NCBI RefSeq assembly: GCF_001577365.1
Contig: NZ_CP014513.1
Location: 62,001 to 126,000 of the forward strand
DNA from: Frondihabitans sp. PAMC 28766
GTDB taxonomy: Bacteria > Actinomycetota > Actinomycetes > Actinomycetales > Microbacteriaceae
Length of the DNA stretch: 64,000 nucleotides
Reading direction: 5' to 3'
The translations under genes were made by a program, and so were the position numbers. Below are positions 1 to 64,000 of this stretch, one piece after another (position 1 is the first letter of the stretch; each line of letters opens with the position of its first letter). The notes under the pieces were generated by a model. The model had not been told where the DNA came from, searched no databases, and worked only from the letters and a program-made list of their open reading frames with translations.

Positions 1-1358
1 GACGGCACGCCCGACCCGGCCGAGCTCGCGCCGATGACGATCGAGGTGCTCGACGTCTTCCGCACCGTCAAGAAGCTGCAGACTCGCTACGGCCGCGAGG
101 CCGCGTCGCGCTACATCATCTCGTTCACGCAGTCGTCCGAAGACATCGCCAACGTGCTCGAACTCGCGCGGATCGCGCTCGGCAGCGAAGACGCGGCGCC
201 CGTGCTCGACGTGATCCCGCTGTTCGAGACGTTCGCCGACCTGAACGCGAGCACTCGCATCCTGCAGGAGTCGATCGAGACCGAGCACGTGCGGGCTCGC
301 CTCGACGCCACGGGCCGCAAGCTCGAGGTCATGCTCGGCTACTCCGACTCGTCGAAAGACGTCGGCCCGGTGTCGGCCACCTTCGCTCTCGACGACGCGC
401 AGGGCCGGATCGCTCGCTGGGCCGCCGACAACGACATCACCCTGACGCTCTTCCACGGCCGCGGCGGCGCCATGGGCGCGGCGGCGGGCCGGCCAACGAG
501 GCCGTCATGGCGCAGCCGCCCGGATCCGTCGACGGCCGCTTCAAGATCACCGAGCAGGGCGAGGTGATCTTCGCGCAGTACGGCAACAAGACCATCGCCG
601 CCCGGCACATCGAGCAAATGGCGGCCGCCACGCTGATGTCGTCGGCCCCGTCGAACGAAGAGCGCACCTCGTCGGCGACCGCGACGTACGCGCCGCTCGC
701 GGCCACGATGGACGAGGCGTCTCGTGCCGCGTTCTTCGGGCTGGTGAAGGCCGAGGGCTTCGCCTCCTGGTTCGCGCAGGTCACCCCGATGGAGGAGGTC
801 GGGCTGCTCGCGCTGGGCTCGCGCCCCGCCCGCCGCGGCCTGTCGGTGTCGTCGCTCGAAGACCTCCGGGCGATCCCGTGGGTGTTCGCCTGGTCGCAGG
901 CCCGCATCAACCTCGCCGGCTGGTACGGCCTCGGCACCGCCCTCGAAGCCGTCGGCGACGAGGCGCTGCTGCAGGAGGCCTACCGGTCGTGGCCGGTGTT
1001 CGCCGCGATGATCAAGAACGTCGAGATGTCGCTCGCCAAGACCGACGACACCATCGCGCGGCAGTATCTCGCGCTGGCCGACCGACAGGATCTCGCCGAC
1101 CTGGTTCTCGCCGAGATGGCACGCACCCGAGACTGGGTGATCCGCACCGCCGGCCACAGCGACGTGCTGGCCGACCGGCCCGTGCTGTCGCGGGCCGTCC
1201 GCCTCCGCAGCCCCTACGTCGACGCGCTCTCGCTGCTGCAGCTGCGCGCGCTGCGCGGCATCCGCAGGAACCCCGAGAAAGACCCCACCGACGCCGACCA
1301 CCGCCTGCTGCTCTTGACAGTCAACGGGGTCGCGGCCGGGCTGCAGAACACCGGGTGA
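1..1358 (+). pseudogene. ppc: Phosphoenolpyruvate carboxylase, C-terminal part, frameshifted
   Basis: PEP carboxylase adds bicarbonate to phosphoenolpyruvate to make oxaloacetate, the anaplerotic feed of the TCA cycle. The gene enters from the left edge, so only about the last 450 codons are present. Two frames carry the family motifs: the first ends in FHGRGGAMG, and the second starts with AVMAQPPGSVDGRFK and ends with the typical C-terminus GLQNTG. They meet at 475-480, where the conserved FHGRGGxxGRGGGP active-site loop needs one more C after GGC; adding it restores GRGGGPANEAVMAQPPG exactly. As written, the frame loses the catalytic loop arginine and stops at 567. I infer a base-call error rather than decay, because both flanks are perfectly conserved. 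It converges on the PRC-barrel gene across a 46-bp palindrome. Confidence 0.93.
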
Positions 1359-1382
1359 CCGGCTCCGTTCGCGAGAAGTCGA

Positions 1383-1428
1383 CGATCGGCCGTCGAGGTG
1401 GTCCGCGGACCACCTCGACGGCCGATCG
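1383..1428. terminator. 46-bp perfect palindrome between convergent genes
   Basis: The 46 bases read identically on both strands, with CCGCGG at the centre, so either transcript can fold into a stem of about 21 pairs. It lies between the stop of ppc (+) and the stop of the PRC-barrel gene (-). A short T run (TTTTA) follows on the + strand. I infer a bidirectional terminator. Confidence 0.75.
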
Positions 1429-1448
1429 CGTGCTTTTAGCTGCGCCTT

Positions 1449-1802
1449 CTAGCGGCGGCCGAGGCGGCGCTCGCCGCCCGAGCCCGTCTGGTAGGGCAGG
1501 CCGTAGTGCTCGAAGATCTCGGGCTCGGCGCTGGCCTGGAGCTCGCCGTCGGTCGCGATCGACGGGGCGTCCTTGATGATCTTCTTGCCGTACTGCACCT
1601 TGAGCCACTTCGGCGCGACCACGGCGCCGTTCAGCGGCACGAAGATGAGCTTCTTACCGATGACGCCCGCCTGCACGGTCGCGAAGGCCGGGGCGTCTGT
1701 CGAGGTGTCGAAGTAGACGCTCTCGAGGGTGCCCACCTTGTCGCCGTCCTGGTCGACAACTGACTCGCCGATCCAATCGCGCAGGTTTTCAGCTTCGAAC
1801 AC
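1449..1802 (-). CDS. PRC-barrel domain protein
   Basis: A 117-residue cytosolic protein. The first 80 residues match the PRC-barrel pattern: MFEAENLRDWIGESVVDQDG, then DKVGTLESVYFD and a strand-rich segment with KKLIFVPLNG. PRC-barrel proteins are small beta-barrels related to the photosynthetic reaction-centre H subunit and to RimM; in actinobacteria they are common single-domain proteins without a firm role, sometimes stress-related. The tail (EIFEHYGLPYQTGSGGERRL) is typical of actinobacterial members. The gene is transcribed alone, converges on ppc, and is divergent from the toxin-antitoxin pair that begins at 1937. The family is clear; no specific function can be given. Confidence 0.85.
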   Translation of the reverse strand: MFEAENLRDWIGESVVDQDGDKVGTLESVYFDTSTDAPAFATVQAGVIGKKLIFVPLNGAVVAPKWLKVQYGKKIIKDAPSIATDGELQASAEPEIFEHYGLPYQTGSGGERRLGRR

Positions 1803-1894
1803 GGCGTTCCTCCTCGTCGGCAGAGCGCCATGCCCGTGCCTCTCTGCACGACGCTAGTCGCCCGCGCTGCGTCGCGGCCTCGTCGGTCTCTGAG

Positions 1895-1930
1895 AGTGAC
1901 AATCCGCGATAAGTGACTAATCGGTATAAT
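1895..1930 (+). promoter_or_regulatory. TATAAT promoter with two direct repeats (toxin-antitoxin operator candidate)
   Basis: A perfect TATAAT at 1925-1930 ends six bases before the ATG at 1937, so the mRNA is probably leaderless. Two near-identical repeats, AGTGACAATCCG at 1895 and AGTGACTAATCGG at 1912, are 17 bases apart and lie where a repressor would block the -35/-10 region. The antitoxin has an N-terminal helix-turn-helix, so it is the natural candidate to bind them (inference). Confidence 0.6.
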
Positions 1931-1936
1931 CCAGTC

Positions 1937-2428
1937 ATGACTTCGCAGGCCGGTGAGATGCTGCGGGACGCCCGGCAGCAGGCTCGGTTGACCCAGAGCC
2001 AGTTGGCGCACCGGGCCGGCGTGACGCAGAGCGTCGTCAGCGCCTACGAGTCCGGGCGCCGCGAGCCCGGTTTCGGCACCCTGGTGCGACTTCTGCGTGC
2101 CGCCGGGTTCGAGGTGTCGCTCACAGCACGAGGCCCGAGCCGCCTGCGCATGCTCGTCGACGCGCACCGAGACGAACTGGTCGCGTCGCTGGCCGAGCTC
2201 GGGGCGAGGAGGCCACGCCTGTTCGGCAGCGTGGCTCGGGGTGACGACACCGAGACCAGCGACGTCGATCTGCTCGTCGACCTGCCGCCGGGGTCGGGCC
2301 TGCTGTCGCTCATGCGGATGCAGGCCGAGGCCGAGCGAATCCTGGGTGTCGACGTCGACGTCGTGCCCTCCGACGGGCTGAAGCCCGAGGTCAGAGCGTC
2401 CTCCGACCGAGACTCGATCGCGCTGTGA
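1937..2428 (+). CDS. XRE helix-turn-helix fused to MNT nucleotidyltransferase (antitoxin)
   Basis: A 163-residue two-domain protein. Residues 1-60 form an XRE-type helix-turn-helix (QARLTQSQLAHRAGVTQ, then SVVSAYESGRREPG). Residues about 65-155 form a minimal nucleotidyltransferase with the motif GSVARGDDTETSDVD, the GS-X10-DXD signature, plus a third acidic strand (GVDVDVVPSD). MNT antitoxins neutralise HEPN toxins by transferring AMP to a tyrosine of the toxin. Its stop overlaps the start of the HEPN gene by four bases. A GTG at 1913 is in frame, but ATG 1937 fits the TATAAT spacing and the normal XRE N-terminus. The fused DNA-binding domain suggests that the antitoxin represses its own operon (inference). 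Confidence 0.85.
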   Translation: MTSQAGEMLRDARQQARLTQSQLAHRAGVTQSVVSAYESGRREPGFGTLVRLLRAAGFEVSLTARGPSRLRMLVDAHRDELVASLAELGARRPRLFGSVARGDDTETSDVDLLVDLPPGSGLLSLMRMQAEAERILGVDVDVVPSDGLKPEVRASSDRDSIAL

Positions 2429-2748
2429 GCCGACCCGAGGCCGAGCGCCTGCTCGACATCGTCGCTGCCTGCCAGGCGATCCGCGAATACGTCGCACTCG
2501 AAGACGCCGACGAGCGGATCGTCTTCGACGCGATCCGCATGCGCCTCATCGAGATCGGCGAAGCCGTCAAAGATCTCGACCCCGGGATGCGAGCACGAGA
2601 GCCCGGTATCCCCTGGGCGCAGATGGCGGGCATGCGCGACATCCTGGCCCACCGCTACTTCGACACGACCCACTCGGTCGTCATGGGTACGGCCCGGCAG
2701 GACGCCCCGGTCATCGAGGCGGCCGCGAGGCGACTGCTCGGTCGATGA
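2425..2748 (+). CDS. HEPN-domain (HepT/DUF86) RNase toxin
   Basis: A 107-residue all-helical protein of the DUF86/HepT family. The motif RDILAHRY gives the R-X4-H-X-Y signature: Arg and His are the RNase residues of HEPN toxins, and the Tyr is the residue AMPylated by the partner antitoxin in characterised pairs. Preceding helices (RMRLIEIGEAVKDLD) match the family well. The start is GTG, within the GTGA overlap of the antitoxin stop, which implies translational coupling. The length is normal and the active motif is intact, so the toxin should be functional. The pair stands between ordinary housekeeping genes and carries no mobile-element signs. Confidence 0.88.
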   Translation: MSRPEAERLLDIVAACQAIREYVALEDADERIVFDAIRMRLIEIGEAVKDLDPGMRAREPGIPWAQMAGMRDILAHRYFDTTHSVVMGTARQDAPVIEAAARRLLGR

Positions 2749-2751
2749 AGG

Positions 2752-3018
2752 TCAGCGACCGGTGTCGGCGAGGATCTGGTCGACGTCGATCTGCGTCAGG
2801 ATGGCATCCCAGTCGATGCCGCGCGCGGCCTCGGCCTGCGACGCCGGCGCGAACGCCTTGCCGTTGCGCGAGACCGTGACGCCGTCGGGCGCCAGTCGGT
2901 TGACCTCTTTCAGGATCGCGTCGTCGGCCTTCTCCGAGTCGAAGTCGGCTCCGACCGTGGCCAGGTAGTCGGCGGACAGCATGTAGGCGACGTATCCGAC
3001 TTCGACGGGTTCTGGCAT
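2752..3018 (-). CDS. Hypothetical 88-residue protein
   Basis: I do not recognise this family. The chosen start (MPEPVEVGYVAYML) follows an AAAAGGA ribosome-binding site with seven bases of spacing; a longer reading frame upstream has no such site and is strongly arginine-rich, as expected of shadow sequence. The product is acidic and soluble, with no signal peptide, membrane segment or cysteine. It contains VTVSRNGKAFAPASQAEAARGIDWDAILTQIDVDQILA, here cited only as two helices rich in Asp and Ile (about residues 62-85). It ends three bases after the toxin gene on the other strand and is divergent from the radical SAM gene. Confidence 0.6.
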   Translation of the reverse strand: MPEPVEVGYVAYMLSADYLATVGADFDSEKADDAILKEVNRLAPDGVTVSRNGKAFAPASQAEAARGIDWDAILTQIDVDQILADTGR

Positions 3019-3107
3019 CCTGTGGTCCTTTTCGTAGGGGGTGACAACGTCGCCGAGCCTACGCCGGGCACCTCGAGTGTCGGTGGCTCCGGGTAGCGTC
3101 ACGGAGC

Positions 3108-4202
3108 GTGACCGATACCACCTCCACCGAGCCACCGGCCGGCGGCCTGCGCTGGGCCGGGCAGAAGCTCGACGCCGCGGCGCCGGGCGCCCTGCCCGGG
3201 CTCGAGCGTGCCGCGTCGTTCCAGATGCCCGGCCTGGTGCAGAGCATCCGCACGCCCGAGTTCAGGGGCATGACCTTCCACGAGGTGCTGGCCAAATCGG
3301 CCCTCAATCACGTGCCGGCCACCGCCAAGGCCCTGCCGGGCGAGTACACGATCAACCCCTACCGCGGCTGCTCGCACGCCTGCGTCTACTGCTACGCGCG
3401 CCCCACGCACGAGCACCTCGGCATGGGGCTCGGCAGCGACTTCGAGACGCAGATCGTCGTCAAGACGAACATCGCCGAGGTGCTGCGGTCCGAGTTGGCG
3501 CGGAAGCGCAGCATCCCTGACCGGGTGGCCCTGGGCACCAACACCGACCCGTATCAGCGGGCCGAGGGGCGCTACGCGCTCATGCCGAGCATCATCGAGG
3601 CTCTGGCCGATGCCGGGGTGAGTTTCTCGATCCTGACCAAAGGGTCGCTGATCCGGCGCGACCTCGATCTGCTGGTCGCAGCCCGCGAGCGCGTCGACGT
3701 GCAGCTCGGCCTGTCCATCGCCGTCGTCGACGACGAGCTGCAGCACCTGATGGAGCCGGGCACACCCAGCGCCTCGGCCCGGCTCGCGACCGTGCGCGCC
3801 ATCCGTGATGCCGGGCTCGACTGCACCGTGTTCGCGGCCCCCCTGCTGCCTGGGCTGACCGACAGCGCGTCGCAGATCGACGAGCTCATGTCGGCCCTGG
3901 TCGACGCCGGGGTCACCGCGGTGCTGCCGCACCTTCTCTACCTGCAGCCGGGCGTCAAAGAGCTCTACTTCGCCTGGATCGATCGCGAGCGGCCACACCT
4001 CTCGGCGGGCTACCGGCGCATCTACGGCGGCGGCACGTACGCCGAGAAGGGCTACCGCGACGAGTTCTGGTCGCGGGTGCGAGCGTCGATGCTGCGCAAC
4101 GGCCTACCGCTGCCCGACGACGCCGCGCACGACCGCTTCGCTCTGCGGGGCCGTCGCACGCGCCCCGCCCTGGCCGCGGCGCCCGAGCCCACCCTCTTCT
4201 GA
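3108..4202 (+). CDS. Radical SAM protein, Rv2578c/SplB-like family
   Basis: A 364-residue radical S-adenosylmethionine protein. The iron-sulfur motif CSHACVYC (CxxxCxxC) is at about residues 89-96, in the context NPYRGCSHACVYCYAR that defines the Rv2578c-like subfamily related to spore photoproduct lyase. The typical second block (GTNTDPYQRAEGRY) and the strand series of the partial TIM barrel are present. The reaction and substrate of this subfamily are not established. The start is GTG; a TAGCGT box eight bases upstream suggests a leaderless message. It is monocistronic and followed by an inverted repeat that separates it from the convergent NADH dehydrogenase. Confidence 0.85.
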   Translation: MTDTTSTEPPAGGLRWAGQKLDAAAPGALPGLERAASFQMPGLVQSIRTPEFRGMTFHEVLAKSALNHVPATAKALPGEYTINPYRGCSHACVYCYARPTHEHLGMGLGSDFETQIVVKTNIAEVLRSELARKRSIPDRVALGTNTDPYQRAEGRYALMPSIIEALADAGVSFSILTKGSLIRRDLDLLVAARERVDVQLGLSIAVVDDELQHLMEPGTPSASARLATVRAIRDAGLDCTVFAAPLLPGLTDSASQIDELMSALVDAGVTAVLPHLLYLQPGVKELYFAWIDRERPHLSAGYRRIYGGGTYAEKGYRDEFWSRVRASMLRNGLPLPDDAAHDRFALRGRRTRPALAAAPEPTLF

Positions 4203-4208
4203 CGGCGT

Positions 4209-4265
4209 CGAGACCTCGAATTCGACGGCTTTCCGGGGTCGGATGTCATCGATTCTGAGGTCTCG
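4209..4265. terminator. Imperfect inverted repeat between convergent genes
   Basis: Arms of 17 bases (4209-4225 and 4249-4265, starting CGAGACCTC and ending GAGGTCTCG) pair with two mismatches around a 23-base loop. It lies between the stops of the radical SAM gene and the NADH dehydrogenase gene. There is no clear T run; a bidirectional terminator is inferred. Confidence 0.5.
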
Positions 4266-4291
4266 AGTCTCACGAGAGGAGGGGGATAGAG

Positions 4292-5641
4292 CTACGCGCG
4301 CGACTCGACCTCGACGGGCACGTCTTCGACGCGGTCGCCGTGCTTCTTGACGGGGCGCACGTCGCCGACGATCGGCACGGCACGGCGGTAGGTGAACCAG
4401 GCATAGCGCGAGATGAAGTGCGCCATCGTCGTGATGCGGTTGCTGTTGCCGAGCAGGCTGTAGATGTGGATCAGGATCCACGTGTACCAGGCGGGCACAC
4501 CGGTCAGGGTGATGCCGCCACGCAGCTGGGCGACCGCCGCGTGCCGGCCGATCGTCGCCATGGTGCCGCGGTCGTGGTATTTGAAGACCTGCGTCGGCTT
4601 GCCCTCGAGCACGCGCAGGATCATCTCGGCGGCGTGCACGCCGCCCTGGAGGGCGGGCTGGGCGAGCTGGTCGAGCGGCTTCGGGGTGAGGGCGATGTCG
4701 CCGACCGCGAAGATGCGGTCCTGGCCCGTGACGCGCAGATCGGAGCCGACCAGAATCCTGCCGCCCTGGCCCTGCTCGAGGCCCCACTCGTTGACCTCGC
4801 CGTGAGCGGTCACGCCCGTGGCCCAGATCACCAGCTCGGCGGGGATCACCTCGCCGTCGGCGGTCTTGACGCCGTTCTTGAGCACCTCGGCGACGCCGGT
4901 GTTGAGGCGGAGGGTCACGCCTCGCTTGCGGAGGCTCGCGGCGGCGTACTTGCGGAGGCGGGGCGCGAACGGCTTGAGCAGCTCGGCGCTGCGGTGCACC
5001 AGGGTGATGGTGATGCTCTTGCGGTCGATCTCGGGGTAGGCGGTGACGAGCGCCTGGTCGCGCAGCTCGGCGAGCGCGCCGGCCATCTCGACGCCGGTCG
5101 AGCCGCCGCCGACGATGACGACGCGCACCTCGGTGGTGTCTTCGCGGACGGCCGCCTTCTCGAGCTGGGTGAAGAGCTCGTCGCGGATGCGGAGGGCCTG
5201 CGAGCGCGAGTACATCGACTTCGAGTACTCCTTCGCGCCGGGCGTGCCGAAGTAGTTCGTGTTGACGCCGTTGGCCAGCACGAGGGCGTCGAACGAGATC
5301 TGCTCGCCGTCGGCCAGCGTGATCACTCGGCCCTCGGTGTCGATCTTCTTGAGGAGGCCGTGCTGGAAGTTAGCGTTCGGCTGGCGGTTGCGCAGACTGC
5401 GAAGGAAGTAGGTGACGTCGCCGGCGTTGAGGCCGCCGGTGGCTACCTGGTACATGAGCGGCTGGAACATGTTGTAGACGTGACGGTCGACGAGCGTCAC
5501 GCGCACGGGAGCGTCTTTCAGCGCTTTGAGCGTCGCGACGCCCGCGAAGCCTCCACCGATGATGACGACGTGCGGCCGGGTGTCGCCGGCCCCCTGCGTC
5601 GCACTGTCGTAGGGTTCTCTACCTGCCGGTGGCGGGGTCAT
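4292..5641 (-). CDS. ndh: Type II NADH dehydrogenase (NDH-2)
   Basis: A 449-residue single-subunit flavoenzyme that passes electrons from NADH to menaquinone at the inner face of the membrane without pumping protons. Two Rossmann motifs are visible: the FAD site VVIIGGGFAGVATLKAL near residue 26 and the NADH site VVIVGGGSTGVEMAGAL near residue 177. The FAD-binding FAVGDIAL is near residue 320, and the C-terminal amphipathic membrane segment follows (WYTWILIHIYSLLGN). A reading frame continues 33 codons further upstream, but the ATG at 5641 has an AGAGGA site with six bases of spacing, so I take that start. The gene is convergent with the radical SAM gene and divergent from the hydrolase-TetR operon. 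Confidence 0.93.
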   Translation of the reverse strand: MTPPPAGREPYDSATQGAGDTRPHVVIIGGGFAGVATLKALKDAPVRVTLVDRHVYNMFQPLMYQVATGGLNAGDVTYFLRSLRNRQPNANFQHGLLKKIDTEGRVITLADGEQISFDALVLANGVNTNYFGTPGAKEYSKSMYSRSQALRIRDELFTQLEKAAVREDTTEVRVVIVGGGSTGVEMAGALAELRDQALVTAYPEIDRKSITITLVHRSAELLKPFAPRLRKYAAASLRKRGVTLRLNTGVAEVLKNGVKTADGEVIPAELVIWATGVTAHGEVNEWGLEQGQGGRILVGSDLRVTGQDRIFAVGDIALTPKPLDQLAQPALQGGVHAAEMILRVLEGKPTQVFKYHDRGTMATIGRHAAVAQLRGGITLTGVPAWYTWILIHIYSLLGNSNRITTMAHFISRYAWFTYRRAVPIVGDVRPVKKHGDRVEDVPVEVESRA

Positions 5642-5802
5642 CCCAGGTCCTCTCGTATGAGAACCGGGGGTGTCGACGGCCTCGTGAGCCCGGACCCCTC
5701 CCGGTTCGTCGTCGTCGCCCGAACGCATCGCGCTGATCACGCGGATACGGCCTCCAACCTAGTCCTGTCCCACCGTTCGCCCCAACAGGCCCGAATTGGC
5801 TA

Positions 5803-5836
5803 TTGACACTAGCTATTTGGCTAACTATATTAGCCA
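5803..5836 (+). promoter_or_regulatory. Consensus promoter with overlapping palindromic TetR-type operator
   Basis: TTGACA (5803-5808), a 17-base spacer and TATATT (5826-5831) form a near-consensus promoter; the ATG at 5839 is seven bases later, so transcription should begin on the start codon. A perfect inverted repeat, TGGCTAA-CTATA-TTAGCCA (5818-5836), covers the -10 box. A second, weaker half pair (TGGCTA...TAGCTA, about 5797-5815) covers the -35 box. The TetR gene at 6692 is the obvious repressor. Confidence 0.85.
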
Positions 5837-5838
5837 CT

Positions 5839-6699
5839 ATGAACGCAACGCAGAACGGGCCCGCCACGGCGGCCCTGGCCCGCCCCGAGGGGCGCATCGT
5901 CTACGAGACGCGCGGCACCGGCCCGCTCGTCGTCATGATCCCGGGCATGGGCGACATCCGTTCGACCTTCCGCTTCCTCTCCCCCGCCATCGCCGACGCC
6001 GGCTTCACCGCCGTCGCCACCGAGCTGCGCGGCCACGGCGACAGCGACACGACCTTCTCGACCTACGGTGACGAGGCGACCTCGACCGACGTGATCGCCC
6101 TGCTCGAAGAGCTCGGGCGCCCGGCGGTGCTCGTGGGCAACTCGATGGGCGCCGCCGTCTCGGTGATCGTCGCGGCGCAGCGGCCCGAGCTGGTCGACGG
6201 CCTCGTCGTGATCGGGCCCTGGGCTCGCGACCCGCAGAACGCTTCGGCGTTCAGCCGCTTCGCCTTTCGTGCCATGCTCGCGCCGCTGTGGGCCTCCACC
6301 GTCTGGAACGCCTACCTGCCGACGCTCTACAAGGGCAACAAGCCCGTCGACTTCGCGGCCTACCGGAAGGCGCTCGTCGCCTCGCTCAAGAAGCCGGGGC
6401 ACGCGAAGGCGTTCTCGCAGACCTCGCACACGACACACACGCTGTCGGGCGACCTCATCTCGCAGGTCGACAAGCCGGCGCTCGTGGTGATGGGCGCCCT
6501 CGATCCTGACTGGAAAGACGCCGTCGCCGAGGCGCACTGGGTCACGTCGCAGCTGCACGCCGACGAGCTGATCGTCGACGACGCAGGGCACTACCCGCAC
6601 ACGCAGCGGCCCGAGGTGGTGCACCCCGCGATCGTCGCCTTCCTCACGGGCCTCGGGTTGACCGACGACGGCGCGCAGAGCGGCGGCTCGCGTGCCTAG
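5839..6699 (+). CDS. Alpha/beta hydrolase
   Basis: A 286-residue alpha/beta-hydrolase-fold enzyme. The nucleophile elbow GNSMG places the catalytic serine at residue 102. The oxyanion region is VVMIPGMGD, the acid is in MGALDPDW, and the histidine is in DAGHYPHTQRP near the C-terminus, so the triad is complete. It resembles the many small esterase/lipase-like hydrolases of actinobacteria, and the substrate cannot be told. I start at ATG 5839 rather than the in-frame codon at 5803, because 5803 is inside the -35 box. It overlaps the downstream TetR gene by eight bases, so both come from one strong, apparently TetR-controlled, leaderless message. Confidence 0.88.
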   Translation: MNATQNGPATAALARPEGRIVYETRGTGPLVVMIPGMGDIRSTFRFLSPAIADAGFTAVATELRGHGDSDTTFSTYGDEATSTDVIALLEELGRPAVLVGNSMGAAVSVIVAAQRPELVDGLVVIGPWARDPQNASAFSRFAFRAMLAPLWASTVWNAYLPTLYKGNKPVDFAAYRKALVASLKKPGHAKAFSQTSHTTHTLSGDLISQVDKPALVVMGALDPDWKDAVAEAHWVTSQLHADELIVDDAGHYPHTQRPEVVHPAIVAFLTGLGLTDDGAQSGGSRA

Positions 6700-7255
6700 G
6701 GCAGGGCTCAGCGAAGAGGTCGTCTTCGAGGCGGCCGGCAGGATCGTGGACGCCCGGCCGGGTGCGACACTCACCTTGGCCGCCATCGCCGAGCGCCTCG
6801 GCGTCAAGATCCCGTCGCTCTACAAGCACGTGGCCGGCCTCCCCGCCCTGCAGCGCAGCCTCGAGGTCCGGGCCAAGGTGGCGATGGGCGACGCGATCAT
6901 CGAGGCGGCCGCGGGGCGCTCGGGCGACGACGCGGTCGTCGCAGTCGCACAGGCGTACCGCTCGTGGGCGCTCGAGCACCCCGGGCAGTACCCGCTGACC
7001 GTGGTGGCCGGCGACCGCGACGACGAGGCCAACATGGCGGCGAGCACACGCTTTCTGACACTCATCACAACGATCCTCAGCGGCTACGGTCTCGACGGCG
7101 ACGACGCGCTCGACGCCACGCGCTTCCTCCGCTCGACGCTGCACGGCTTCGTCTCGCTCGAGACCGGCGGCGGGTACGGCATGCCGCTCGACGTCGACCG
7201 GAGCTTCGCGAGGCTCGTCGCCGCGACGACCGCGGCCCTCCGTACCTGGGCGTGA
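6692..7255 (+). CDS. TetR/AcrR family regulator (WHG-type C-terminal domain)
   Basis: A 187-residue regulator. The N-terminal helix-turn-helix is LTLAAIAERLGVKIPSLYKH, a variant in which the recognition helix reads KIPSLYKHV, characteristic of the TetR group with a WHG/TetR_C_33 ligand domain. That domain is seen as YRSWALEHPGQYPLT and the later LRSTLHGFVSLE. The gene begins with GTG inside the end of the hydrolase gene, so it is co-transcribed and can repress itself and the hydrolase through the palindrome at 5818-5836. The ligand is unknown; it is probably the hydrolase substrate or product (inference). Confidence 0.88.
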   Translation: MPRAGLSEEVVFEAAGRIVDARPGATLTLAAIAERLGVKIPSLYKHVAGLPALQRSLEVRAKVAMGDAIIEAAAGRSGDDAVVAVAQAYRSWALEHPGQYPLTVVAGDRDDEANMAASTRFLTLITTILSGYGLDGDDALDATRFLRSTLHGFVSLETGGGYGMPLDVDRSFARLVAATTAALRTWA

Positions 7256-7283
7256 GCGCCGACTCTCCGAAGATCGGCGCGAC

Positions 7284-7466
7284 TCAGCGCGGGTCAGGGC
7301 GCGGCTCGGGCCGCGGCCACGTCACGATCAGGAGCGTGGCGAACGGGCCCAGCACGATCGAGACCAGGAACCAGGTCAGCCGCGACCGCCCCTTCGACTC
7401 GGCCAGCCCCGCATTCACGAGCGCCAACGTCAGCCATCCCCCGCCACCGGCGTAGTCGATATCCAT
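7284..7466 (-). CDS. Small membrane protein
   Basis: A 60-residue protein beginning MDIDYAGGGGWLTLALVNAG. It has a first hydrophobic stretch (about residues 8-18) and a clear transmembrane helix (TWFLVSIVLGPFATLLIVTW, about residues 31-50), and ends in a Pro/Arg-rich tail. The pattern of a polar start, K/R-rich loop and GPFATLLI helix resembles small membrane proteins common in Microbacteriaceae; no function is known. I prefer ATG 7466 over the longer frame because a TAGCCT box lies seven bases upstream. It converges on the TetR gene and is divergent from the GH43 gene. Confidence 0.62.
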   Translation of the reverse strand: MDIDYAGGGGWLTLALVNAGLAESKGRSRLTWFLVSIVLGPFATLLIVTWPRPEPRPDPR

Positions 7467-7553
7467 GTCGGCGAGGCTAGCGGATCGGGCGGCGGCGGCC
7501 GCGCGGTGAGTAGCGTGCAAGCACCACTCCTCAGCGTCGAGAGAGACACCGCC

Positions 7554-9473
7554 ATGCTTCGATCACACACTCGCCGGCACACCACGATCGTGGTTGCCGC
7601 TCTTGCTGCCTTCGGCCTGCTCGCCGCCCCGGTCACGTCGGCCGCCGGCGCGACACCCGCGCACTCGGCACCGCCGACCTCCGCCGGGCACTCGGCTGCG
7701 CCGCCCGCGCCCGGGCACTCGGCGCCGACCGTCGCCCCGACTCACCAAAACCCGATGGCCCTCACGCTGCCCGACGGCCAGACCGCCGCCAGCTGCGCCG
7801 ACCCGACGGCGCTTCACGGCGCCACGCGGGGCGACCCCTACTGGTACCTCTACTGCACGAGCGACGCCCTGACGGCGACCGAGAAGAACGCCGACGGGTC
7901 GCTCGTGCAGCACATCGTGCCGACCTACCGGTCGCTCGACCTGACGCACTGGACGTACGTCGACGATGCGTTCACCCCGGCGTCCAAGCCCACCTGGGTC
8001 GGGGCTGCCAACGGCATCTGGGCGCCCGACGTGCTCTATCGCGACGGCCGGTACTTCATGTACTACGCCGCAAGCGACACTCCTGGGGCGGACGGCGCGG
8101 CCACGGGCGGCGGCTCCGCTGTCGGCCTCGCGACCAGCACCAGCCCCACCGGCCCCTGGACGGACTCGGGCGGCCCCGTCGTCGCCCCGCAGGAGGCCGC
8201 GAACGGCACCGGCGAGCGCTGGGAGTTCGACCCCGAGGTGATCAGCTGGCACGGCGCCTCGTACGTCTACTTCGGCAGCTACTTCGGGGGTGTCAACGTG
8301 CGGCAGCTGACCGCGGACGGGACTCGCTCGCTGCCTGCGACCGAGAAGCCGATCGCGATCGACAACCGGTACGAGGGCACCTACCTGATGCAGCACGACG
8401 GCTGGTGGTATTTCATGGGGTCGGCGACGAACTGCTGCAACGGCTCCCTGACGGGCTACGGCGTCTTCGTGGCGCGGTCGCGGAGCCCCCTCGGGCCGTT
8501 CCTCGACCAGGACGGTGCCTCGATCCTGAGCACCCGCGTCGGCGGCACGCCGCTCTTGGCCCAGAACGGCAATCGCTGGGTGGGTACCGGTCACAACACC
8601 GTCGTGACGGACTTCGCCGGGCAGAGCTGGATCATCTACCATGCGGTCGACCAGAGCGATCCCTACTACGCCGGGCAGCCCGGCTACACGAAGCGGCCCG
8701 TGCTCATCGATCCGCTCGACTGGAAGAACGGCTGGCCGATCGTTCGCGGGGGCGCGGGGCCGTCCGACACCGTGCAGGCGGGCCCTGCGGCTCAGCCCGG
8801 TGAACGGGCGTCGTACCGACCGCGATTCGTGGCAGACGACCAGCCGGGGCGCGTCGACGGTGCGGCCTCGACGACGTTCGACGGAAGCACGCTGCCCACT
8901 GCGCTGACGTGGACCCGCCAGCCCGCGGAGTCGACGTACTCGGTCTCGGGCGGTGCCTTCCGCTGGCAGACGCAGGATGCCGACATCCACCCGCCGACGA
9001 CGCCGCTCGCCTCGGTGCTCGCGGAGGCCGCGCCGCACGGCGACTACGTCGTCGAGACTCGGGTGGCCGTCAACACCCCGGCCACCGGCGACGGCCTCAA
9101 CTACGTGCAGGGCGGCCTCATCGTCTACGGCGACGACGGCAACTACGTGCGGCTGACGTCCAACTCGATCTTCGACACGCGCCAGACCGAGTTCGGCAAG
9201 GAGGTGACGCCGGTGCCCGCAGGATCACCGAACTACGGCAACATGGTCGTCGGCCCGGTCGGCTCGTCGACCACCCTCCGCATCGCGCACCGGCTCGTCG
9301 GCGGCACCGACGAGTACACCGCCTATACGAGCGTCGACGGCCGACACTTCGTCAAGGGCGGCACGTGGGATGCGGCCCTCGGCTCGCACCCGCGCATCGG
9401 CCTCATCTCGCTCGGCGGCGCCGGCTACACCAGCACCTTCTCGTACCTGAAGGTCAGCGCGCTCGCGCGCTGA
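7554..9473 (+). CDS. Secreted glycoside hydrolase family 43 protein with C-terminal DUF1349-like domain
   Basis: A 639-residue exported enzyme. Residues 1-33 are a signal peptide (Arg-rich start, then VVAALAAFGLLAAPVTSAAGA), followed by a low-complexity Ala/Pro/His linker. Residues about 75-400 form the five-bladed propeller of GH43: CADPTAL holds the catalytic-base Asp, GIWAPDV the modulating Asp, and RYEGTYLMQHDGWWYF the catalytic acid Glu. GH43 members cut arabinan, arabinoxylan or related galactan side chains; an arabinanase or arabinosidase is likely. The last 180 residues, with a beta-rich lectin-like pattern, look like a DUF1349/concanavalin-type module. An ATG at 7554 with a GAGAG site eight to ten bases upstream starts the signal peptide. 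Expected role: extracellular use of plant hemicellulose. Confidence 0.87.
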   Translation: MLRSHTRRHTTIVVAALAAFGLLAAPVTSAAGATPAHSAPPTSAGHSAAPPAPGHSAPTVAPTHQNPMALTLPDGQTAASCADPTALHGATRGDPYWYLYCTSDALTATEKNADGSLVQHIVPTYRSLDLTHWTYVDDAFTPASKPTWVGAANGIWAPDVLYRDGRYFMYYAASDTPGADGAATGGGSAVGLATSTSPTGPWTDSGGPVVAPQEAANGTGERWEFDPEVISWHGASYVYFGSYFGGVNVRQLTADGTRSLPATEKPIAIDNRYEGTYLMQHDGWWYFMGSATNCCNGSLTGYGVFVARSRSPLGPFLDQDGASILSTRVGGTPLLAQNGNRWVGTGHNTVVTDFAGQSWIIYHAVDQSDPYYAGQPGYTKRPVLIDPLDWKNGWPIVRGGAGPSDTVQAGPAAQPGERASYRPRFVADDQPGRVDGAASTTFDGSTLPTALTWTRQPAESTYSVSGGAFRWQTQDADIHPPTTPLASVLAEAAPHGDYVVETRVAVNTPATGDGLNYVQGGLIVYGDDGNYVRLTSNSIFDTRQTEFGKEVTPVPAGSPNYGNMVVGPVGSSTTLRIAHRLVGGTDEYTAYTSVDGRHFVKGGTWDAALGSHPRIGLISLGGAGYTSTFSYLKVSALAR

Positions 9474-9511
9474 CGCCGCTGCGCGCAGGTTGCAGGACGT
9501 CAGGCCGTCGG

Positions 9512-9580
9512 TCACGCCACGACGAGCGGCAGCTGCTTCACGCCCTGCACAACGGCGTCCGCCGCCGTCTCGGTGCTGAT
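9512..9580 (-). other. Gene remnant fused to the broken hipA 3' end
   Basis: On the minus strand, one base out of the hipA frame, the sequence reads STETAADAVVQGVKQLPLV and stops (TGA at 9512-9514). It has the composition of a genuine protein C-terminus but is too short to identify. It abuts exactly where hipA similarity ends, so I read the site as the scar of a deletion joining two unrelated genes. Confidence 0.35.
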
Positions 9581-10358
9581 ACTTCTTCGATGGTGAGACG
9601 CTGAGCGACTGACAGAGGTCTTCTTGATGAAGTCGGACCCAGCGGCCGTCGACGACAGAACGGTCGTAGCGCTCCGTCACGAAGACGTCGCGCCCGCCGA
9701 GCGTCATGAGTTCGGATGACGCCACGGTGTTGCCGAGGAATGCCGCGGCATGCATCGTCATCTGCTCGACGACGTCGATTCGTCGCACGTCCCCGGTCAC
9801 GGGCTTGAGGATGTGCGTCGTCGGAGTCGCATCCTCCGGCACGCCCCATGTGCCGTTCGGCAGTCGATGCAAGGCGATCTTCGGCTGCGCTCCGGCGAGG
9901 CTGAAGCGCCCGACGGCGTCGTCGTTGGAGATGCCGTCCGCGTATTCGCTGACGACGTGCTCGAGCATCGTGGCGACCTCGTCGTCACTCACGCGACGGA
10001 CGCTTGTGCGACCGGCCGTCGCGTCGGATCCTGCGGTTCCGGGCTCGACGAGTTGGACGGCACCGGCGACCTCCGAGCCCACGTGCCGAAGGAGGGCGAA
10101 CGGATTGGCCGGGTTCGCGGCGAATCGACGACCGATCGCTCGGAGCGCCTCTTCGCTGTCGGGAAGGAGGCCCTGCAGGGCGGGAAGGACGACGCGCTCC
10201 TTGTGGACGGCACCGGCCAGGAGCATGGACAGCGGCAACGGTGTGGCGACAGGATTCACGCGGTACTCGTCGTCGTACGTGAACGACAGGTTGCCCGACG
10301 CGGACTGCGTCACTCGACCGCAGCGGGCCCCATCAAGCAGGACGTCGAGCTCGGTCAC
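9576..10358 (-). pseudogene. hipA: Truncated HipA-type kinase toxin
   Basis: HipA toxins are Ser/Thr kinases that phosphorylate glutamyl-tRNA synthetase and cause persistence. Here about 260 residues match: the N-terminal DVLLDGARCGRVTQ domain, LPLSMLLAG, the P-loop-like region SLAGAQPKIALH, HILKP, and the HQEDLCQSLSVSPSKKYQ block. Similarity stops at 9576. The reading frame runs on to 9225, but that tail is Arg/Ala-rich and antisense to GH43, hence not HipA. A normal HipA needs about 150 more residues, including both catalytic aspartates, so the protein cannot be an active kinase. It starts with GTG overlapping the hipB stop (GTGA). The antitoxin and its operators remain intact. Confidence 0.85.
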
Positions 10359-10579
10359 CAGCGCACCTCGCCCGATACGTTGTCGCGAAGCGCCAGCTCG
10401 AACCCGAGGGCCTGGAAGACATCCATCAGCTTGCCCGCCTCGATGCTGGGCTTGCCGGCCTCGACGTCGGCGACGAACGAGCGAGAGACATGCGACAGGC
10501 TTGCGAGCTGGGATTGCGTCAGGCCGCGCTGGTCACGGAGTTCGCGAACGAGAGCGGACGTTTCGCGCATCGTGTACAT
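10355..10579 (-). CDS. hipB: HipB-type antitoxin (XRE helix-turn-helix)
   Basis: A 74-residue DNA-binding protein with an XRE fold: ELRDQRGLTQSQLASLSHV, then SRSFVADVEAGKPSI and a C-terminal strand (FQALGFELALRD) typical of HipB. HipB represses its own operon and holds HipA inactive. I choose the ATG at 10579, preceded by GAGGG with five bases of spacing; ATG 10570 is the alternative, and the longer frame to 10669 would run through the operator sites. It is translationally coupled to the truncated hipA. With the toxin dead, the antitoxin may survive only as an autoregulator, or act on other sites (inference). Confidence 0.83.
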   Translation of the reverse strand: MYTMRETSALVRELRDQRGLTQSQLASLSHVSRSFVADVEAGKPSIEAGKLMDVFQALGFELALRDNVSGEVRW

Positions 10580-10596
10580 CAGGCCCTCGCTCCAGG

Positions 10597-10666
10597 TGTC
10601 GCCGTACGGAGACATTAGCATTTGTCGCCGTACGGCTACAACCCTCAATGTCGCCGTTCGGCGACA
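10597..10666 (-). promoter_or_regulatory. Three HipB operator sites at exact 26-bp intervals
   Basis: TGTCGCCGTACGGAGACA (10597-10614), TGTCGCCGTACGGCTACA (10623-10640) and TGTCGCCGTTCGGCGACA (10649-10666) are copies of one palindrome, TGTC-N-CCGTACGG-N-GACA, starting 26 bases apart. On the minus strand a -35-like TTGTAG and a -10-like TAATGT with an 18-base spacer lie across sites 2 and 1, so binding would block transcription of hipB. Confidence 0.82.
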
Positions 10667-10715
10667 CACTAATACGGAGGGGCGAGTCGATACTCACCCT
10701 GCAACGATAGGCCGT

Positions 10716-12629
10716 ATGGAACTGCTGATCTTCGGGGTGCTGGGCGTGCTCGCGATCGCCGCGGCAACGGCATTCGGCCCGCGGATCGGCATCGCGACGC
10801 CCCTGCTGCTCGTGCTGTTCGGCATCGGCCTCAGCCTCGTGCCCGCTCTTCCCAACCTCGTGATCAACCCCGACTGGATCCTGGTGGGGGTGCTCCCACC
10901 GCTGCTCTACTCGTCGTCGGTGGCGATGCCGGCGATGAACTTCCGGCGGGAGTTCGGGGCGATCGGCGGTCTGAGCGTCGTGCTCGTGATCGTCAGCTCG
11001 GTCATCATCGGCGTCTTCTTTCACCTGCTGATCCCGGGCCTGTCGCTGTCGTGGGGCATCGCCCTCGGCGCGATCGTCAGCCCGACCGACGCGGTGGCGA
11101 CCTCGATCATCAAGAAGGTCGGGGTCTCGCCGCGCGCCGTCGCCATTCTCGAGGGCGAGAGCCTGCTCAACGACGCGACGGCGCTCGTGATCCTGAAGTC
11201 GGCGATCGTCGCGGCCGGCGCCGCCTTCTCGATCGGCGGGGCGATCGGCACGTTCTTCTACTCTGTCGCCGTCGCCGTCGCGATCGGCTGGGCCGCGGGT
11301 CTCCTCAACCTCCTGGTGCGCAAGCGGGTGAAGGATGCGACGGTCAACACCGTCATCTCGTTCGCCGTGCCATGCGTGGCCTCGATCCCGGCCGAGATGC
11401 TGAGATCGTCGGGCCTCGTGGCGGCCGTCGTCGCCGGGCTCGTGACCGGCACGCTGGCGCCGCGTCTGCTCAGCCCGCAGCATCGCCTGTCCGACTCGCA
11501 GAACTGGGGCACCGTCGAGGTCGTGCTCGAGGGCGCGCTCTTCCTGGTGACCGGCCTGCAGATGTCAGGGCTGGCGTCGCAGCTGGTGGGCGAGTCGACC
11601 GGTGTGGCAAGCGCCATCGGGATCGCGGCGGGGGCGCTGCTGCTGACCGTCCTGATCCGGGCCGGCTATGTGAGCCTGCTGCTCGGGCTGCTGCGCACCC
11701 GCACCAGGCGCGGCGCGAACATGAAAGAGCAGCTCGTGTCGATGCAGCAGCGCCTCGACTCGGGTAACGCCCTCAGCTGGAACGAGAGCCGGCAGCTCGA
11801 CGCCCTCGAGGCGAGCGCCACAACCACGGGCGACGAGGAGGACGCGCGGCGGCTGAAGGAGATCCAGCAGGCGCAGGACGCCCACGACGAGCAAGCGCGA
11901 CAGCGGCAGGAGGAGGAGCAGCTGCTGGGGGGCGGGCCCCGAGGCGGCGAGTCGCAGGGCGCCGACTCGCAGGGCAGCGAGTCGCAAGGCAGCGAGTCGC
12001 AAGGCGCCGGCAGCGCGCGACGAGCGCGGCGCATCGAGCGAGGGGCCGGGGCCCGCCGGGCCAGCCGGCGAGGGCGCCCCCTGCCCGACGAGGGCGCCCT
12101 CGCGCGAGTGCGCAAGCGCGTGGTCCGCGGGCTCGCCGACATCGAGTACTTCCTCCAAGAGCAGCTCGGCTGGAAGGAAGGGTCGATCATCGTCTGGGCA
12201 GGCATGCGCGGGGCCGTGACGTTGGCCGCCGCCGAGACGCTGCCGACCGGCCACGACTCCCCGCCGCACCGCGCGCTGCTCGTGTTCATCGCGTTCGTCG
12301 TCGCTGCCGGGTCGCTGCTCGTGCAGGGCGGCACCATCGGCTGGCTCGTCAGGCTGATCAAGCCGGCCACGCAGGATCCCGACGTGGCGCTCGCCGAACG
12401 CACCAAGCTCTTCGAGATGATGCGCGCCACGGCGAACGAAGCCCTCGACGGCGCCGACCCGTCGACGCTCGATCGCGACGGCCGCCTCAGAATCTTGACG
12501 GCGCAGCGGAACGCGCTGCTCGACGCGCGCGACGACGGCACCTACTCGGCCGACATGCTGAGCTACGTGCTCGAGGCGCTCGACGCCGACTGGATCGCGA
12601 TCAGCATGCGCGGCGGCCCGGGCACCTGA
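10716..12629 (+). CDS. Na+/H+ antiporter, CPA1/NhaP family, with long hydrophilic insert
   Basis: A 637-residue membrane transporter exchanging Na+ (or K+) for protons. The first ATG giving a membrane helix (MELLIFGVLGVLAIAAATAF) is at 10716. Roughly ten transmembrane helices occupy residues 1-325, with the family ion-site motifs SPTDAVA near residue 122 and GESLLND near 147; the final helices hold AGMRGAVTLAAA near 496. Between them, residues about 330-485 are a highly charged cytoplasmic stretch with a 15-base tandem repeat coding for ESQGA/ESQGS units (DNA about 11946-12013). Such a loop is unusual in length for this family and may be regulatory. The C-terminus after residue 540 is a helical cytosolic tail. 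It is divergent from hipB, and the operator array lies between them. Confidence 0.9.
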   Translation: MELLIFGVLGVLAIAAATAFGPRIGIATPLLLVLFGIGLSLVPALPNLVINPDWILVGVLPPLLYSSSVAMPAMNFRREFGAIGGLSVVLVIVSSVIIGVFFHLLIPGLSLSWGIALGAIVSPTDAVATSIIKKVGVSPRAVAILEGESLLNDATALVILKSAIVAAGAAFSIGGAIGTFFYSVAVAVAIGWAAGLLNLLVRKRVKDATVNTVISFAVPCVASIPAEMLRSSGLVAAVVAGLVTGTLAPRLLSPQHRLSDSQNWGTVEVVLEGALFLVTGLQMSGLASQLVGESTGVASAIGIAAGALLLTVLIRAGYVSLLLGLLRTRTRRGANMKEQLVSMQQRLDSGNALSWNESRQLDALEASATTTGDEEDARRLKEIQQAQDAHDEQARQRQEEEQLLGGGPRGGESQGADSQGSESQGSESQGAGSARRARRIERGAGARRASRRGRPLPDEGALARVRKRVVRGLADIEYFLQEQLGWKEGSIIVWAGMRGAVTLAAAETLPTGHDSPPHRALLVFIAFVVAAGSLLVQGGTIGWLVRLIKPATQDPDVALAERTKLFEMMRATANEALDGADPSTLDRDGRLRILTAQRNALLDARDDGTYSADMLSYVLEALDADWIAISMRGGPGT

Positions 12630-12685
12630 GCCGTGCTACACACCGACGAGCGGCACGGAATCCAGCCCGCGGGCTAGAGTCTGTG

Positions 12686-12711
12686 CCGGTCGTCGGAGTT
12701 CAGCCGACCGG
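12686..12711. terminator. Inverted repeat after the antiporter gene
   Basis: CCGGTCG (12686-12692) pairs with CGACCGG (12705-12711); an internal GTCGG/CCGAC pair gives an alternative stem. It lies between the stop codons of the antiporter (+) and the adhesin (-). No T run follows. Confidence 0.45.
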
Positions 12712-12725
12712 AAGGGGCCCGACGG

Positions 12726-15700
12726 CTAGAGGCCGAGGCGACGCGGGCCCGGCGCCTCGCGGCGGAAGCGCCGCAGCAGCACCAGGGCGAGACCCATCAG
12801 CAGCCCGCCGAGGCCGATCAGCAGCATGCCGAACGTGCCCTGGCTGCCGGTGAAGGCGAGCGAACCCGGCCCGGTGCCGTGCCCGCCACCGCGAGTGACG
12901 GGGGCGGTCGAGCCTCCGTGCCCCGATCCTGGAGCCGCAGCCGCAGCCTCAGCCGGCGTCGGGTACCTCACCGTCAGCGTGGCGGAGACGAGCGCGTCGG
13001 CGGAGTCGGAGACCTCGTAGGCGATCGAGGCGGTGCCCGCGAAGTGCTTGACCGGGCTGAACACGACCTGGCCGGCGGCGACCGCGAAGGTGCCCTTGCC
13101 GGGGATCGCGAACGACGACACCGGCTTGCCGGTCGACGGGTCGATCAGCTGGAGGGTGGTCGAGTCGAAGTTCGCCCCCGCGGTCGGGGTGTCGACCTTC
13201 AGCGGCGAGAGCGTCACTTTCGCGCCGGGCGTGCCCGTGACGCCGACGTTCGTGGCCTTCGCCGCGGCGAGCACGGTGATCGTCACGGTCGACGTCGTCA
13301 CCTGGCCCGACGAGTCGGTGGCCGTGTAGGTGAAGGTGTCCTGGCCCGCGAAGCCCGCCTTCGGCGTGTAGACGTAGGACCCGTCAGGGGCGACCGTGAC
13401 GGTGCCGTCGTCAGGAGTCGTCTTGAGCGCCGCCGCCAGGAGGGTGCCCGTGTCGTTGGCGAGCAGACCGTGCGCGGCGTCGACCGAGACCTTGTGGCCG
13501 GCGATCGTCTGGGCCGAGTCGTCGAGCGACTGCGGAGTCACGTGGATGGTCACCGTGGCGGTCGTCTTGGCCGCGCCCGGGGTCAGGCCGTTCTCGTCGA
13601 TCACCGAGTAGGTGATCGTCTCCACGCCGGAGAAGTTCGTCTTCGGCGTGTAGACCAGGGCCCCGCTGCCGTTGATGGTGGCGACGCCGCCCTGCGACGG
13701 GGTGCCGACCTGCGTCACCCGCAACTGCGTGCCGGAATCGTTCGAGAGAACTCCAGGAGCCTGCAGTGTGAGGGGCGTGTTGACGGCAGTGGTGTCGGAG
13801 TCGTCGGTGACGGTCGGCAGCACCGTGAGGGTCAGCGTGCCGGTGCGCGTCGGGTTGACGCCGTCGTCGATCGTGTAGGTGAACGAGTCGGTGCCCGAGA
13901 AGCCTTTGACCGGCGCGTACGAGTAGGAGCCGTTCTGGCGCAGGGTCAGCGAGCCGTTCGAGACGTTCTGCACCACCTTCAGCACGAGGTTCGAGCCCGA
14001 GTCGTTCGACAGGACCCCCTCGCTCGCGGGCACCACGAGAGTGCCGCCCGAGGGCGCGGTCGCGGTGTAGTCGGACGCGCGGTCGCCGACGATGATCCGC
14101 ACCGGTGCCGTCACCGTCTGGTTCGACGAGTCGATCACCGTGTAGTTGAAAGCGTCGGCGCCCGAGAAGCCCGCGTCGGGCGTGTACGTGTACGACGTGC
14201 CCGACTGTGTCAGCGTGCCGTGGCCGAGCTGCACTGTGCCACCGACGAGCGCCGGGGTGATGCTGCTGATCGAGAGACCAGTGCCGAAGTCGTTTTTCCG
14301 GAGGTCGCCGGCGTCGAACGTCAGCGGGGTGTCGGCCGGTGTGCTCAGCAGGTCGGACAGAGCGCGCGGCGTGACCGTGACGACGATCCTGCCGATCGAG
14401 GTCAGGCCCGACGCGTCGGTGACCGTGTAGCTGAACGTGTCGGCGCCCGAGTAGCTCGCCGCCGGCACGAAGTCGACCGTGCCGTCGGAGGCGATCGTGA
14501 CCGAGTTGCCGTCAGCGTCGACGAAGGCGGTGCCGGCGGGGTTGCCGCCGTCGACGGACGTCACCGACAGGGTGTCACCGACCGCGCCGCCGAGCGCGCC
14601 GGGGGCGTCCAGGTGTGCCGTCTGGTCGGCCTTGACCGAAGTGCTCGAATTCTGCACGAACGGGTCGACGTCGATCGAGACGATCGCGTCGACGGTCTGC
14701 CCCGTCGTGTCGGTGTCGGTGTATACGAAGCTGTCCGTGCCCGAGAAGCCCGTGTTCGGCACGTAGGTGTACGAGCCGTCCTTGTTCAGGGTCAGCCTGC
14801 CGAACTGCACGCCCGTCTTCACGACGGCGGTGAGGAGCGTGCCGTCGTCGTTCGCCAGGACGCCGTGGGCGGTGTCGACCGTCAGAGTCTGGTTCGCCGT
14901 CGTCGTGCCCGAGTCGGGGGCTGCGACGGGCCTGACCTGCACGGTCACGGTGGCGGACTGCTGCTGCGCGTGCGAGTCGGTCACCGTGTAAGTGAAGGTG
15001 TCGGCGCCCGAGAAGCCGGAGGCCGGCGTGTAGACGTAGTCGCCGTTCTCGTCGACGATCGAGCCGTTCGCCGGCTGCTGCACGCTCACCGTGAGGCCGC
15101 TGCCCGAGGCCTGAGCCAGAAGGCTGGCGCTCGAGAACGGGTAGGTCTGAGCGTCGGTGATCGACGTGCCGAAGCCGTTCGCGGCCGGCAGGATCGTGAC
15201 GGTGACGGCCCCCGCCGTGTGGTCGCCCGACAAGTCGGTCACCACGTAGTCGAACGAGTCGGTGCCCGAGAAGCCCGTGTCCGGCGTGTACGTGAAGGCG
15301 CCGCCGCCACCGAGCGTCACGGTGCCGTGAGAGGCGGTGGTGCCCGGGTCGGTGTCGAGGGCGACGCTCAGGCTCGATCCTGAGGCCCCGGTGGCCGGGG
15401 AGAGCAGACCGTGAGCCGCGTCGACCGAGTCTGCCTGGCCAGAGGCCGCGGTGATGGCCAGCGAGCCGGCCGCCGGGTCGACCTCGATGGTCGCGGTGCC
15501 CGAGGCCTTCTGGCTCGCGGAGTCTTCGAGGGTGTACGTGAACGTGTACGTGCCCGAGAAACCGGCCTGCGGCGAGTAGGTGACGGTGCCGTCGGTGTTC
15601 TGGATGACGGTGCCGACCGAAGCGTCGCCGACCGAGGTCAGCTCGAGGCCCGAGCCGCTGCCGGCATCGGTGAAGACGCTGGCCGGCAGGGTGATGGGCT

Positions 15701-18591
15701 TGTCGTCGGTGGTCGGGTGGACTGTGACGGGGTTCGCAGCCGGCGTCACCGACAGGGTCACCGGCGCAGTCGACTGATGTGTGCCGTCGGTGATCGTGTA
15801 GTCGAAGCTCACGGGGCCCGAGAAGCCCGCCGTCGGGGTGAAGGTGATCGAGCCGTCGCCGTTCAGCGTCGCGTCGCCGCCCGTCTCGGGGCCCGCCGCG
15901 GTGCCCACCTGCGAGATGCTGATGTGCGCGCCGTTGTCGCTGCCCGTCAGGGTCGACGCGGCGATGGTCAGGGGCGTCTGCGAATCGGTGCCGGTCGTCA
16001 GGTGCTCGGCGACCGCGAGCGGCAGCACCGTGATGGTGACCTTGCCGGTCGCCGTCGGGTTCGACGGGTTGGTGACGGTGTAGGTGAACGAGTCGGGGCC
16101 CGAATACGAGGCGTCCGGCGTGTAGACGTAGGAGCCGTCGGCCTCGACCGTGACCGAACCGTGGTGCGGGCTAGTGGAGAGGCTCGCACTGCTGCCGTCG
16201 GGCTGGTCGGACAGGACGCCGTCGGCCGCGCTCACGCCGTCGCCCTCGCCGGACGTCGCCGTCGTGGTGTAGTCGCCGGGAGCCGGGTTGACGGGGACGA
16301 CGACGGTGGTCGTCTCCAGGGTCGTGCCGTCGGTCACCGTGTAGCTGAAGCCCGCGTTGCCGGCGAGGCCGGCGGTCGGCGTGAAGGTGATCTGCTGGGT
16401 GGTCTCGTCGTACGAGACCGTGCCGCGAGTGGCGTTCGAGACGCCGGTGATCGACAGGTTCGAGCCACGATCGTTGGCAAGGAGGGTCGACGCGTCGATG
16501 GTCGCGGTCTTGCCCTGGTCGAGCGCCGGAATGGCGTCGGGCTTGGCGACAGGGTCGACGGCGACGTGCTCGGTCGCCGTGGCGGTGTTGCCCGAGGCAT
16601 CGGTGATCGTGTAGCCGAAGCTGTCTGGCCCGGAGTAGTCGGCCTTCGGCGTGTAGACGAACGAGCTGCCGTCGCTGCTGAGCGCGACCGTGCCGCCCTG
16701 CACCGAGCTCGCGTCAACTGCCGAGACCGCGACGGTCGTGCCGATGTCGTTGGAGAGCGCCGTTGACGACTGCACCGTCTCAGCGGTGTCGGCCGGCGTG
16801 GCGAGCAGTGTGTCGTCGACCGCGTTGGGGTTGACCGTCATCGTGGACGGTTCCCGTCGCGTGGTGGCCGCCGGCGTCCGTGACGACGTACGTCCAGGTG
16901 TCGATGCCCGAGTAGGTGCCCGTCGAGGTGTACGTGTAGGAGCCGTCGGAGTCGAGCGTGACCGTGCCGTGAGCAGGAGCCGAGGCGTTCGAGGCCGTGA
17001 GACCGGTGCCCTGGTCGTTCGCGAGCACGCCGTTCGCGGCGGTGGTCGTGACCGAGCCGCCGACCGTCACGGTGCCCTGGTCGGCCACGGCGGTCGGGCC
17101 GACGATCAGGGTGACGGTCGGGGTCATGGACTGGCCGGAGGGGTCGGCGACCGTGTAGGTGAAGCTGTCGGTGCCGGCGAAGCCGTTGTTCGGCGTGTAG
17201 GTGAAGTGCCCGGTCGTCGTGTCGAAGCTGAGCGTGCCGTGGCTGACGTCGCTGTTGCCGGTGATGGTGAGCCCCGTGCCGGAGTCGTTGTCGAGCACGC
17301 TCGGGCTGCTCGCGGCTGAGTCGTCGATGGCCGTGTTCGTCGGCGTCGAGTACTGGTCGTTCTGGCCGACCACGTGCTTGGCGACGAGCGTGTTGGTGAA
17401 GAGGCAGGAGACGTCGTCGTCACGCGTGCTCGGCAGGGTGACCGTTGCGGTGTCCCCGAGTCCGTTCACGCCGTACTTGCCGCTGGCCGAGGTGCAGGCC
17501 CAGGTGGTGTCGTAGTCGGTCAAGTCGGTGCCGCTGCCGGGGGCGGCCGTCTGGGTCACCGTGTAGGCGTTGCCTGCGGTGACGAGGTCGGCGCCGGCGG
17601 TCACCGCCTGCGTGCCCGTCGCGCTGCCCGTCGTGGTCGCGGTATTGCCGTCGCTGAGGGTGTTGTTCGCGCCGCCCTGGATTGTCAGGGTGAACTGGTC
17701 GGCGCTCTTCCAGCGCTGGTCGACGCTCGTCTGAGCGGAGAGGCCGTCGGCGTAGTTGCAGCTGGCGAGGTCGGTCGGAGTGAAGGTGCCGTTGCTGTCG
17801 GTGATCGTGTTCGTGGCGACCGTCGTACCGCTGACCGGGTTGATCTTCTCGATGGTGCCGTTGACCGCGACGTAAAGGAACCCGTTGGTCGAGAACGCGA
17901 TGCCGGGGCTCGCGGTGACCGAGCCGAGGTTCGCGATCTCTGTCGTCGAGAGCTCGCTGGTGGTCGACACGGTGGTGGGAAGCGTGCCGTCGACTCGGAC
18001 GACCTGACTGCCCGAGACGGCGTAGAGCACGCCCGTGGTCGAGAACGCGAAGTCGCCCGTCGAGGCCTGGGCGAAGTCGAGATAGCCGACCTGGCCGATC
18101 GGGGTGTCGGTCTTGGTGTTGAAGGCGTAGACCGCAGCCTTCGTGGCGTTTCCCTGTGCGTAGTAGTAGATGCTGGTCGACGGGTCGACGGCGCCCCGGT
18201 AGGTGGCGGAGGGGACATAAGCGCTGAACTTCGTCGTGGAGTCGGCCACGGGGTCGTACTTCGTGATCGTGCCCGACGCAGTGGCGGTTTTGGAGTTGAG
18301 AGTGGCATAGGCGGCGCCACCGCCCTGAGTGATGCCGAGGGCGTTGTTCGAGGGGCTCTGGGTTCGCAGCACTGTCGCAGCACCCGTGGTGGCGTTGATG
18401 GAGTCGAACGCGCCCGATGAGTTGATCCCGTAGAGCGTGTTCTCGTCGCACGAGAACAGCGCGCCGGCCGCGTGCGCCGCGCCGCCGGCGACCTGGCTCA
18501 CGCCGAGGGCCATGAGCAGGACGCTCGTGGCGAGGGCGCCTGCTGTCAGGAGGCGCTTCTTGAGAGGGATCTGGGCGGCGTGCTCGGCCAT
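12726..18591 (-). pseudogene. Giant LAXTG-anchored repeat adhesin, split by one single-base frameshift
   Basis: A surface protein of about 1,950 residues when read through. Residues 1-40 are a signal peptide (KKRLLTAGALATSVLLMALG, ending AHAAG). Next is a propeller-like region (LFSCDENTLYGINSSGAF onward, DUF6923-like), then a prealbumin-like domain. About 16 cadherin-like repeats of some 85-95 residues follow, each with a version of YTPxxGFSGTDSFTYTVTD. A Gly/Ser stretch, the sorting signal LAFTG, a transmembrane helix and an Arg-rich tail end the protein. LAXTG is the class E sortase motif of high-GC actinobacteria. Frames join at 16844-16847: removing one extra base (GG to G on the + strand) makes ATGTVTMTVNPNAVDD continuous. 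As written it appears as two frames, 603 and 1,371 codons. No sortase lies in the window. Role: probable adhesion or surface-layer function. Confidence 0.88.
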
Positions 18592-18635
18592 GACGGAGAA
18601 TCCTCGAGATTTCCGAGGCCGTGGAACGAGCGGGT

Positions 18636-18654
18636 GGGTGAGTCCGCCTCACCC
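18636..18654 (-). promoter_or_regulatory. Inverted repeat upstream of the adhesin gene
   Basis: GGGTGAG-TCCGC-CTCACCC is a perfect seven-base-pair palindrome with a five-base spacer, 45 bases upstream of the adhesin ATG at 18591. It could be a regulator site or a leader hairpin. The rest of 18592-18783 holds no gene that I can see. Confidence 0.45.
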
Positions 18655-18783
18655 CCTTGCACGCTCTCTGACCGGGGCGCCGCACGAATGAACCTCAGAA
18701 GTGATCTTCCGGGGTCGGCCCACGCGTCGATAGTCCCTCTAGGGGTGCCACCCTCACGGGGGCCACACCGAGTGAGCGAGGTG

Positions 18784-19746
18784 CTAGCGGCGCGTCGGGG
18801 TCGTGACGACCTGGCCGGCGAAGGCGAAGCCGCCCCCGAAGCCCATCAGCAGCGCGGGCACGCCCTCGGGCAGGTCGCCGCGATGCCACGCCTTCGACAG
18901 CCCGAGAGGCACGCTCGCCGCCGAGGTGTTGCCCGACTCGACCACGTCTTTGAGCACCCACTTGTGCTCGCCGTCGAGGGCCTTCGCAATCGGCTCGACG
19001 ATCCGCAGGTTGGCCTGGTGGAAGGCGAGCACCCGGATGTCGTCGAGGGTGAGCCCGGCATTCGCCACGACCTGGCGGGCGTGGCCTTCGGCCTCGGAGA
19101 TGGCCCAGCGGTAGATCGAACGCCCCTCCTGGGAGAAGCGCTGCGGGTCGCCGTCGACGAGCACCGCGTTGACCAGCTCGGGCACGGAGCCCCATTCGAC
19201 CGGGTGGATCTCGGGCGTGTCGCTGGCCTGGATCACGGCGGCTCCGGCCCCATCGCCGATCAGCACGCAGGTCGAGCGGTCGGTCCAGTCGACGAGCCCC
19301 GAGATCTTCTCGGATGCGATGACGAGCGACGTGCGGGCGGAGCCGGTACGGATCGACTGGTCGGCGAGCGCCACGGCGTACTCGAAGCCCGAGCAGGCCG
19401 TGTTGATGTCGATGGGCGCGGGGCCGTTCAGCCCGAGCGCGACGGCGACGCGACCGGCGGCATAGGGAGTGCGGTCGGTGGCGCTGGTCGAGGCGACCAG
19501 CACCTGGTCGACCTCGCTCGGGTCGATGCCCGCGTCGGCGAGTGCCGCTCGCCCGGCCTCGATGGCCATGGTCGAGACGGTGTCGCTCTCGCTGCCGATG
19601 TGACGCGTCTTGATGCCCGTTCGCGTGGTGATCCACTCGTCGCTCGTGTCGACCATGGTCGACAGCTCGGCGTTGGTGAGGATGCGCTCGGGCTGGTAGT
19701 GACCCAAGCCGATGATGCGGCTGCCGGCGGCGGGCGTGTGGTTCAT
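18784..19746 (-). CDS. 3-oxoacyl-ACP synthase III (KAS III, FabH-like)
   Basis: A 320-residue thiolase-fold condensing enzyme. The catalytic triad is visible: Cys118 in NTACSGF, His near 248 in AFHQANLR, and Asn near 278 in ESGNTSAAS. The C-terminal GFGGGFAFAGQV is standard for KAS III. FabH starts fatty acid synthesis by condensing an acyl-CoA with malonyl-ACP; related enzymes make secondary-metabolite precursors. It stands alone and not beside fabD/acpP/fabF, so it may be a paralogue rather than the main housekeeping enzyme. The start is the ATG before NHTPAAGSRIIGLG; a TAGCGT box eight bases upstream (19755-19760, minus strand) suggests a leaderless transcript. Confidence 0.88.
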   Translation of the reverse strand: MNHTPAAGSRIIGLGHYQPERILTNAELSTMVDTSDEWITTRTGIKTRHIGSESDTVSTMAIEAGRAALADAGIDPSEVDQVLVASTSATDRTPYAAGRVAVALGLNGPAPIDINTACSGFEYAVALADQSIRTGSARTSLVIASEKISGLVDWTDRSTCVLIGDGAGAAVIQASDTPEIHPVEWGSVPELVNAVLVDGDPQRFSQEGRSIYRWAISEAEGHARQVVANAGLTLDDIRVLAFHQANLRIVEPIAKALDGEHKWVLKDVVESGNTSAASVPLGLSKAWHRGDLPEGVPALLMGFGGGFAFAGQVVTTPTRR

Positions 19747-19843
19747 GAGACATGACGCTACGCCCGGGCTCGGGCGGGCGCTGTTCGCGACCGCTACAAC
19801 GATCCGGCCGCGCCTTTGTCGGGCTGCCGCCACCGCGCCCTGC

Positions 19844-19913
19844 GGCACCCCGCGTTTCGGCCGTGCTCCCAGCGCCGCGGCGCGGGGAGGTCGGCCGGAA
19901 TCAGGGGTGTCGC
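19844..19913. repeat. Dispersed palindromic element, copy 1
   Basis: About 70 bases with outer arms GCACCCC/GGGGTGTCGC and a core containing TCCCAGCGCCGCGGCGC followed by GGGGAGGTCGGCCGGAA. The core is shared with copies at 42374 and 49925. It lies between two same-strand genes and can fold into a long hairpin. Confidence 0.75.
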
Positions 19914-19918
19914 GAACG

Positions 19919-21133
19919 CTAGGCCGTTAGGGCGCGCTCCAGCGCCGTGCGGAAGACCGGCGTCACGGTCGCGCCGCCGAGCCGCGCCTGCAGTGCCGCG
20001 GCGGCGCGCGACGCGGCCTCGGCGACGGCTGCACCGCGCTCGGCGACCACCCTCACCCGCACCTCACCGCCGGGCGCGATCGCCCAGCCGCCGACGATCT
20101 CGCCGTCGCACCAGAGCGTCGGCCCGAGGTTGCCGTTGCGGTCGTAGAGCAGCGCGAGGTCGACGGCCGTGAACCAGTCGCGGGTCTTGTAGCCCATGGG
20201 GGTCGGGTCGAGGGCCGGCAGGAGCGTGACCACGGGGGCGTCGGCCCCCGATCCTGCGGCCGCCTCGATCGCAGCCTCGTCGAGCCCGCGATGCGCCAAG
20301 GGTTCGTCGAGCATCACGCCCGGCGCGCCGTCGAGCGAGACCTCGGCGAGCGGCAGCCCATTCAGCGCCGCGCGAACCCCCGCCTTCGTCCAGCCCGTCC
20401 ACCACTCGATGTCGCTGACGGGTGCCGGGCCGAACGCCTCGAGCCACGCGCGGACGAGCGCGACCTGCGCGTCGGGGGTGCCGAGGTCGGGGAGGCCCGA
20501 GGGCCACCAGCGCTCGAGGGGCTCCCAGCGGTGCTGCCGGGCCGTCCACGCGCCGGTCGCCGTGCCGCGCACCATGCGCGCCTCGCAGCTCATCACCACG
20601 AGCAGGCTCGCCGTCACGTTCTGCGGCAGGTCGGACTTCGCCCGCGGCGGGATCAGCGTGCGCAGCCGCGGCTCGGCGGCCCCGAGCTGTGCACCGGTGG
20701 CCGACCCGAGCTCGACGAGGGCGGCGTGGGCGCCCTCTCCGACCGACTCGATCCACTCGCCGATGTCTCCCTCGACGGGCGGCACGCTGCCGTTGCGCGC
20801 CAGGCGATTGACGAGCTGCCGCCGCAGCGTCGCGGCCAGCGGCCGACTCGCCGCGGCCTGCACCACGGGCACCGTCTCGACGGGGAAGACGAAGAGCGTG
20901 CGCCGCATCGCCATCCAGCGCACGAGCGACCGTCGCTCGTACATCGCCGTCTGCACGTCGTCGATCGTGGCGCCGTGCCCGCGGGCCAGCACCGAGAGGT
21001 AGGGGGTCGCAGGATCGGTGGCGTGCAACCCGACGAGACACCTCGCGACCTCGTCGGGGCCGGTCGCGTCGCCCGCCAGATGGTGTCGGCGCGTGACGAG
21101 CGCTCGGCGCTGCCCGGCGGTGACGTCTCTCAT
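19919..21133 (-). CDS. Winged-helix DNA-binding protein (HTH_42/YcaQ-like)
   Basis: A 404-residue protein of the winged-helix HTH_42 family. The N-terminus RDVTAGQRRALVTRRHHLAG and the block VARCLVGLHATDPATPYLSV are diagnostic; later come ERRSLVRWMAMRRTLFVFP and the C-terminal LLPALDPTPMGYKTRDWF. Members include E. coli YcaQ, a DNA glycosylase that unhooks interstrand crosslinks, and AlkZ, which protects against a genotoxin, but the actinobacterial branch is mostly uncharacterised. The start is the ATG at 21133, with a TACCGT box six bases upstream; the ORF extends further only as Arg/Pro-rich shadow. It follows the reductase gene on the same strand by 55 bases. Confidence 0.85.
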   Translation of the reverse strand: MRDVTAGQRRALVTRRHHLAGDATGPDEVARCLVGLHATDPATPYLSVLARGHGATIDDVQTAMYERRSLVRWMAMRRTLFVFPVETVPVVQAAASRPLAATLRRQLVNRLARNGSVPPVEGDIGEWIESVGEGAHAALVELGSATGAQLGAAEPRLRTLIPPRAKSDLPQNVTASLLVVMSCEARMVRGTATGAWTARQHRWEPLERWWPSGLPDLGTPDAQVALVRAWLEAFGPAPVSDIEWWTGWTKAGVRAALNGLPLAEVSLDGAPGVMLDEPLAHRGLDEAAIEAAAGSGADAPVVTLLPALDPTPMGYKTRDWFTAVDLALLYDRNGNLGPTLWCDGEIVGGWAIAPGGEVRVRVVAERGAAVAEAASRAAAALQARLGGATVTPVFRTALERALTA

Positions 21134-21188
21134 GCCCGGACGGTAGCAGGGGCCGCCGTCGCTCCAGGCCACGCCGGTGCGACAGCGG

Positions 21189-22289
21189 CTAGACGAACTC
21201 GGCGCCGACCGACTCCGCGAGCGACGTGCCGAAGAGCGTGGCCGGCGTGAAGGCGCCCGGCCGACCCTCGCCGCGCGCGAGCCGCGCGGCGGTCTCGGCG
21301 CAGGCGGCCGCTGTGAACTCGCCGGCGTCGCCGATCCGCAGCCAGGCCTCGCGGGTTTCGCCCGAGGGCCACTCGACCCGCGCGTGGCCCCAGGAGTGCG
21401 CCCGGGGAGCCGGCTGATCCTTGAACTGGATCTTCGCCAGCCGGCCTGTCGCAAATCGGCGGGCGGGGCCGATGCGGAAGATCGCCGTGGCGAGCGGCAT
21501 GACCGCTCGGATCGCAGGATTCGACGGCACAAGGCCCGAGCCGGCCGTGACGTCGTCGGCGTCGCTGGCCTGCCAGGCCGCCAGGAGTTCGCCGCTCGGC
21601 CCCGCCCCGGTCGACACGCGGTCGCCGTCGGGCGTCGTCAGAGTGGCGAAGTCCGTCGCGACTCGGACCCGACGGACGAAGCGGCCGCCACGAACGGAGC
21701 CGCCGCCGAATGCCGCGACGTCGGCGATCGTCTCGGCGAGGGCTTCGCCGAGCAGACCTGCCTCGGAGGCGAGCGAGGCGATCGCGTCGACCCTGACCTT
21801 CGCCGGGCGGGGGCGCCCGTCGCAGAGCTTGACGACGGCGCTCTCGATCGCGGTGACGCCGAAGCCGGCGCCCGCCACGAGGGTCTGGCCGGCCGCCGCG
21901 GCCTGCCGGTCGAGACGCAGGATGTCCTGCACGGCGGCGAACTCGTTCGAGAGGTCGACGTACGAGGTGCCCTCGGGCAGCGCCCGCGCCACGACCAGTG
22001 CCGTCCGTGTGAACGGGCCGACGAGGTTGATCACCACGGAGGGCGCGTCGGGGCCGGCGCTCTCGCGGATGGCAGCCAGCTGCTGGTCGAAGGTGCCCGC
22101 CACGATTCGAGTGTGGGCGCCGTGCTTGTCGGAACCGTGATTGTCGGAACCGTGCTTGTCGGCGAGCGCCTGGAGCCGCTCCCGGTTTCGACCGACGAGG
22201 ACGAGCGGCAGACCGCGTTCGTGCAGAAGGGCTGCGATGTCTCGGCCGGTGCGGCCGGTGGCCCCCAGGATCCAGATCTCGTTCGTCAC
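21189..22289 (-). CDS. Saccharopine dehydrogenase-like NAD(P)-binding protein (trans-acting enoyl reductase family)
   Basis: A 366-residue protein with an N-terminal Rossmann fold (IWILGATGRTGRDIA) and the conserved VVINLVGPFT and DLSNEFAAVQ blocks of saccharopine dehydrogenase-like reductases. Mycobacterial relatives are trans-acting enoyl reductases; most others have no known substrate. I take the GTG at 22289, preceded by GAGGAG with six bases of spacing, over the ATG nine codons upstream, which lies inside an operator. A tandem GSDNHGSDKHGAH stretch near residue 50 is coded by a short DNA repeat. It is divergent from a TetR gene, and two identical-type operators lie between them, so it is probably TetR-repressed. 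Confidence 0.82.
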   Translation of the reverse strand: MTNEIWILGATGRTGRDIAALLHERGLPLVLVGRNRERLQALADKHGSDNHGSDKHGAHTRIVAGTFDQQLAAIRESAGPDAPSVVINLVGPFTRTALVVARALPEGTSYVDLSNEFAAVQDILRLDRQAAAAGQTLVAGAGFGVTAIESAVVKLCDGRPRPAKVRVDAIASLASEAGLLGEALAETIADVAAFGGGSVRGGRFVRRVRVATDFATLTTPDGDRVSTGAGPSGELLAAWQASDADDVTAGSGLVPSNPAIRAVMPLATAIFRIGPARRFATGRLAKIQFKDQPAPRAHSWGHARVEWPSGETREAWLRIGDAGEFTAAACAETAARLARGEGRPGAFTPATLFGTSLAESVGAEFV

Positions 22290-22308
22290 GATGTTCTCCT
22301 CGCTCAGT

Positions 22309-22369
22309 GATGACACGAAATGTCATCGCGTCTGAGCAGCACTGTACACATGATGACACGAGATGTCAT
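22309..22369. promoter_or_regulatory. Two TetR operators between reductase and regulator
   Basis: GATGACA-CGAAA-TGTCATC (22309-22327) and ATGACA-CGAGA-TGTCAT (22353-22369) are the same palindrome, centres 43 bases apart (about four helical turns). A TAGAAT box at 22373-22378 precedes the TetR ATG at 22386 by seven bases. Site 1 lies just upstream of the reductase start. Confidence 0.85.
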
Positions 22370-22385
22370 GACTAGAATCGGACCC

Positions 22386-22961
22386 ATGAGCCGATGGGAG
22401 CCGAACGCGCCGGAGCGCCTCGAACGCGCCGCGCTCGACCTCTTCGCCGAGCAGGGGTTCGCCGAGACGACCGTGCCGCAGATCACCGCACGCGCCGGGC
22501 TCACCCCGCGCACGTTCTTCCGCCACTTCGCCGACAAGCGCGAGGTGCTGTTCGCCTACGAGGCCGACTTCCCGACGATCGTCGCCGAGCTGATGGTGGC
22601 GGCACCGGCCGAGCTGTCGACCATGCAGCTCATCTCGACGGGGCTCGAGACCCTCGCCCGCACGAAATTCGAGCCGGAGGCCGACACGATCCTGGCCCAC
22701 GACGCCGTCGTCCGGTCCGACCAGAGCCTGCGCGAGCGCGAGCTGACGAAGCGCAGCGCCCTGGCGTCGGCGATCCACGACGGCTTCGTCGCACGCGGCG
22801 AGGGCGAACTCGACGCCGCCCTCGCGGCCGAGCTGGCCGTCACCGTGCTGAACGTGTCGCTCGCGCGCTGGATCGCGGGCGGTGCGGCCGAGCCGCTGAC
22901 CGGCATCCTGCGCCAGACGCACCAGCGCCTGACCGCTCTCGCGTCTGCTCCCGCCCGCTGA
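22386..22961 (+). CDS. TetR/AcrR family regulator
   Basis: A 191-residue regulator with the N-terminal domain ERAALDLFAEQGFAETTVPQ and the recognition helix LTPRTFFRHFADKREVLF, the canonical TetR pattern with an FFRHF aromatic cluster. The C-terminal ligand domain is all helical and not assignable to a ligand class. The ATG at 22386 is seven bases after TAGAAT, so the transcript is probably leaderless; the longer frame from 22320 would include both operators. It is divergent from the saccharopine dehydrogenase-like reductase, and the operator pair between them indicates control of both genes (inference). Confidence 0.9.
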   Translation: MSRWEPNAPERLERAALDLFAEQGFAETTVPQITARAGLTPRTFFRHFADKREVLFAYEADFPTIVAELMVAAPAELSTMQLISTGLETLARTKFEPEADTILAHDAVVRSDQSLRERELTKRSALASAIHDGFVARGEGELDAALAAELAVTVLNVSLARWIAGGAAEPLTGILRQTHQRLTALASAPAR

Positions 22962-22976
22962 ACCTCCCCCAGCGTC

Positions 22977-23057
22977 GAAATCGCGACCGATCCGGGCGCC
23001 GGATCACACCCGTTACTGCCGCAGAGCGGTTTCCAGTGCAAATGGGTCGCGATTTCG
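22977..23057. terminator. Long inverted repeat with nested hairpin
   Basis: Thirteen-base arms CGAAATCGCGACC (22977-22989) and GGTCGCGATTTCG (23045-23057) pair perfectly. Inside lies a second hairpin, GATCCG-GGCGC-CGGATC (22990-23006). It separates the convergent TetR and membrane-protein genes. I infer a terminator or a dispersed intergenic element; no T run is seen. Confidence 0.55.
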
Positions 23058-23128
23058 GCACCGCGAGGGTGCACTGGCAGGCAGGATGCCGAGGAACGGC
23101 GGGGTGGCGAGCGGGTTGCCGAGGCAGG

Positions 23129-23530
23129 CTAGGCGGCAGCGGGCACGAGGCCGCGGCGCGCCGGCCGAAGGCTGACGCGGTACTGCAGCGGCACCGCGGC
23201 GCCGGCCGGGATCAGCTCGCGCCCGTCGTGCGGGTCGCGGAGCGGCAGGTCGCCGGCGAGCAGCGGCACCGTCGTGTAGCCGGCCTCCGCCTCGCGGCGC
23301 GAGGTGCGCGGCAGGGCGACGAGGCAGAGCGGCAGGCCGATGAGCGCCAGCACCAGCGCCACGACGGGGGCGATCGACGTGTCGAAGTCGCCGACACCAC
23401 GGGCCGTCATGGCCAGCAGCACGGTGACGAGCCCCAGCACGCCGACGACGCCGAGGGCGGCGGAGACGACGGTGACGAGCACCCAGGTGTAGGCCGACAG
23501 GCCGCGGACGAGGCCGGTGTTCGGGTTCAC
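23129..23530 (-). CDS. Membrane protein, two transmembrane helices
   Basis: A 133-residue protein of no family I recognise. Helix 1 is TWVLVTVVSAALGVVGVLGL and helix 2 is PVVALVLALIGLPLCLVALP, joined by a short loop with MTARGVGDF. The C-terminal half is soluble, with RDPHDGRELIPAGAAVPLQY. The start is GTG 23530, chosen because GAAGGAG lies six bases upstream; the frame extends 48 codons further without a ribosome site. It is convergent with the TetR gene and divergent from the small TfoX-like gene. Confidence 0.72.
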   Translation of the reverse strand: MNPNTGLVRGLSAYTWVLVTVVSAALGVVGVLGLVTVLLAMTARGVGDFDTSIAPVVALVLALIGLPLCLVALPRTSRREAEAGYTTVPLLAGDLPLRDPHDGRELIPAGAAVPLQYRVSLRPARRGLVPAAA

Positions 23531-23682
23531 GCGACGCTCCTTCTCGAGAGGTGGGGCGCAGGATCCTGGGCCCAGACCCTCAGCGTAGGTTTCAGCCCGC
23601 TCTCGGCGCGCGTCCACCTTCGGGTGACAAGCCCGGCCGCTTCTCGTGACATTCACGCGGGCGACCTGCCACACTGACAGAC

Positions 23683-23990
23683 ATGGACTCAGTGATCGCC
23701 AACGCCTACGAAGACCTCACCGTCGAGCTCGCGCAGGACGAGGACGACGACGTCACCGTCACCGACGAGGGCCTCGAGGTCGACGGCAACCTGTTCGCCT
23801 ACCTCGACGGCGAGAGCCTCGTCGTGCAGCTGCCGAAGGAGCGCGCCGACGATCTCGTCGAGCGCGGTGTCGCCTCGCGACACGCCGACGGCGGCGACTG
23901 GGTCGGGATCGCCGACCCGAACTCTGGCTCGAGCTGGCCACCGAGAGCCACCAGTTCGTCGGCGAGCCGGCCGTCGGCGGTCAGAGCTAG
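23683..23990 (+). pseudogene. Small TfoX/MmcQ-like protein, frameshifted
   Basis: An acidic protein of about 102 residues when repaired: MDSVIANAYEDLTVELAQDE, then LEVDGNLFAYLDGESLVVQL and PKERADDLVERGVASR. The pattern LFAxLxGxxLVVxLPxxRxxxLVxxG is that of small TfoX N-terminal-like/MmcQ-type proteins of actinobacteria, whose function is not known. After GIADP the frame reads NSGSSW, whereas one base over it reads ELWLELATESHQFVGEPA and stops at 23990. Adding one G at 23917-23922 (ADP-ELW) restores the family-like end. This matches the other single-base indels in the window, so an assembly error is likely. Confidence 0.68.
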
Positions 23991-24013
23991 TCGGCCCGAG
24001 CCAGCCGACCGTC

Positions 24014-24895
24014 GTGGAGCTGCGGCTCTCCGAGAAGGTTCGCGAGCGCGACGCAGCGATCGCCCGCGGCGACCGCGAGTCCGTCGAGCCTCGCGACGCC
24101 GCGTCGGTGATCCTGCTCGACACGTCGGCGAGCGACTCCGGTCGCAGCTCCGAGCCGAGCGCCTTCCTCCTCGTGCGGCAGGCGACCCTGCGGTTCGCGC
24201 CGGGCATGGCCGTCTTCCCCGGCGGCGGAGTCGACCCGCGAGACTTCGATTCGGCCGTCGTCGGGCCCGACGTCGTCACCTGGGCCACTCGCCTCGGCGT
24301 CGACGCCGCCTTCGCCTCGGCCCTCCTCTGCGCCGCCGTCCGCGAGACGTTCGAAGAGACCGGCGTGCTGCTGGCCACGACCCCCGACGGGCAGTTCGTC
24401 GACCCGCAGGACGCCACGTGGCGCGAGACGAGGCGCGCCCTCGAGGCCCACGAGCTGGCATTCTCCGAGGTGCTCGCCACACATCGCCTCGTGCTCCGCA
24501 GCGACCTGCTCACGCCGTGGGCGCGGTGGACGACGCCGCGCTTCGAGAGGCGCCGCTACCGCGTGTGGTTCTTCGTGGCGCGTCTGCCGGCCGGGCAGCG
24601 GGCCGCCGCGGTCTCGACCGAGAGCGTGACCGCGAGCTGGCGCCCGCTGTCCGACGCGCTGGCCGACGCCGACAGCGGCGCGCTGGCCATGCTGCCGCCG
24701 CAGTACTATTCGCTCGCCGAGCTGCGTGCCGAGGGCGTCCCTGAGGCCGGGCCCGACGGTGCGCGGGCGCTGCCCGTCGTGGAGCCGTCGGTCGGAATCG
24801 ATGCCGAGGGCGCCTACCTGCGGCTGCCCGACGAGATCCTGCGCCATGGCACCGTCTCCGGTCGAGGCGAGGGGAATGCCAGCGACCTTCGGTAG
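24014..24895 (+). CDS. Nudix hydrolase (NUDT19-like)
   Basis: A hydrolase of about 293 residues cleaving nucleoside-diphosphate-linked compounds. The Nudix box is split by an insert, as in the NUDT19/acyl-CoA-diphosphatase group: APGMAVFPGGGVDPRDFDS, then about 20 residues, then AAVRETFEETGVLL with the catalytic REXXEE core. The tail block TPWARWTTPRFERRRYRVWF is typical of this group. The GTG at 24014 (VELRLSEKVRERDAA) is the best start; the frame opens earlier, but that part overlaps the preceding gene and is Arg-rich. It follows the TfoX-like gene by 23 bases and may share its transcript. Confidence 0.82.
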   Translation: MELRLSEKVRERDAAIARGDRESVEPRDAASVILLDTSASDSGRSSEPSAFLLVRQATLRFAPGMAVFPGGGVDPRDFDSAVVGPDVVTWATRLGVDAAFASALLCAAVRETFEETGVLLATTPDGQFVDPQDATWRETRRALEAHELAFSEVLATHRLVLRSDLLTPWARWTTPRFERRRYRVWFFVARLPAGQRAAAVSTESVTASWRPLSDALADADSGALAMLPPQYYSLAELRAEGVPEAGPDGARALPVVEPSVGIDAEGAYLRLPDEILRHGTVSGRGEGNASDLR

Positions 24896-24934
24896 CGTTC
24901 AGCGACTGGACGACGACACGAGGGGAACACGCGC

Positions 24935-25390
24935 ATGGAGGTCACCGCCTTTCTGGCCGACTCGGCCGAGACGGTCAACGGCAAGATCTACGCGATGGGC
25001 ATCGGCTGGGATCTGCTCGTGTCGCAGTCGTTCCCGTTCGCCTTCCCCCGCGTCGCGCTCGGCATCATGATCCACGTCGGCTGGACCGACACCGACGCCC
25101 CGCACGAGTTGCGGGTGCACCTCGAGACCGAGGACGGCGCGCTGGTGCCCCTGACGCAACCCGACCCCCGCGACCCAGAGGGCGCGGTCACGACCGAGTG
25201 GGGTTCGACGTTCTCGGTCGGGCGCCCGCCCGCGCTCAGCCCGGGGTCCGACCAGATCGTGCCGTTCTCACTGAACGTGAACGACCTGGTCTTTCCCGGC
25301 CCGGGCGGCTACTCGTGGGTGATCTCGATCGACGGCGAGGTGACGACGCACCTGCCGTTGAAGGTCGCGCTCGTGCCGACCGCGGCGTGA
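24935..25390 (+). CDS. DUF6941-like conserved protein
   Basis: A 151-residue, beta-rich soluble protein. It begins EVTAFLADSAETVNGKIYAM and contains the blocks GIGWDLL, FAFPRVALGIMIHVGW and YSWVISIDGEVTTHLPLKV, which recur in actinobacterial proteins of the DUF6941 type. No catalytic motif is seen and no function is known. An AGGGGA site eight bases before the ATG supports the start. It is downstream of the Nudix gene by 39 bases and is convergent with the next gene. Confidence 0.72.
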   Translation: MEVTAFLADSAETVNGKIYAMGIGWDLLVSQSFPFAFPRVALGIMIHVGWTDTDAPHELRVHLETEDGALVPLTQPDPRDPEGAVTTEWGSTFSVGRPPALSPGSDQIVPFSLNVNDLVFPGPGGYSWVISIDGEVTTHLPLKVALVPTAA

Positions 25391-25400
25391 GGTCGCCGGT

Positions 25401-25739
25401 CTAGAACTCGAGATCCTGCCCGCCGATTTCAGCCGCCGACGGTTGGTCGGACGCCCTCGCCTGCGGGTTCGCGAGCCTCGCCGACTCGGCCTCGAACAGG
25501 TCGACGAGCTGCTGGTCGACGATCTCGTCGAACGAACTCGACTCGTCTTCGGCGACCATCTGGCTGGCCGGCCCGAGCAAGAAGCTCGCGTGCCCCACCG
25601 ACCCGTCGTCGCGGCGGACGGGGATGTCGACCGTGGCCGACGAGCCCCTCCGGGCCAGCGCCGAGGCGTAGCGCAGCAGGCTCTGGGCGATTGCGGTGCC
25701 GGTGAGAAGGGACTCGTCGACATAGTGGATGCGTTCCAT
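25401..25739 (-). CDS. Hypothetical 112-residue protein
   Basis: I do not recognise the family. The product starts MERIHYVDESLLTGTAIAQS, with a helix-strand arrangement (LLRYASALARRGSSATVDIP, then VGHASFLLGPASQM) reminiscent of small stress-response or flagellar-independent regulators, but no motif is decisive. The C-terminal third is acidic and disordered. The ATG at 25739 is preferred to the frame extension, which lacks a ribosome site. It is convergent with the DUF6941-like gene and divergent from the next small gene. Confidence 0.65.
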   Translation of the reverse strand: MERIHYVDESLLTGTAIAQSLLRYASALARRGSSATVDIPVRRDDGSVGHASFLLGPASQMVAEDESSSFDEIVDQQLVDLFEAESARLANPQARASDQPSAAEIGGQDLEF

Positions 25740-25930
25740 ACGTCCAGGCGTACCTTCCCGCCGGGTGGGCCGCCGCAATTGTCAGGGGATACTCGCCCGG
25801 TTGTACCCCCTCGTCGGCTCCTGATAGCCGATACTCGCCCACGAACACGGTTGTCAAGGGGTGACCGCCGCCCTTTGCGTCAGGTCGGTGTCGAGTGGTT
25901 GGATTCTGCCGGAAGAGAGGAGCGACAACC

Positions 25931-26215
25931 ATGGGCCCCGACAGCCATTACCACCGCCAGCCCGGTGTCTCGCCGGTGCGCATCAGCGTCTACCCGAAAC
26001 GCCGCCTCTCCGATCTGCCGGAGGGCCTTCGCTCGATCCCCGCGCCGCGACCGCTCGAGCTGCCTCGCGACTACAGCGCGGCCTACGTCGACTTCTTCCG
26101 CCACGGGACGCTGTCGCCGATGACCTCGTTCAGCCACGTCGTCGACGACCCCGCCGCGGGGTCGATGCTCGATGCACCGGAGGATGCCGAGGCGGGCCTC
26201 GCCGAAGGCGCCTGA
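25931..26215 (+). CDS. Hypothetical 94-residue protein
   Basis: Not recognised. It begins MGPDSHYHRQPGVSPVRISV and continues with a basic, Pro-rich stretch (YPKRRLSDLPEGLRSIPAPR), then RDYSAAYVDFFRHGTLSPMT and an acidic end. There is no membrane segment. A good ribosome site (AGGAG, eight bases before the ATG) and even codon use support a real gene. Confidence 0.6.
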   Translation: MGPDSHYHRQPGVSPVRISVYPKRRLSDLPEGLRSIPAPRPLELPRDYSAAYVDFFRHGTLSPMTSFSHVVDDPAAGSMLDAPEDAEAGLAEGA

Positions 26216-26230
26216 ACCCGGAAGGCGGCG

Positions 26231-26323
26231 ATGCTGGTCGAACGATCGGTCGGCCTCGCCGCCGGCATCCTGCTCGTCATCGCCGGGCTGGTCATGGGGC
26301 GTCTCGCGCGGAGGCCACGGTGA
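26231..26323 (+). CDS. Possible 30-residue single-helix membrane peptide
   Basis: ATG at 26231 opens a 30-codon frame: MLVERSVGLAAGILLVIAGL is a hydrophobic helix and a basic RLARRPR tail follows, as in small actinobacterial membrane peptides. GAAGG lies six bases upstream, and the frame starts 15 bases after the previous stop. It is short, so chance cannot be excluded. Confidence 0.4.
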   Translation: MLVERSVGLAAGILLVIAGLVMGRLARRPR

Positions 26324-26411
26324 GCCGCCGCTCCGAAGGCCGCGAGGCGCGGCGGCAGCCGCTGCGGCTGTGATCCGGCTGGCTTCGCAGCGCGCCGGGT
26401 ACCATTCCGGC

Positions 26412-26894
26412 ATGAGCTCGCAGCGCATCCCCGCCGTCACCGAGAGCACGCCGCAGTGCTCGATCGAGCGTAGCGTCGACGTGCTGGGCGACCGCTGGAG
26501 CTTTCTGCTGCTGCGCGAGACGATCCTCTACCGGCACACGCGATTCAGCGAGTTCCAGAAGGGCCTCGGCATCGCGACCAACGTGCTGGCCTCCCGCCTC
26601 GACACGCTCGTCGACGCGGGCATCCTGCGACGTGTCGACTATCAGGATCCCGGCTCCCGCACCCGGCCCCGCTACGAGCCCACTGCTGCCGGCGAAGACC
26701 TGCGCGTGGTGCTGGCCGCGCTGCAGCAGTGGGGCGACGAGCACCTCCCCCGGCACGACGGCCCCACGATGCTGCGCCGCACCGCCCACGACGGGTCGCC
26801 CGTGTCGGTCGGCTTCGTCGACGGGAGCGGCCGCGCCCTCGCCTCGCAGGACGTGCGGATCGTGCCGGCGCGCGGTGCTGCGTCCGTAGCCTGA
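26412..26894 (+). CDS. HxlR family transcriptional regulator
   Basis: A 160-residue winged-helix regulator. The signature CSIERSVDVLGDRWSFLLLR, with the single conserved cysteine near residue 16, and TRFSEFQKGLGIATNVLASR with the wing LRRVDYQDPGSRTRPRYEPT, defines the HxlR/DUF24 family. Many members sense electrophiles or oxidants through that cysteine. A C-terminal extension of about 45 residues follows the core. The ATG at 26412 is six bases after TACCAT, which suggests a leaderless message. No enzyme gene lies next to it, so its target is unclear. Confidence 0.9.
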   Translation: MSSQRIPAVTESTPQCSIERSVDVLGDRWSFLLLRETILYRHTRFSEFQKGLGIATNVLASRLDTLVDAGILRRVDYQDPGSRTRPRYEPTAAGEDLRVVLAALQQWGDEHLPRHDGPTMLRRTAHDGSPVSVGFVDGSGRALASQDVRIVPARGAASVA

Positions 26895-27024
26895 TCGCCC
26901 CGGCGCCGGCACTCGACGCCGGCGTCACCCACACGGGCGGCACCCGCACTGGGGTGCGGGTCGCACCACTCCGCCGGGGTGTGCACCCCGAACCATTGAC
27001 GCGAGTTCCCTAGCTCGTTTGCCA

Positions 27025-27057
27025 GGGGCGGTCGCTGTGATCGCGACCGCCCCTTTT
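27025..27057 (+). terminator. Rho-independent terminator
   Basis: GGGGCGGTCGC (27025-27035) pairs perfectly with GCGACCGCCCC (27043-27053) around a seven-base loop, and TTTT follows at once. It is 130 bases past the HxlR stop. The interval 26895-27024 holds two more hairpins (ACCCGCAC/GTGCGGGT and CGGGGTG/CACCCCG) but no gene that I can support. Confidence 0.8.
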
Positions 27058-27092
27058 CTCCTTCTGTCCCCGCGCGCGCCACCCACCCCGAA

Positions 27093-27647
27093 TCAGTGCG
27101 AGCGGAGCCCGTCGACGAGAAGATCGAGCATCCGACCGGCCTGATCCCGGTCGGATGCCTCGGCAGTCGCCAAGAAGACCCCGATCAGACTGACCACGAC
27201 GTCGTCGGCCGCGATGTCGTCGCGCAGCAGCCCCGCGTCCGCGCCGCGGTCGAGCAGCAGGGCGACCGTCGCCCGCACCCGCTGTCGCGTCTCGCCGGCG
27301 CCGGCGAGGCCCGCGTTCAGCAGCACCCGCAGAGTCTCGGCCATGCCGCGCTTCGCCTGCACGAAGTCGCCGTAGCGGTCCATCCACACCCGCAGCGCCC
27401 GATCGGGCCGCATTCGCTCGAGCAGGGGCGCTGCGCTCGCGCAGACCGCCGCGAGCTCGGTGCGGTACACCTCTTCGACGAGCGCCTCGCGCGTCGGGAA
27501 GTGGCGGTAGAGGGTGCCGATGCCGAGCCCGGCCGCCCGGGCGACGGCCTCTAGCGAGACGGGCGACGGGCCCGTGTGGCCGGCGAAGGCGTCGCGGGCG
27601 GACTCGAGCAGCAGTTCGCGGTTGCGCTGGGCGTCTCTGCGGGGCAC
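27093..27647 (-). CDS. TetR/AcrR family regulator
   Basis: A 184-residue regulator. The helix-turn-helix is SPVSLEAVARAAGLGIGTLY followed by RHFPTREALVEEVYRTEL, a standard TetR start of the type that controls oxidoreductases; the C-terminal domain (SBP-like TetR_C) spans residues 85-184. I start at the GTG before PRRDAQRNRELLL, because the upstream in-frame ATG at about 27705 lies beyond both operator palindromes. It is divergent from an aldo/keto reductase gene, and two palindromes of the same sequence sit between them, so it should repress both (inference). Confidence 0.87.
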   Translation of the reverse strand: MPRRDAQRNRELLLESARDAFAGHTGPSPVSLEAVARAAGLGIGTLYRHFPTREALVEEVYRTELAAVCASAAPLLERMRPDRALRVWMDRYGDFVQAKRGMAETLRVLLNAGLAGAGETRQRVRATVALLLDRGADAGLLRDDIAADDVVVSLIGVFLATAEASDRDQAGRMLDLLVDGLRSH

Positions 27648-27651
27648 GATA

Positions 27652-27701
27652 CGGAGGCACCTCCGGTTTCTGATAGAGTCAATGAAACGGAGGTTCCTCC
27701 G
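27652..27701. promoter_or_regulatory. Two TetR operators between regulator and aldo/keto reductase
   Basis: CGGAGG-CA-CCTCCG (27652-27665) and CGGAGG-TT-CCTCCG (27688-27701) are perfect palindromes with centres 36 bases apart. The first begins five bases upstream of the TetR GTG. Each is flanked on the inner side by GAAAC/GTTTC, so the extended sites also match. Confidence 0.85.
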
Positions 27702-27752
27702 CATCGATTCGATTCTGCCATGCACGCAGCACACGCACGAACGGAGAAGTCC

Positions 27753-28658
27753 ATGACCAGCAACGACCACCCCACCCCCGGCGGCACCTTCCCTCTGGGC
27801 GACCAGACCGTCGCGCGCATCGGCTACGGCACGATGCAACTCGCCGAGCGCCCCGGGCGGCCGCCCGTCACGGGCGACGAGGCCGTCGCGATCCTCCGGC
27901 ACGCTGTCGAGCTCGGTATCACGCACTTCGACACGGCCGAGTTCTACGGCGAGGGCACGGCCAACGGGTTCCTCCGCGAGGCTCTGCGTCCGTTCGACGG
28001 CATCGTGCTCGCGACGAAGGTCGGCGCGCGGCGCGACCCGAGCGCGACGCCATCGCTGGTCGCAGCCCAGAAGCCGCACGAGCTGCGCGAGCAGGTCGAG
28101 CAGAACCTCAGCACTCTCGGGGCCGAACGCCTCGACGTCGTCAACCTCCGCCGGGCAGACGCACAACCCGGAATCATCGCCACCGGCGATCAGGTCGTGC
28201 CGCTCGACGATCAGCTCGCCGAGCTCGCCGCGCTGCGAGACGAGAGCAAGATCGGCGCGATCGGGCTCAGCAACGTCAGCATTGATCAGCTGCGGCAGGC
28301 ACTGCCGGTCGGTATCGCGTGCGTCCAGAACGCGTACAACCTCGTCGAGCGCTCGGCCGAGGCCGTCCTCGACCTCTGCGCCGCCAACGGTGTCGCCTGG
28401 GTCCCGTTCTTCCCTCTCGGCTCCGGCTTTCCCGGCGTGCCCAAGGTCACCGACGAGCCCGTCGTTCGCGACACCGCCGCACGCCTCGGCGCGACCCCGT
28501 CGCAGGTCGGCCTCGCGTGGCTGCTCGCGCACTCGCCGAACACCCTCATCATCTCGGGCACGTCGAGCGCCGACCACCTCGACGAGAACGCCGCCGCAGG
28601 CGATCTCATCCTCGACGGCGAGTCGATGGCGGCTCTCGACGCCCTCGTGCGGCCGTAG
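27753..28658 (+). CDS. Aldo/keto reductase
   Basis: A 301-residue NADPH-dependent TIM-barrel oxidoreductase. Catalytic Asp and Tyr are in FDTAEFYGEG, and Lys is in LATKVGARR. Where most AKRs have a histidine (VyLHRpD), this one reads VVNLRRAD, an Arg substitution known in one AKR branch and likely to narrow the substrate range. Cofactor contacts are in IGAIGLSNVS and LIISGTSSADHLDEN. A GGAG site precedes the ATG at 27753. Divergent control by the adjacent TetR through two palindromes suggests induction by a carbonyl compound or oxidant (inference). Confidence 0.9.
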   Translation: MTSNDHPTPGGTFPLGDQTVARIGYGTMQLAERPGRPPVTGDEAVAILRHAVELGITHFDTAEFYGEGTANGFLREALRPFDGIVLATKVGARRDPSATPSLVAAQKPHELREQVEQNLSTLGAERLDVVNLRRADAQPGIIATGDQVVPLDDQLAELAALRDESKIGAIGLSNVSIDQLRQALPVGIACVQNAYNLVERSAEAVLDLCAANGVAWVPFFPLGSGFPGVPKVTDEPVVRDTAARLGATPSQVGLAWLLAHSPNTLIISGTSSADHLDENAAAGDLILDGESMAALDALVRP

Positions 28659-28741
28659 CCACCCGCAGACGCGCGCAAGACGGCTTTCGCCCCGTTCGGG
28701 GCATGTCGGTCAAAAGGAGGACCTGCCAAGATCGAGAGGTC

Positions 28742-29614
28742 ATGCGCCTCACTATTCCCACCAGCCTCATCCGTCTCGCGAAACCGCTGCTCCGCGTGCA
28801 CCTCGGGCTGTACCGCCGCGAGGTGGCAAGCGCGCCCTACCCCGTCGACGAGCCGGAATACGAGGTGGCCGGCACCGACCCCGACCGGCTCGCCTTCATC
28901 GGCAGCATCGCGGTCTCCGGCTTCGGGGTGCTACGGCACGGCATGAAGACGTCGAGCCAGGTGGCCCAGCGAGTGGCGGCAGCGAGGCTGCGAGGCTGCA
29001 CCTGGAGCGAGGTGACGAGCCCCACGCTCACCGCGAGCAACACGATGCGCGAGAAGACGCTGGTGCCCCAGGGCACCCGAGCCGCCGTGATCCTGCTCGG
29101 AATCACCGATGTCCTGCTCGGCACCGCACCCTGCGAATGGGCGAGGGATCTCGACGCCGTCGTCGAGCGGATCCGCGACGAATCCGGCGTCGAGACGGCG
29201 ATCGTGCTCGCCGGAGTGCCGCCGATGACCGAGTTCCGGGCGATCCCGCCGGTCGCCGCGCGACTTCTGACACGCCAGATCGACGCCCTGAACACCGCGA
29301 CCGCAGCGTTCGCCTGCGATCGCGCGGGCGTGACCTACGTGCCGTTCCCCGTCTGGGACGTCGGCGCGCTCTTCATCCAGGACGCCCTCTCGTGGGCGAC
29401 GATGCACCGCCTCTGGGCGAAGGCGATCGCGCCCGCCGTGATCGAGCACCTCGAGGGTGCACCGGCGACCGCCGCCACCACCGGCGCTTCTGCCGGCGCC
29501 TCCACCGTCCGCTCTGCCGGTGGCTCCACCGGCGCTTCTGCTGGCGCCTCCACCGTCCGCTCTGCCGGTGCCCCGGCCGGCGCCTCGGTCTCGGCGCGAG
29601 CCGCGGCTCGCTGA
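28742..29614 (+). CDS. SGNH/GDSL-like hydrolase with repetitive C-terminal tail
   Basis: A protein of about 290 residues. It fits the SGNH pattern loosely: FIGSIAVSGFGVLRHGM takes the place of the GDS block, VILLGITDVLLG that of the GxND block, and FPVWDVGALF is near the end of the fold. The nucleophile position is therefore degenerate and activity is doubtful. The last 45 residues are a Ser/Ala/Thr tail (STVRSAGGSTGASAGASTVR) encoded by two 48-base tandem copies (29483-29530 and 29531-29578). Start uncertain: ATG 28742 has AGAGG only two bases upstream, ATG 28703 is also in frame, and a strong AGGAGG at 28715-28720 fits neither well. It faces the kinase gene. Confidence 0.65.
   Translation: MRLTIPTSLIRLAKPLLRVHLGLYRREVASAPYPVDEPEYEVAGTDPDRLAFIGSIAVSGFGVLRHGMKTSSQVAQRVAAARLRGCTWSEVTSPTLTASNTMREKTLVPQGTRAAVILLGITDVLLGTAPCEWARDLDAVVERIRDESGVETAIVLAGVPPMTEFRAIPPVAARLLTRQIDALNTATAAFACDRAGVTYVPFPVWDVGALFIQDALSWATMHRLWAKAIAPAVIEHLEGAPATAATTGASAGASTVRSAGGSTGASAGASTVRSAGAPAGASVSARAAAR
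29483..29578 (+). repeat. Two tandem 48-bp repeats in a coding region
   Basis: Two copies of a 48-base unit beginning GGCGCTTCTG encode Gly-Ala-Ser-Ala-Gly-Ala-Ser-Thr-Val-Arg-Ser-Ala repeats at the C-terminus of the SGNH-like protein. They differ at a few bases, so the duplication is not brand new. Confidence 0.8.
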
Positions 29615-29668
29615 ACTTCAGCTTCCGGCAGCGACGAACCACCTCGGGCCACCGCCGGCACTCGACGG

Positions 29669-31060
29669 TCAGCGCGCCGTGCGCTCCGCCGACGGGCGCG
29701 CGAGGTTGCCGGTCGTGACCCGCAGCGTCTCCTGCCGCAGCTCCAGCTGCCCGGCGACGAGCGCCGCCAGATCCTCGAGGTTCGCGAGGTCGTCGGGTGA
29801 CGCGTGGCCGGCGACGAAGTCGATCACCGAGAGCGTGCCCATGGCGCGGCCGTCGTGCCGAACGATCGGCACGCCGACATAGAAGCGCAGCCCGAGAGGG
29901 CCGGTGACGAGAGGGTCGTTCTTGACCCGGCTGTCGATCCTGCCGTCTTCGATCACCACGGCCTCGGAGTGGCCACCCATCACGGGCGCGAGTGCGAACC
30001 GCTCGGCGAAGGCGCTGAGGCCGGGGCGTAGGTGCGACCGGAACCAGGTGCGGTCGTCGTCGACCACGCTGATCACCGACATCGGGGCCGAGAACAGCCG
30101 CGCGGCCATGGCCGTGACCCGGTCGAGCGACTGGGCGGGCACAGTGTCGAGGAGCGGCGACGTCGCGGGCGACTCTGCGGCCGACCGGCCGGACGACGGC
30201 ACGAACACCTCGTGCGAGTCGCGGTGCCTCGAGCTCTCGGCGATCACCGCCTGGCGCAGCAGCGTGACGAGCTCGACACCGACAGGCCGGGCGGCAGGAT
30301 CACGATGGGTCATCAGGGTGAGCAGCTCGCGCCACTGATCCGTCAGCTCGGCCGGCACGACGGGGTCGCGCGACAGCCGTGCCACCGCCGACTCCACGAG
30401 CGAGCCGCCGAATTCGAGGTGGTGCGTGAAGCACTGCAGCAGCACGAGGCCCAGCGAGTAGACGTCGCTCGCCGGCCCGACCGTGCCGCCCATCGCCTGC
30501 TCGGGGCTGAGATACGCGGCCGTCCCCGTGGTCACGCCCTCGGCGGTCAGCCGCTCGACGTCGTCGCTCAGCGCGATGCCGAAGTCGGTGAGGCGGGCAC
30601 GGGCCCGCGGCGACTCGGCGCCGTAGTCGACGAGCAGGATGTTCGACGGTTTGATGTCGCGGTGCACCACACCGTGCTGCTGGATGTAGTCGAGCGCCTC
30701 GGCCATGTCGTAGCCGATCTCGGCGATGTGGCGGGCCGAGATGGGCTCGCCGGCGAAGCGGTCCTGGAGGTTCTGGCCGGTGATCAGCGGCATCACGAGG
30801 TAGCGGTCGGGCCCGTCGACGCCCGCGTCGAGGAGGGTGACGATGCTGTGGTGCTCGAGCGATGCCAGCACTCCGAGCTCGGCCTCCTGGCGCGCCGGGT
30901 CGACGGTGTTCGCGTGGAAGACCTTGACCGCCACCTGGCGGCCGAGCTGCTCGTCGACCGCCCGGAAGACCGTGGACATGCCACCTCGGCCCACGGGCTC
31001 TTCGAGGCGATAGCGCCCGGACAGGGTTCGACCCACGTCTTCTCCTCCGGCGCCTGGCAT
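29669..31060 (-). CDS. Serine/threonine protein kinase with C-terminal GAF domain
   Basis: A 463-residue soluble kinase. The kinase domain has the glycine loop GRGGMSTVFRAVDE, the lysine in QVAVKVF, HRDIKPSNILL, DFGIALS, and SPEQAMGG in place of APE. After about residue 290 there is a GAF domain: SPLLDTVPAQSLDRVTAMAA, VISVVDDDRTWFRS, LRFYVGVPIVRHDGRAMGTL, the usual small-molecule or redox-sensing fold. Unlike PknA/PknB-type receptors, it has no transmembrane helix, so it is a cytosolic sensor kinase. The ATG at 31060 has a GAGG site. The upstream 205 bases contain an 18-base palindrome (31145-31162, GACGGCCGG/CCGGCCGTC) and repeats of CCCGTGGTTC but no other gene. Confidence 0.9.
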   Translation of the reverse strand: MPGAGGEDVGRTLSGRYRLEEPVGRGGMSTVFRAVDEQLGRQVAVKVFHANTVDPARQEAELGVLASLEHHSIVTLLDAGVDGPDRYLVMPLITGQNLQDRFAGEPISARHIAEIGYDMAEALDYIQQHGVVHRDIKPSNILLVDYGAESPRARARLTDFGIALSDDVERLTAEGVTTGTAAYLSPEQAMGGTVGPASDVYSLGLVLLQCFTHHLEFGGSLVESAVARLSRDPVVPAELTDQWRELLTLMTHRDPAARPVGVELVTLLRQAVIAESSRHRDSHEVFVPSSGRSAAESPATSPLLDTVPAQSLDRVTAMAARLFSAPMSVISVVDDDRTWFRSHLRPGLSAFAERFALAPVMGGHSEAVVIEDGRIDSRVKNDPLVTGPLGLRFYVGVPIVRHDGRAMGTLSVIDFVAGHASPDDLANLEDLAALVAGQLELRQETLRVTTGNLARPSAERTAR

Positions 31061-31266
31061 TCGAACCTCGACCGTATCGGGCGGCACGCCGCGGTGCCCG
31101 CCCCCGATCAGGGGGCAGACAGCGGAGGGCGCGTGCCCTCGGTCGACGGCCGGCCGGCCGTCAGCCCGTCGAACCACGCGATCCCGTCCACACCACCAAA
31201 TCCCGTGGTTCCATCCGATGCCCGTGGTTCGTCATCGCCGGCGGCCCGCGCACGCCCCACCCGAAT

Positions 31267-32223
31267 CTACGGCGGACGCAGGAGCGGCACCCCCGCGCGG
31301 CGAAAGATCGAAGCGAGCCGACGCGGTTGCTCGAGGTCGCGCCAGACGCACCTCCCGAAACCGTTCACGTCCGGGCAGGCTCGGAGGCGGTCCTCTCGCA
31401 GCTTCTCGGCGAAAACCACGTCCGCTGGAGTCCTCCCGTTCAGGTAGCGGGCCTGCGAATACTTCACGAAGCCGTCGAACTCGACAACGATGCCCTGCTC
31501 TTCGAACCAGAAGTCGACATCACCGATGACGCCGTCGGCATCGGCGAAAGGGCGCTGCAACACCGGCTTCGGCGCCCCCAGGCGATGCGCCAGCACTCGA
31601 GCCCAGGACTCCCCCGGTGATTGGGCGTCGCCGTCGGCGAAGTCCAGGCTCGCTGCGGCCGCAGCTCGGGCCCGGGCTCGAGGCCGGGCCTCGAGCTGCA
31701 CGCCAATGGTCTCTCGGTCGGCGAGTTCGCAATGCAGCACGTAGTCCAGAACGACGACCGCGTCAGGCATCGGCAGCGCCAGCGCGAGGTCGGCCGCAGT
31801 TCGGGCCATCGAGGTGACGCGGACGCCCTCCACCATCACGACGTCTTCATTCGGCAGAGGCCCGGCATGTTTAGCCACCCCATTCCAGGCCTGCGAAGTC
31901 GTGCGCGCAGGGTCGGTGACGTGAACCCTGTCCGGCGGGGGCCCCAGGCTGGGCAGGCGGTGGATGGCGGCTGCCGAGCCGTGCGAGACGACAACGCGTG
32001 GAGACAGACGCGGCAGTGCCGCGTGTACGCGAAGGACGTGGCCCTGGCGACGATCCAGCCCGGTGAGGTCGGTCGCCGCGACGTAACCGCCGGTGTGAAC
32101 ACGGACGAGCTCTCCGCGCAGACATCGGTCGGGCAGCGCGCGAGTGAAGCGCGTGTCGAGAGCGCTCGGGCGGAGCACCGGAGGCCGGGAGGGCGAGAAC
32201 GGAAGAAGCGAGTCGTCTTGCAT
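31267..32223 (-). CDS. AbiEi-like/DUF559 protein
   Basis: A 318-residue protein of a type common in Microbacteriaceae. The N-terminal part resembles the AbiEi-type winged-helix region (LRGELVRVHTGGYVAATDL, VVSHGSAAAIHRLPSLGPPP, RVTSMARTAADLALALPMPD). The C-terminal 110 residues are a DUF559, restriction-endonuclease-like fold with GDVDFWFEEQGIVVEFDGF, the D-x-E-x-D pattern of Vsr-like nucleases, followed by Lys in VKY. These proteins are annotated as type IV antitoxins, but no AbiEii toxin gene is adjacent. The start at ATG 32223 has AGGA eight bases upstream. Confidence 0.8.
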   Translation of the reverse strand: MQDDSLLPFSPSRPPVLRPSALDTRFTRALPDRCLRGELVRVHTGGYVAATDLTGLDRRQGHVLRVHAALPRLSPRVVVSHGSAAAIHRLPSLGPPPDRVHVTDPARTTSQAWNGVAKHAGPLPNEDVVMVEGVRVTSMARTAADLALALPMPDAVVVLDYVLHCELADRETIGVQLEARPRARARAAAAASLDFADGDAQSPGESWARVLAHRLGAPKPVLQRPFADADGVIGDVDFWFEEQGIVVEFDGFVKYSQARYLNGRTPADVVFAEKLREDRLRACPDVNGFGRCVWRDLEQPRRLASIFRRAGVPLLRPP

Positions 32224-32274
32224 GCTTGTGATCCTGATGCGTTCTCGAGGTGCTGAAGGATGATGATGCCGATC

Positions 32275-32299
32275 TGTGGACAACGCGCGACCATCCACA
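32275..32299. promoter_or_regulatory. Inverted pair of DnaA-box-like sequences
   Basis: TGTGGACAA (32275-32283, reverse of TTGTCCACA) and CCATCCACA (32291-32299) both match the high-GC actinobacterial DnaA-box consensus and face each other seven bases apart, in the 240-base gap between the AbiEi-like and MarR genes. The pair could titrate DnaA or regulate the neighbours, or be chance. Confidence 0.35.
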
Positions 32300-32464
32300 G
32301 GCGTACGCGGACAAGACGCTTACGACGCGGGGGCACGAGTCGGTCGCGCCACGCGATTCGGATCGCGCCACCGCAATCGTCGGCGCGAAGGGGATCGCGT
32401 GGTTCGACTGAGCTCGACGGCCTGGCCCCGCTTCGAGCCGGGAGGCCCGGGCTACGCTGAAGCC

Positions 32465-32914
32465 ATGACAGACGGCGGGCGCGCAGACGACGCACCCGAC
32501 ATGGCGAGCTGGCCGACCGGGCGCCTCCTGTCGATGGCCTCGCGGCTCGTCGAGCACACCTGGATCGAGCGCCTCGCCGAGGTCGGTCTCACCCACGCCG
32601 GCCTGATCGCCCTCGACCTGCTGCAGCCCGGCACCACCTCGCAGCGCGAGCTCGCCGGCCGCGCTCGCGTGCAGGAGCAGACCATGTCGCGCACCCTCGA
32701 GCGGCTCGAGCGCGACGGGCTGGTGAGTCGGGCGCAGGATCCGGCGGATCGCCGCCGCACGCTGGTCGCGACCACTCCCGCCGGCACGTCGGCATGGGCC
32801 GAGGCGCGCACTCTCGAAGCCGAGGTGTTCCCGTCCATCGCCGACCCCGACGCCTTCAAGGGCGAGCTGCTCGCCGTCATCCGGGGCCTGTCGGCCGAGC
32901 GTTGGCCCCGCTGA
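32465..32914 (+). CDS. MarR family transcriptional regulator
   Basis: A 149-residue winged-helix regulator. The recognition region is TTSQRELAGRARVQEQTMSR followed by TLERLERDGLVSRAQDPADR and the wing RRRTLVATTPAGTSAW, the standard MarR signature. The ATG at 32465 is six bases after TACGCT, consistent with a leaderless message. No obvious partner enzyme is adjacent; it is convergent with the IclR gene, with seven bases between the stops. Confidence 0.88.
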   Translation: MTDGGRADDAPDMASWPTGRLLSMASRLVEHTWIERLAEVGLTHAGLIALDLLQPGTTSQRELAGRARVQEQTMSRTLERLERDGLVSRAQDPADRRRTLVATTPAGTSAWAEARTLEAEVFPSIADPDAFKGELLAVIRGLSAERWPR

Positions 32915-32921
32915 CAACCGG

Positions 32922-33698
32922 CTACCGCCCGCGGAGGCGCGCTCCGAGCGCCCCAGCAGCCGCGCCGACGGCTGCAGCGATCTCGGGCAGCACGCTCTGG
33001 TCGACGGCCACCGTGCGATACGTGACCCCGATCGCTGCGGTGGCGTAGTCGTTGTGGTCGAGCACGACAGCCGAGACGGACGCGTAGCCGTCGGTGATCT
33101 CGCCGTTCTCGAGGCCCCAGCCGCGTCGTCGCGTGTCACGAAGCAGTTCGTCGAGCTCTCGCAGGGTGCCGGGGCCCGCACCCGCCCCGGATCCTGCCTT
33201 GATCACGAGGCTCTCGCGGTCGGGGTAGAGGGCCCGCACCTGCGCGTGGTCGAGGTGCGCGAGGATCACGCGACCGGTTGCTGTCAGGTGCGCGGGCAGG
33301 TGCACGCCGATGGCGCTGACGAGCGACGGGGCGCGGGGCGCGGATTCCTGTGCGAGGTAGACGATCTCCTGGCCGTGCAGGATCCCGAGCTGGGCGACGA
33401 CTGGCAGCCTCACCTCGCCGAGCAGGCGGGTCAGCAGCGGCGCCCCGAGCCGACGGAGGCGCGTCGCCCGATCTGCCGACGTGCCGAGCTGCCCGAGCGC
33501 GGTCGAGAGGGCATAGGTGCTCTCTTCGGGAAAGTGCACGACGAAGCCCTCGTCGAGGAGGGCGCCGAGCAGCTGGTAGGCGGTCGAGCGGGGCAGGCCG
33601 AGCTCGCGCGCGACGGCGGCGGCGTGCGTGGGGCGGGCCTGCTCGGCAAGGTAGCGAATGACTCGCAGCACGTTGCGGGCTGCGGGAACAGCTGCCAT
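32922..33698 (-). CDS. IclR family regulator, probable hut repressor
   Basis: A 258-residue regulator. The N-terminal winged helix (NVLRVIRYLAEQARPTHAAA, LGLPRSTAYQLLGALLDEGF) and the C-terminal effector domain (VSAIGVHLPAHLTATGRVIL, GWGLENGEITDGYASVSAVV, YATAAIGVTYRT) are typical of IclR. ATG 33698 has GGAGGG seven bases upstream. It is divergent from hutH, and a perfect palindrome (33746-33761) lies between them, so it probably controls histidine utilisation in response to urocanate or another intermediate. The proteobacterial HutC is a GntR protein, so this is a different regulator class (inference from position). Confidence 0.85.
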   Translation of the reverse strand: MAAVPAARNVLRVIRYLAEQARPTHAAAVARELGLPRSTAYQLLGALLDEGFVVHFPEESTYALSTALGQLGTSADRATRLRRLGAPLLTRLLGEVRLPVVAQLGILHGQEIVYLAQESAPRAPSLVSAIGVHLPAHLTATGRVILAHLDHAQVRALYPDRESLVIKAGSGAGAGPGTLRELDELLRDTRRRGWGLENGEITDGYASVSAVVLDHNDYATAAIGVTYRTVAVDQSVLPEIAAAVGAAAGALGARLRGR

Positions 33699-33745
33699 CG
33701 CTTCGCCCTCCCGCACGTCACACGCCCGTAACCAGGCGCGACCGA

Positions 33746-33761
33746 GTCTCGTATCCGAGAC
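33746..33761. promoter_or_regulatory. Palindromic operator in the IclR-hutH promoter region
   Basis: GTCTCG-TATC-CGAGAC is a perfect six-pair palindrome. A -10-like TTAGAG (33765-33770, + strand) follows directly, placing the site over the hut promoter. IclR-type repressors bind such short palindromes. Confidence 0.65.
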
Positions 33762-33796
33762 AGCTTAGAGCGCCCGCCCGCCGGAGACCGCCCTGG

Positions 33797-35380
33797 ATGG
33801 AGTCGAATGGGTGCGTGAACACCACCGTCGAGTCACCAGCCGCCCCCGCCGTCGTCACCGTGAGCATCGGGGCCCTCGACCCGAGCGACGTCGTCGCGGT
33901 CGCCCGCCACGGCGCCCAAGTCGAGCTGAGCGCCGTCAGCCTCGCCGCGATGACCGAGAGCCGCGCCGTCATCGAGGCCCTCGCCGAAGACCCGCAACCG
34001 CATTACGGCGTCTCGACCGGCTTCGGTGCCCTCGCCTCGAAGCGCATCCCCGTCGAGCAGCGCGCCCAGCTGCAGACGTCGCTGATCCGCAGCCACGCCG
34101 CCTCGAACGGCCCCGAGGTCGAGCGCGAAGTCGTGCGGGCGCTGATGCTGCTGCGCATCTCGACGCTCGCCACCGGGCGCACAGGCGTCCGCCCGCTCGT
34201 CGCCCAGACCTACATCGCCGTGCTCAACGCCGGCATCACCCCGATCATCGGCGAGTACGGCAGCCTCGGCTGCTCGGGCGACCTCGCCCCGCTCTCGCAC
34301 TGTGCGCTGGCGCTGCTCGGCGAGGGCACCGTGCGCGACGCCGCCGGAGTCGAGATGGGCGCTGCCGAGGCGCTGGCAGCGGCCGGCATCGAGCCGATCG
34401 CCCTCCGCGAGAAGGAGGGCCTGGCGCTCGTCAACGGCACCGACGGCATGCTCGGCATGCTGCTGCTCGCCCTCGACGACCTCCGCCGCCTGATCACGAC
34501 GGCCGACGTCGCAGCGAGCCTCACGCTCGAGGGGCTGCTCGGCAACGACGCGGTCTTCGCCGACGACCTCCAGGCGCTGCGGCCGCACCCGGGGCAGAGG
34601 GCCTCGGCGTCCAACATCCTGCACGGCCTTGCCGATTCGCCGCTCATCGCGTCGAGCAAGACGGCAGGATTCACGCGGGTGCAGGATGCCTACTCCCTGC
34701 GCTGCGCCCCTCAGGTGCACGGTGCCGTGCGCGACACCGTCGACCATGCCGCGACGGTCGCCAGTCGCGAGCTCGCCAGCGCGGTCGACAACCCCGTGGT
34801 GACCCTCGACGGCCGTGTCGAGTCGAACGGCAACTTCCACGGCGCCCCGGTCGGCTACGTGCTCGACTTCCTCGCCATCGCCACAGCCGACCTCGCGAGC
34901 ATCTCCGAGCGCCGAACCGACCGCATGCTCGACCCGGCGCGCAGCCACGGCCTCAACCCCTTCCTTGCGGACGACCCCGGCGTCGACTCCGGCCACATGA
35001 TCGCGCAGTACACCCAGGCGGGCATCGTCTCCGAGCTGAAGCGCCTCGCCGTGCCGGCCTCGGTCGACTCGATCCCGTCGTCGGCGATGCAGGAGGACCA
35101 CGTCTCGATGGGCTGGAGCGCCGCCCGCAAGCTGCGGAAGTCGATCGACGGCGCCACCCGCGTCGTGGCGATCGAAGTGCTGACCGCGTGCCGCGCCATC
35201 GACATGCGCGGCCCGCTGCAGCCCGGCCCGGTCGGGTCGGCCGTGCGCGAGCTCGTGCGCACGAAGGTGGAGGGCCCCGGCCCCGACCGCTTCCTCGCCC
35301 CCGAGATCGAGGCCGTCTTCCAGCTCGTGTCCTCGGGCGAAGTCCTCGCCGCCGCCGCCTCGGCCACCACCCTCGTCTGA
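33797..35380 (+). CDS. hutH: Histidine ammonia-lyase
   Basis: HutH removes ammonia from L-histidine to give urocanate, the first step of histidine degradation. At 527 residues it is of usual length. The MIO prosthetic group forms from the triad in [12 protein letters not shown] (residues 159-161), here Cys-Ser-Gly, as in actinobacterial enzymes, instead of Ala-Ser-Gly. Other active-site blocks are [59 protein letters not shown] and [12 protein letters not shown]. The ATG at 33797 is annotated; the GTG at 33815 is a plausible alternative. It opens a five-gene operon, with hutU 31 bases downstream. Confidence 0.96.
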
Positions 35381-35411
35381 CCCCGACCGCAACCGTTCGA
35401 AAGGCTCCCCC

Positions 35412-37069
35412 ATGTCTGGTCCCCGCCCCGTCCGCGCCGCCCGCGGCTCCGAGATCACCGCGCTCGGCTGGCCCCAGGAGGCCGCCATGCGCATGCTCAT
35501 GAACAACCTCGACCCGGAGGTCGCCGAGCACCCCGACGCCCTCGTCGTCTACGGCGGCACCGGCAAGGCCGCCCGCGACTGGGATTCGTTCGACGCCCTG
35601 GTGCGCACGCTCAAGACGCTGAAGAACGACGAGACGATGATCGTGCAGTCGGGCAAGCCGGTCGGAGTCATGCGCACGCACGAGTGGGCTCCCCGCGTGA
35701 TCCTGGCGAACTCGAACCTCGTCGGCGACTGGGCCAACTGGGACGACTTCAGACGCCTCGAGCAGATGGGGCTGACGATGTACGGCCAGATGACAGCCGG
35801 AAGCTGGATCTACATCGGCACTCAGGGCATCCTGCAGGGCACCTACGAGACCTTCTCGGCCGTGGCTGACAAGAAGTTCGGCGGATCGCTCGCCGGCACG
35901 ATCACCCTCACCGGCGGGCTCGGCGGGATGGGCGGCGCTCAACCTCTCGCCGTCACGATGAACGACGGCGTCGCGATCTGCGTCGACGTCGACGATTCGC
36001 GCATCACGCGCAGGATCGAGCACCGCTACCTCGACGTGCAGGCCACCGACGTCGACGACGCGCTACGCCTCGCCTACGAGGCCCGCGACGAGAAGCGCGC
36101 CCTCTCGATCGGCCTGCTGGGCAATGCCGCAGACGTCTTCACCGAGCTGCTGGAGCGCCACGCGGAGATCGACATCGTCACCGACCAGACGAGCGCTCAC
36201 GATCCTCTCGCGTACCTCCCCGTCGAGGTCGAGCCCAAGAACTGGGAAAGCGCACGCACCGAAGACCCGGAGGAGTTCATCCGCCTCTCGCGCCTGTCGA
36301 TGCGCAAGCAGGTCGAGGCGATGGTCGGCTTCCAGGAGGCCGGCGCCGAGGTGTTCGACTACGGCAACAACATCCGCACCGAGGCGAAGACCGCCGGGTT
36401 CGACAACGCGTTCGCCTTCCCCGGCTTCGTGCCGGCGTACATCCGCCCGCTCTTCGCCGAGGGCAAGGGGCCGTTCCGCTGGGCCGCCCTCTCGGGAGAC
36501 CCGAAGGACATCGAGGTGACCGACCGCGCGATCCTCGAGCTCTTCCCCGACAACCAGGCCCTCGCCAAGTGGATCCGCATGGCGGGCGAGAAGGTCGCGT
36601 TCCAGGGCCTCCCCGCGCGCATCTGCTGGCTCGGCGCCGGCGAGCGGCACCTCGCGGGGCTGAAGTTCAACGAGCTCGTGGCTTCGGGCGAGATCTCGGC
36701 GCCGATCGTGATCGGCCGCGACCACCTCGACTCCGGCAGCGTCGCGTCACCGTATCGTGAAACGGAGGCGATGAAAGACGGCTCCGACGCGATCGCCGAC
36801 TGGCCGCTGCTCAACGCCCTGATCAACACGTCCTCCGGTGCCACCTGGGTCTCGATCCACCACGGCGGCGGCGTCGGCATGGGGCGCTCGATTCACGCCG
36901 GCCAGGTCACGGTCGCCGACGGCACCGCCCTCGCAGCCGAGAAGCTCGAGCGCGTACTGACGAACGACCCGGCGATGGGCGTCATCCGCCACGTCGACGC
37001 GGGCTACGAAGAGGCCGAGATCGCGGCCGAGCGCGAGGGCATCCGCATCCCGATGCGCGAGGGCGGCGA

Positions 37070-37073
<4 letters not shown>
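35412..37073 (+). CDS. hutU: Urocanate hydratase
   Basis: HutU adds water to urocanate to form imidazolone propionate, with tightly bound NAD+ as electrophile. The 553-residue protein has the usual start ([20 protein letters not shown]), the NAD-binding [20 protein letters not shown], the active-site cysteine (Cys405) in [18 protein letters not shown], and the C-terminal [25 protein letters not shown] lies eight bases before the ATG. Its TGA overlaps the GTG of the next gene by four bases, so translation is coupled. Confidence 0.97.
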
Positions 37074-38379
<1,306 letters not shown>

Positions 38380-38383
<4 letters not shown>

Positions 38384-39744
38384 CCTCGTTCTGGGTCGCA
38401 CGCGCCGTCCTCCCGACCGGCATCGCCGACGGCGTGCGCATCACCGCCGACGACGGCAGGATCACGCGAATCGAGACCGGTCAGGCGCCTGAGCCTGCCG
38501 AGACCACCACAGCCGGTGTCGCCCTCCCCGGTCTCGTGACAGCGCACTCGCACGCCTTCCACCGGGCCCTCCGAGGTCGGACGCACGACGGCGGCGGCTC
38601 GTTCTGGACCTGGCGCGAGCGGATGTACCGCGCCTCTCGAGCGCTGACACCCGACGGCTACTACGCCCTGGCGTCCGGCCTGTTCTCCGAGATGCTGCTC
38701 GCCGGCTACACGGCCGTCGGCGAATTCCACTACGTGCACCATCGGCCGGGCGGCGCTTCCTACACCGACCCGAACGCCATGTCAGCCGCTCTCGTCGCCG
38801 CAGCAACCGACGTCGGCATCCGGCTCACCCTCCTCGACACGTTCTACCGGTGGGGCGGGCTGGCCGACGACGGCTCGCGCCTGCCGCTGAGCCCCGACCA
38901 GGCGCGCTTCGCGGACGGCAGCGTCGAGGCCTGGGCCTCTCGCCACGAGGCAGTCCCCACCTCGCGTCTCGCGCGCTCGGGCATGGCCGCGCACTCGCTC
39001 CGTGCCGTCGACGCCGCCGACATCGCGGCGATGCGCCGAGCCTTTCCCGACCAGGTGCTGCATGCGCACGTCTCCGAGCAGCCTGCTGAGAACCGGCAGG
39101 TGGCTGCGGCGACCGGCTCGACACCGATCGCCGCCCTCGACGAGGCAGAGGTGCTCGACCGTGCGTTCACCGCCGTCCACGCGACGCATCTGACCGACGA
39201 CGACGTCGCGCGGCTCGGCCGCGCCGGCGCCTTCGCCTGCTTCTGCCCCACCACCGAGCGCGACCTCGCCGACGGTGTCGGCCCCGGCAGAGCCCTGCTG
39301 GCCGCGGGCGCGCACCTCTGCCTCGGCAGCGACCAGAACGCCGTGGTCGATCCGTTCGAGGAGGCGCGGGGCCTCGAGCTCGACGAGCGCCTCGTCACCG
39401 GTCGCCGCGGAGTGTTCTCACCGGCGGCACTCCTGACGGCTGCGTCGTCATCGGGCTACGAGTCGCTCGGCTGGGCCGGCGGCGGGGTGCTCGCGGTCGG
39501 GGCTCCCTGCGACTTCGTGGTCGTCGACGACGCGTCGCCCCGGACAGCAGGATCCGAGACGGGTCAGCTCTGGCTCACCGCCACCGCCGCCGACGTGACA
39601 GACGTCGTCGTCGACGGAGTGCGCGTCGTCGCAGAGCGGGTGCTCGCGTCGGGCCGCCGCACGAGTGCCGCCGTCGGGCGCGAGCTCGTCGCCGCCATCG
39701 CGGGGCTGGACGCCGCAGGGCAGGATGGCTTCCGTGCCCTCTAG
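38380..39744 (+). CDS. hutF: Formimidoylglutamate deiminase
   Basis: HutF hydrolyses N-formimino-L-glutamate to N-formyl-L-glutamate and ammonia, defining the two-step branch of histidine degradation. The 454-residue amidohydrolase-superfamily protein has the metal motif [15 protein letters not shown], then [11 protein letters not shown] and [14 protein letters not shown]; downstream come [20 protein letters not shown] and [18 protein letters not shown] with the catalytic Asp. These are the HutF-specific blocks. It starts with GTG overlapping the M20 gene stop by four bases, and its last 20 bases overlap the start of hutI. Confidence 0.94.
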
Positions 39745-40920
39745 CATCCTGCGCAACATCGGCCTGCTCGTGACGAACGACCCCGCGTTCGGCGGGCCGT
39801 CGGGCGCAGCGCCCGGCTTGGCTCTGGGCGAGCTGCGCGACGCCGCACTCGTGGTGGAAGACGGCCGCGTCGCCTGGGTCGGGCCCCTGGTCGCAGCCCC
39901 CGCCGCCGACACCGCGCTCGACGCGGAGGGCCGCTGCGTGATCCCCGGCTTCGTCGACTCGCACAGCCACATCGTCTTCGCCGGCGACCGCTCGGGCGAG
40001 TGGGAGGCGCGGATGAGCGGTGGCACCTACGCCGCAGGCGGCATCCGCTCGACGGTGGCCGCCACCCGCGAGGCGACCGACGACGAGCTCCTCGCCAACG
40101 CGCGCGGGCTGATCGCCGAGATGCGCAGCCAGGGCACCACCACGGTCGAGATCAAGAGCGGCTACGGCCTCACCGTCGACGACGAGGCGCGGCTCGTGCG
40201 GCTCGCAGCGCAGCTCACACCCGAAGTGACCTTCCTCGGCGCCCACGTCGTGCCGGCCGGAAGCGACCCCGACGAATACGTCGACCTGGTGACGGGGCCG
40301 ATGCTCGACGCCGTCGCCCCGTTCGCGAAATGGATCGACGTGTTCTGCGAGCGCGGAGCCTTCGACGTCGACCAGACCCGTCGCATCCTGCAGGCCGGGA
40401 TGGCCCGCGGGCTGCAGGGTCGGCTGCACGCCGCCCAGCTGCAGGAGGGCGCGGGGTGGAGCTCGGCGTGGAGCTCGGCGTGGCCAGCATCGACCACTGC
40501 ACGTTCGTGAGTGACGACGACGTCGCACTGCTGGCCGCCGCCCCGTCGACCGTGGCGACGCTGCTGCCGGGCGTGGAGTTCTCGACGCGGCAGCCATACC
40601 CGTCGGCCCGACGCCTCATCGACGCCGGGGCCACGGTCGCGATCGCCACGGACTGCAACCCCGGATCCTGTTTCACGTCGTCGATGCCGTTCTGCATCGC
40701 GCTGGCCATCCGCGACATGGGCATGACGCCGGCCGAGGCCGTGTGGGCCGCTACCCGAGGTGGGGCGCTGGCGCTGCGGCGCGACGACGTCGGGCACCTC
40801 GGTGTGGGCGCGCGCGCCGACCTCGTCGAGCTGGCTGCGCCGAGCTACGTCCACCTCGGCTACCGCCCCGGCGTGCCTCTGATCCACACGGTCCGGAAAA
40901 CTTCTGAAGGGATTCCTTGA
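39725..40920 (+). pseudogene. hutI: Imidazolonepropionase, single-base frameshift
   Basis: HutI opens the ring of imidazolone propionate to give formiminoglutamate. The N-terminal frame covers [12 protein letters not shown], the metal motif [32 protein letters not shown] and [13 protein letters not shown]. It then leaves frame at 40453-40457, where GGGG should be GGGGG. One base over, the family sequence resumes: [49 protein letters not shown] and a stop at 40920. Restoring the G gives a normal protein of about 398 residues. As hutI is the only step missing from an otherwise perfect operon, I infer a homopolymer error. The start is ATG 39725; GTG 39734 is possible. Confidence 0.93.
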
Positions 40921-40937
40921 CTTCAAGCGCTTGAAGT
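40917..40937 (+). promoter_or_regulatory. MerR-type operator and promoter
   Basis: ACTTCAAGCGCTTGAAGT (40920-40937) is a perfect 18-base palindrome that begins within a -35 box TTGACT (40917-40922). With the 19-base spacer typical of MerR promoters, the -10 would be at 40942-40947, seven bases before the merR ATG. This suggests MerR autoregulation by DNA distortion. Confidence 0.78.
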
Positions 40938-40954
40938 GTGGTCTCGTTGTCTTC

Positions 40955-41395
40955 ATGACCACGATGACCATCCAGGACGCCTCTCGGCGCTCCGGGCTCA
41001 GCGAGCCCACCCTTCGCTACTACGAGGAGGTGGGGCTCGTCGGCCCCATCGACCGCGTCCCCTCCAGCGGCCACCGCCGCTACCGCGAGCAGGATCTCGA
41101 CAACCTCCAGGTGCTCGCCTGCCTCCGCGCCATGGGCGTCGGCATCGACGACATGCGCACCTACCAGGCCAACCGAGCCCTCGGGTCTCTCGCCGCCGGC
41201 GAGCAGCGCGACCTGCTGCTGCGCCACGCCGAGCGGGTCCGCGCCGAGATCGAGACGCTGCACGTTCACCTCGACTATCTGGGCGCCAAGGCTGCACTGT
41301 GGGATGCCCGAGAGACCGGTGATGCAACGGCCGAGGCCGACGCGCACGACCGGATCGACGCGATCCTGCCGAGCCTTCAAGCGGTGCTCCGATGA
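40955..41395 (+). CDS. MerR family transcriptional regulator
   Basis: A 146-residue regulator. The helix-turn-helix and wing are TIQDASRRSGLSEPTLRYYE and RVPSSGHRRYREQDLDNLQV, followed by the coiled-coil dimer helix (LLLRHAERVRAEIETLHVHL). No metal-binding cysteines are present, so it belongs with the organic-ligand or aldehyde-sensing MerR group (NmlR/AdhR-like). ATG 40955 fits a leaderless start downstream of the palindromic promoter. Its TGA overlaps the ATG of the reductase by four bases, so both form an operon. Confidence 0.88.
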   Translation: MTTMTIQDASRRSGLSEPTLRYYEEVGLVGPIDRVPSSGHRRYREQDLDNLQVLACLRAMGVGIDDMRTYQANRALGSLAAGEQRDLLLRHAERVRAEIETLHVHLDYLGAKAALWDARETGDATAEADAHDRIDAILPSLQAVLR

Positions 41396-42351
41396 GCCGC
41401 GTGCTGGTGACCGGCGGGTCGGGCTACCTCGGCACCCGCGTCGTCGCCGATCTGCTGCTACAGGGCGACGAGGTCCGCACCACGGTGCGATCGCAGGGCA
41501 GCGAAGCCGACGTCCGGGCGGCGGTCCGTCGCGCCGGGGCCGACGACTCGGGGCTCTCGTTCGCCGTCGCGAGCCTCACCGACGACGCCGGCTGGGCCTC
41601 GGCGGTCGAAAGACTGGACGGCGTCTACCACGTCGCCTCGCCGATGATCCAGACGCAGGATCCCGACGAGGTCGTCATCCCCGCCCGCGACGGAAGCCTG
41701 CGCGTGCTGCGCGCCGCCCGCGATGCCGGCATCGGCCGCGTCGTGCTCACCTCGTCATTCGCGGCCGTCGGCTACTCCCCCAAGCCCGTGCGCGACTACA
41801 CCGAGGAGGACTGGACCGACCCCGACACCCCCGGTCTGCCCGCGTACCCGCTGTCGAAGGCGGTGGCCGAGCGCGCCGCCTGGGACTTCGTCGCCGCCGA
41901 GGGTCGCGGTATGGAGCTCGTGGTGATCAACCCGACGTGGATCGCCGGGCCGACGCTCACGAGCAATGCCCGCTCGTCGCTTCAGGTCTTCACCGCGATG
42001 CTGAGCGGAGCCATGACGGTCACGCCACGTCAGCGCTTCGGCATCGCCGACGTGCGCGACGTCTCGGCGCTGCACCTCGCGGCGATGGCGACTCCGGCCG
42101 CCGCGGGCAAGCGCTACCTCGCGCTGGCCGATGGGCCGTCGTTGACGTTCCTCGACGTCGCGAACGAGCTGCGCTCGTCGCTCGGCTCGCTCGCATCGCG
42201 CGTGCCGACGACGGAGGCGCCGGGCGACGAGCTGCCGCCCCTGACGATCCACAACGACCGCGCGAAGGCCGAGCTGGGCTTCAGCCCCCGCCCGGTGCGA
42301 GACACCATCGTCGAGACCGCCGAGAGCCTGCGCGACCTCGGGCTGCTCTAA
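41392..42351 (+). CDS. NAD-dependent epimerase/dihydroflavonol reductase-like oxidoreductase
   Basis: A 319-residue extended short-chain dehydrogenase. The nucleotide-binding motif is VLVTGGSGYLGTRVVADLL, the catalytic Ser is in VVLTSSFAAVGY, and Tyr/Lys are in AYPLSKAVAERAAWDF (YxxxK). The blocks VINPTWIAGPTL and FGIADVRDVSALHLAA match the dihydroflavonol-4-reductase/aldehyde reductase branch. It is translationally coupled to the MerR gene, so it probably reduces an aldehyde or ketone that the MerR protein senses (inference). Confidence 0.88.
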   Translation: MSRVLVTGGSGYLGTRVVADLLLQGDEVRTTVRSQGSEADVRAAVRRAGADDSGLSFAVASLTDDAGWASAVERLDGVYHVASPMIQTQDPDEVVIPARDGSLRVLRAARDAGIGRVVLTSSFAAVGYSPKPVRDYTEEDWTDPDTPGLPAYPLSKAVAERAAWDFVAAEGRGMELVVINPTWIAGPTLTSNARSSLQVFTAMLSGAMTVTPRQRFGIADVRDVSALHLAAMATPAAAGKRYLALADGPSLTFLDVANELRSSLGSLASRVPTTEAPGDELPPLTIHNDRAKAELGFSPRPVRDTIVETAESLRDLGLL

Positions 42352-42373
42352 CCGCCCGCCACCTTCGTCAGGC

Positions 42374-42442
42374 CACACCCGGGGTTTCGGCCGAGGTCCC
42401 AGCGCCGCGGCGCGGGGAGGTCGGCCGGAACACCGGGTGTCG
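42374..42442. repeat. Dispersed palindromic element, copy 2
   Basis: Outer arms ACACCCGG/CCGGGTGT enclose the same core as copy 1 (TCCCAGCGCCGCGGCGC, then GGGGAGGTCGGCCGGAA). It lies between the convergent stops of the reductase and FAD oxidase genes, where it may also terminate transcription. Confidence 0.78.
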
Positions 42443-42455
42443 CGGCCGGACGGGC

Positions 42456-43829
42456 CTACGAGCCGGCGGGGCGACCGAAGCGGAAGACGCCTGACGGGTC
42501 GAGGCGCGTGGCGATGGCCCGCAGCCGCGCGGCATCGGCGGCACCGAAGGCGCTGCCCGCCGACGAAGCGCCGTCGCGGAACGACACCGCGTCGCGGCCG
42601 ACGCCTACGGTGCTGAGCGCCACATCGACTTCGGCCAGCGCAGCCTCGGTCGTGGCCCGAGCCGCGGCATCGGGGACACCGCCCACCGCGTGCACGAGAA
42701 ACAGCCCCGGCAGCTCGGTCATCGCACCGGCCCGGGCCGTGGGCGCCGCCGACGACGCGAGATGCCTCAGCTCGATCATCAGCAGGCCGTCGTCGTCTCC
42801 GACTCGAGCGGACCTCAGGATCCGAAGCGCCTCGTCTGCACTCCCGGCGGCGCCCGTCAGCCACGCACCCGTGCCCCGCGCCGCATTGCCCGCCGGCGGG
42901 TCGAGGTGGATCCCGACGAGGCGCTCGACGTTCGACGGCCCGGTGGTGTCGAGTGTGGGCGCGGCCGCAGCCCGGACCGCCGCGATCAGCCCCGCCGCAC
43001 CGTCGCCTCCGGACGGCGAGGCCAGCGACAGGTGCACCACGACGCCCCCGAGCAGCGACGGCGGGAAGGGCCCTTTGGGCGGCAGCTGCAGCAGAGACAT
43101 CGTGCTGGTGACGTCGTCGGGCAGATCGATCAGAGCCCCGGCCCAGGCCGACACGACCGCCTCGGCGGTGTCGCCGGGCCAGAGCAGGTACCCGGCCCAG
43201 AGCGACCGCACCTCGAACAGATCGAACGAGAGCGAGGTCGCGATGCCGACCGGCTGACCCCCGCGGAACGCCCAGATCGCCTCTCGATCGTCGGCCTCGC
43301 TGGCGTCGTCGGCGGCGACCCGCACCGCGCCCGAGCCGTCGACGAACGTGACTGCGCGGAGGGCCGCGCTGGCCATGCCGTGCGGCCTCGTCAACCAGCC
43401 GATGCCGCCGCCGAACGTGTAGCCCGAGACGCCGACCGTCGCCGACGTGCCGCTCAGGCCGAGGAGCCCGTGCTCGAACGCCTGCTTCTGGACGTCACCC
43501 CAGACGGTGCCGGCTCCGACCGTCGCGGTGCGCGAGGTGGCGTCGAGAGACACCGAGGTGAGCCCGCGCGAGTCGATCAGCAGCGTCTCGTCGCCCATCG
43601 GCCGGCCATCGCCGTGGCCGGTGGCCTGCACAGCGACGACCAGCCCCGCGACGGCCGCAGCCCGCACAGCCGCCGCGACCTCGAGGGCGGTGGAGGGCCG
43701 GACGACCGCGAGCGGCCGCTCGACGACGCTCGTGTTGTCGGGGCTCGTCGCGTCGTCGTAGACGGGGGTGCCGGGGAGGAAGACCGGGAGACCGGCATCC
43801 TGCAGGCTCGAGATCGAAGCGGAAGTCAT
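42456..43829 (-). CDS. FAD-binding oxidoreductase (berberine-bridge-like)
   Basis: A 457-residue flavoenzyme of the PCMH/BBE family. The FAD domain has RPSTALEVAAAVRAAAVAGL, QATGHGDGRP (in place of the usual GGH block), then SVSLDATSRTATVGAGTVWG and GLSGTSATVGVSGYTFGGGI, where a covalent 6-S-cysteinyl residue is often found but here is replaced. The end, RLDPSGVFRFGRP, is the usual BBE tail (NPxxxFrf). The ATG at 43829 overlaps the upstream esterase stop by four bases, so the two are one operon. Role: oxidation of an alcohol or ring compound released by the esterase (inference). Confidence 0.86.
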   Translation of the reverse strand: MTSASISSLQDAGLPVFLPGTPVYDDATSPDNTSVVERPLAVVRPSTALEVAAAVRAAAVAGLVVAVQATGHGDGRPMGDETLLIDSRGLTSVSLDATSRTATVGAGTVWGDVQKQAFEHGLLGLSGTSATVGVSGYTFGGGIGWLTRPHGMASAALRAVTFVDGSGAVRVAADDASEADDREAIWAFRGGQPVGIATSLSFDLFEVRSLWAGYLLWPGDTAEAVVSAWAGALIDLPDDVTSTMSLLQLPPKGPFPPSLLGGVVVHLSLASPSGGDGAAGLIAAVRAAAAPTLDTTGPSNVERLVGIHLDPPAGNAARGTGAWLTGAAGSADEALRILRSARVGDDDGLLMIELRHLASSAAPTARAGAMTELPGLFLVHAVGGVPDAAARATTEAALAEVDVALSTVGVGRDAVSFRDGASSAGSAFGAADAARLRAIATRLDPSGVFRFGRPAGS

Positions 43830-44734
43830 GACTCCACCGTGCTCTCGAGCGCCGCGCGAAGGAAGGCCGCGACCGACTCGAGCGCCGCATCGCCCTCCGT
43901 CAGGATCGCGGCGAACGCCTGGAAGACGTGCGGCGCGCCGGGCGTGACCTCGAGCCGCACGGCCACGTCGGCGATGGCGGCAGCGGCCGCGAGACGCAGC
44001 GAGTCGTCGAGCAGCACCTCGTTCGAGCCCGACTGGATCAGCACGGGCGGCAGGTCGTGCAGGTCGGCGAACACGGGGCTCAGCGTCGCCGTGCGGGGGT
44101 CGGCGTCGCCGATGTACTGCCCCGCGCGGAGGCGCAGCCCGGGCACCGAAACCGAGACGTCGACGTCGGCTTTCGACACGGCGGTCGAGCCCGACACGGT
44201 GAGGTCGGCCCACGGCGACAGGGCGACGGCGGCACGCGGCATCGGCAGGCCTCGCTCGCGAAGGGCGACGAGGGTGGCGAAGACGAGCCCGCCGCCGGCC
44301 GACTCCCCGACGAGAGCGATGTGCGCAGGATCCTGATGGCTCACGAGCGCCTCGTACGCCGCGACCGCATCGTCGAGAGCGGCCGGGTAGGGGTGTTCCG
44401 GTGCCAGCCGATAGTCGACGGTCACCACGCGCGCACCGCTGCGGCGGGCGATGTCGGAGGCCAGCCCCACCGAGCCGGCGGCGGAGCCCATCACGTAGGC
44501 CCCGCCGTGCAGGTAGAAGACCACGTCGTCCGACGAGGCGGAGGCGCCGTCGACGGTGACGTCGATCGCGGGCACGCCGCCGAGCACGATGTCGGTCGTG
44601 CGGACGTCGTCGGGGTTCGGGTGCCCGGTCAGCATCTCGGTGAAGATCGCGCGCTGCGAGTCGAGGTCGGCCTCGAAGTCGAGGGGGCCGGTGCGGAGCA
44701 TCTCGGCGAGGGTGTGGCGTTGTTCGGCGGTCAT
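43826..44734 (-). CDS. Alpha/beta hydrolase, hormone-sensitive-lipase family
   Basis: A 302-residue esterase. The HSL oxyanion motif HGGAY is in VVFYLHGGAYVMGSAAGSV; the nucleophile is in LVGESAGGGLVFA; the acid is in SGSNEVLLDDSLRLA; and the histidine is in TPGAPHVFQAF, so the triad is complete. I use ATG 44734, which has AAAGGA six bases upstream, rather than ATG 44749. It is coupled to the FAD oxidoreductase and is divergent from the Old Yellow Enzyme gene, across a promoter region with two direct repeats. Confidence 0.88.
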   Translation of the reverse strand: MTAEQRHTLAEMLRTGPLDFEADLDSQRAIFTEMLTGHPNPDDVRTTDIVLGGVPAIDVTVDGASASSDDVVFYLHGGAYVMGSAAGSVGLASDIARRSGARVVTVDYRLAPEHPYPAALDDAVAAYEALVSHQDPAHIALVGESAGGGLVFATLVALRERGLPMPRAAVALSPWADLTVSGSTAVSKADVDVSVSVPGLRLRAGQYIGDADPRTATLSPVFADLHDLPPVLIQSGSNEVLLDDSLRLAAAAAIADVAVRLEVTPGAPHVFQAFAAILTEGDAALESVAAFLRAALESTVES

Positions 44735-44767
44735 GGGGTGTCCTTTCATGAGGTCGTCGGCTCATCG

Positions 44768-44828
44768 TGTAGCCGACGACACGAATGTAGCGCGAAAACA
44801 TGTAGCCAGCAACACGTTGTGCTACTTT
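44768..44828. promoter_or_regulatory. Two direct repeats in a divergent promoter, with leaderless -10 box
   Basis: TGTAGCC-N2-C-N-ACACG-N2-TGT occurs at 44768 and again at 44801, exactly 33 bases (about three turns) apart, each also containing imperfect dyad symmetry. TACTTT at 44823-44828 ends six bases before the Old Yellow Enzyme ATG. The co-oriented MarR gene at 45932 is the likely binder. Confidence 0.6.
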
Positions 44829-44834
44829 CGAGTC

Positions 44835-45899
44835 ATGACTTCGATTTGGGACCCCATCATCGTCGGCCGCATGGCCCTCACGCACCGCCTCGCCCTCTCA
44901 CCCATGACCCGCAACCGGGCCGGCGCCGACGGCACGCCGCTGCCGATCGTCGCCGACTACTACGCCCAGCGCGCCTCGCTCGGCCTGCTCATCACCGAGG
45001 GCACACAGCCGTCCGCCGACGGCCAGGGCTACCTGACCACGCCCGGCATCTACACCGACGAGCACGTCGCCGGCTGGCGCACCGTGACCGACGCCGTCCA
45101 CGCGGCGGGTGGGCACGTGTTCATCCAGCTCATGCACGCGGGCCGCATGTCGCACCCCGACAACACCCCGCACCACCGCCAGCCGGTCGCCCCCTCGGCG
45201 ATCGCCCCCGACATGGACATGACGGCTCCGACCGGCAAGCAACCGGCTCCGGTGCCTCGCGCGCTCACCACCGACGAGGTGCACGCCACGGTCGCCGACT
45301 TCCGTCACGCCGCCGCCCAGGCGATCGCTGCAGGAGCCGACGGGGTCGAGATCCACGCCGCCAACGGCTATCTGCTGCAGCAGTTCCTCTCGTCGAACTC
45401 GAACACCCGCACCGACGAGTACGGCGGGTCGCTCGAGAACCGGATCCGCCTCACCCTCGAAGTCGCCGAGGCCGTCGTCGCCGAGATCGGCGCGGATCGG
45501 GTCGGCATCCGCATCTCGCCGGCCAACCACCTGGGCGGGATCGACGAGGGCTCGGAGAGCGTCGAGCTGTATCGGATCCTGGTCTCCCGCCTCGCCCCGC
45601 TGGGCCTCGCCTACCTCAACGTCTTCGACTTCACCCGCGACGAGGCCTTCCTCGCCTCGCTGCGCGACGAGTGGCCGACCGCGCTGCTGCTGATCCGCGC
45701 CGGGCGCACGCTCGACGAGCTCGGCCGCGACGTCGAGTCGGGCCTCGCCGACATCGCCCCGATCGGCATGGCGGCCCTCGCCAACCCCGACATCGTCGAG
45801 CGGCTGCGCGAGGGTGCGTCACTGAACACTCCCGACGTCTCGACCTTCTACACCGGCGGCGCCCGCGGCTTCACCGACTACCCGACGCTGGATTCGTGA
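44835..45899 (+). CDS. Old Yellow Enzyme family NADH:flavin oxidoreductase
   Basis: A 354-residue FMN-dependent ene-reductase. Typical blocks are RLALSPMTRNRAGADGTPLP, LLITEGTQPSADGQGYL, FIQLMHAGRMSHP, GVEIHAANGYLLQQFLSSNS (the His/Asn substrate pair is HAAN), TDEYGGSLENRIR, RVGIRISPANHLGG and PIGMAALANPD. These enzymes reduce activated C=C bonds or nitro groups with NAD(P)H. The ATG at 44835 fits the TACTTT box. A MarR gene follows by 32 bases, and an esterase-oxidase operon is divergent, so all may belong to one xenobiotic-handling regulon (inference). Confidence 0.93.
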   Translation: MTSIWDPIIVGRMALTHRLALSPMTRNRAGADGTPLPIVADYYAQRASLGLLITEGTQPSADGQGYLTTPGIYTDEHVAGWRTVTDAVHAAGGHVFIQLMHAGRMSHPDNTPHHRQPVAPSAIAPDMDMTAPTGKQPAPVPRALTTDEVHATVADFRHAAAQAIAAGADGVEIHAANGYLLQQFLSSNSNTRTDEYGGSLENRIRLTLEVAEAVVAEIGADRVGIRISPANHLGGIDEGSESVELYRILVSRLAPLGLAYLNVFDFTRDEAFLASLRDEWPTALLLIRAGRTLDELGRDVESGLADIAPIGMAALANPDIVERLREGASLNTPDVSTFYTGGARGFTDYPTLDS

Positions 45900-45931
45900 T
45901 CAACCTCGGCGATGTGGGCGACACTGGTGGC

Positions 45932-46426
45932 ATGACCGACGAGAGGCACCCACCCGCGGCCGAGACGGGGACGCTGCAGCGCGACTTCCCGATGAGCTAC
46001 GCGATCTTCGCGATGGCGCGGGTGCACAAGGCGATGGCGGCGTCGGCGCTGGCCGAGATCGGCCTGTTCCCCAACCAGGACGTCATGATCGTGCAACTGG
46101 CGGCCAGCGACGGCCTCTCGCAGAAGACGCTTGCGTCGACCCTGCGGGTCAGCCACGTCACCGTGGTCAAGATGGTCGCGCGCATGGAGAAGGCCGGGCT
46201 GGTCTCGCGCCGCACCTCGGAGAACGACCGCAGGATCACATTGGTCTCGCTGACCGACGCGGGTCGCGCCCTGCACGACCAGGTCCTCGACATCTGGCGG
46301 GACCTCGAAGAGGTGACGACCCGGCACCTCAGCGCCGACGACCGGCAGGCGTTCCTCGACGCGGCCTCCCACATCCGCCCCGCGCTCGAGGCGGCCGCCG
46401 ACCCCACCGCCGTTCAGCCCGCCTGA
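45932..46426 (+). CDS. MarR family transcriptional regulator
   Basis: A 164-residue regulator. The winged helix is GLSQKTLASTLRVSHVTVVK, then MVARMEKAGLVSRRTSENDR and RRITLVSLTDAGRALHDQV, the MarR pattern. An N-terminal extension of about 20 residues precedes the first helix. It is downstream of the Old Yellow Enzyme gene by 32 bases and probably in its transcript, and is the candidate repressor acting at the repeats near 44768-44823. Confidence 0.88.
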   Translation: MTDERHPPAAETGTLQRDFPMSYAIFAMARVHKAMAASALAEIGLFPNQDVMIVQLAASDGLSQKTLASTLRVSHVTVVKMVARMEKAGLVSRRTSENDRRITLVSLTDAGRALHDQVLDIWRDLEEVTTRHLSADDRQAFLDAASHIRPALEAAADPTAVQPA

Positions 46427-46463
46427 CGAGCTGAGCGCTGCGCCCCCAGCCGCGAGCCTGACT

Positions 46464-46527
46464 AGACCCTCGCCGGCGGCGTACGCGCAATGCCTAGGCA
46501 TTGCGCCGTTGCCGCCGGCGAGGGTCT
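46464..46527. terminator. 64-bp bipartite palindrome between convergent genes
   Basis: Outer arms of 17 bases (AGACCCTCGCCGGCGGC and its complement), a 4-base bulge on each side, and an inner 22-base perfect palindrome (GCGCAATGCCTAGGCATTGCGC, given here as two 11-base halves). It separates the MarR and MFS stop codons. The 17-base stretch TAGACCCTCGCCGGCGG recurs at 60328. Confidence 0.7.
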
Positions 46528-46592
46528 GAGCCATCCGCGAGGGCTTGCACCGCTCGCGAGGGCACCGAGCGCGACGGCACCGAGCGCGACGG

Positions 46593-48071
46593 CTACGCGG
46601 CGACCGCGGCCGCCTCCGCACGGCGAGCGCGACGCACCGCGGCGATCCGCACGAAACTGATCACGGCCGCGATCGCCGCCCCGGCCACAGCGACGTACAG
46701 CACGGCACTCGCAGCATGCGCCTGCGACGCGAGCGAAGCGGTCGACGCCCCGGTCAGCACGAGGGCCATGCTGACCGCACCGGCGCCGGCCGACTGCGAC
46801 AGCGTGCGGTTGATGTTGAGCATGCCCGCGGCCGAACCCGACAGGCGTGCCGGGGCCGACGACATCATGTCGCGGTTGTTCGGCGACTGGAAGATCGCGA
46901 AGCCGAGGCCGGTCAGCGCCGTGCAGGCGAGCACCTGCCACACCGGCGGCGAGCCGCCGAGCAGCGCCAGCGTGAGCATGCCGACGGTGAAGACAGAGAG
47001 CCCGACGGCGGCGAGCACGGCGGGCGAGTGCGAGTCGGCGAGCCGCCCCGAGATCGGTGCGACGATCACGATGATCAGCGGCCACGGCGTGAACAGCAGT
47101 GCCGACTCGAGCGGCGACGCGTGATACGCCGTCTGGAAGAGGAAGGGCAGCGCGACGAACGCGACCCCCTGGCCGAAGAACGACCAGAACGCGGCGAGCA
47201 GCGCGAGGAGGAAGCGCCCCGTGAACATCGCGGGCGGCAGCACCGGCACCGGCGACCGGTGCTCGCGTCGCACGAAGAGCCAGCCGAGCACGCCGCAGAG
47301 CACGAGCAGGCCGACGGCCATCCAGAGGCTGTTGCGGTCGGCGAGCTGGTGCACCCCGAGGAGGAAGCCGGCGACCGTGAAGCCTGCCAGCACCGAGCCG
47401 ACGAGGTCCATCGAGCCGCGGACGTTGACGGTCGCCGCCGCCGCCTTCGTGCGGCCGGGCAGGCCGCCGAGCACGAGCAGCGACGCCAGGATGCCGAGAG
47501 GCACGTTGATGAGAAAAAGCCACGGCCATGTCAGGTTGGCCAGGATGACGCCGCCGAGGGTCGGCCCCGCGCAGGTGCCGAGCGCGACGATCATGGCGTT
47601 CAGCCCGAGGACGAAGCCGAGGCGCGACGCGGGGAAGATCTGCCGGTAGGTCGGGATCACGACCGCGAAGACGAGGGCCGCCGCGGCGCCCTGCAGGATG
47701 CGACTGGCCACCAGAGTTCCGAGCGTCGGTGAGAGCGCGCACAGCAGCGACGCCAGGGTGAAGATCGGCGTGCCGATGAGGAACTGGCGCTTCCGCCCGA
47801 TCTTCGTGGCCAGGCCGATCGCGAGCGGCAGGCAGCACGAGACGGCGAGGAGGAAGGCGGTGGCGACCCACACGGTGTCGGATGCTTCGACGTGCAGGTC
47901 GTGCGAGAGCTGCGGCAGCGCCACATTGACGATCGACGAGTCGATGTTGGTCATCAGCATCGACAGCAGCAGCCCGGCGAGCGCCGCGTTGCGGCGGAAG
48001 GGGGTGATGTCGAACACGCCGGCCCCCGTGGCGGGCTGTGTCGGAAGGGTGATCTCGCTGGTGCCGGGCAC
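46593..48071 (-). CDS. MFS drug/proton antiporter (DHA2, 14-TM family)
   Basis: A 492-residue membrane transporter. The DHA2 motifs are present: SMLMTNIDSSIVNVALPQLS in helix 1, LGLATKIGRKRQFLIG (motif A, loop 2-3), and MIVALGTCAGPTLGGVIL (motif C). About 14 hydrophobic segments are seen. Such proteins export cationic drugs and antibiotics. The start is GTG 48071, with GAGAGG five bases upstream, and its first base overlaps the LacI stop codon (TAGTG), so the pump is co-transcribed with the LacI regulator. Confidence 0.88.
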   Translation of the reverse strand: MPGTSEITLPTQPATGAGVFDITPFRRNAALAGLLLSMLMTNIDSSIVNVALPQLSHDLHVEASDTVWVATAFLLAVSCCLPLAIGLATKIGRKRQFLIGTPIFTLASLLCALSPTLGTLVASRILQGAAAALVFAVVIPTYRQIFPASRLGFVLGLNAMIVALGTCAGPTLGGVILANLTWPWLFLINVPLGILASLLVLGGLPGRTKAAAATVNVRGSMDLVGSVLAGFTVAGFLLGVHQLADRNSLWMAVGLLVLCGVLGWLFVRREHRSPVPVLPPAMFTGRFLLALLAAFWSFFGQGVAFVALPFLFQTAYHASPLESALLFTPWPLIIVIVAPISGRLADSHSPAVLAAVGLSVFTVGMLTLALLGGSPPVWQVLACTALTGLGFAIFQSPNNRDMMSSAPARLSGSAAGMLNINRTLSQSAGAGAVSMALVLTGASTASLASQAHAASAVLYVAVAGAAIAAVISFVRIAAVRRARRAEAAAVAA

Positions 48072-49156
48072 TAGAGCCTCTCGGGTGCTGCTGATGGGGT
48101 GCTGACGGATGCGGGCACGAGGGTGCGCACGCTGCTGCGCTCGACGAGGTCGGCCGCGACCTCGACGTGACGGGGCAGGGCCGGGGCGGTGCCCTGCATC
48201 CTGCTCAGGAGGATCTCGATCGAGTGCAGCGCGATGAGGTCGGTCGGCTGGCGCACCGAAGTGAGGGGTGGCTCGATGAGCTCCATCCACGGGGTGTCGT
48301 CGAAGGCGATGACCGACAGGTCGTCGGGCAAGCGCACGCCCATCGCGCGGAGCCTGAGCAGGACACCTTGCACCTGCGCGGAGTTCGCGACGACGAAGGC
48401 CGTCGGCGGGTCGGCGAGGGCCAGGATCGCCGCGGCGGCCTCCGCGCCCCCGTGCCCGAGGAAGGGCACGTGCCGGTGCAGCGCCGGGTCGTCGGCGAGG
48501 CCGGCCGACTCGAGGGCCTCGCGGTAGCCGGCCAGACGCAGGTGGCCGGTCGAGGTCTGGGCGGGGCCGGAGACGAAGCCGATGCGGCGGTGTCCGCGCT
48601 CGATGAGGTGAGTCGTCGCGATCCTGGCCGCCTCGGCGTTGCGGATGCTGACGCTGTCGATGTCGGCGACCGTCTCGACCGAGCGGCTCGCGAAGACGAC
48701 CTGCACGTCGCGGTCGCGGAGGGCCTGCCACGCGTCGGCGTTCTCACCGGTCGGCACGGCGATGACGCCGCCGACCGATCGGTCGAGCAGCGAGGTGACG
48801 AGCTCGCGCTCGAGATAGGGGTCTTCTTGCGTCGTCATCATGACGACCTGCACGCCGCGGGCACGCGCCTCCCAGACGATGCGGTCGGCGAGGCGGGCGA
48901 AGAGCGGGTTGGTGAGGTCGGGCACGACGAAGGCGACCGAGAGCGCGGTGGCGCGGTTGAGGTCGCGGGCGGCGGCACGGGGTCGATACGACAGGGCCTC
49001 CATGGTGGCGACGACGCGCTGCCGGGTCTCGGGGGCGACCGGGCCGGAGCCGTCGTTGAGCACCCGCGAGACGACGGAGACCGAGACGCCGGCCTCTCGC
49101 GCGACGTCTTTGATCGTCGCGGGGCGGGCGCCGGGAGGGCGGCTGGAGGTGGTCAC
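48071..49156 (-). CDS. LacI family transcriptional regulator
   Basis: A 361-residue repressor. The DNA-binding headpiece is PATIKDVAREAGVSVSVVSR followed by VLNDGSGPVAPETRQRVV, and the hinge helix is SYRPRAAARDLNR. The periplasmic-binding-protein-like core has IGFVSGPAQTSTGHLRLAGY and VIAFDDTPWMELIEPPLTSV. The start is GTG 49156, just before TTSSRPPGARPATIKDV; the longer frame is shadow. It forms an operon with the MFS pump, and a LacI-type operator lies 20 bases upstream, in the divergent promoter with the SDR gene. Confidence 0.9.
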   Translation of the reverse strand: MTTSSRPPGARPATIKDVAREAGVSVSVVSRVLNDGSGPVAPETRQRVVATMEALSYRPRAAARDLNRATALSVAFVVPDLTNPLFARLADRIVWEARARGVQVVMMTTQEDPYLERELVTSLLDRSVGGVIAVPTGENADAWQALRDRDVQVVFASRSVETVADIDSVSIRNAEAARIATTHLIERGHRRIGFVSGPAQTSTGHLRLAGYREALESAGLADDPALHRHVPFLGHGGAEAAAAILALADPPTAFVVANSAQVQGVLLRLRAMGVRLPDDLSVIAFDDTPWMELIEPPLTSVRQPTDLIALHSIEILLSRMQGTAPALPRHVEVAADLVERSSVRTLVPASVSTPSAAPERL

Positions 49157-49165
49157 GTCGACGAT

Positions 49166-49189
49166 GGTACCAAAGTGGTACCGGTTCCA
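49166..49189. promoter_or_regulatory. LacI-type operator(s) between LacI and SDR genes
   Basis: TGGTACC-GGTTCCA (49176-49189) is a CpG-centred palindrome with one mismatched pair, the classical LacI-family form. It overlaps a second perfect repeat, GGTACCA-AAG-TGGTACC (49166-49182). Both lie just upstream of the LacI GTG. Confidence 0.75.
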
Positions 49190-49256
49190 CACATCCCCAC
49201 AGGCGGAGGCGTCTACCGTGGGCGCCGTCTTGTTCCACCGCTCGGAAGGAATCACC

Positions 49257-49922
49257 ATGACCACCATCGCCATCGTGGGCGCAGGCTCTGGCCTCGGCCT
49301 CGCCGTCGCCCGCCGCTTCGGGCGCGAGGGCTTCTCCGTCGCCCTGATCTCGCGCAACCAGGCTCGTCTCGACGACCTCGCCGCCACCCTCGAAGCCGAA
49401 GGCATCACGGCTGCCGGCTTCACCGCGAACGTGCGCGACACCGACTCCCTGCGGACCGCTCTCGAGACCGCGTCCGAGCAGCTCGGCCTCGTCGAGGTGC
49501 TGCAGTACAGCCCGCTGCCCGCCAAGGAGTTCATGCGCCCCGTGCTCGAGACGGTCGCCGCCGACCTGGTCGGGCCGATCGAGTTCTCGGTCTACGGGCC
49601 GGTGACGGCCGCGCGCCAGGTGCTGCCGGGCATGCGCTCTCTCGGCCGCGGCACGATGGTGTTCGTCAACGGAGCCAGCGCCGTGCGCCCGCGCGACCGC
49701 GTGACCGGCACGTCGATCGCGTTCGCCGGCGAGAGCGCCTACGCCGAGCTGCTGCACGAGGCGGTCGCCCCCGAGAACGTGCACGTCGCCCAGCTGATCA
49801 TCCCCCGCGGCATCGGCGGCGGCGAGCCCTCGCACGAGCCCACCACCATCGCCGACAGGATCTGGGGCATCCACGCCGACCGCGGTGACTTCCGCACCTT
49901 CGTGGCGCCGCTCGACCTCTGA
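49257..49922 (+). CDS. Short-chain dehydrogenase-like protein
   Basis: A 221-residue Rossmann-fold protein. The cofactor motif is IAIVGAGSGLGLAVARRFGR, with the Arg/Asn pair (LISRNQARL) that favours NADPH. The region of the catalytic triad has Ser in VFVNGASAVRP and Tyr in GESAYAELLHEAV, but the usual Lys four residues after the Tyr is a Leu, so it is an atypical SDR and its activity is uncertain. GGAAGGA lies six bases before the ATG. It is divergent from the LacI-MFS operon and may be controlled by the same repressor. Confidence 0.82.
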   Translation: MTTIAIVGAGSGLGLAVARRFGREGFSVALISRNQARLDDLAATLEAEGITAAGFTANVRDTDSLRTALETASEQLGLVEVLQYSPLPAKEFMRPVLETVAADLVGPIEFSVYGPVTAARQVLPGMRSLGRGTMVFVNGASAVRPRDRVTGTSIAFAGESAYAELLHEAVAPENVHVAQLIIPRGIGGGEPSHEPTTIADRIWGIHADRGDFRTFVAPLDL

Positions 49923-49924
49923 CT

Positions 49925-49994
49925 GCGACACCCGACCTTTCGGCCGAGGTCCCAGCGCCGCGGCGCTGGGACCTCGGCCGATTTCCGGGGTCCC
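49925..49994. repeat. Dispersed palindromic element, copy 3 (40-bp perfect core)
   Basis: Bases 49941-49980 (CGGCCGAGGTCCCAGCGCCG and its exact reverse complement) are a perfect palindrome. The flanks (CGACACCCG...TTCCGGGGTCCC) match copies 1 and 2. It lies between two co-oriented genes, the SDR and the peroxidase. Confidence 0.8.
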
Positions 49995-50067
49995 ACCGGC
50001 AAGCGGGTCGCCTGCGAGGGGCCCCGCCGCACTGGCGCACCGCCCGCAGGCACGGCACGATGGGGTC

Positions 50068-51185
50068 GTGCACTCATTGGCCTCCGGCGACCGGACCCCG
50101 ATCGCGACGCAGTCGATCGACGCGCCGCTGTCACGGTCGGCGATCTTCCTCGTTCTGAGCATCGCACCGGGGCAGGTTGCACTCGAGGCCGTCCGCGACG
50201 GGCTCTCGGGGTATCCGACCTGGTCAAGACCGTGTCGTTCCGCGATCTCGGCGGGCACCTCTCGTGCGTCGTCGGCATCGGGCCTCAGGCGTGGGACGCC
50301 CTCAACCCCGACGCCCGCCCGGCCGAACTGCATCCCTTCCCCGTGCTGAGCGGGGCCCGGCACACGGCGGTGTCGACGCCCGGCGACCTCCTCTTCCACA
50401 TTCGCGCCGAGCGCGAAGACCTCTGCTTCGAGTTCGAGCGCCTCCTGCTCGACTCCCTCGGCGACGCCGTCACGGTGGTCGACGAGGTGCGCGGCTTCCG
50501 CTACTTCGACACCCGCGACCTGCTCGGCTTCGTCGACGGCACAGCGAACCCTGTCGGCGACGACGTCCTCACGAGCGCGGTGATCGACGGAGACGACGAC
50601 CCCGTGTTCGCCGGCGGCAGCTTCGTGGTGGTGCAGAAATACCTCCATGACGTCGCCGCGTGGAACACCCTCACGACCGAGCAGCAGGAGGCGATCATCG
50701 GCCGCTCGAAGCTCGACAACGTCGAGCGCGACAGCGACGCCGAGCCGTACCCGTCGCACAAGTCGCTCGCGACGATCACCGACGAGACCGGCCGAGAGTT
50801 CGACATCCTGCGCGACAACATGCCGTTCGGCCGCCCGGGCCAGGGCGAGTTCGGCACCTACTTCATCGGCTACGCCGCGCGCCTCTGGGTCGTCGAGCGG
50901 ATGCTCGAGCGCATGTTCGTCGGCGACGAGCAGGGCCGCTACGACAAGATCCTCGACTTCTCGACGGCCGTCACCGGCACGACCTTCTTCGTGCCGCCGC
51001 TCGAGATGCTCGAGAGTCTGGGCGAGATCGACGACTCGGGCGAGGCCGACGACGAGGCGACCTCTGTCGACATCACCCCGAGCAGCACCGGCACCCCCAC
51101 GACGACCACAGGATCCGACGGCTCACTCGGCCTCGGATCCCTCCGACGACCGACACCGGCGTCGTCCTCCGAAAGGACATCATGA
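50068..51185 (+). pseudogene. DyP-type peroxidase, encapsulin cargo, single-base frameshift
   Basis: A heme peroxidase of about 372 residues when repaired. The N-terminal frame gives QSIDAPLSRSAIFLVLSIAP and RDGLSGYP; it breaks at 50215-50217, where one base is missing (YPD-LVKTV). The second frame continues SFRDLGGHLSCVVGIG, the distal-site motif GFVDGTANP (GXXDG), YPSHKSL with the probable proximal histidine, RDNMPFGRPGQGEFGTYFIG and FFVPPLEMLESL. Near the C-terminus, after a Thr-rich linker, DGSLGLGSLRR is the cargo-loading peptide; eleven further residues follow. As written, translation from GTG 50068 would stop early, while an internal GTG (50232) opens the rest. Its stop overlaps the encapsulin ATG. 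Confidence 0.92.
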
Positions 51186-51994
51186 TGGACCACCTGCTCC
51201 GCTCCCACGCCCCGATCACCGACCTGGCCTGGAAGGCCCTCGACGAGGAGGCCTCCGCCCGGCTCGCGCCCGCGCTCGGCGCACGCAAGCTCGTCGACTT
51301 CACCGGCCCGCTCGGCTGGGAGCACTCCGCGACCAACCTCGGCCGCGTCGGTGCGGTCGTCGCGGCACCGACCGAGGGCGTCATCGCCCGGTCGCGCGTC
51401 GTCCAGCCGCTCATCGAGGTTCGCGCCGACTTCCGCATGTCGCTCGACGAGCTGCTGACCGCGTCGCGCGGCGCCAGCGACCTCGACTTCTCGGCCCTCG
51501 ACCACGCCGCCGAGCACTTGGCCGAGACCGAGAACGCCGCCGTCCTCGCCGGCTGGGCGCAGGCAGGCATCGTCGGGGTCTCGGAGGCGAGCCCTCATGA
51601 TCCTGTCGTCGTCGACGGCTCCCCGGCCAGCTACGCGGCGGGCGTCGCCGAGGCCGTGGCGACTCTCAAGCGCAACGGCATCGGCGGCCCGTACGCCCTC
51701 GCCGTCGGCCCGCTCGACTGGGTTCGCGTGATCGAGTCGAGCGAGCACGGCGGCTATCCGCTCGAACGGCACCTCTCGAGCGTGCTCGGCGGCCCGATCG
51801 AGTGGTCGCCCGGCTTCTCGAGCGGCATCGTGCTGAGCCTCCGGGGCGGCGACTTCCTGTTCGAGTCGGGTCAGGACGTCTCGCTGGGCTTCGCCTCGGC
51901 CGACGACACCTCGGTGAACCTCTACCTCGAAGAGTCGTTCAGCTTCCGTGTCGTGACCCCTGAGGCGGCGATCGCGCTCTCCGTCGCCGCGTGA
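51182..51994 (+). CDS. Encapsulin nanocompartment shell protein (family 1)
   Basis: A 270-residue HK97-fold capsid-like protein. It starts MMDHLLRSHAPITDLAWKAL and contains LAPALGARKLVDFTGPLGWE, QPLIEVRADFRMSLDELLTA, GGPYALAVGPLDWVRVIESS and the E-loop/A-domain end SLRGGDFLFESGQDVSLGFA, all diagnostic of family 1 encapsulins. Sixty copies normally form a 24-nm T=1 shell that encloses the tagged peroxidase. ATG 51182 overlaps the peroxidase stop (ATGA); ATG 51185 has better spacing from AAAGGA. The peroxidase just upstream carries the matching loading peptide, so shell and cargo are one operon. Likely role: protection against oxidative stress. Confidence 0.96.
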   Translation: MMDHLLRSHAPITDLAWKALDEEASARLAPALGARKLVDFTGPLGWEHSATNLGRVGAVVAAPTEGVIARSRVVQPLIEVRADFRMSLDELLTASRGASDLDFSALDHAAEHLAETENAAVLAGWAQAGIVGVSEASPHDPVVVDGSPASYAAGVAEAVATLKRNGIGGPYALAVGPLDWVRVIESSEHGGYPLERHLSSVLGGPIEWSPGFSSGIVLSLRGGDFLFESGQDVSLGFASADDTSVNLYLEESFSFRVVTPEAAIALSVAA

Positions 51995-52665
51995 AGGCGG
52001 TTCCGCAGCACACGGCCCTCGGGCCGAACGCGGCAGCGCGGCTGTCGGCGCTCCTCGACGGCGGCGACCGCGTGCTGCTCGGCATCGTGGGCAGCCCCGG
52101 CGCCGGCAAGTCGACACTCGCCGAGGCAGTGGTCTCGGCGACCACTGCGCAGGGCGTCGAGGCCGCCTGGCTGCCGATGGACGGCTTCCACCTCGCCGAC
52201 GTCGAGCTCGACCGGCTCGGGTTGCGGGCGCGGAAGGGCGCCGAAGCGACCTTCGATGCGGCCGGCTACGTCGCGATCCTGCGCCGTGTCGTCGCGAGAC
52301 AGGATGCCGTCGTGTACGCCCCGGCCTTCGACCGCACCCTCGAGCAGCCCGTCGCGGGCAGCATCCCGATCCCGTCGACGGCTCAGCTCGTGGTCACCGA
52401 GGGCAACTACCTGCTCGCCGACGGGCCGCGGTGGGGCGAGGTGAGCGCGATCCTGACCGAGTCGTGGTTCTGCACCGTCGACGACGAGCTGCGCCGAGAG
52501 CGACTGAGGCAGCGGCACGTGCGGTTCGGCAAGACGCCGCAGGATGCCACGGCGTGGGTCGCCCAGGTCGACGAACCCAATGCGGTGGCCGTCGCCGCCA
52601 CTCGGCCGCGCGCCACGGTCGTGCTGAGCCCCTCAGCCGATGGCCGCTGGGACCTCGTCGCCTGA
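51991..52665 (+). CDS. P-loop nucleoside/nucleotide kinase family protein (uridine kinase/PRK-like)
   Basis: A 224-residue P-loop kinase. Walker A is GIVGSPGAGKSTLAEAVV, followed by the substrate block WLPMDGFHLADVELDRLGLR and KGAEATFDAAGYVAIL; YAPAFDRTLEQPVAGSIPIP and VVTEGNYLLADGPRW complete the pattern of the actinobacterial uridine-kinase/pantothenate-kinase-like family (also YggC/FrcK-like). The substrate could be a sugar, nucleoside or vitamin. It starts with GTG inside the encapsulin stop, so it is the third gene of the peroxidase-encapsulin operon, an uncommon partner. It converges on, and slightly overlaps, the end of the XRE regulator gene. Confidence 0.86.
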   Translation: MKAVPQHTALGPNAAARLSALLDGGDRVLLGIVGSPGAGKSTLAEAVVSATTAQGVEAAWLPMDGFHLADVELDRLGLRARKGAEATFDAAGYVAILRRVVARQDAVVYAPAFDRTLEQPVAGSIPIPSTAQLVVTEGNYLLADGPRWGEVSAILTESWFCTVDDELRRERLRQRHVRFGKTPQDATAWVAQVDEPNAVAVAATRPRATVVLSPSADGRWDLVA

Positions 52666-53511
52666 GACGAACTCCGTCGCGGCCCAGCTGGCGAGCAGCT
52701 GCAGCGCCGTGGCCGACGACGAGGCGGGCTCGGCCGAGTAGGCCAGGAAAGTGAGGCCCGGGTCCATCGTGAGCTCCATCGCCTCGAACGACAGCGTGAG
52801 ATCGCCGACGACCGGGTGGTGGAACCGCTTGGAGCCCGCACGGTGGCGGTAGACGTCGTGCTGGGCCCAGCGCACGCGAAACTCCTCGCTGCGCGTCGAC
52901 AGCTCGCCGATGAGATCGGTCAGGCCCTTGTCGAACGGGTTGCGGCCGGCCTCGGCCCGAAGCGAGGCCACGACGCCGTCGGCGATCTGCTCCCAGTCGA
53001 GGTAGAACCCGCGAGCCCTCGGGTCGAGGAAGGCGAAGCGCGCCGAGTTGGGGCGGCGGGCCGGGTCGAAGAAGATCATCGAGTAGAGCGCGCGGCCCTG
53101 CTGGTTGGACGCGAGGAAGTCGGTGCGGGCGTTGCGCACCCAGGCGGGGCCGTCGATCGCATCGAGGAGGCGCTGCACGGTCGGGCGGATCTGCTGGCTC
53201 GACGGCTTGCGGCGCGTCGTCGAGCTGGCGTTGGCGACCCGAGCGAGGTCGAAGAGGTGCATCCGCTCGATGTCGTCGAGCTGAAGGGCCCGGCAGACCG
53301 CCTCGAGCACGCTCTCGGAGACGCCCGCGAGGTTGCCGCGCTCGAGACGGACGTAGTAGTCGACACTGACACCGGCGAGCATCGCAACCTCTTCGCGGCG
53401 GAGGCCTGCGACGCGGCGATGACCGCCGAAGTCGGGCAGGCCGGCCTGCTGGGGCGTGATCCGGGCACGCCTCGTGGCGAGGAAGTCGCGCACCTCGGTC
53501 TTGTTGTCCAT
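52633..53511 (-). CDS. XRE family regulator with MmyB-like ligand-binding domain
   Basis: A 292-residue regulator. The helix-turn-helix is RRVAGLRREEVAMLAGVSVD and YYVRLERGNLAGVSESVLEA. The C-terminal MmyB-like domain has PAWVRNARTDFLASNQQGRA, RFAFLDPRARGFYLDWEQIA and HHPVVGDLTLSFEAMELTMD. Such proteins often control an adjacent SDR; none is divergent here. The ATG at 53511 is six bases after TACCGT (minus strand), and a palindrome GTTGTC-N5-GACAAC (53503-53519) covers the start codon, so autoregulation is likely. Its last 33 bases overlap the end of the kinase gene on the other strand. Confidence 0.9.
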   Translation of the reverse strand: MDNKTEVRDFLATRRARITPQQAGLPDFGGHRRVAGLRREEVAMLAGVSVDYYVRLERGNLAGVSESVLEAVCRALQLDDIERMHLFDLARVANASSTTRRKPSSQQIRPTVQRLLDAIDGPAWVRNARTDFLASNQQGRALYSMIFFDPARRPNSARFAFLDPRARGFYLDWEQIADGVVASLRAEAGRNPFDKGLTDLIGELSTRSEEFRVRWAQHDVYRHRAGSKRFHHPVVGDLTLSFEAMELTMDPGLTFLAYSAEPASSSATALQLLASWAATEFVSGDEVPAAIG

Positions 53512-53519
53512 GAGACAAC
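53503..53519 (-). promoter_or_regulatory. Palindrome over the XRE start codon
   Basis: GTTGTC-CATGA-GACAAC is a perfect six-pair inverted repeat whose spacer contains the start codon. With a -10 box TACCGT just upstream (53518-53523, minus strand) it is placed to block initiation. Confidence 0.65.
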
Positions 53520-53574
53520 GGTACGACGCCTCGCCCGCGAGCAGGGAGGTACGGCGAGAACCCCCGTTCTCGGA

Positions 53575-54879
53575 TCAGCCGCAGTTCACGCTGTCCAAGA
53601 AGATGTAGTCGAGGCTGTTCAGCTGGTCGTCGATCGGGATCGTGACGTGCGACTTCTGCCCGGCCGTCAACGCGACGGTCGTCGTGCGGGTCGCCTTGTC
53701 GTCGCCCGTCTTCGAATCCGAGAAGCCCCACGTGAACGTGGCCGCCGGGCAGGTGCTCGGCGCGGTCAGCTCGAGCTGCCAGCAGCCGTCGGCGGCGGTG
53801 CAGGCGCCCGACTGCACGAGGGTCCAGTCTTTGTCGGCGAACGCGTAGTTGCCCGCGTCAGTGTTCGAGCCGGTGTTGGTGTTCGGGCTGTCGGGCGAGC
53901 CCGCGTTGACGTTCGAGCCGCCGACCGGTGCCGAGCCCGTCGTGCTGGCAGCGTCGTGCGACGCGTTCTGGATGATGCCGGGCACGGCGAAGGCCAGCAG
54001 CAGGGCGACGATGATCGCGATCGGGATCCAGAAGCGGCGACGCACGAGTCGCGCCCGCCCGACGAGCGGAGGGGCCCACGCCGACGACATCGCGTAGGCG
54101 GGCGCGCCCGCACCGGGGGCGCCGTAGGCGGACGGGCCGACGCCCGGAGCGCCGTAGGCAGGAGCACCGGTGCTCGGCGCGGAGTACGGAGGAACACCGC
54201 CGGCAGGCGACCCGTACGGCGCAAGCGCTCCGGCGTCGCCGAAGGCCGGCGGGGTGGCCGTGGCCGCACCCCACGGCTCGGCGTCCAGCGCCGACGAGAA
54301 CTCCTCGAGCGACATCGCGGGGCGGCCGGTGGCGGCGCGCTCGGCCGCGGTCTCGGCGAGGTACCGCGGGTAGGCCGCGGCATCCTGGTCACGACGCACC
54401 TGGAGGGATCGGGCGGACAGAGCCCGATTCGCATCCCGGTCGGCCTTGCGGAGGTTCGCCAACCCGCTGACGAGCCGGATGAAGCCGAAGATGATGGCAC
54501 CCCAGAGGATGAGGAAGGTCTGGCCCAGGTCGCCGAGATAGCCGAGGATCGTGACGATCGAGCCGATGCCGAACATCAGCGCCCCGATCAGGATCTGCCG
54601 TTTGGCCGACCGGCGGTACGGCTCGGAGAATGCCTGCCACGCGCCCGGCTCGGGCGCCCAGAACTGCCAGCCCTGCGGTGCGGGGGCGATGGCAGGCCAG
54701 CCGGCGACGACCGGGGGCAGCCAGCCCACGGGCGGCTGCCAGCCCTGGTTGCGCGCCACCCAGGCGGGCGACGGCTCGGGCCACCCGGCAGGGGCGGCGA
54801 AGCGGAGCGGCGGTCGAACTGGTGCGAAGGTCACAGGATCTCCTGTCGTGGTGGCCCCCCAGGAACCACGAATGGTCAT
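53575..54879 (-). CDS. Membrane protein with Trp/Pro-rich N-terminus and extracellular C-terminal domain
   Basis: A 434-residue protein. The N-terminal 80 residues are a Trp/Pro-rich segment with DUF2510-like repeats (AGWPEPSPAWVARNQGWQPP, GWLPPVVAGWPAIAPAPQGW). Two helices follow (LIGALMFGIGSIVTILGYLG, TFLILWGAIIFGFIRLVSGL). Then comes a Gly/Ala/Pro/Tyr-rich stretch (SAYGAPGAGAPAY), a third helix (FWIPIAIIVALLLAFAVPGI), and a Ser/Thr/Asn-rich exported domain with three cysteines (GACTAADGCWQLEL, APSTCPAATFTWGFSDS). I recognise no function; the layout suggests a cell-envelope protein. ATG 54879 is the first plausible start; the frame above is shadow. Confidence 0.78.
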   Translation of the reverse strand: MTIRGSWGATTTGDPVTFAPVRPPLRFAAPAGWPEPSPAWVARNQGWQPPVGWLPPVVAGWPAIAPAPQGWQFWAPEPGAWQAFSEPYRRSAKRQILIGALMFGIGSIVTILGYLGDLGQTFLILWGAIIFGFIRLVSGLANLRKADRDANRALSARSLQVRRDQDAAAYPRYLAETAAERAATGRPAMSLEEFSSALDAEPWGAATATPPAFGDAGALAPYGSPAGGVPPYSAPSTGAPAYGAPGVGPSAYGAPGAGAPAYAMSSAWAPPLVGRARLVRRRFWIPIAIIVALLLAFAVPGIIQNASHDAASTTGSAPVGGSNVNAGSPDSPNTNTGSNTDAGNYAFADKDWTLVQSGACTAADGCWQLELTAPSTCPAATFTWGFSDSKTGDDKATRTTTVALTAGQKSHVTIPIDDQLNSLDYIFLDSVNCG

Positions 54880-54900
54880 AGCCCGTTCACAGTAACGGGG

Positions 54901-54953
54901 CGGTGGCACCGGCAGGCAGCCCCCGAACGGGGCCGTTCGGGTCGGTGCCGCCG
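54901..54953. terminator. Nested inverted repeat between two same-strand genes
   Basis: Inner stem CCCGAACGG-GG-CCGTTCGGG (54922-54941, nine perfect pairs), flanked by outer arms CGGTGGCACCG/CGGTGCCGCCG with one mismatch. It lies after the carboxylesterase stop on the minus strand and upstream of the membrane-protein gene, so it may end the esterase transcript. Confidence 0.55.
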
Positions 54954-55001
54954 CGTCAGCGCGTCAGCGTCAGCGTCAGCGCGTCAGCGTCGGCGCGTCA
55001 G
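54953..55001. repeat. GCGTCA microsatellite spanning the esterase stop codon
   Basis: About seven copies of GCGTCA, with occasional GC insertions and one GCGTCG. The carboxylesterase stop (TCA at 54998-55000, minus strand) lies in the last unit, so slippage would alter its C-terminus or 3' region. Confidence 0.8.
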
Positions 55002-56506
55002 CGCTTCGGCCAGAGCGCTCGCTCATCGGCCCGGTCGTCGACCGTCACGCGGTTCTCGACGTCGAAGCGCATACTCGTGCGCGACTCCGCCGTGTAGGGC
55101 GCCCAGCCCGGGTCGCCCGTCGTGGCGAACCGCACCCAGGCGTCGTGCACGCTCGTAGCGAGGTCGGCGGGCGCCGACCCTCCGGTGAGCTCGGCCACGG
55201 CAGGGTCGTCGAGGGTGTCGAAGACGAACGGCAGCTCGATCGCGTGGCAGGCGCCGAGGCGACCGCCGAACGCGGGTGACTGCCAGGCGAACTCGTACAC
55301 GTGCGCGTGCGGATGCGCGGCGGCGAGCCGCAGCGCCGGCATCCGGTAGTACCCGTCGGTCAGGATCGCGGCCGTCACGTCGCCCTTCCGCGCGCCCGGC
55401 CGGTTGCGGCGATACCGCCCCACCGTGCCCGGGCGCCGAGCACCGAACGTCCACGCGAAGAGGTTCGCCGCAAGCCCCGGCATGGTGTCGGCCGCCCCCG
55501 ACGGCACGAAGAACAGCCGCGCCTCGTCCGCGTTGGTGCCGATCAGCAGCTCGACGTTGTGGGCCGCGCCCGCCGCGATGAGGTCTTCGGGGCGGCCGGG
55601 CAGGATGTCGCCGTCGACGACGGGCTCGAAGATCATGAGGTTCTTCGCGACGTCACCCCAGAGCTTTCGGCGCGGCTTCTTCGCCGCCTCGCCGGCGACC
55701 TGGGTCGACGCGGTCACGAGCGCCTCGACCGGCACCGAGGCGATGCCGTCGCGGGTCGGGGCGACGCCGAGGATCTCGGCGAGACGCGTCGCGACCTTGC
55801 GGGCCGACTCGGGGCTGATCACGCTCACCCCGGCCCCCGATTCGGCGATCGCCCGGTGAAAGAGCCCCGTCGCCCGCGGCATCGCCATGAGTGCGCAGAC
55901 ACTCATGCCACCCGCCGACTCGCCGAAGAGCGTGACGCGGGCAGGATCGCCGCCGAACGCCCGGATGTTGTCGCGCACCCACTCGAGAGCCGCGACCTGG
56001 TCGAGCAGGCCGAGATTCGGCACGCCGTCGCCCGTCCAGAAGAAGCCGTCGGCACCGAGGCGGTAGTTGATCGTCACGAGCACGACCCCGTCGCGAGCGA
56101 AACGGGAGCCGTCGTAGACCGAGACCGACCCGGATCCTGAGGTGAACGAACCGCCGTGGATGAACACCATGACCGGAGCGTCACCCTCGAGATCGGGAGT
56201 CCAGACGTTCAGGTTCAGGAAGTCGTCGCCCGGCGCGACACGGTTCGGGAGGAGCGGGAGGCCCTCCGCCGGGTTGGGCGCCTGTGGGGCTGTCGGCCCG
56301 AACCCGGTCGCGTCGCGGACGCCCGACCAGGCCGCCGGCGGCGCGGGAGGCTGGAAACGCAGGGCGCCGATCGGCGGGGCGGCGAACGGGACGCCCAGGA
56401 AGGCGGTGACGCCGTGATCCTGCCGCCGGCCCCGCACCGGGCCCGACGAGGTCGAGGCGACGGGCTGCTGGTCGGAGTGCGGGTGGGTTTCGGCGCTGGT
56501 GTCCAC
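54998..56506 (-). CDS. Carboxylesterase type B
   Basis: A 502-residue serine esterase. Signature 1 is FGESAGGMSVCALM with the nucleophile; the oxyanion loop is MVFIHGGSFTSGSGS; the glutamate is expected in LLIGTNADEARLFF; and the histidine is in GRLGACHAIELPFVF. The type B start is QPVASTSSGPVRGRRQDHGV and GVPFAAPPIGALRFQPPAP. There is no signal peptide, so it is cytosolic, with broad ester specificity expected (p-nitrobenzyl esterase-like). The start is GTG 56506. The gene ends in a GCGTCA repeat and precedes the TauE/SafE gene on the same strand, with 30 bases between. Confidence 0.93.
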   Translation of the reverse strand: MDTSAETHPHSDQQPVASTSSGPVRGRRQDHGVTAFLGVPFAAPPIGALRFQPPAPPAAWSGVRDATGFGPTAPQAPNPAEGLPLLPNRVAPGDDFLNLNVWTPDLEGDAPVMVFIHGGSFTSGSGSVSVYDGSRFARDGVVLVTINYRLGADGFFWTGDGVPNLGLLDQVAALEWVRDNIRAFGGDPARVTLFGESAGGMSVCALMAMPRATGLFHRAIAESGAGVSVISPESARKVATRLAEILGVAPTRDGIASVPVEALVTASTQVAGEAAKKPRRKLWGDVAKNLMIFEPVVDGDILPGRPEDLIAAGAAHNVELLIGTNADEARLFFVPSGAADTMPGLAANLFAWTFGARRPGTVGRYRRNRPGARKGDVTAAILTDGYYRMPALRLAAAHPHAHVYEFAWQSPAFGGRLGACHAIELPFVFDTLDDPAVAELTGGSAPADLATSVHDAWVRFATTGDPGWAPYTAESRTSMRFDVENRVTVDDRADERALWPKR

Positions 56507-56536
56507 GAGCCGACGCTATCAGCGCGCTCGGGCACG

Positions 56537-57274
56537 TCATACCAGGCTGAGGATCATCCCGGCAGCACCGACCACGAGCACCGCGTCGATGAGCACCTCG
56601 TAGGTGCGCGCGGCGATGCGCGACACGATGCGGCGCGCAGCGAGGGCCCCGATGAGCAGCGCGGCCCCGATGATGAGACCCCGGGCGACGATCACGGGCG
56701 AGAGGGCGCCGGCGGTACCGAACACCGTGAGCTTGCCGCCGTAGAGCATCAGCGAGCTCGCCGCCTCCGACCCGAGGAAGGCCCCGCCCGACAGGCCGTA
56801 CCCGGTGAAGATCGGCACGCTCAGCGGCCCGGTCGACAGCACCAGCCCGGTCAGGAATCCGACGACGGCGCCCGCGATCACCATGTGCCGCAGTCTCAGG
56901 TGCAGCTCGCGGCGCCGAGCCAGACGGCGCAACGGGATCATCACGACGAAGAAGACGGCGAGGCAGACGTCGACGACGGTCGGCGGAATGCTGAGCAGCG
57001 TGTGGGCGCCCAGAGCGGCCGCGGGGATGCCGGGCAGTGAGTAGGCGATCACCGGCCGCCACTGGATCTCGCGCCACCAGGCGATCACGCGCCCGATGTT
57101 GGCCATGACCGCGGCGATGCCCATGACGGGCACGGCGACGCGCGGGCCGTAGAGAAGGACGAGCAGGGGCAACAGGATCAGCGACGAACCGGTGCCGACG
57201 ATGCCGCCCAGCACCCCGGCGGCGAGGGCGAGGACGAAGAGCAGGACGAGAGTGAGGCTGGCAGAAACGAGCAT
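56537..57274 (-). CDS. TauE/SafE (TSUP) family permease
   Basis: A 245-residue membrane protein with eight hydrophobic segments, repeated in two halves as in the TSUP family: LTLVLLFVLALAAGVLGGIV with GTGSSLILLPLLVLLYGPRV, and GAVVGFLTGLVLSTGPLSVP in the second half. TSUP proteins export sulfite, sulfoacetate or other organosulfur anions, or take up such compounds. No sulfur-metabolism gene is adjacent, so the substrate is unknown. The upstream 226 bases hold hairpins (ACCGGGC/GCCCGGT and GTGCCGC-AC-GCGGCAC at 57387-57402) but no gene. Confidence 0.88.
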   Translation of the reverse strand: MLVSASLTLVLLFVLALAAGVLGGIVGTGSSLILLPLLVLLYGPRVAVPVMGIAAVMANIGRVIAWWREIQWRPVIAYSLPGIPAAALGAHTLLSIPPTVVDVCLAVFFVVMIPLRRLARRRELHLRLRHMVIAGAVVGFLTGLVLSTGPLSVPIFTGYGLSGGAFLGSEAASSLMLYGGKLTVFGTAGALSPVIVARGLIIGAALLIGALAARRIVSRIAARTYEVLIDAVLVVGAAGMILSLV

Positions 57275-57500
57275 GGGGATCCGTCTGGCCGACTGCGTTC
57301 GCGTCGGCCGCGGATCCTCCAGGCTTTTGTCCGTTGAGATGACCGGGCCGTCTCGATCGGGCCCGGTGGCGCCGCTCGGACCAGGCGTGCCGCACGCGGC
57401 ACCGGAACCCTAGGCGCTATCGATGGTCAGACTACTCCGGGCCTCCGTCAGGTCCATACGGGGCCTACCGCCGGAGTCGCCGAGCAACTAGCTTGTCTGC

Positions 57501-57917
57501 ATGACGGCGGACGAGGCGATGCGGCTGCGGGCTCTCGTCGAGCAGCACTGGCTGGCGTCCGAGCAGGGCGAAAACGAAGCCGAGCACGCCCTCTACGCCG
57601 ACGACGCGATCCTGGACTACCCGCAGTCGGGCGAACGCTTTCGGGGGCGCGAGACGATCGCGGCCCAGCGTGGCGGGCACCCGGCCGAGCGCCACTTCGC
57701 CGTGCGCCGAATCGTCGGCGACGGCGCCCTCTGGGTCAGTGAGTGCGTGATCACCTACGACGACGTGCCGACCACCACTGTGTCGATCATGGAGTTCGTC
57801 GACGGCTGCGTCTCGCACGAGACGCAGTATTTCGGCGAGCCGTTCCCTGCCCCGATGTCGCGAGCGCGACTGGCGGAGCCGATTGTGAGTCACCTGCCCG
57901 AAGGAGGACAGCCATGA
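57501..57917 (+). CDS. Nuclear transport factor 2-like (SnoaL) protein
   Basis: A 138-residue single-domain alpha+beta-barrel protein. The pattern is LRALVEQHWLASEQGENEAE followed by HALYADDAILDYPQSGERFR, GRETIAAQR and TYDDVPTTTVSIMEFVDGCV, as in SnoaL/NTF2-like isomerase-fold proteins, which include dehydratases, polyketide cyclases and binding proteins. Catalytic identity cannot be told. The ATG at 57501 is six bases after TAGCTT, so the message is likely leaderless. It overlaps the next gene by four bases (ATGA), so the two are coupled. Confidence 0.8.
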   Translation: MTADEAMRLRALVEQHWLASEQGENEAEHALYADDAILDYPQSGERFRGRETIAAQRGGHPAERHFAVRRIVGDGALWVSECVITYDDVPTTTVSIMEFVDGCVSHETQYFGEPFPAPMSRARLAEPIVSHLPEGGQP

Positions 57918-58273
57918 CCGAATACCTCATCGCCTTCAACGACGAGTGGGTGCCCGATCACACCATGGACGAGCTGATCGCCAAGTCGAAGGTCACTCGG
58001 GCGCTCATGGCCGAGATGGCGGAGGCCGGCGTCTTCGTCTACACGAACGGTGGCCTCGTCGCCGAGACGCCGGTCTTCAGCGTCGACGCCTCGAGCGGCG
58101 AACCCGTCTTCACCGACGGCCACTTCGCCGACACCCCCGAGCACCTCGGCGGCTTCGTCGTCATCGACGTGCCCGACGAGGCGGCCGCCCGCCACTGGGC
58201 CGGCCGAGTCGCCGTCGCTTGCGGCTGGCCGCAGGAGGTGCGGCCCTTCCCCGAACGGGCACGCTTCAGCTAG
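57914..58273 (+). CDS. YCII/DGPF-domain protein
   Basis: A 119-residue dimeric alpha/beta-barrel (ferredoxin-like) protein. It begins TEYLIAFNDEWVPDHTMDEL and has MAEMAEAGVFVYTNGGLVAE, then FTDGHFADTPEHLGGFVVID and the tail GWPQEVRPFPE, matching the YCII/DGPF family often found beside sigma factors or SnoaL proteins. No activity is established. A strong ribosome site (AAGGAGG, six bases upstream) and the ATGA overlap with the NTF2-like gene show a two-gene operon. Confidence 0.82.
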   Translation: MTEYLIAFNDEWVPDHTMDELIAKSKVTRALMAEMAEAGVFVYTNGGLVAETPVFSVDASSGEPVFTDGHFADTPEHLGGFVVIDVPDEAAARHWAGRVAVACGWPQEVRPFPERARFS

Positions 58274-58288
58274 CCGCCCCGCTCGGGC

Positions 58289-58849
58289 TCAGGCGAGGAG
58301 CGCCCGCACAGCGTCCGCGACGAGGGCGGCCCGCGCGTCGGCGCCGGGCACGTCGGCGACGGCGGCGAGCTCGTCGGGCATCTCGGCCCACACGGCCACG
58401 ATCTGCAGGATCAGCGCCAGCAGGGTTCCGGCCGGGTAGCGGTCGGTGAGCAGACCCGCGGCCTGCGCCGCCGCGAGCTGGTCGATCTTGTCGCGGTTGC
58501 TCTCGACGGCCGCCTGCACGAGCGGGCTGCCGGCACGCTCCAGCCGGTGCCAGGTGGCCAGGCGCCCGACGTCAGGAAACGCGTCGTTGCCCCGCGCGAG
58601 ACTCGCCGCATATCCGGGCAGGTCGGCCGGGTCGAGCGGCACTCCTTCCACTACCTGACCGACGATGCTGGTGAACACCGCGTCGAACAGCCCGTCCTTG
58701 CTGCCGAAGTAGTGGTAGATCTGCGCCTTGTTGCTGCCCGACTCGAGCGCTATGCGGTCGACCCTCGCCCCTGCGATGCCGTACGCAGCGAACTCCTTGC
58801 GGGCAGCCGCGAGCAGCCGCGCCCGCGTCGCATCCGCATCTCCTGCCAT
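58289..58849 (-). CDS. TetR/AcrR family regulator
   Basis: A 186-residue regulator. The helix-turn-helix is AAYGIAGARVDRIALESGSN followed by KAQIYHYFGSKDGLFDAVF, the TetR pattern with a C-terminal domain of the TetR_C_35 type (VGRLATWHRLERAGSPLVQA). ATG 58849 is the start. It is divergent from the SDR gene. Two palindromes of the ACTAACCGGTTAGT type lie between, so it should repress both genes (inference). Confidence 0.9.
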   Translation of the reverse strand: MAGDADATRARLLAAARKEFAAYGIAGARVDRIALESGSNKAQIYHYFGSKDGLFDAVFTSIVGQVVEGVPLDPADLPGYAASLARGNDAFPDVGRLATWHRLERAGSPLVQAAVESNRDKIDQLAAAQAAGLLTDRYPAGTLLALILQIVAVWAEMPDELAAVADVPGADARAALVADAVRALLA

Positions 58850-58864
58850 GAGTTCACTCTAGCG

Positions 58865-58930
58865 ACTAACCAGTCAGTTGACGCATCGCAGGATCGTCGA
58901 TATGGTCGCCTCGTCAACTAACCGGTTAGT
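58865..58930. promoter_or_regulatory. Two TetR operators between regulator and SDR
   Basis: ACTAACCGGTTAGT (58917-58930) is a perfect 14-base palindrome; ACTAACCAGTCAGT (58865-58878) is the same site with two changes. Their starts are 52 bases apart (about five helical turns). The weaker copy is 16 bases before the TetR start codon. Confidence 0.85.
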
Positions 58931-58959
58931 CGTAGCGACGGCCGAGATAGGAACCTCCC

Positions 58960-59874
58960 ATGAACACCTTCGACGCACACCACCTGCCCACCCAGGCAGG
59001 AAAGACAGCCGTCGTCACCGGCGCCAACAGCGGCATCGGCTTCGAGACCGCGAAGGCCCTCGCCCGCGCCGGCGCGCACGTCATCCTCGGCGGCCGCAAC
59101 CTCGCGAAGGTGGAGGAGGCCCGCCGGGCACTGCAGAGCGAAGTACCATCGGCCTCGACCTCGACCGTCGCCCTCGACCTGGCAGACCTCGCCTCCGTCC
59201 ACTCGGCCGCCTCGGCGATCCTGGCCGAGCACGGCTCCCTCGATCTGCTCGTCAACAACGCCGGCGTGATGGCCGTCCCCGAGCGGCGCCTGACGACCGA
59301 CGGCTTCGAGCTGACCTTCGGCACCAACCACCTCGGCCACTTCGCGCTGACCGGCCTCCTGCTGCCCGCCCTCCTCGCCGCCCCGTCGGCGCGTATCGTT
59401 CAGGTCAGCGCCCAGGTCGCGCGCCGCCGCGGAATCGACCTCGACGACCCCGAGAGCGAGCAGAGCTACTCCCCCATGGGCGCGTACGCGAAGTCGAAGC
59501 TCGCGAACGTCCTGTTCGTCGAAGAGCTCGCCCGTCGGGGCGCCGACCCTCGGCTGACACCGGTCGCCGTGCACCCCGGCACGAGCATGACCGGCCTGCA
59601 GCGTCACGGCTCGCGCGCCATGCAGGCGATCGCCGGCCTCCTGCTCGAGCGCCTCGTCGGGCAGAGCACCGAACAGGCGGCTCTGCCCTCTCTCTTCGCC
59701 GCCACCCAGCCCGGCGTCGCGCCCGGCGCCTTCGTCGCGCCGACGGGTCGTGCCGAACTGCGCGGCGCCCCCGGCTTCGTCCGGCTACCGCCCGCCGCCG
59801 ACGACCGCGCGGCTGCCGCCGCGCTCTGGGCCTACTCGGAGGCGCGGACGGGCGTCCGCTTCGAGGTGGCGTGA
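58960..59874 (+). CDS. Short-chain dehydrogenase/reductase (retinol dehydrogenase-like)
   Basis: A 304-residue SDR. The cofactor motif is TAVVTGANSGIGFETAKALA with GGRNLAKVEEARR (NADPH-type); NNAGVMAVPERRLTTDGFE and FGTNHLGHFALTGLLLP follow; catalytic Ser is in IVQVSAQVARR and Tyr/Lys in GAYAKSKLANVLFVEEL (YxxxK). The RDH/WW-domain-oxidoreductase-like branch is indicated by the long C-terminal part. The ATG is preceded by AGGA with an acceptable gap. Divergent TetR and two operators suggest induction by its substrate. Confidence 0.9.
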   Translation: MNTFDAHHLPTQAGKTAVVTGANSGIGFETAKALARAGAHVILGGRNLAKVEEARRALQSEVPSASTSTVALDLADLASVHSAASAILAEHGSLDLLVNNAGVMAVPERRLTTDGFELTFGTNHLGHFALTGLLLPALLAAPSARIVQVSAQVARRRGIDLDDPESEQSYSPMGAYAKSKLANVLFVEELARRGADPRLTPVAVHPGTSMTGLQRHGSRAMQAIAGLLLERLVGQSTEQAALPSLFAATQPGVAPGAFVAPTGRAELRGAPGFVRLPPAADDRAAAAALWAYSEARTGVRFEVA

Positions 59875-59920
59875 CGCCGAGCTCGCGTGCCTGAGCTCAC
59901 CGCGCGCCGCGGCCTTCCCA

Positions 59921-59972
59921 CCCGAAAGCGACAAGTGCGACGCGACATCGGCGTGCGGTTGTCGCATTCGGG
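59921..59972. repeat. Inverted repeat in the intergenic region
   Basis: CCCGAAAGCGACAA (59921-59934) pairs with TTGTCGCATTCGGG (59959-59972) with one mismatch across a 24-base spacer that itself repeats GCGACA-like words. It follows the SDR stop by 46 bases. Its layout resembles the repeat at 22977-23057, but its sequence differs. Confidence 0.55.
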
Positions 59973-60025
59973 AGCGCGGGGCCCGAGGCGGCGCGCGAAG
60001 TCGCCATGCCTCTATGGTGTCGGGC

Positions 60026-60331
60026 ATGCCCGATCCGTTGTCCAGCGAAGTGCGCCTCAGCGGGCTGCTCGTGTGCGCGAGTGCCGAGCAGGCCGCGGTC
60101 GTCGCGCGATATCTGCCCGCTCACGCCGCGCTGACGCGAGCCGAGCCGGGCTGCGTCTCGTTCGAGGTCACGCCGACGGCCGATCCGCTGGTGTGGCAAG
60201 TGGACGAACGCTTCACCGGCGAGTCCGTCTTCAGGGCGCACCAGGATCGTGTCGGGGCCAGCGAGTGGGGCCGGGTGACGGCGGGCATCGAGCGCCGCTA
60301 CTCCATCGGCGGCACCGCGGCGGGCGGCTAG
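60026..60331 (+). CDS. Antibiotic biosynthesis monooxygenase (ABM) domain protein
   Basis: A 101-residue dimeric alpha/beta-barrel protein. After MPDPLSSEVRLSGLLVCASA, the ABM pattern appears: ALTRAEPGCVSFEVTPTADP, LVWQVDERFTGESVFRAHQD and SEWGRVTAGIERRYS. These small proteins are quinol monooxygenases or heme-degrading-like enzymes. The ATG at 60026 is seven bases after TATGGT, which fits a leaderless start. It is monocistronic. Confidence 0.78.
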   Translation: MPDPLSSEVRLSGLLVCASAEQAAVVARYLPAHAALTRAEPGCVSFEVTPTADPLVWQVDERFTGESVFRAHQDRVGASEWGRVTAGIERRYSIGGTAAGG

Positions 60332-60394
60332 ACCCTCGCCGGCGGACACCACACCCTGCCCAGGGCCACCGCCGCGTCTGCTCGCGCGGGTCTC

Positions 60395-60451
60395 CGCCGC
60401 ATCCGAGGGCGTGCGCCGCATCCGAGGGCGTGCGCCGCATTCGAGGGGCCA
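60395..60451 (+). repeat. Tandem 19-bp repeats
   Basis: CGCCGCATCCGAGGGCGTG occurs at 60395 and 60414, followed by a degenerate third copy (CGCCGCATTCGAGGGG) at 60433. They lie between the ABM and TetR stop codons. The same interval begins with the 17-base stretch also found at 46463. Confidence 0.75.
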
Positions 60452-60467
60452 CGCCGAAGTCGAGGCG

Positions 60468-61040
60468 CTACAACACCCGTGCCGAGTCGGCGACCCTCGC
60501 CAGCTCGCGAAAAGCCTCGTCGATCTCGGCGTGCAGCCCCCGCGTTGCGTCCTCGAACCAGCGCGCGGTCGCGATGCCGAGCAGGTCCATGCCGATCCGG
60601 GCCGCGAAGGCCGCCGGCCGAGCCGCGACACCGCGACGTTCGAAAGCCGCCGTGAGGGTCTCGACGAGGCCCTCCACCTTGGACATCTGCCGCTCGCGAA
60701 GCGCAGGCGTCGCCAGGATCACGGGCGCGCGCCGTTCGGTCACCGGCCGATTGCCCTCGAAGAGTGGCACCGACTCGTGGAAGGCCGCCCTCAGCGCCTC
60801 CAACGGAACCACCTCGGAGGGGACGGCCTCGAGCGCCCAGTTCAGCCCGTCGCTCAGCTCCGCGTCGCCGTCGAAGAACACCTCGCGTTTGTCGGCGAAG
60901 TGCCGGAAGAAGGTGCGCTCGGTGACACCGGCGCGCTCCGCAATGCTGGCGGCGGACGTCTCGTCGTAGCCACGCTCGACGAAGAGATCGAGCGCCGCCT
61001 CTTGCAGCCGCGCCCTGACGATCCGTCCGTCCCGGGGCAT
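60468..61040 (-). CDS. TetR/AcrR family regulator
   Basis: A 190-residue regulator. The helix-turn-helix is SAASIAERAGVTERTFFRHF followed by ADKREVFFDGDAELS, of the same FFRHFADKREV type as the regulator at 22386, so the two are paralogues. The C-terminal domain is helical and unassigned. On the minus strand a TACTCT box is six bases before the ATG, with a -35-like CTGTCA 17 bases further. A palindrome GTCAG-TCG-CTGAC (61061-61073) lies between the two boxes, which suggests autorepression. Confidence 0.9.
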   Translation of the reverse strand: MPRDGRIVRARLQEAALDLFVERGYDETSAASIAERAGVTERTFFRHFADKREVFFDGDAELSDGLNWALEAVPSEVVPLEALRAAFHESVPLFEGNRPVTERRAPVILATPALRERQMSKVEGLVETLTAAFERRGVAARPAAFAARIGMDLLGIATARWFEDATRGLHAEIDEAFRELARVADSARVL

Positions 61041-61060
61041 GGAGCGAGAGTACCAGTGCC

Positions 61061-61073
61061 GTCAGTCGCTGAC
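61061..61073 (-). promoter_or_regulatory. Palindromic operator of the TetR gene
   Basis: GTCAG-TCG-CTGAC is a perfect five-pair inverted repeat overlapping the -35/spacer of the TetR promoter on the minus strand (-10 TACTCT, 61047-61052). Confidence 0.6.
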
Positions 61074-61104
61074 AGAACACACAAGGCATGTCCGAGCCCG
61101 AGAC

Positions 61105-61140
61105 GACGAAAGCCCGCCGCACGCGAGGCGTGCGACGGGC
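61105..61140 (-). terminator. Rho-independent terminator of the secreted-protein gene
   Basis: On the minus strand, a 13-base stem (GCCCGTCGCACGC with its near-complement, one mismatch, loop of three) is followed by TTTCGTCGTC. A second hairpin, GTCCGGGG-N8-CCCCGGAC (61152-61175), lies between it and the stop at 61225. Confidence 0.75.
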
Positions 61141-61224
61141 CCTATCGGGTTGTCCGGGGCATCCAATCCCCGGACGCCGTCCGGAGCGCAAGCGAACCGG
61201 ACGTTCAGGGGTGGAGTGTCGGAA

Positions 61225-61896
61225 TTACTTGGAGATCTGAGCGGTGATGGTGGCGACACCGACGAGGAGGTCCGCCTTGACCGCGGTGGTCTTGAACGTC
61301 GAGTCGAGCAGCGAAGCAGCCGTCGACGACACGTGGACGGTGGTGCCGGTCAGGATCGCGTCCTTGCCCTGCAGCTGCAGCGGCTTGAGCGTGCCACCGT
61401 GAAGGTTGAACAGCGGAGCCTGGACGGCCGCGACCTTGCCGTTGACCGAGACATCGCCGTAGAGCAGCGAGTTGCCGGGGTTGATGGTGAAGTCGGCGAG
61501 CGTGACCGACGTCGCACCCGACGTCAGAGTGAGGCCCGAACCGTCGTGCTCCAGGATGCCCTGCACGTACGGGCGGTAGTTGCTCTTCGGCGACCAGTAG
61601 ACGACCGAGCCGCCCGTGATCGGGAAGGTGATGTCGCTACCGGTGAGCTTGGCCGTGCCGTACACCGACGGGGTCAGCTTCAAGCTCTTGAGCGCGGCGA
61701 GGAAGTTGCTGTCCAGCGCGACACCCGTGGTACCACCGAGAACGGCGGGAACGGCAGCGGCGGGGGCGGGGATGCTCTTCGCGGCGGCGAGGTGCGTCGA
61801 CGCCGCGTTGGCCTGAGTGACACCGACACCGGCGACACCGGCGACGAGAACGGCGGCAGCAGCGAAGCTGATTCCAGCTTTGGAGATCTTGCGCAT
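61225..61896 (-). CDS. Secreted protein with signal peptide
   Basis: A 223-residue exported protein. The signal peptide is MRKISKAGISFAAAAVLVAG through about residue 30 (TQANAAS cleavage). The mature part is beta-rich: GSVVYWSPKSNYRPYVQGIL, GLTLTSGATSVTLADFTINP, GNSLLYGDVSVNGKVAAVQA and LQLQGKDAILTGTTVHVSST. It lacks cysteines, an LPXTG motif and a membrane anchor. The repeated strand pattern resembles secreted actinobacterial domains seen near HtaA-type proteins, but I cannot assign a function. The ATG at 61896 has AAAGGA six bases upstream. It is divergent from the LacI gene. Confidence 0.78.
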   Translation of the reverse strand: MRKISKAGISFAAAAVLVAGVAGVGVTQANAASTHLAAAKSIPAPAAAVPAVLGGTTGVALDSNFLAALKSLKLTPSVYGTAKLTGSDITFPITGGSVVYWSPKSNYRPYVQGILEHDGSGLTLTSGATSVTLADFTINPGNSLLYGDVSVNGKVAAVQAPLFNLHGGTLKPLQLQGKDAILTGTTVHVSSTAASLLDSTFKTTAVKADLLVGVATITAQISK

Positions 61897-62053
61897 GGGA
61901 GGTCCTTTATTGGATGAATGGTGAACACCGGTTGAGTGTTCGTTGGGCGCTTGCCCGATGACCTGTGTTCGCTGCCCCTGCCAAAAAGGGTGGGACGAGT
62001 TCTCGACCGTGACCATTCCGTGACCTGATCGACCCGTTCCCTAGGATGAGCGC

Positions 62054-63148
62054 ATGTCGAGAGCGAGCGAGCGAGCCGGAGGGCCGAAGCCTCGGATCAC
62101 GATCGTGGATGTCGCTCGCGCGGCCGGAGTCAGCAAGGGCGCCGCGTCACACGCCCTCAACGGGCGCCTCGGCGTGTCGGAGGAGACCCGCCAACGCGTG
62201 AAGGCGGCGGCCGTCGACCTCGGCTGGTCGCCGAACAGCGTGGCCAGAGCTCTGTCGGGCGCTCGGGCCGGCGCGATCGGCTGGGCCATCGTGCGCAGCG
62301 CGAAGTCCGCCACGATCGACCCCTACGTGACGCAGCTCTTCATCGGCATCGAGCTCGGGCTCGCCGACACCGACGTGGCCCTGGTGGTCAAGCTCGTCGC
62401 CGATCGCACCGAGGAGGAGGCGCTCTACCGCCGCTGGGCGTCGTCCCGACGGGTCGACGGCGTCGTCGTCACCGACATCGACGCCGACGAGCGGCGTTTC
62501 GCCCTCCTCGACGACCTGGGGCTGCCGGTCGCGGCGTTCCGCAGCTATCGGTCGGAGCAGGACGGCGACAGGTCGAAAGCAGGGCGGCAGGATCCCGAGA
62601 CGGCGAGCGTCCCGTCCGTCTGGCTGGACGAGCAGCGCGGCGTCGATGTGATCCTGAACCACGCGCACGAGCTCGGCCACCGACGGATCGCCTGGATCTC
62701 CGGCGATCCTGTGCGAAGCTCGGTGCTCCTCCGCGAGGTGGCGACGCTCCACTGGGCAGAACAGCACCCCGGTGCCCTGGTGTCGACCGAGTGGACCGAC
62801 TACAGCGCGGCCGAAGGCGCCGCGACGGCCGAGCGCCTTCTGCGCCGGGCCGAGCCCCCGACGTTCCTCGTCTTCGACAACGACCTGATGGCTCTGTCGG
62901 GCCTCTCGATGTGCCATGCCCTCGGACTCCGGGTGCCGGAGGAGGTTTCGGTCGCGTCGTTCATCGACTCCGATCTCTGCGATGTGGGTGTTCCGCCGAT
63001 CACGGCCCTGCACCACGAGACCGTCGCCTTCGGCGAGCAGCTCGCCACTCGACTCGTCGGAGTCGTCGACGGCGCCGAGACACCCGACGTCGTCGTGTCC
63101 CCCCTCCGCCTGCGGATCCGGCCCAGCACCGGCCCCGCACCCGCCTGA
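62054..63148 (+). CDS. LacI family transcriptional regulator
   Basis: A 364-residue repressor. The headpiece is RITIVDVARAAGVSKGAASH followed by ALNGRLGVSEETRQRV, and the hinge is SPNSVARALSG. The core has the PBP fold: AIGWAIVRSAKSATIDPYVT, DGVVVTDIDADERRFALLDD, HELGHRRIAWISGDPVRSSV, EEVSVASFIDSDLCDVGVPP. The ATG at 62054 is six bases after TAGGAT (62042-62047), so it is probably leaderless. A CpG-centred operator lies in the promoter of the next gene, a sugar-binding lipoprotein, which it most likely controls (inference). Confidence 0.92.
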   Translation: MSRASERAGGPKPRITIVDVARAAGVSKGAASHALNGRLGVSEETRQRVKAAAVDLGWSPNSVARALSGARAGAIGWAIVRSAKSATIDPYVTQLFIGIELGLADTDVALVVKLVADRTEEEALYRRWASSRRVDGVVVTDIDADERRFALLDDLGLPVAAFRSYRSEQDGDRSKAGRQDPETASVPSVWLDEQRGVDVILNHAHELGHRRIAWISGDPVRSSVLLREVATLHWAEQHPGALVSTEWTDYSAAEGAATAERLLRRAEPPTFLVFDNDLMALSGLSMCHALGLRVPEEVSVASFIDSDLCDVGVPPITALHHETVAFGEQLATRLVGVVDGAETPDVVVSPLRLRIRPSTGPAPA

Positions 63149-63152
63149 GCCA

Positions 63153-63202
63153 TTGACCCGGTGGCCGAACGGGTGCTACTTTCACCCGAGGTAAACCGGT
63201 TT
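63153..63202 (+). promoter_or_regulatory. Promoter and LacI operator of the sugar-binding protein gene
   Basis: TTGACC (63153-63158), an 18-base spacer and TACTTT (63177-63182) form a promoter; AAACCGGTTT (63193-63202), a perfect CpG-centred palindrome of LacI type, lies just past the predicted transcription start. Confidence 0.8.
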
Positions 63203-63267
63203 GGTTCCGCGCCCGACGCGAGTCGGGCCGCACGCATCCGATTGCATCTCAAACGAAGGAGTTTGAC

Positions 63268-64000
63268 ATGAGCGACTCATCGTTCTTCCGCCGCCCGGTG
63301 ACCAGGCGGGCCCTCATCGGCGGTGGCATCGCCACCGCCGCGGCCGCCGCCCTCGCGGCCTGCTCGCCGTCCGGCTCAGGTGGCTCCAAGGCCGCGGGCG
63401 CCGACCTGAAGTTCTGGGACATGGTCTGGGGCACCGGCACGGCCTACACCGCCAAGGCGAAGTCCATCGCCGGTGGCTACAAGCCGACAGGGTCCAATCG
63501 CGGCGTCACCTACCAGTCCGTGCCGTGGGCCAACTGGTACCAGACGTTCACCTCGGCGGCGGCCTCCAAGACGACGCCCGCCGTCAGCACGGGTGCGGCC
63601 TTCCTGCCGTTCGCCTTCCTCGAGCAGGGGTCGGTCGCCCCCGCCGACGACCTCATCGACCTGCTGACGAAGAACGGCACGAACGACTTCCTCCCGGGCC
63701 TCTTGCCCGCGATGAAGACGAAGAAGGGCTACGCGGCGGTGCCGTGGTCGCTCGACCTCCGGGTGCTCTGGTATCGCGAGTCGCTGCTCGAGAAGGCCAA
63801 CGCCGACGTGCCCACCGACTGGGACAGCTTCATCGCCGCCGGCACGAAGCTGCACAAGATCGGCGTGACGGGCCTCGGCATGGCCGGGTCGAGCACCACG
63901 ACCGACGCCCAGCACACCGTCGCGGCCCTTCTGATCAACAATGGCGGTGGTCTCTTCGCCGAAGACGAGACGCCCGACGCGGTCACCGACCGCAACATCG
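63268..64000 (+). CDS. Sugar ABC transporter substrate-binding lipoprotein, 5' part
   Basis: An exported lipoprotein cut by the right edge; 244 codons are visible. The signal peptide has a twin-arginine-like start (FRRPVTRRALIGGGIATAAA) and a lipobox LAAC with the lipid-bearing cysteine near residue 35. The mature part, LKFWDMVWGTGTAYTAKAKS, then VTYQSVPWANWYQTFTSAAA and KKGYAAVPWSLDLRVLWYRE, is typical of family 1 extracellular solute-binding proteins that catch sugars for an ABC importer. AAGGAG lies six bases before the ATG at 63268. Permease genes probably follow outside the window. The adjacent LacI gene and its operator point to substrate-induced expression. Confidence 0.92.
   Translation, partial: MSDSSFFRRPVTRRALIGGGIATAAAAALAACSPSGSGGSKAAGADLKFWDMVWGTGTAYTAKAKSIAGGYKPTGSNRGVTYQSVPWANWYQTFTSAAASKTTPAVSTGAAFLPFAFLEQGSVAPADDLIDLLTKNGTNDFLPGLLPAMKTKKGYAAVPWSLDLRVLWYRESLLEKANADVPTDWDSFIAAGTKLHKIGVTGLGMAGSSTTTDAQHTVAALLINNGGGLFAEDETPDAVTDRNI

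Follow-up and report, generated by a model that had tools for sequence, protein, structure and literature searches.

In the family 1 encapsulin operons described from Mycobacterium, Brevibacterium linens and Klebsiella, a DyP-type peroxidase with a GSLxIGSLK-type tag is encoded upstream of a Linocin_M18 shell protein, and the consensus of this tag has been derived from 1193 DyPs (passages of PMC10960027). The peroxidase and shell genes are stated to overlap stop to start in M. tuberculosis (a section of PMC11676171). The locus described here has the same gene order and the same type of overlap. It differs from the known DyP operons in that its shell lineage lies nearer to ferritin-type shells, and in that the reading frame of the peroxidase is broken in this assembly. 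It is found within a stretch of 64,000 nucleotides (the window) from the genome of Frondihabitans sp. PAMC 28766 (Microbacteriaceae, the host family), which is assembled as 4.77 Mb in 4 contigs. In window positions, its features are:

49940–49981, no strand assigned, perfect 19-bp hairpin between the short-chain dehydrogenase gene and the peroxidase gene
50068–51185, forward strand, DyP peroxidase gene, N-terminal and main parts in two frames
50068–50211, forward strand, N-terminal part of the peroxidase, in the frame of 50068
50208–50211, forward strand, run of four G at the peroxidase frame change, a one-base offset relative to relatives and a probable assembly error
50212–51185, forward strand, main part and C-terminus of the peroxidase, in the second frame
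51117–51149, forward strand, cargo-loading tag DGSLGLGSLRR in the C-terminal region of the peroxidase
51150–51182, forward strand, eleven-residue tail PTPASSSERTS between the tag and the peroxidase stop codon (51183–51185)
51185–51994, forward strand, family 1 encapsulin shell protein
51991–52665, forward strand, nucleoside or nucleotide kinase of the PRK09270 type

The shell protein of 269 amino acids passes the NCBIfam model NF041155 with 254 bits against a cut-off of 100, and its Pfam match is to Linocin_M18 (PF04454, 232.6 bits, cut-off 24.3), as is characteristic of a family 1 shell; it also has solved shell relatives. The primary cargo gene of a family 1 system, a DyP bearing the tag DGSLGLGSLRR, is immediately upstream. 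There is a possible alternative start for the shell at ATG 51182, and ATG 51185 agrees better with the start in relatives. The main part of the peroxidase passes TIGR01413 (266.6 bits, cut-off 100.5), and both DyP domains score above cut-off on it (PF04261, 90.7 bits; PF20628, 172.3 bits). The N-terminal part alone gives no Pfam match. Solved relatives of the peroxidase in the PDB comprise DypB (3qnr) and encapsulated DyPs. With these family matches and solved shells, the reading of the locus as a DyP-encapsulin operon given in the preliminary description is supported. Its assignment of the peroxidase to the DyP family is likewise correct, but 50068–51185 is not the single reading frame that it was taken to be, with the N-terminal part lying in another frame.

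Upstream of the peroxidase there is a gene for a short-chain dehydrogenase, from which it is separated by the hairpin. The region 49925–50000 folds with a calculated energy of −57.2 kcal/mol (z = −7.8). The genome has 11 copies of the 16-base half-site of the hairpin, with two instances of a facing pair, and the control has none; the hairpin is one copy of a dispersed palindrome, and it may separate transcription units. A scan of 49850–52750 for promoters and terminators returned no site of either kind. At the downstream end, the kinase gene shares a 33-base 3′-end overlap (52633–52665) with a convergent gene on the reverse strand (52633–53511), which encodes a regulator containing an MmyB-like domain.

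For comparison we assembled 87 encapsulin loci among the matches listed, drawn from surveys of the host family, the phylum and the order together with five loci from named genomes. Encapsulin is present in 31 of 398 host-family genomes, 38 of 396 from the phylum and 25 of 297 from the order, in collections that hold one genome per species. The flanks extend about 1.5 kb for most loci, and as far as 5 kb for those from named genomes; two shells (L035 and L106) are identical, and may be one genome counted twice among the 87. In 58 of the 87 listed loci, our own included, a DyP gene lies upstream of the shell gene on the same strand, and the strict tag pattern is present in 53 of those 58.

The tag is followed by eleven further residues, as had been described, but this is not the oddity that it was thought to be. 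All 23 scored relatives from the host family have residues after the tag; counted from the six-residue tag core there are 13 in our peroxidase and 2 to 36 in those relatives, with 13 or more in 10 of the 23. Scoring covered 56 of the 58 loci with an upstream DyP, two being left out, and among these listed matches a single one ends no more than one residue beyond the core, so that the view of the tail as unusual is rejected. Loci from outside the family (L073–L088) have shorter tails than the 13 residues that follow LGLGSL here, with 4 to 6 in 13 of the 14 counted (L086 has 1). Of the 56 scored loci of the list, 42 show an overlap between the start of the shell gene and the stop of the peroxidase gene, and 53 have a ribosome-site-like motif, which in 48 is inside the peroxidase frame. 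In our locus this motif is GAAAGGA (51171–51177), within the tail codons of the peroxidase. Read plainly, the tail is a consequence of the overlap between the peroxidase and shell genes. In many DyP operons outside the host family (L073–L088, L108–L119) it is the tag codons themselves that hold the ribosome-site-like motif of the shell gene, for example LKG encoded as CTGAAAGGA and the like, as found by reading and not counted. In such operons one stretch may thus serve both as loading tag and as translation signal.

A coding-frame model built in this analysis places the peroxidase frame change at 50208–50219, and the gene is interrupted by a one-base offset near 50208. Between two homologous points in the two halves the spacing is 164 bases, yet in each of the 27 comparable loci it is divisible by three. 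These are the other loci in which both halves were matched, 23 of them from the host family; the remaining 31 comparison rows were uninformative, having no match to the N-terminal part, and one of them is a second view of our own locus. Within the 27, one locus from the host genus (L003, genome G006) has its DyP gene in three frames with further breaks downstream, so either that assembly or that gene is broken too.

Could the offset be a true lesion of this strain, leaving the shell empty or repurposed and the kinase unrelated to it? The departure from all 27 relatives is what such a lesion would produce, and a second DyP-type domain is encoded elsewhere in the genome (contig C1, 1509941–1510474). 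Yet the main part has remained open over more than 970 bases and retains the tag and both DyP domains, and breaks of the same kind occur elsewhere in the assembly. Scanning 400 kb, an 8% sample of the host genome, gave 14 candidate frame breaks, compared with 1 in 400 kb of one control of the same genus; in smaller stretches there was 1 in 32 kb (G001), none in 32 kb (G006), and none in 16 kb of either G013 or G095. Four calls fall within the window, comprising the known DyP break, at least one false call and two with a possible start nearby; the false call, at 51107, coincides with the true boundary between the peroxidase and encapsulin genes. Five break pairs out of the 14 were searched against NCBIfam, and each of the five proved to consist of the two halves of a single family: RNA polymerase β′, glutamine synthetase adenylyltransferase, UbiB, aldo-keto reductase and fumarase/aspartase. 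The broken genes, each with a frame offset, are at L129:6513–10369, L132:3350–4764, L137:3795–6739, L141:4868–6369 and L143:4574–5574, and include rpoC. The only form in which this gene (RNA polymerase β′) was found is a pair of adjoining fragments that do not share a frame, which should be intolerable for a living cell. Given such breaks in rpoC and the other genes, a sequencing error is the most likely cause of the one in the peroxidase gene, as judged from the assembled sequence rather than from reads, and we consider a genuine lesion unlikely. If the break were real, the shell would be without its native cargo.

The frame change sits at the run of four G, where a ribosome might be programmed to slip. 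All 27 comparable relatives can be read with no shift, and similar breaks are found in unrelated genes of the same assembly; programmed frameshifting is so improbable here that we have rejected it. Runs of bases were also considered as the cause of the breaks in general. A run of at least four was present near 6 of 8 inspected breaks (of the 14), compared with 51% of random 90-base stretches, and at this background a link is not shown.

The third gene passes NF006743 (267.4 bits, cut-off 227), while its three Pfam matches all lie below cut-off. It has a solved relative in PDB 3c8u, deposited as a fructokinase, with which it shares MDGFH and EGNYLL, and together with GSPGAGKS it retains both the nucleotide-binding and the family stretches. 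In accord with the preliminary description, the kinase starts inside the encapsulin stop codon, at GTG 51991 with a 4-bp overlap as GTGA. Start-in-stop overlaps are common in the window: 8 of the 24 junctions examined, that of the kinase included, would permit a start codon whose first base immediately precedes the stop codon of the upstream gene. There is no clear ribosome-site motif directly upstream, and the overlap taken with this absence suggests real translational coupling of the kinase to the shell. The kinase may therefore have a role beside the shell that is specific to the strain.

It had been proposed that the kinase is a third member of the operon, an accessory recruited to make or modify a small molecule for the encapsulated peroxidase. 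The shared strand, the 4-bp overlap and the lack of an obvious ribosome-site motif of its own are all compatible with this, and passages of PMC8346489 report non-cargo accessory genes in other DyP operons: short-chain oxidoreductases, cupins, DUF1345 proteins and others. The word kinase occurs three times in that source, and in the one passage covered it refers to the xylulose kinases of family 2. Against the proposal stands the linkage survey. Among the matches listed, our locus is the only one of 87 with the kinase, which is beside none of the 86 other encapsulin loci; nine 16-kb stretches surrounding further encapsulin genes (L164–L172) do not contain it either, and the two genomes of the same genus that have the DyP-encapsulin pair lack it at that locus. 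There is accordingly no conserved operon type of DyP, encapsulin and kinase in the 86 listed loci and nine stretches covered. Kinases of the PRK09270 type are carried by 218 of 398 host-family genomes, including 7 of 7 from the host genus; a position behind an encapsulin gene was seen in no other locus examined, among the matches listed. Conversely, neither encapsulin nor DyP occurs within about 1.5 kb of any of 35 other kinase loci examined. The contexts of the kinase in other genomes are varied, and 3 of 10 such loci adjoin apparent genes of sugar transport or sugar oxidation, as judged by eye with no family search.

Co-occurrence tells the same story. The kinase is present in 17 of the 31 host-family genomes with encapsulin (our own included) and in 201 of the 367 without (odds ratio 1.00, Fisher p = 1.0), so that across the 398 genomes the two co-occur at chance level. 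Nor does the kinase sequence contain a loading tag. The gene that follows encapsulin is itself variable: in the 87 listed loci it is on the same strand in 38, on the opposite strand in 45 and undetermined in 4, and the 38 same-strand genes fall into 30 groups, of which the largest has five members and one contains our kinase alone. Apart from the kinase, too, no downstream gene proved to be conserved: the biggest group of similar genes comprises five of the 87 listed loci. In 15 of these 87, including our own, the next gene begins on the same strand within 30 bases of encapsulin; close neighbours of this kind are not rare, which cuts both ways for a role of the kinase. Taking linkage, co-occurrence and the lack of a tag together, we reject the kinase as a third operon member, and very little credence is left for the accessory role. 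The preliminary description had asked for a survey of related genomes and had named linkage in this strain alone as what would speak against its proposal; with one genome per species, that is what we find. The kinase is best read as a working metabolic enzyme that lies behind the operon by chance.

We constructed a tree from 54 of the 87 shells (L001–L035 and L072–L122), of which 37 are associated with DyP, 10 are of the ferritin type and 7 are others. The 25 DyP-associated shells from the host family form one clade (support 98/92). This clade is nested in a series made up of the 10 ferritin-associated shells and stands apart from the 12 other DyP shells. Our own shell is the first branch within the 25; the branch holding the other 24 has support of 89/78, so the position of our shell as the deepest branch of the DyP-carrying clade is not firm. 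A single clade of all 37 sampled DyP shells was rejected (AU p = 6.5e-5), in a test weakened by having been run after the tree was seen. The ferritin-type label was assigned to cargo from sequence motifs by script. Two of the ten such cargos were checked and matched the encapsulated-ferritin family (E = 6e-25 and 4e-23, below the curated cut-off), and one compared with solved encapsulated ferritins gave a match. Six encapsulins with no DyP nearby (L166, L167, L168, L169, L170 and L172) have a ferritin-like cargo directly upstream, as judged by eye in all six and by family search in two.

The likeness to encapsulated ferritin (EncFtn) systems of family 1 can be seen in the closest host-family shell (L004, genome G013), which is 65% identical to our own. 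Its cargo matches TIGR04535 (87.5 bits, below the cut-off of 125) and solved EncFtn chains, and carries LGIGSLR, whereas the cargo in our locus is a DyP. The peroxidase tree, with 39 sequences, has a fully supported branch that sets the 25 from the host family on one side. Here our peroxidase falls in a group with five others (96/85), which include those from its own genus, so that the two trees, of shell and of cargo, are not alike in every detail.

The nesting of DyP shells among ferritin-type shells and the rejection of a single DyP clade suggest a cargo switch. Most simply, this would mean that a tagged DyP was acquired by a lineage of ferritin-type shells; the tree is unrooted, and the direction depends on the root. 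We lean towards the view that the DyP compartments of the host family arose by cargo replacement of encapsulated ferritin, independently of the DyP shells in the other families sampled from the order, class and phylum. A literature search on encapsulin cargo swaps gave no match, which does not show cargo switching to be unpublished, and one on encapsulin in Microbacteriaceae also gave none.

Overall, we conclude with high confidence that this is a standard two-gene DyP-encapsulin operon, with the kinase as bystander and a frame break that is most likely a sequencing error. By analogy with the family, the shell protein would assemble into a closed compartment and capture the peroxidase through the tag DGSLGLGSLRR, and the enclosed enzyme would oxidize a substrate with H2O2. 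The peroxidase gene continues beyond the tag until it overlaps the shell gene, whose ribosome-binding site therefore falls within the final peroxidase codons, and the two proteins are probably translated in step. The kinase, with the same direction and a 4-bp overlap, is probably co-transcribed and would function elsewhere in metabolism.

A kinase-bearing encapsulin operon is thus removed as a false lead, and the many frame breaks in the host assembly call for caution in its use. The shell tree also offers a case in which a switch of cargo between nanocompartments for iron storage and those for a peroxidase, perhaps eased by the loading tag that they share, can be tested.
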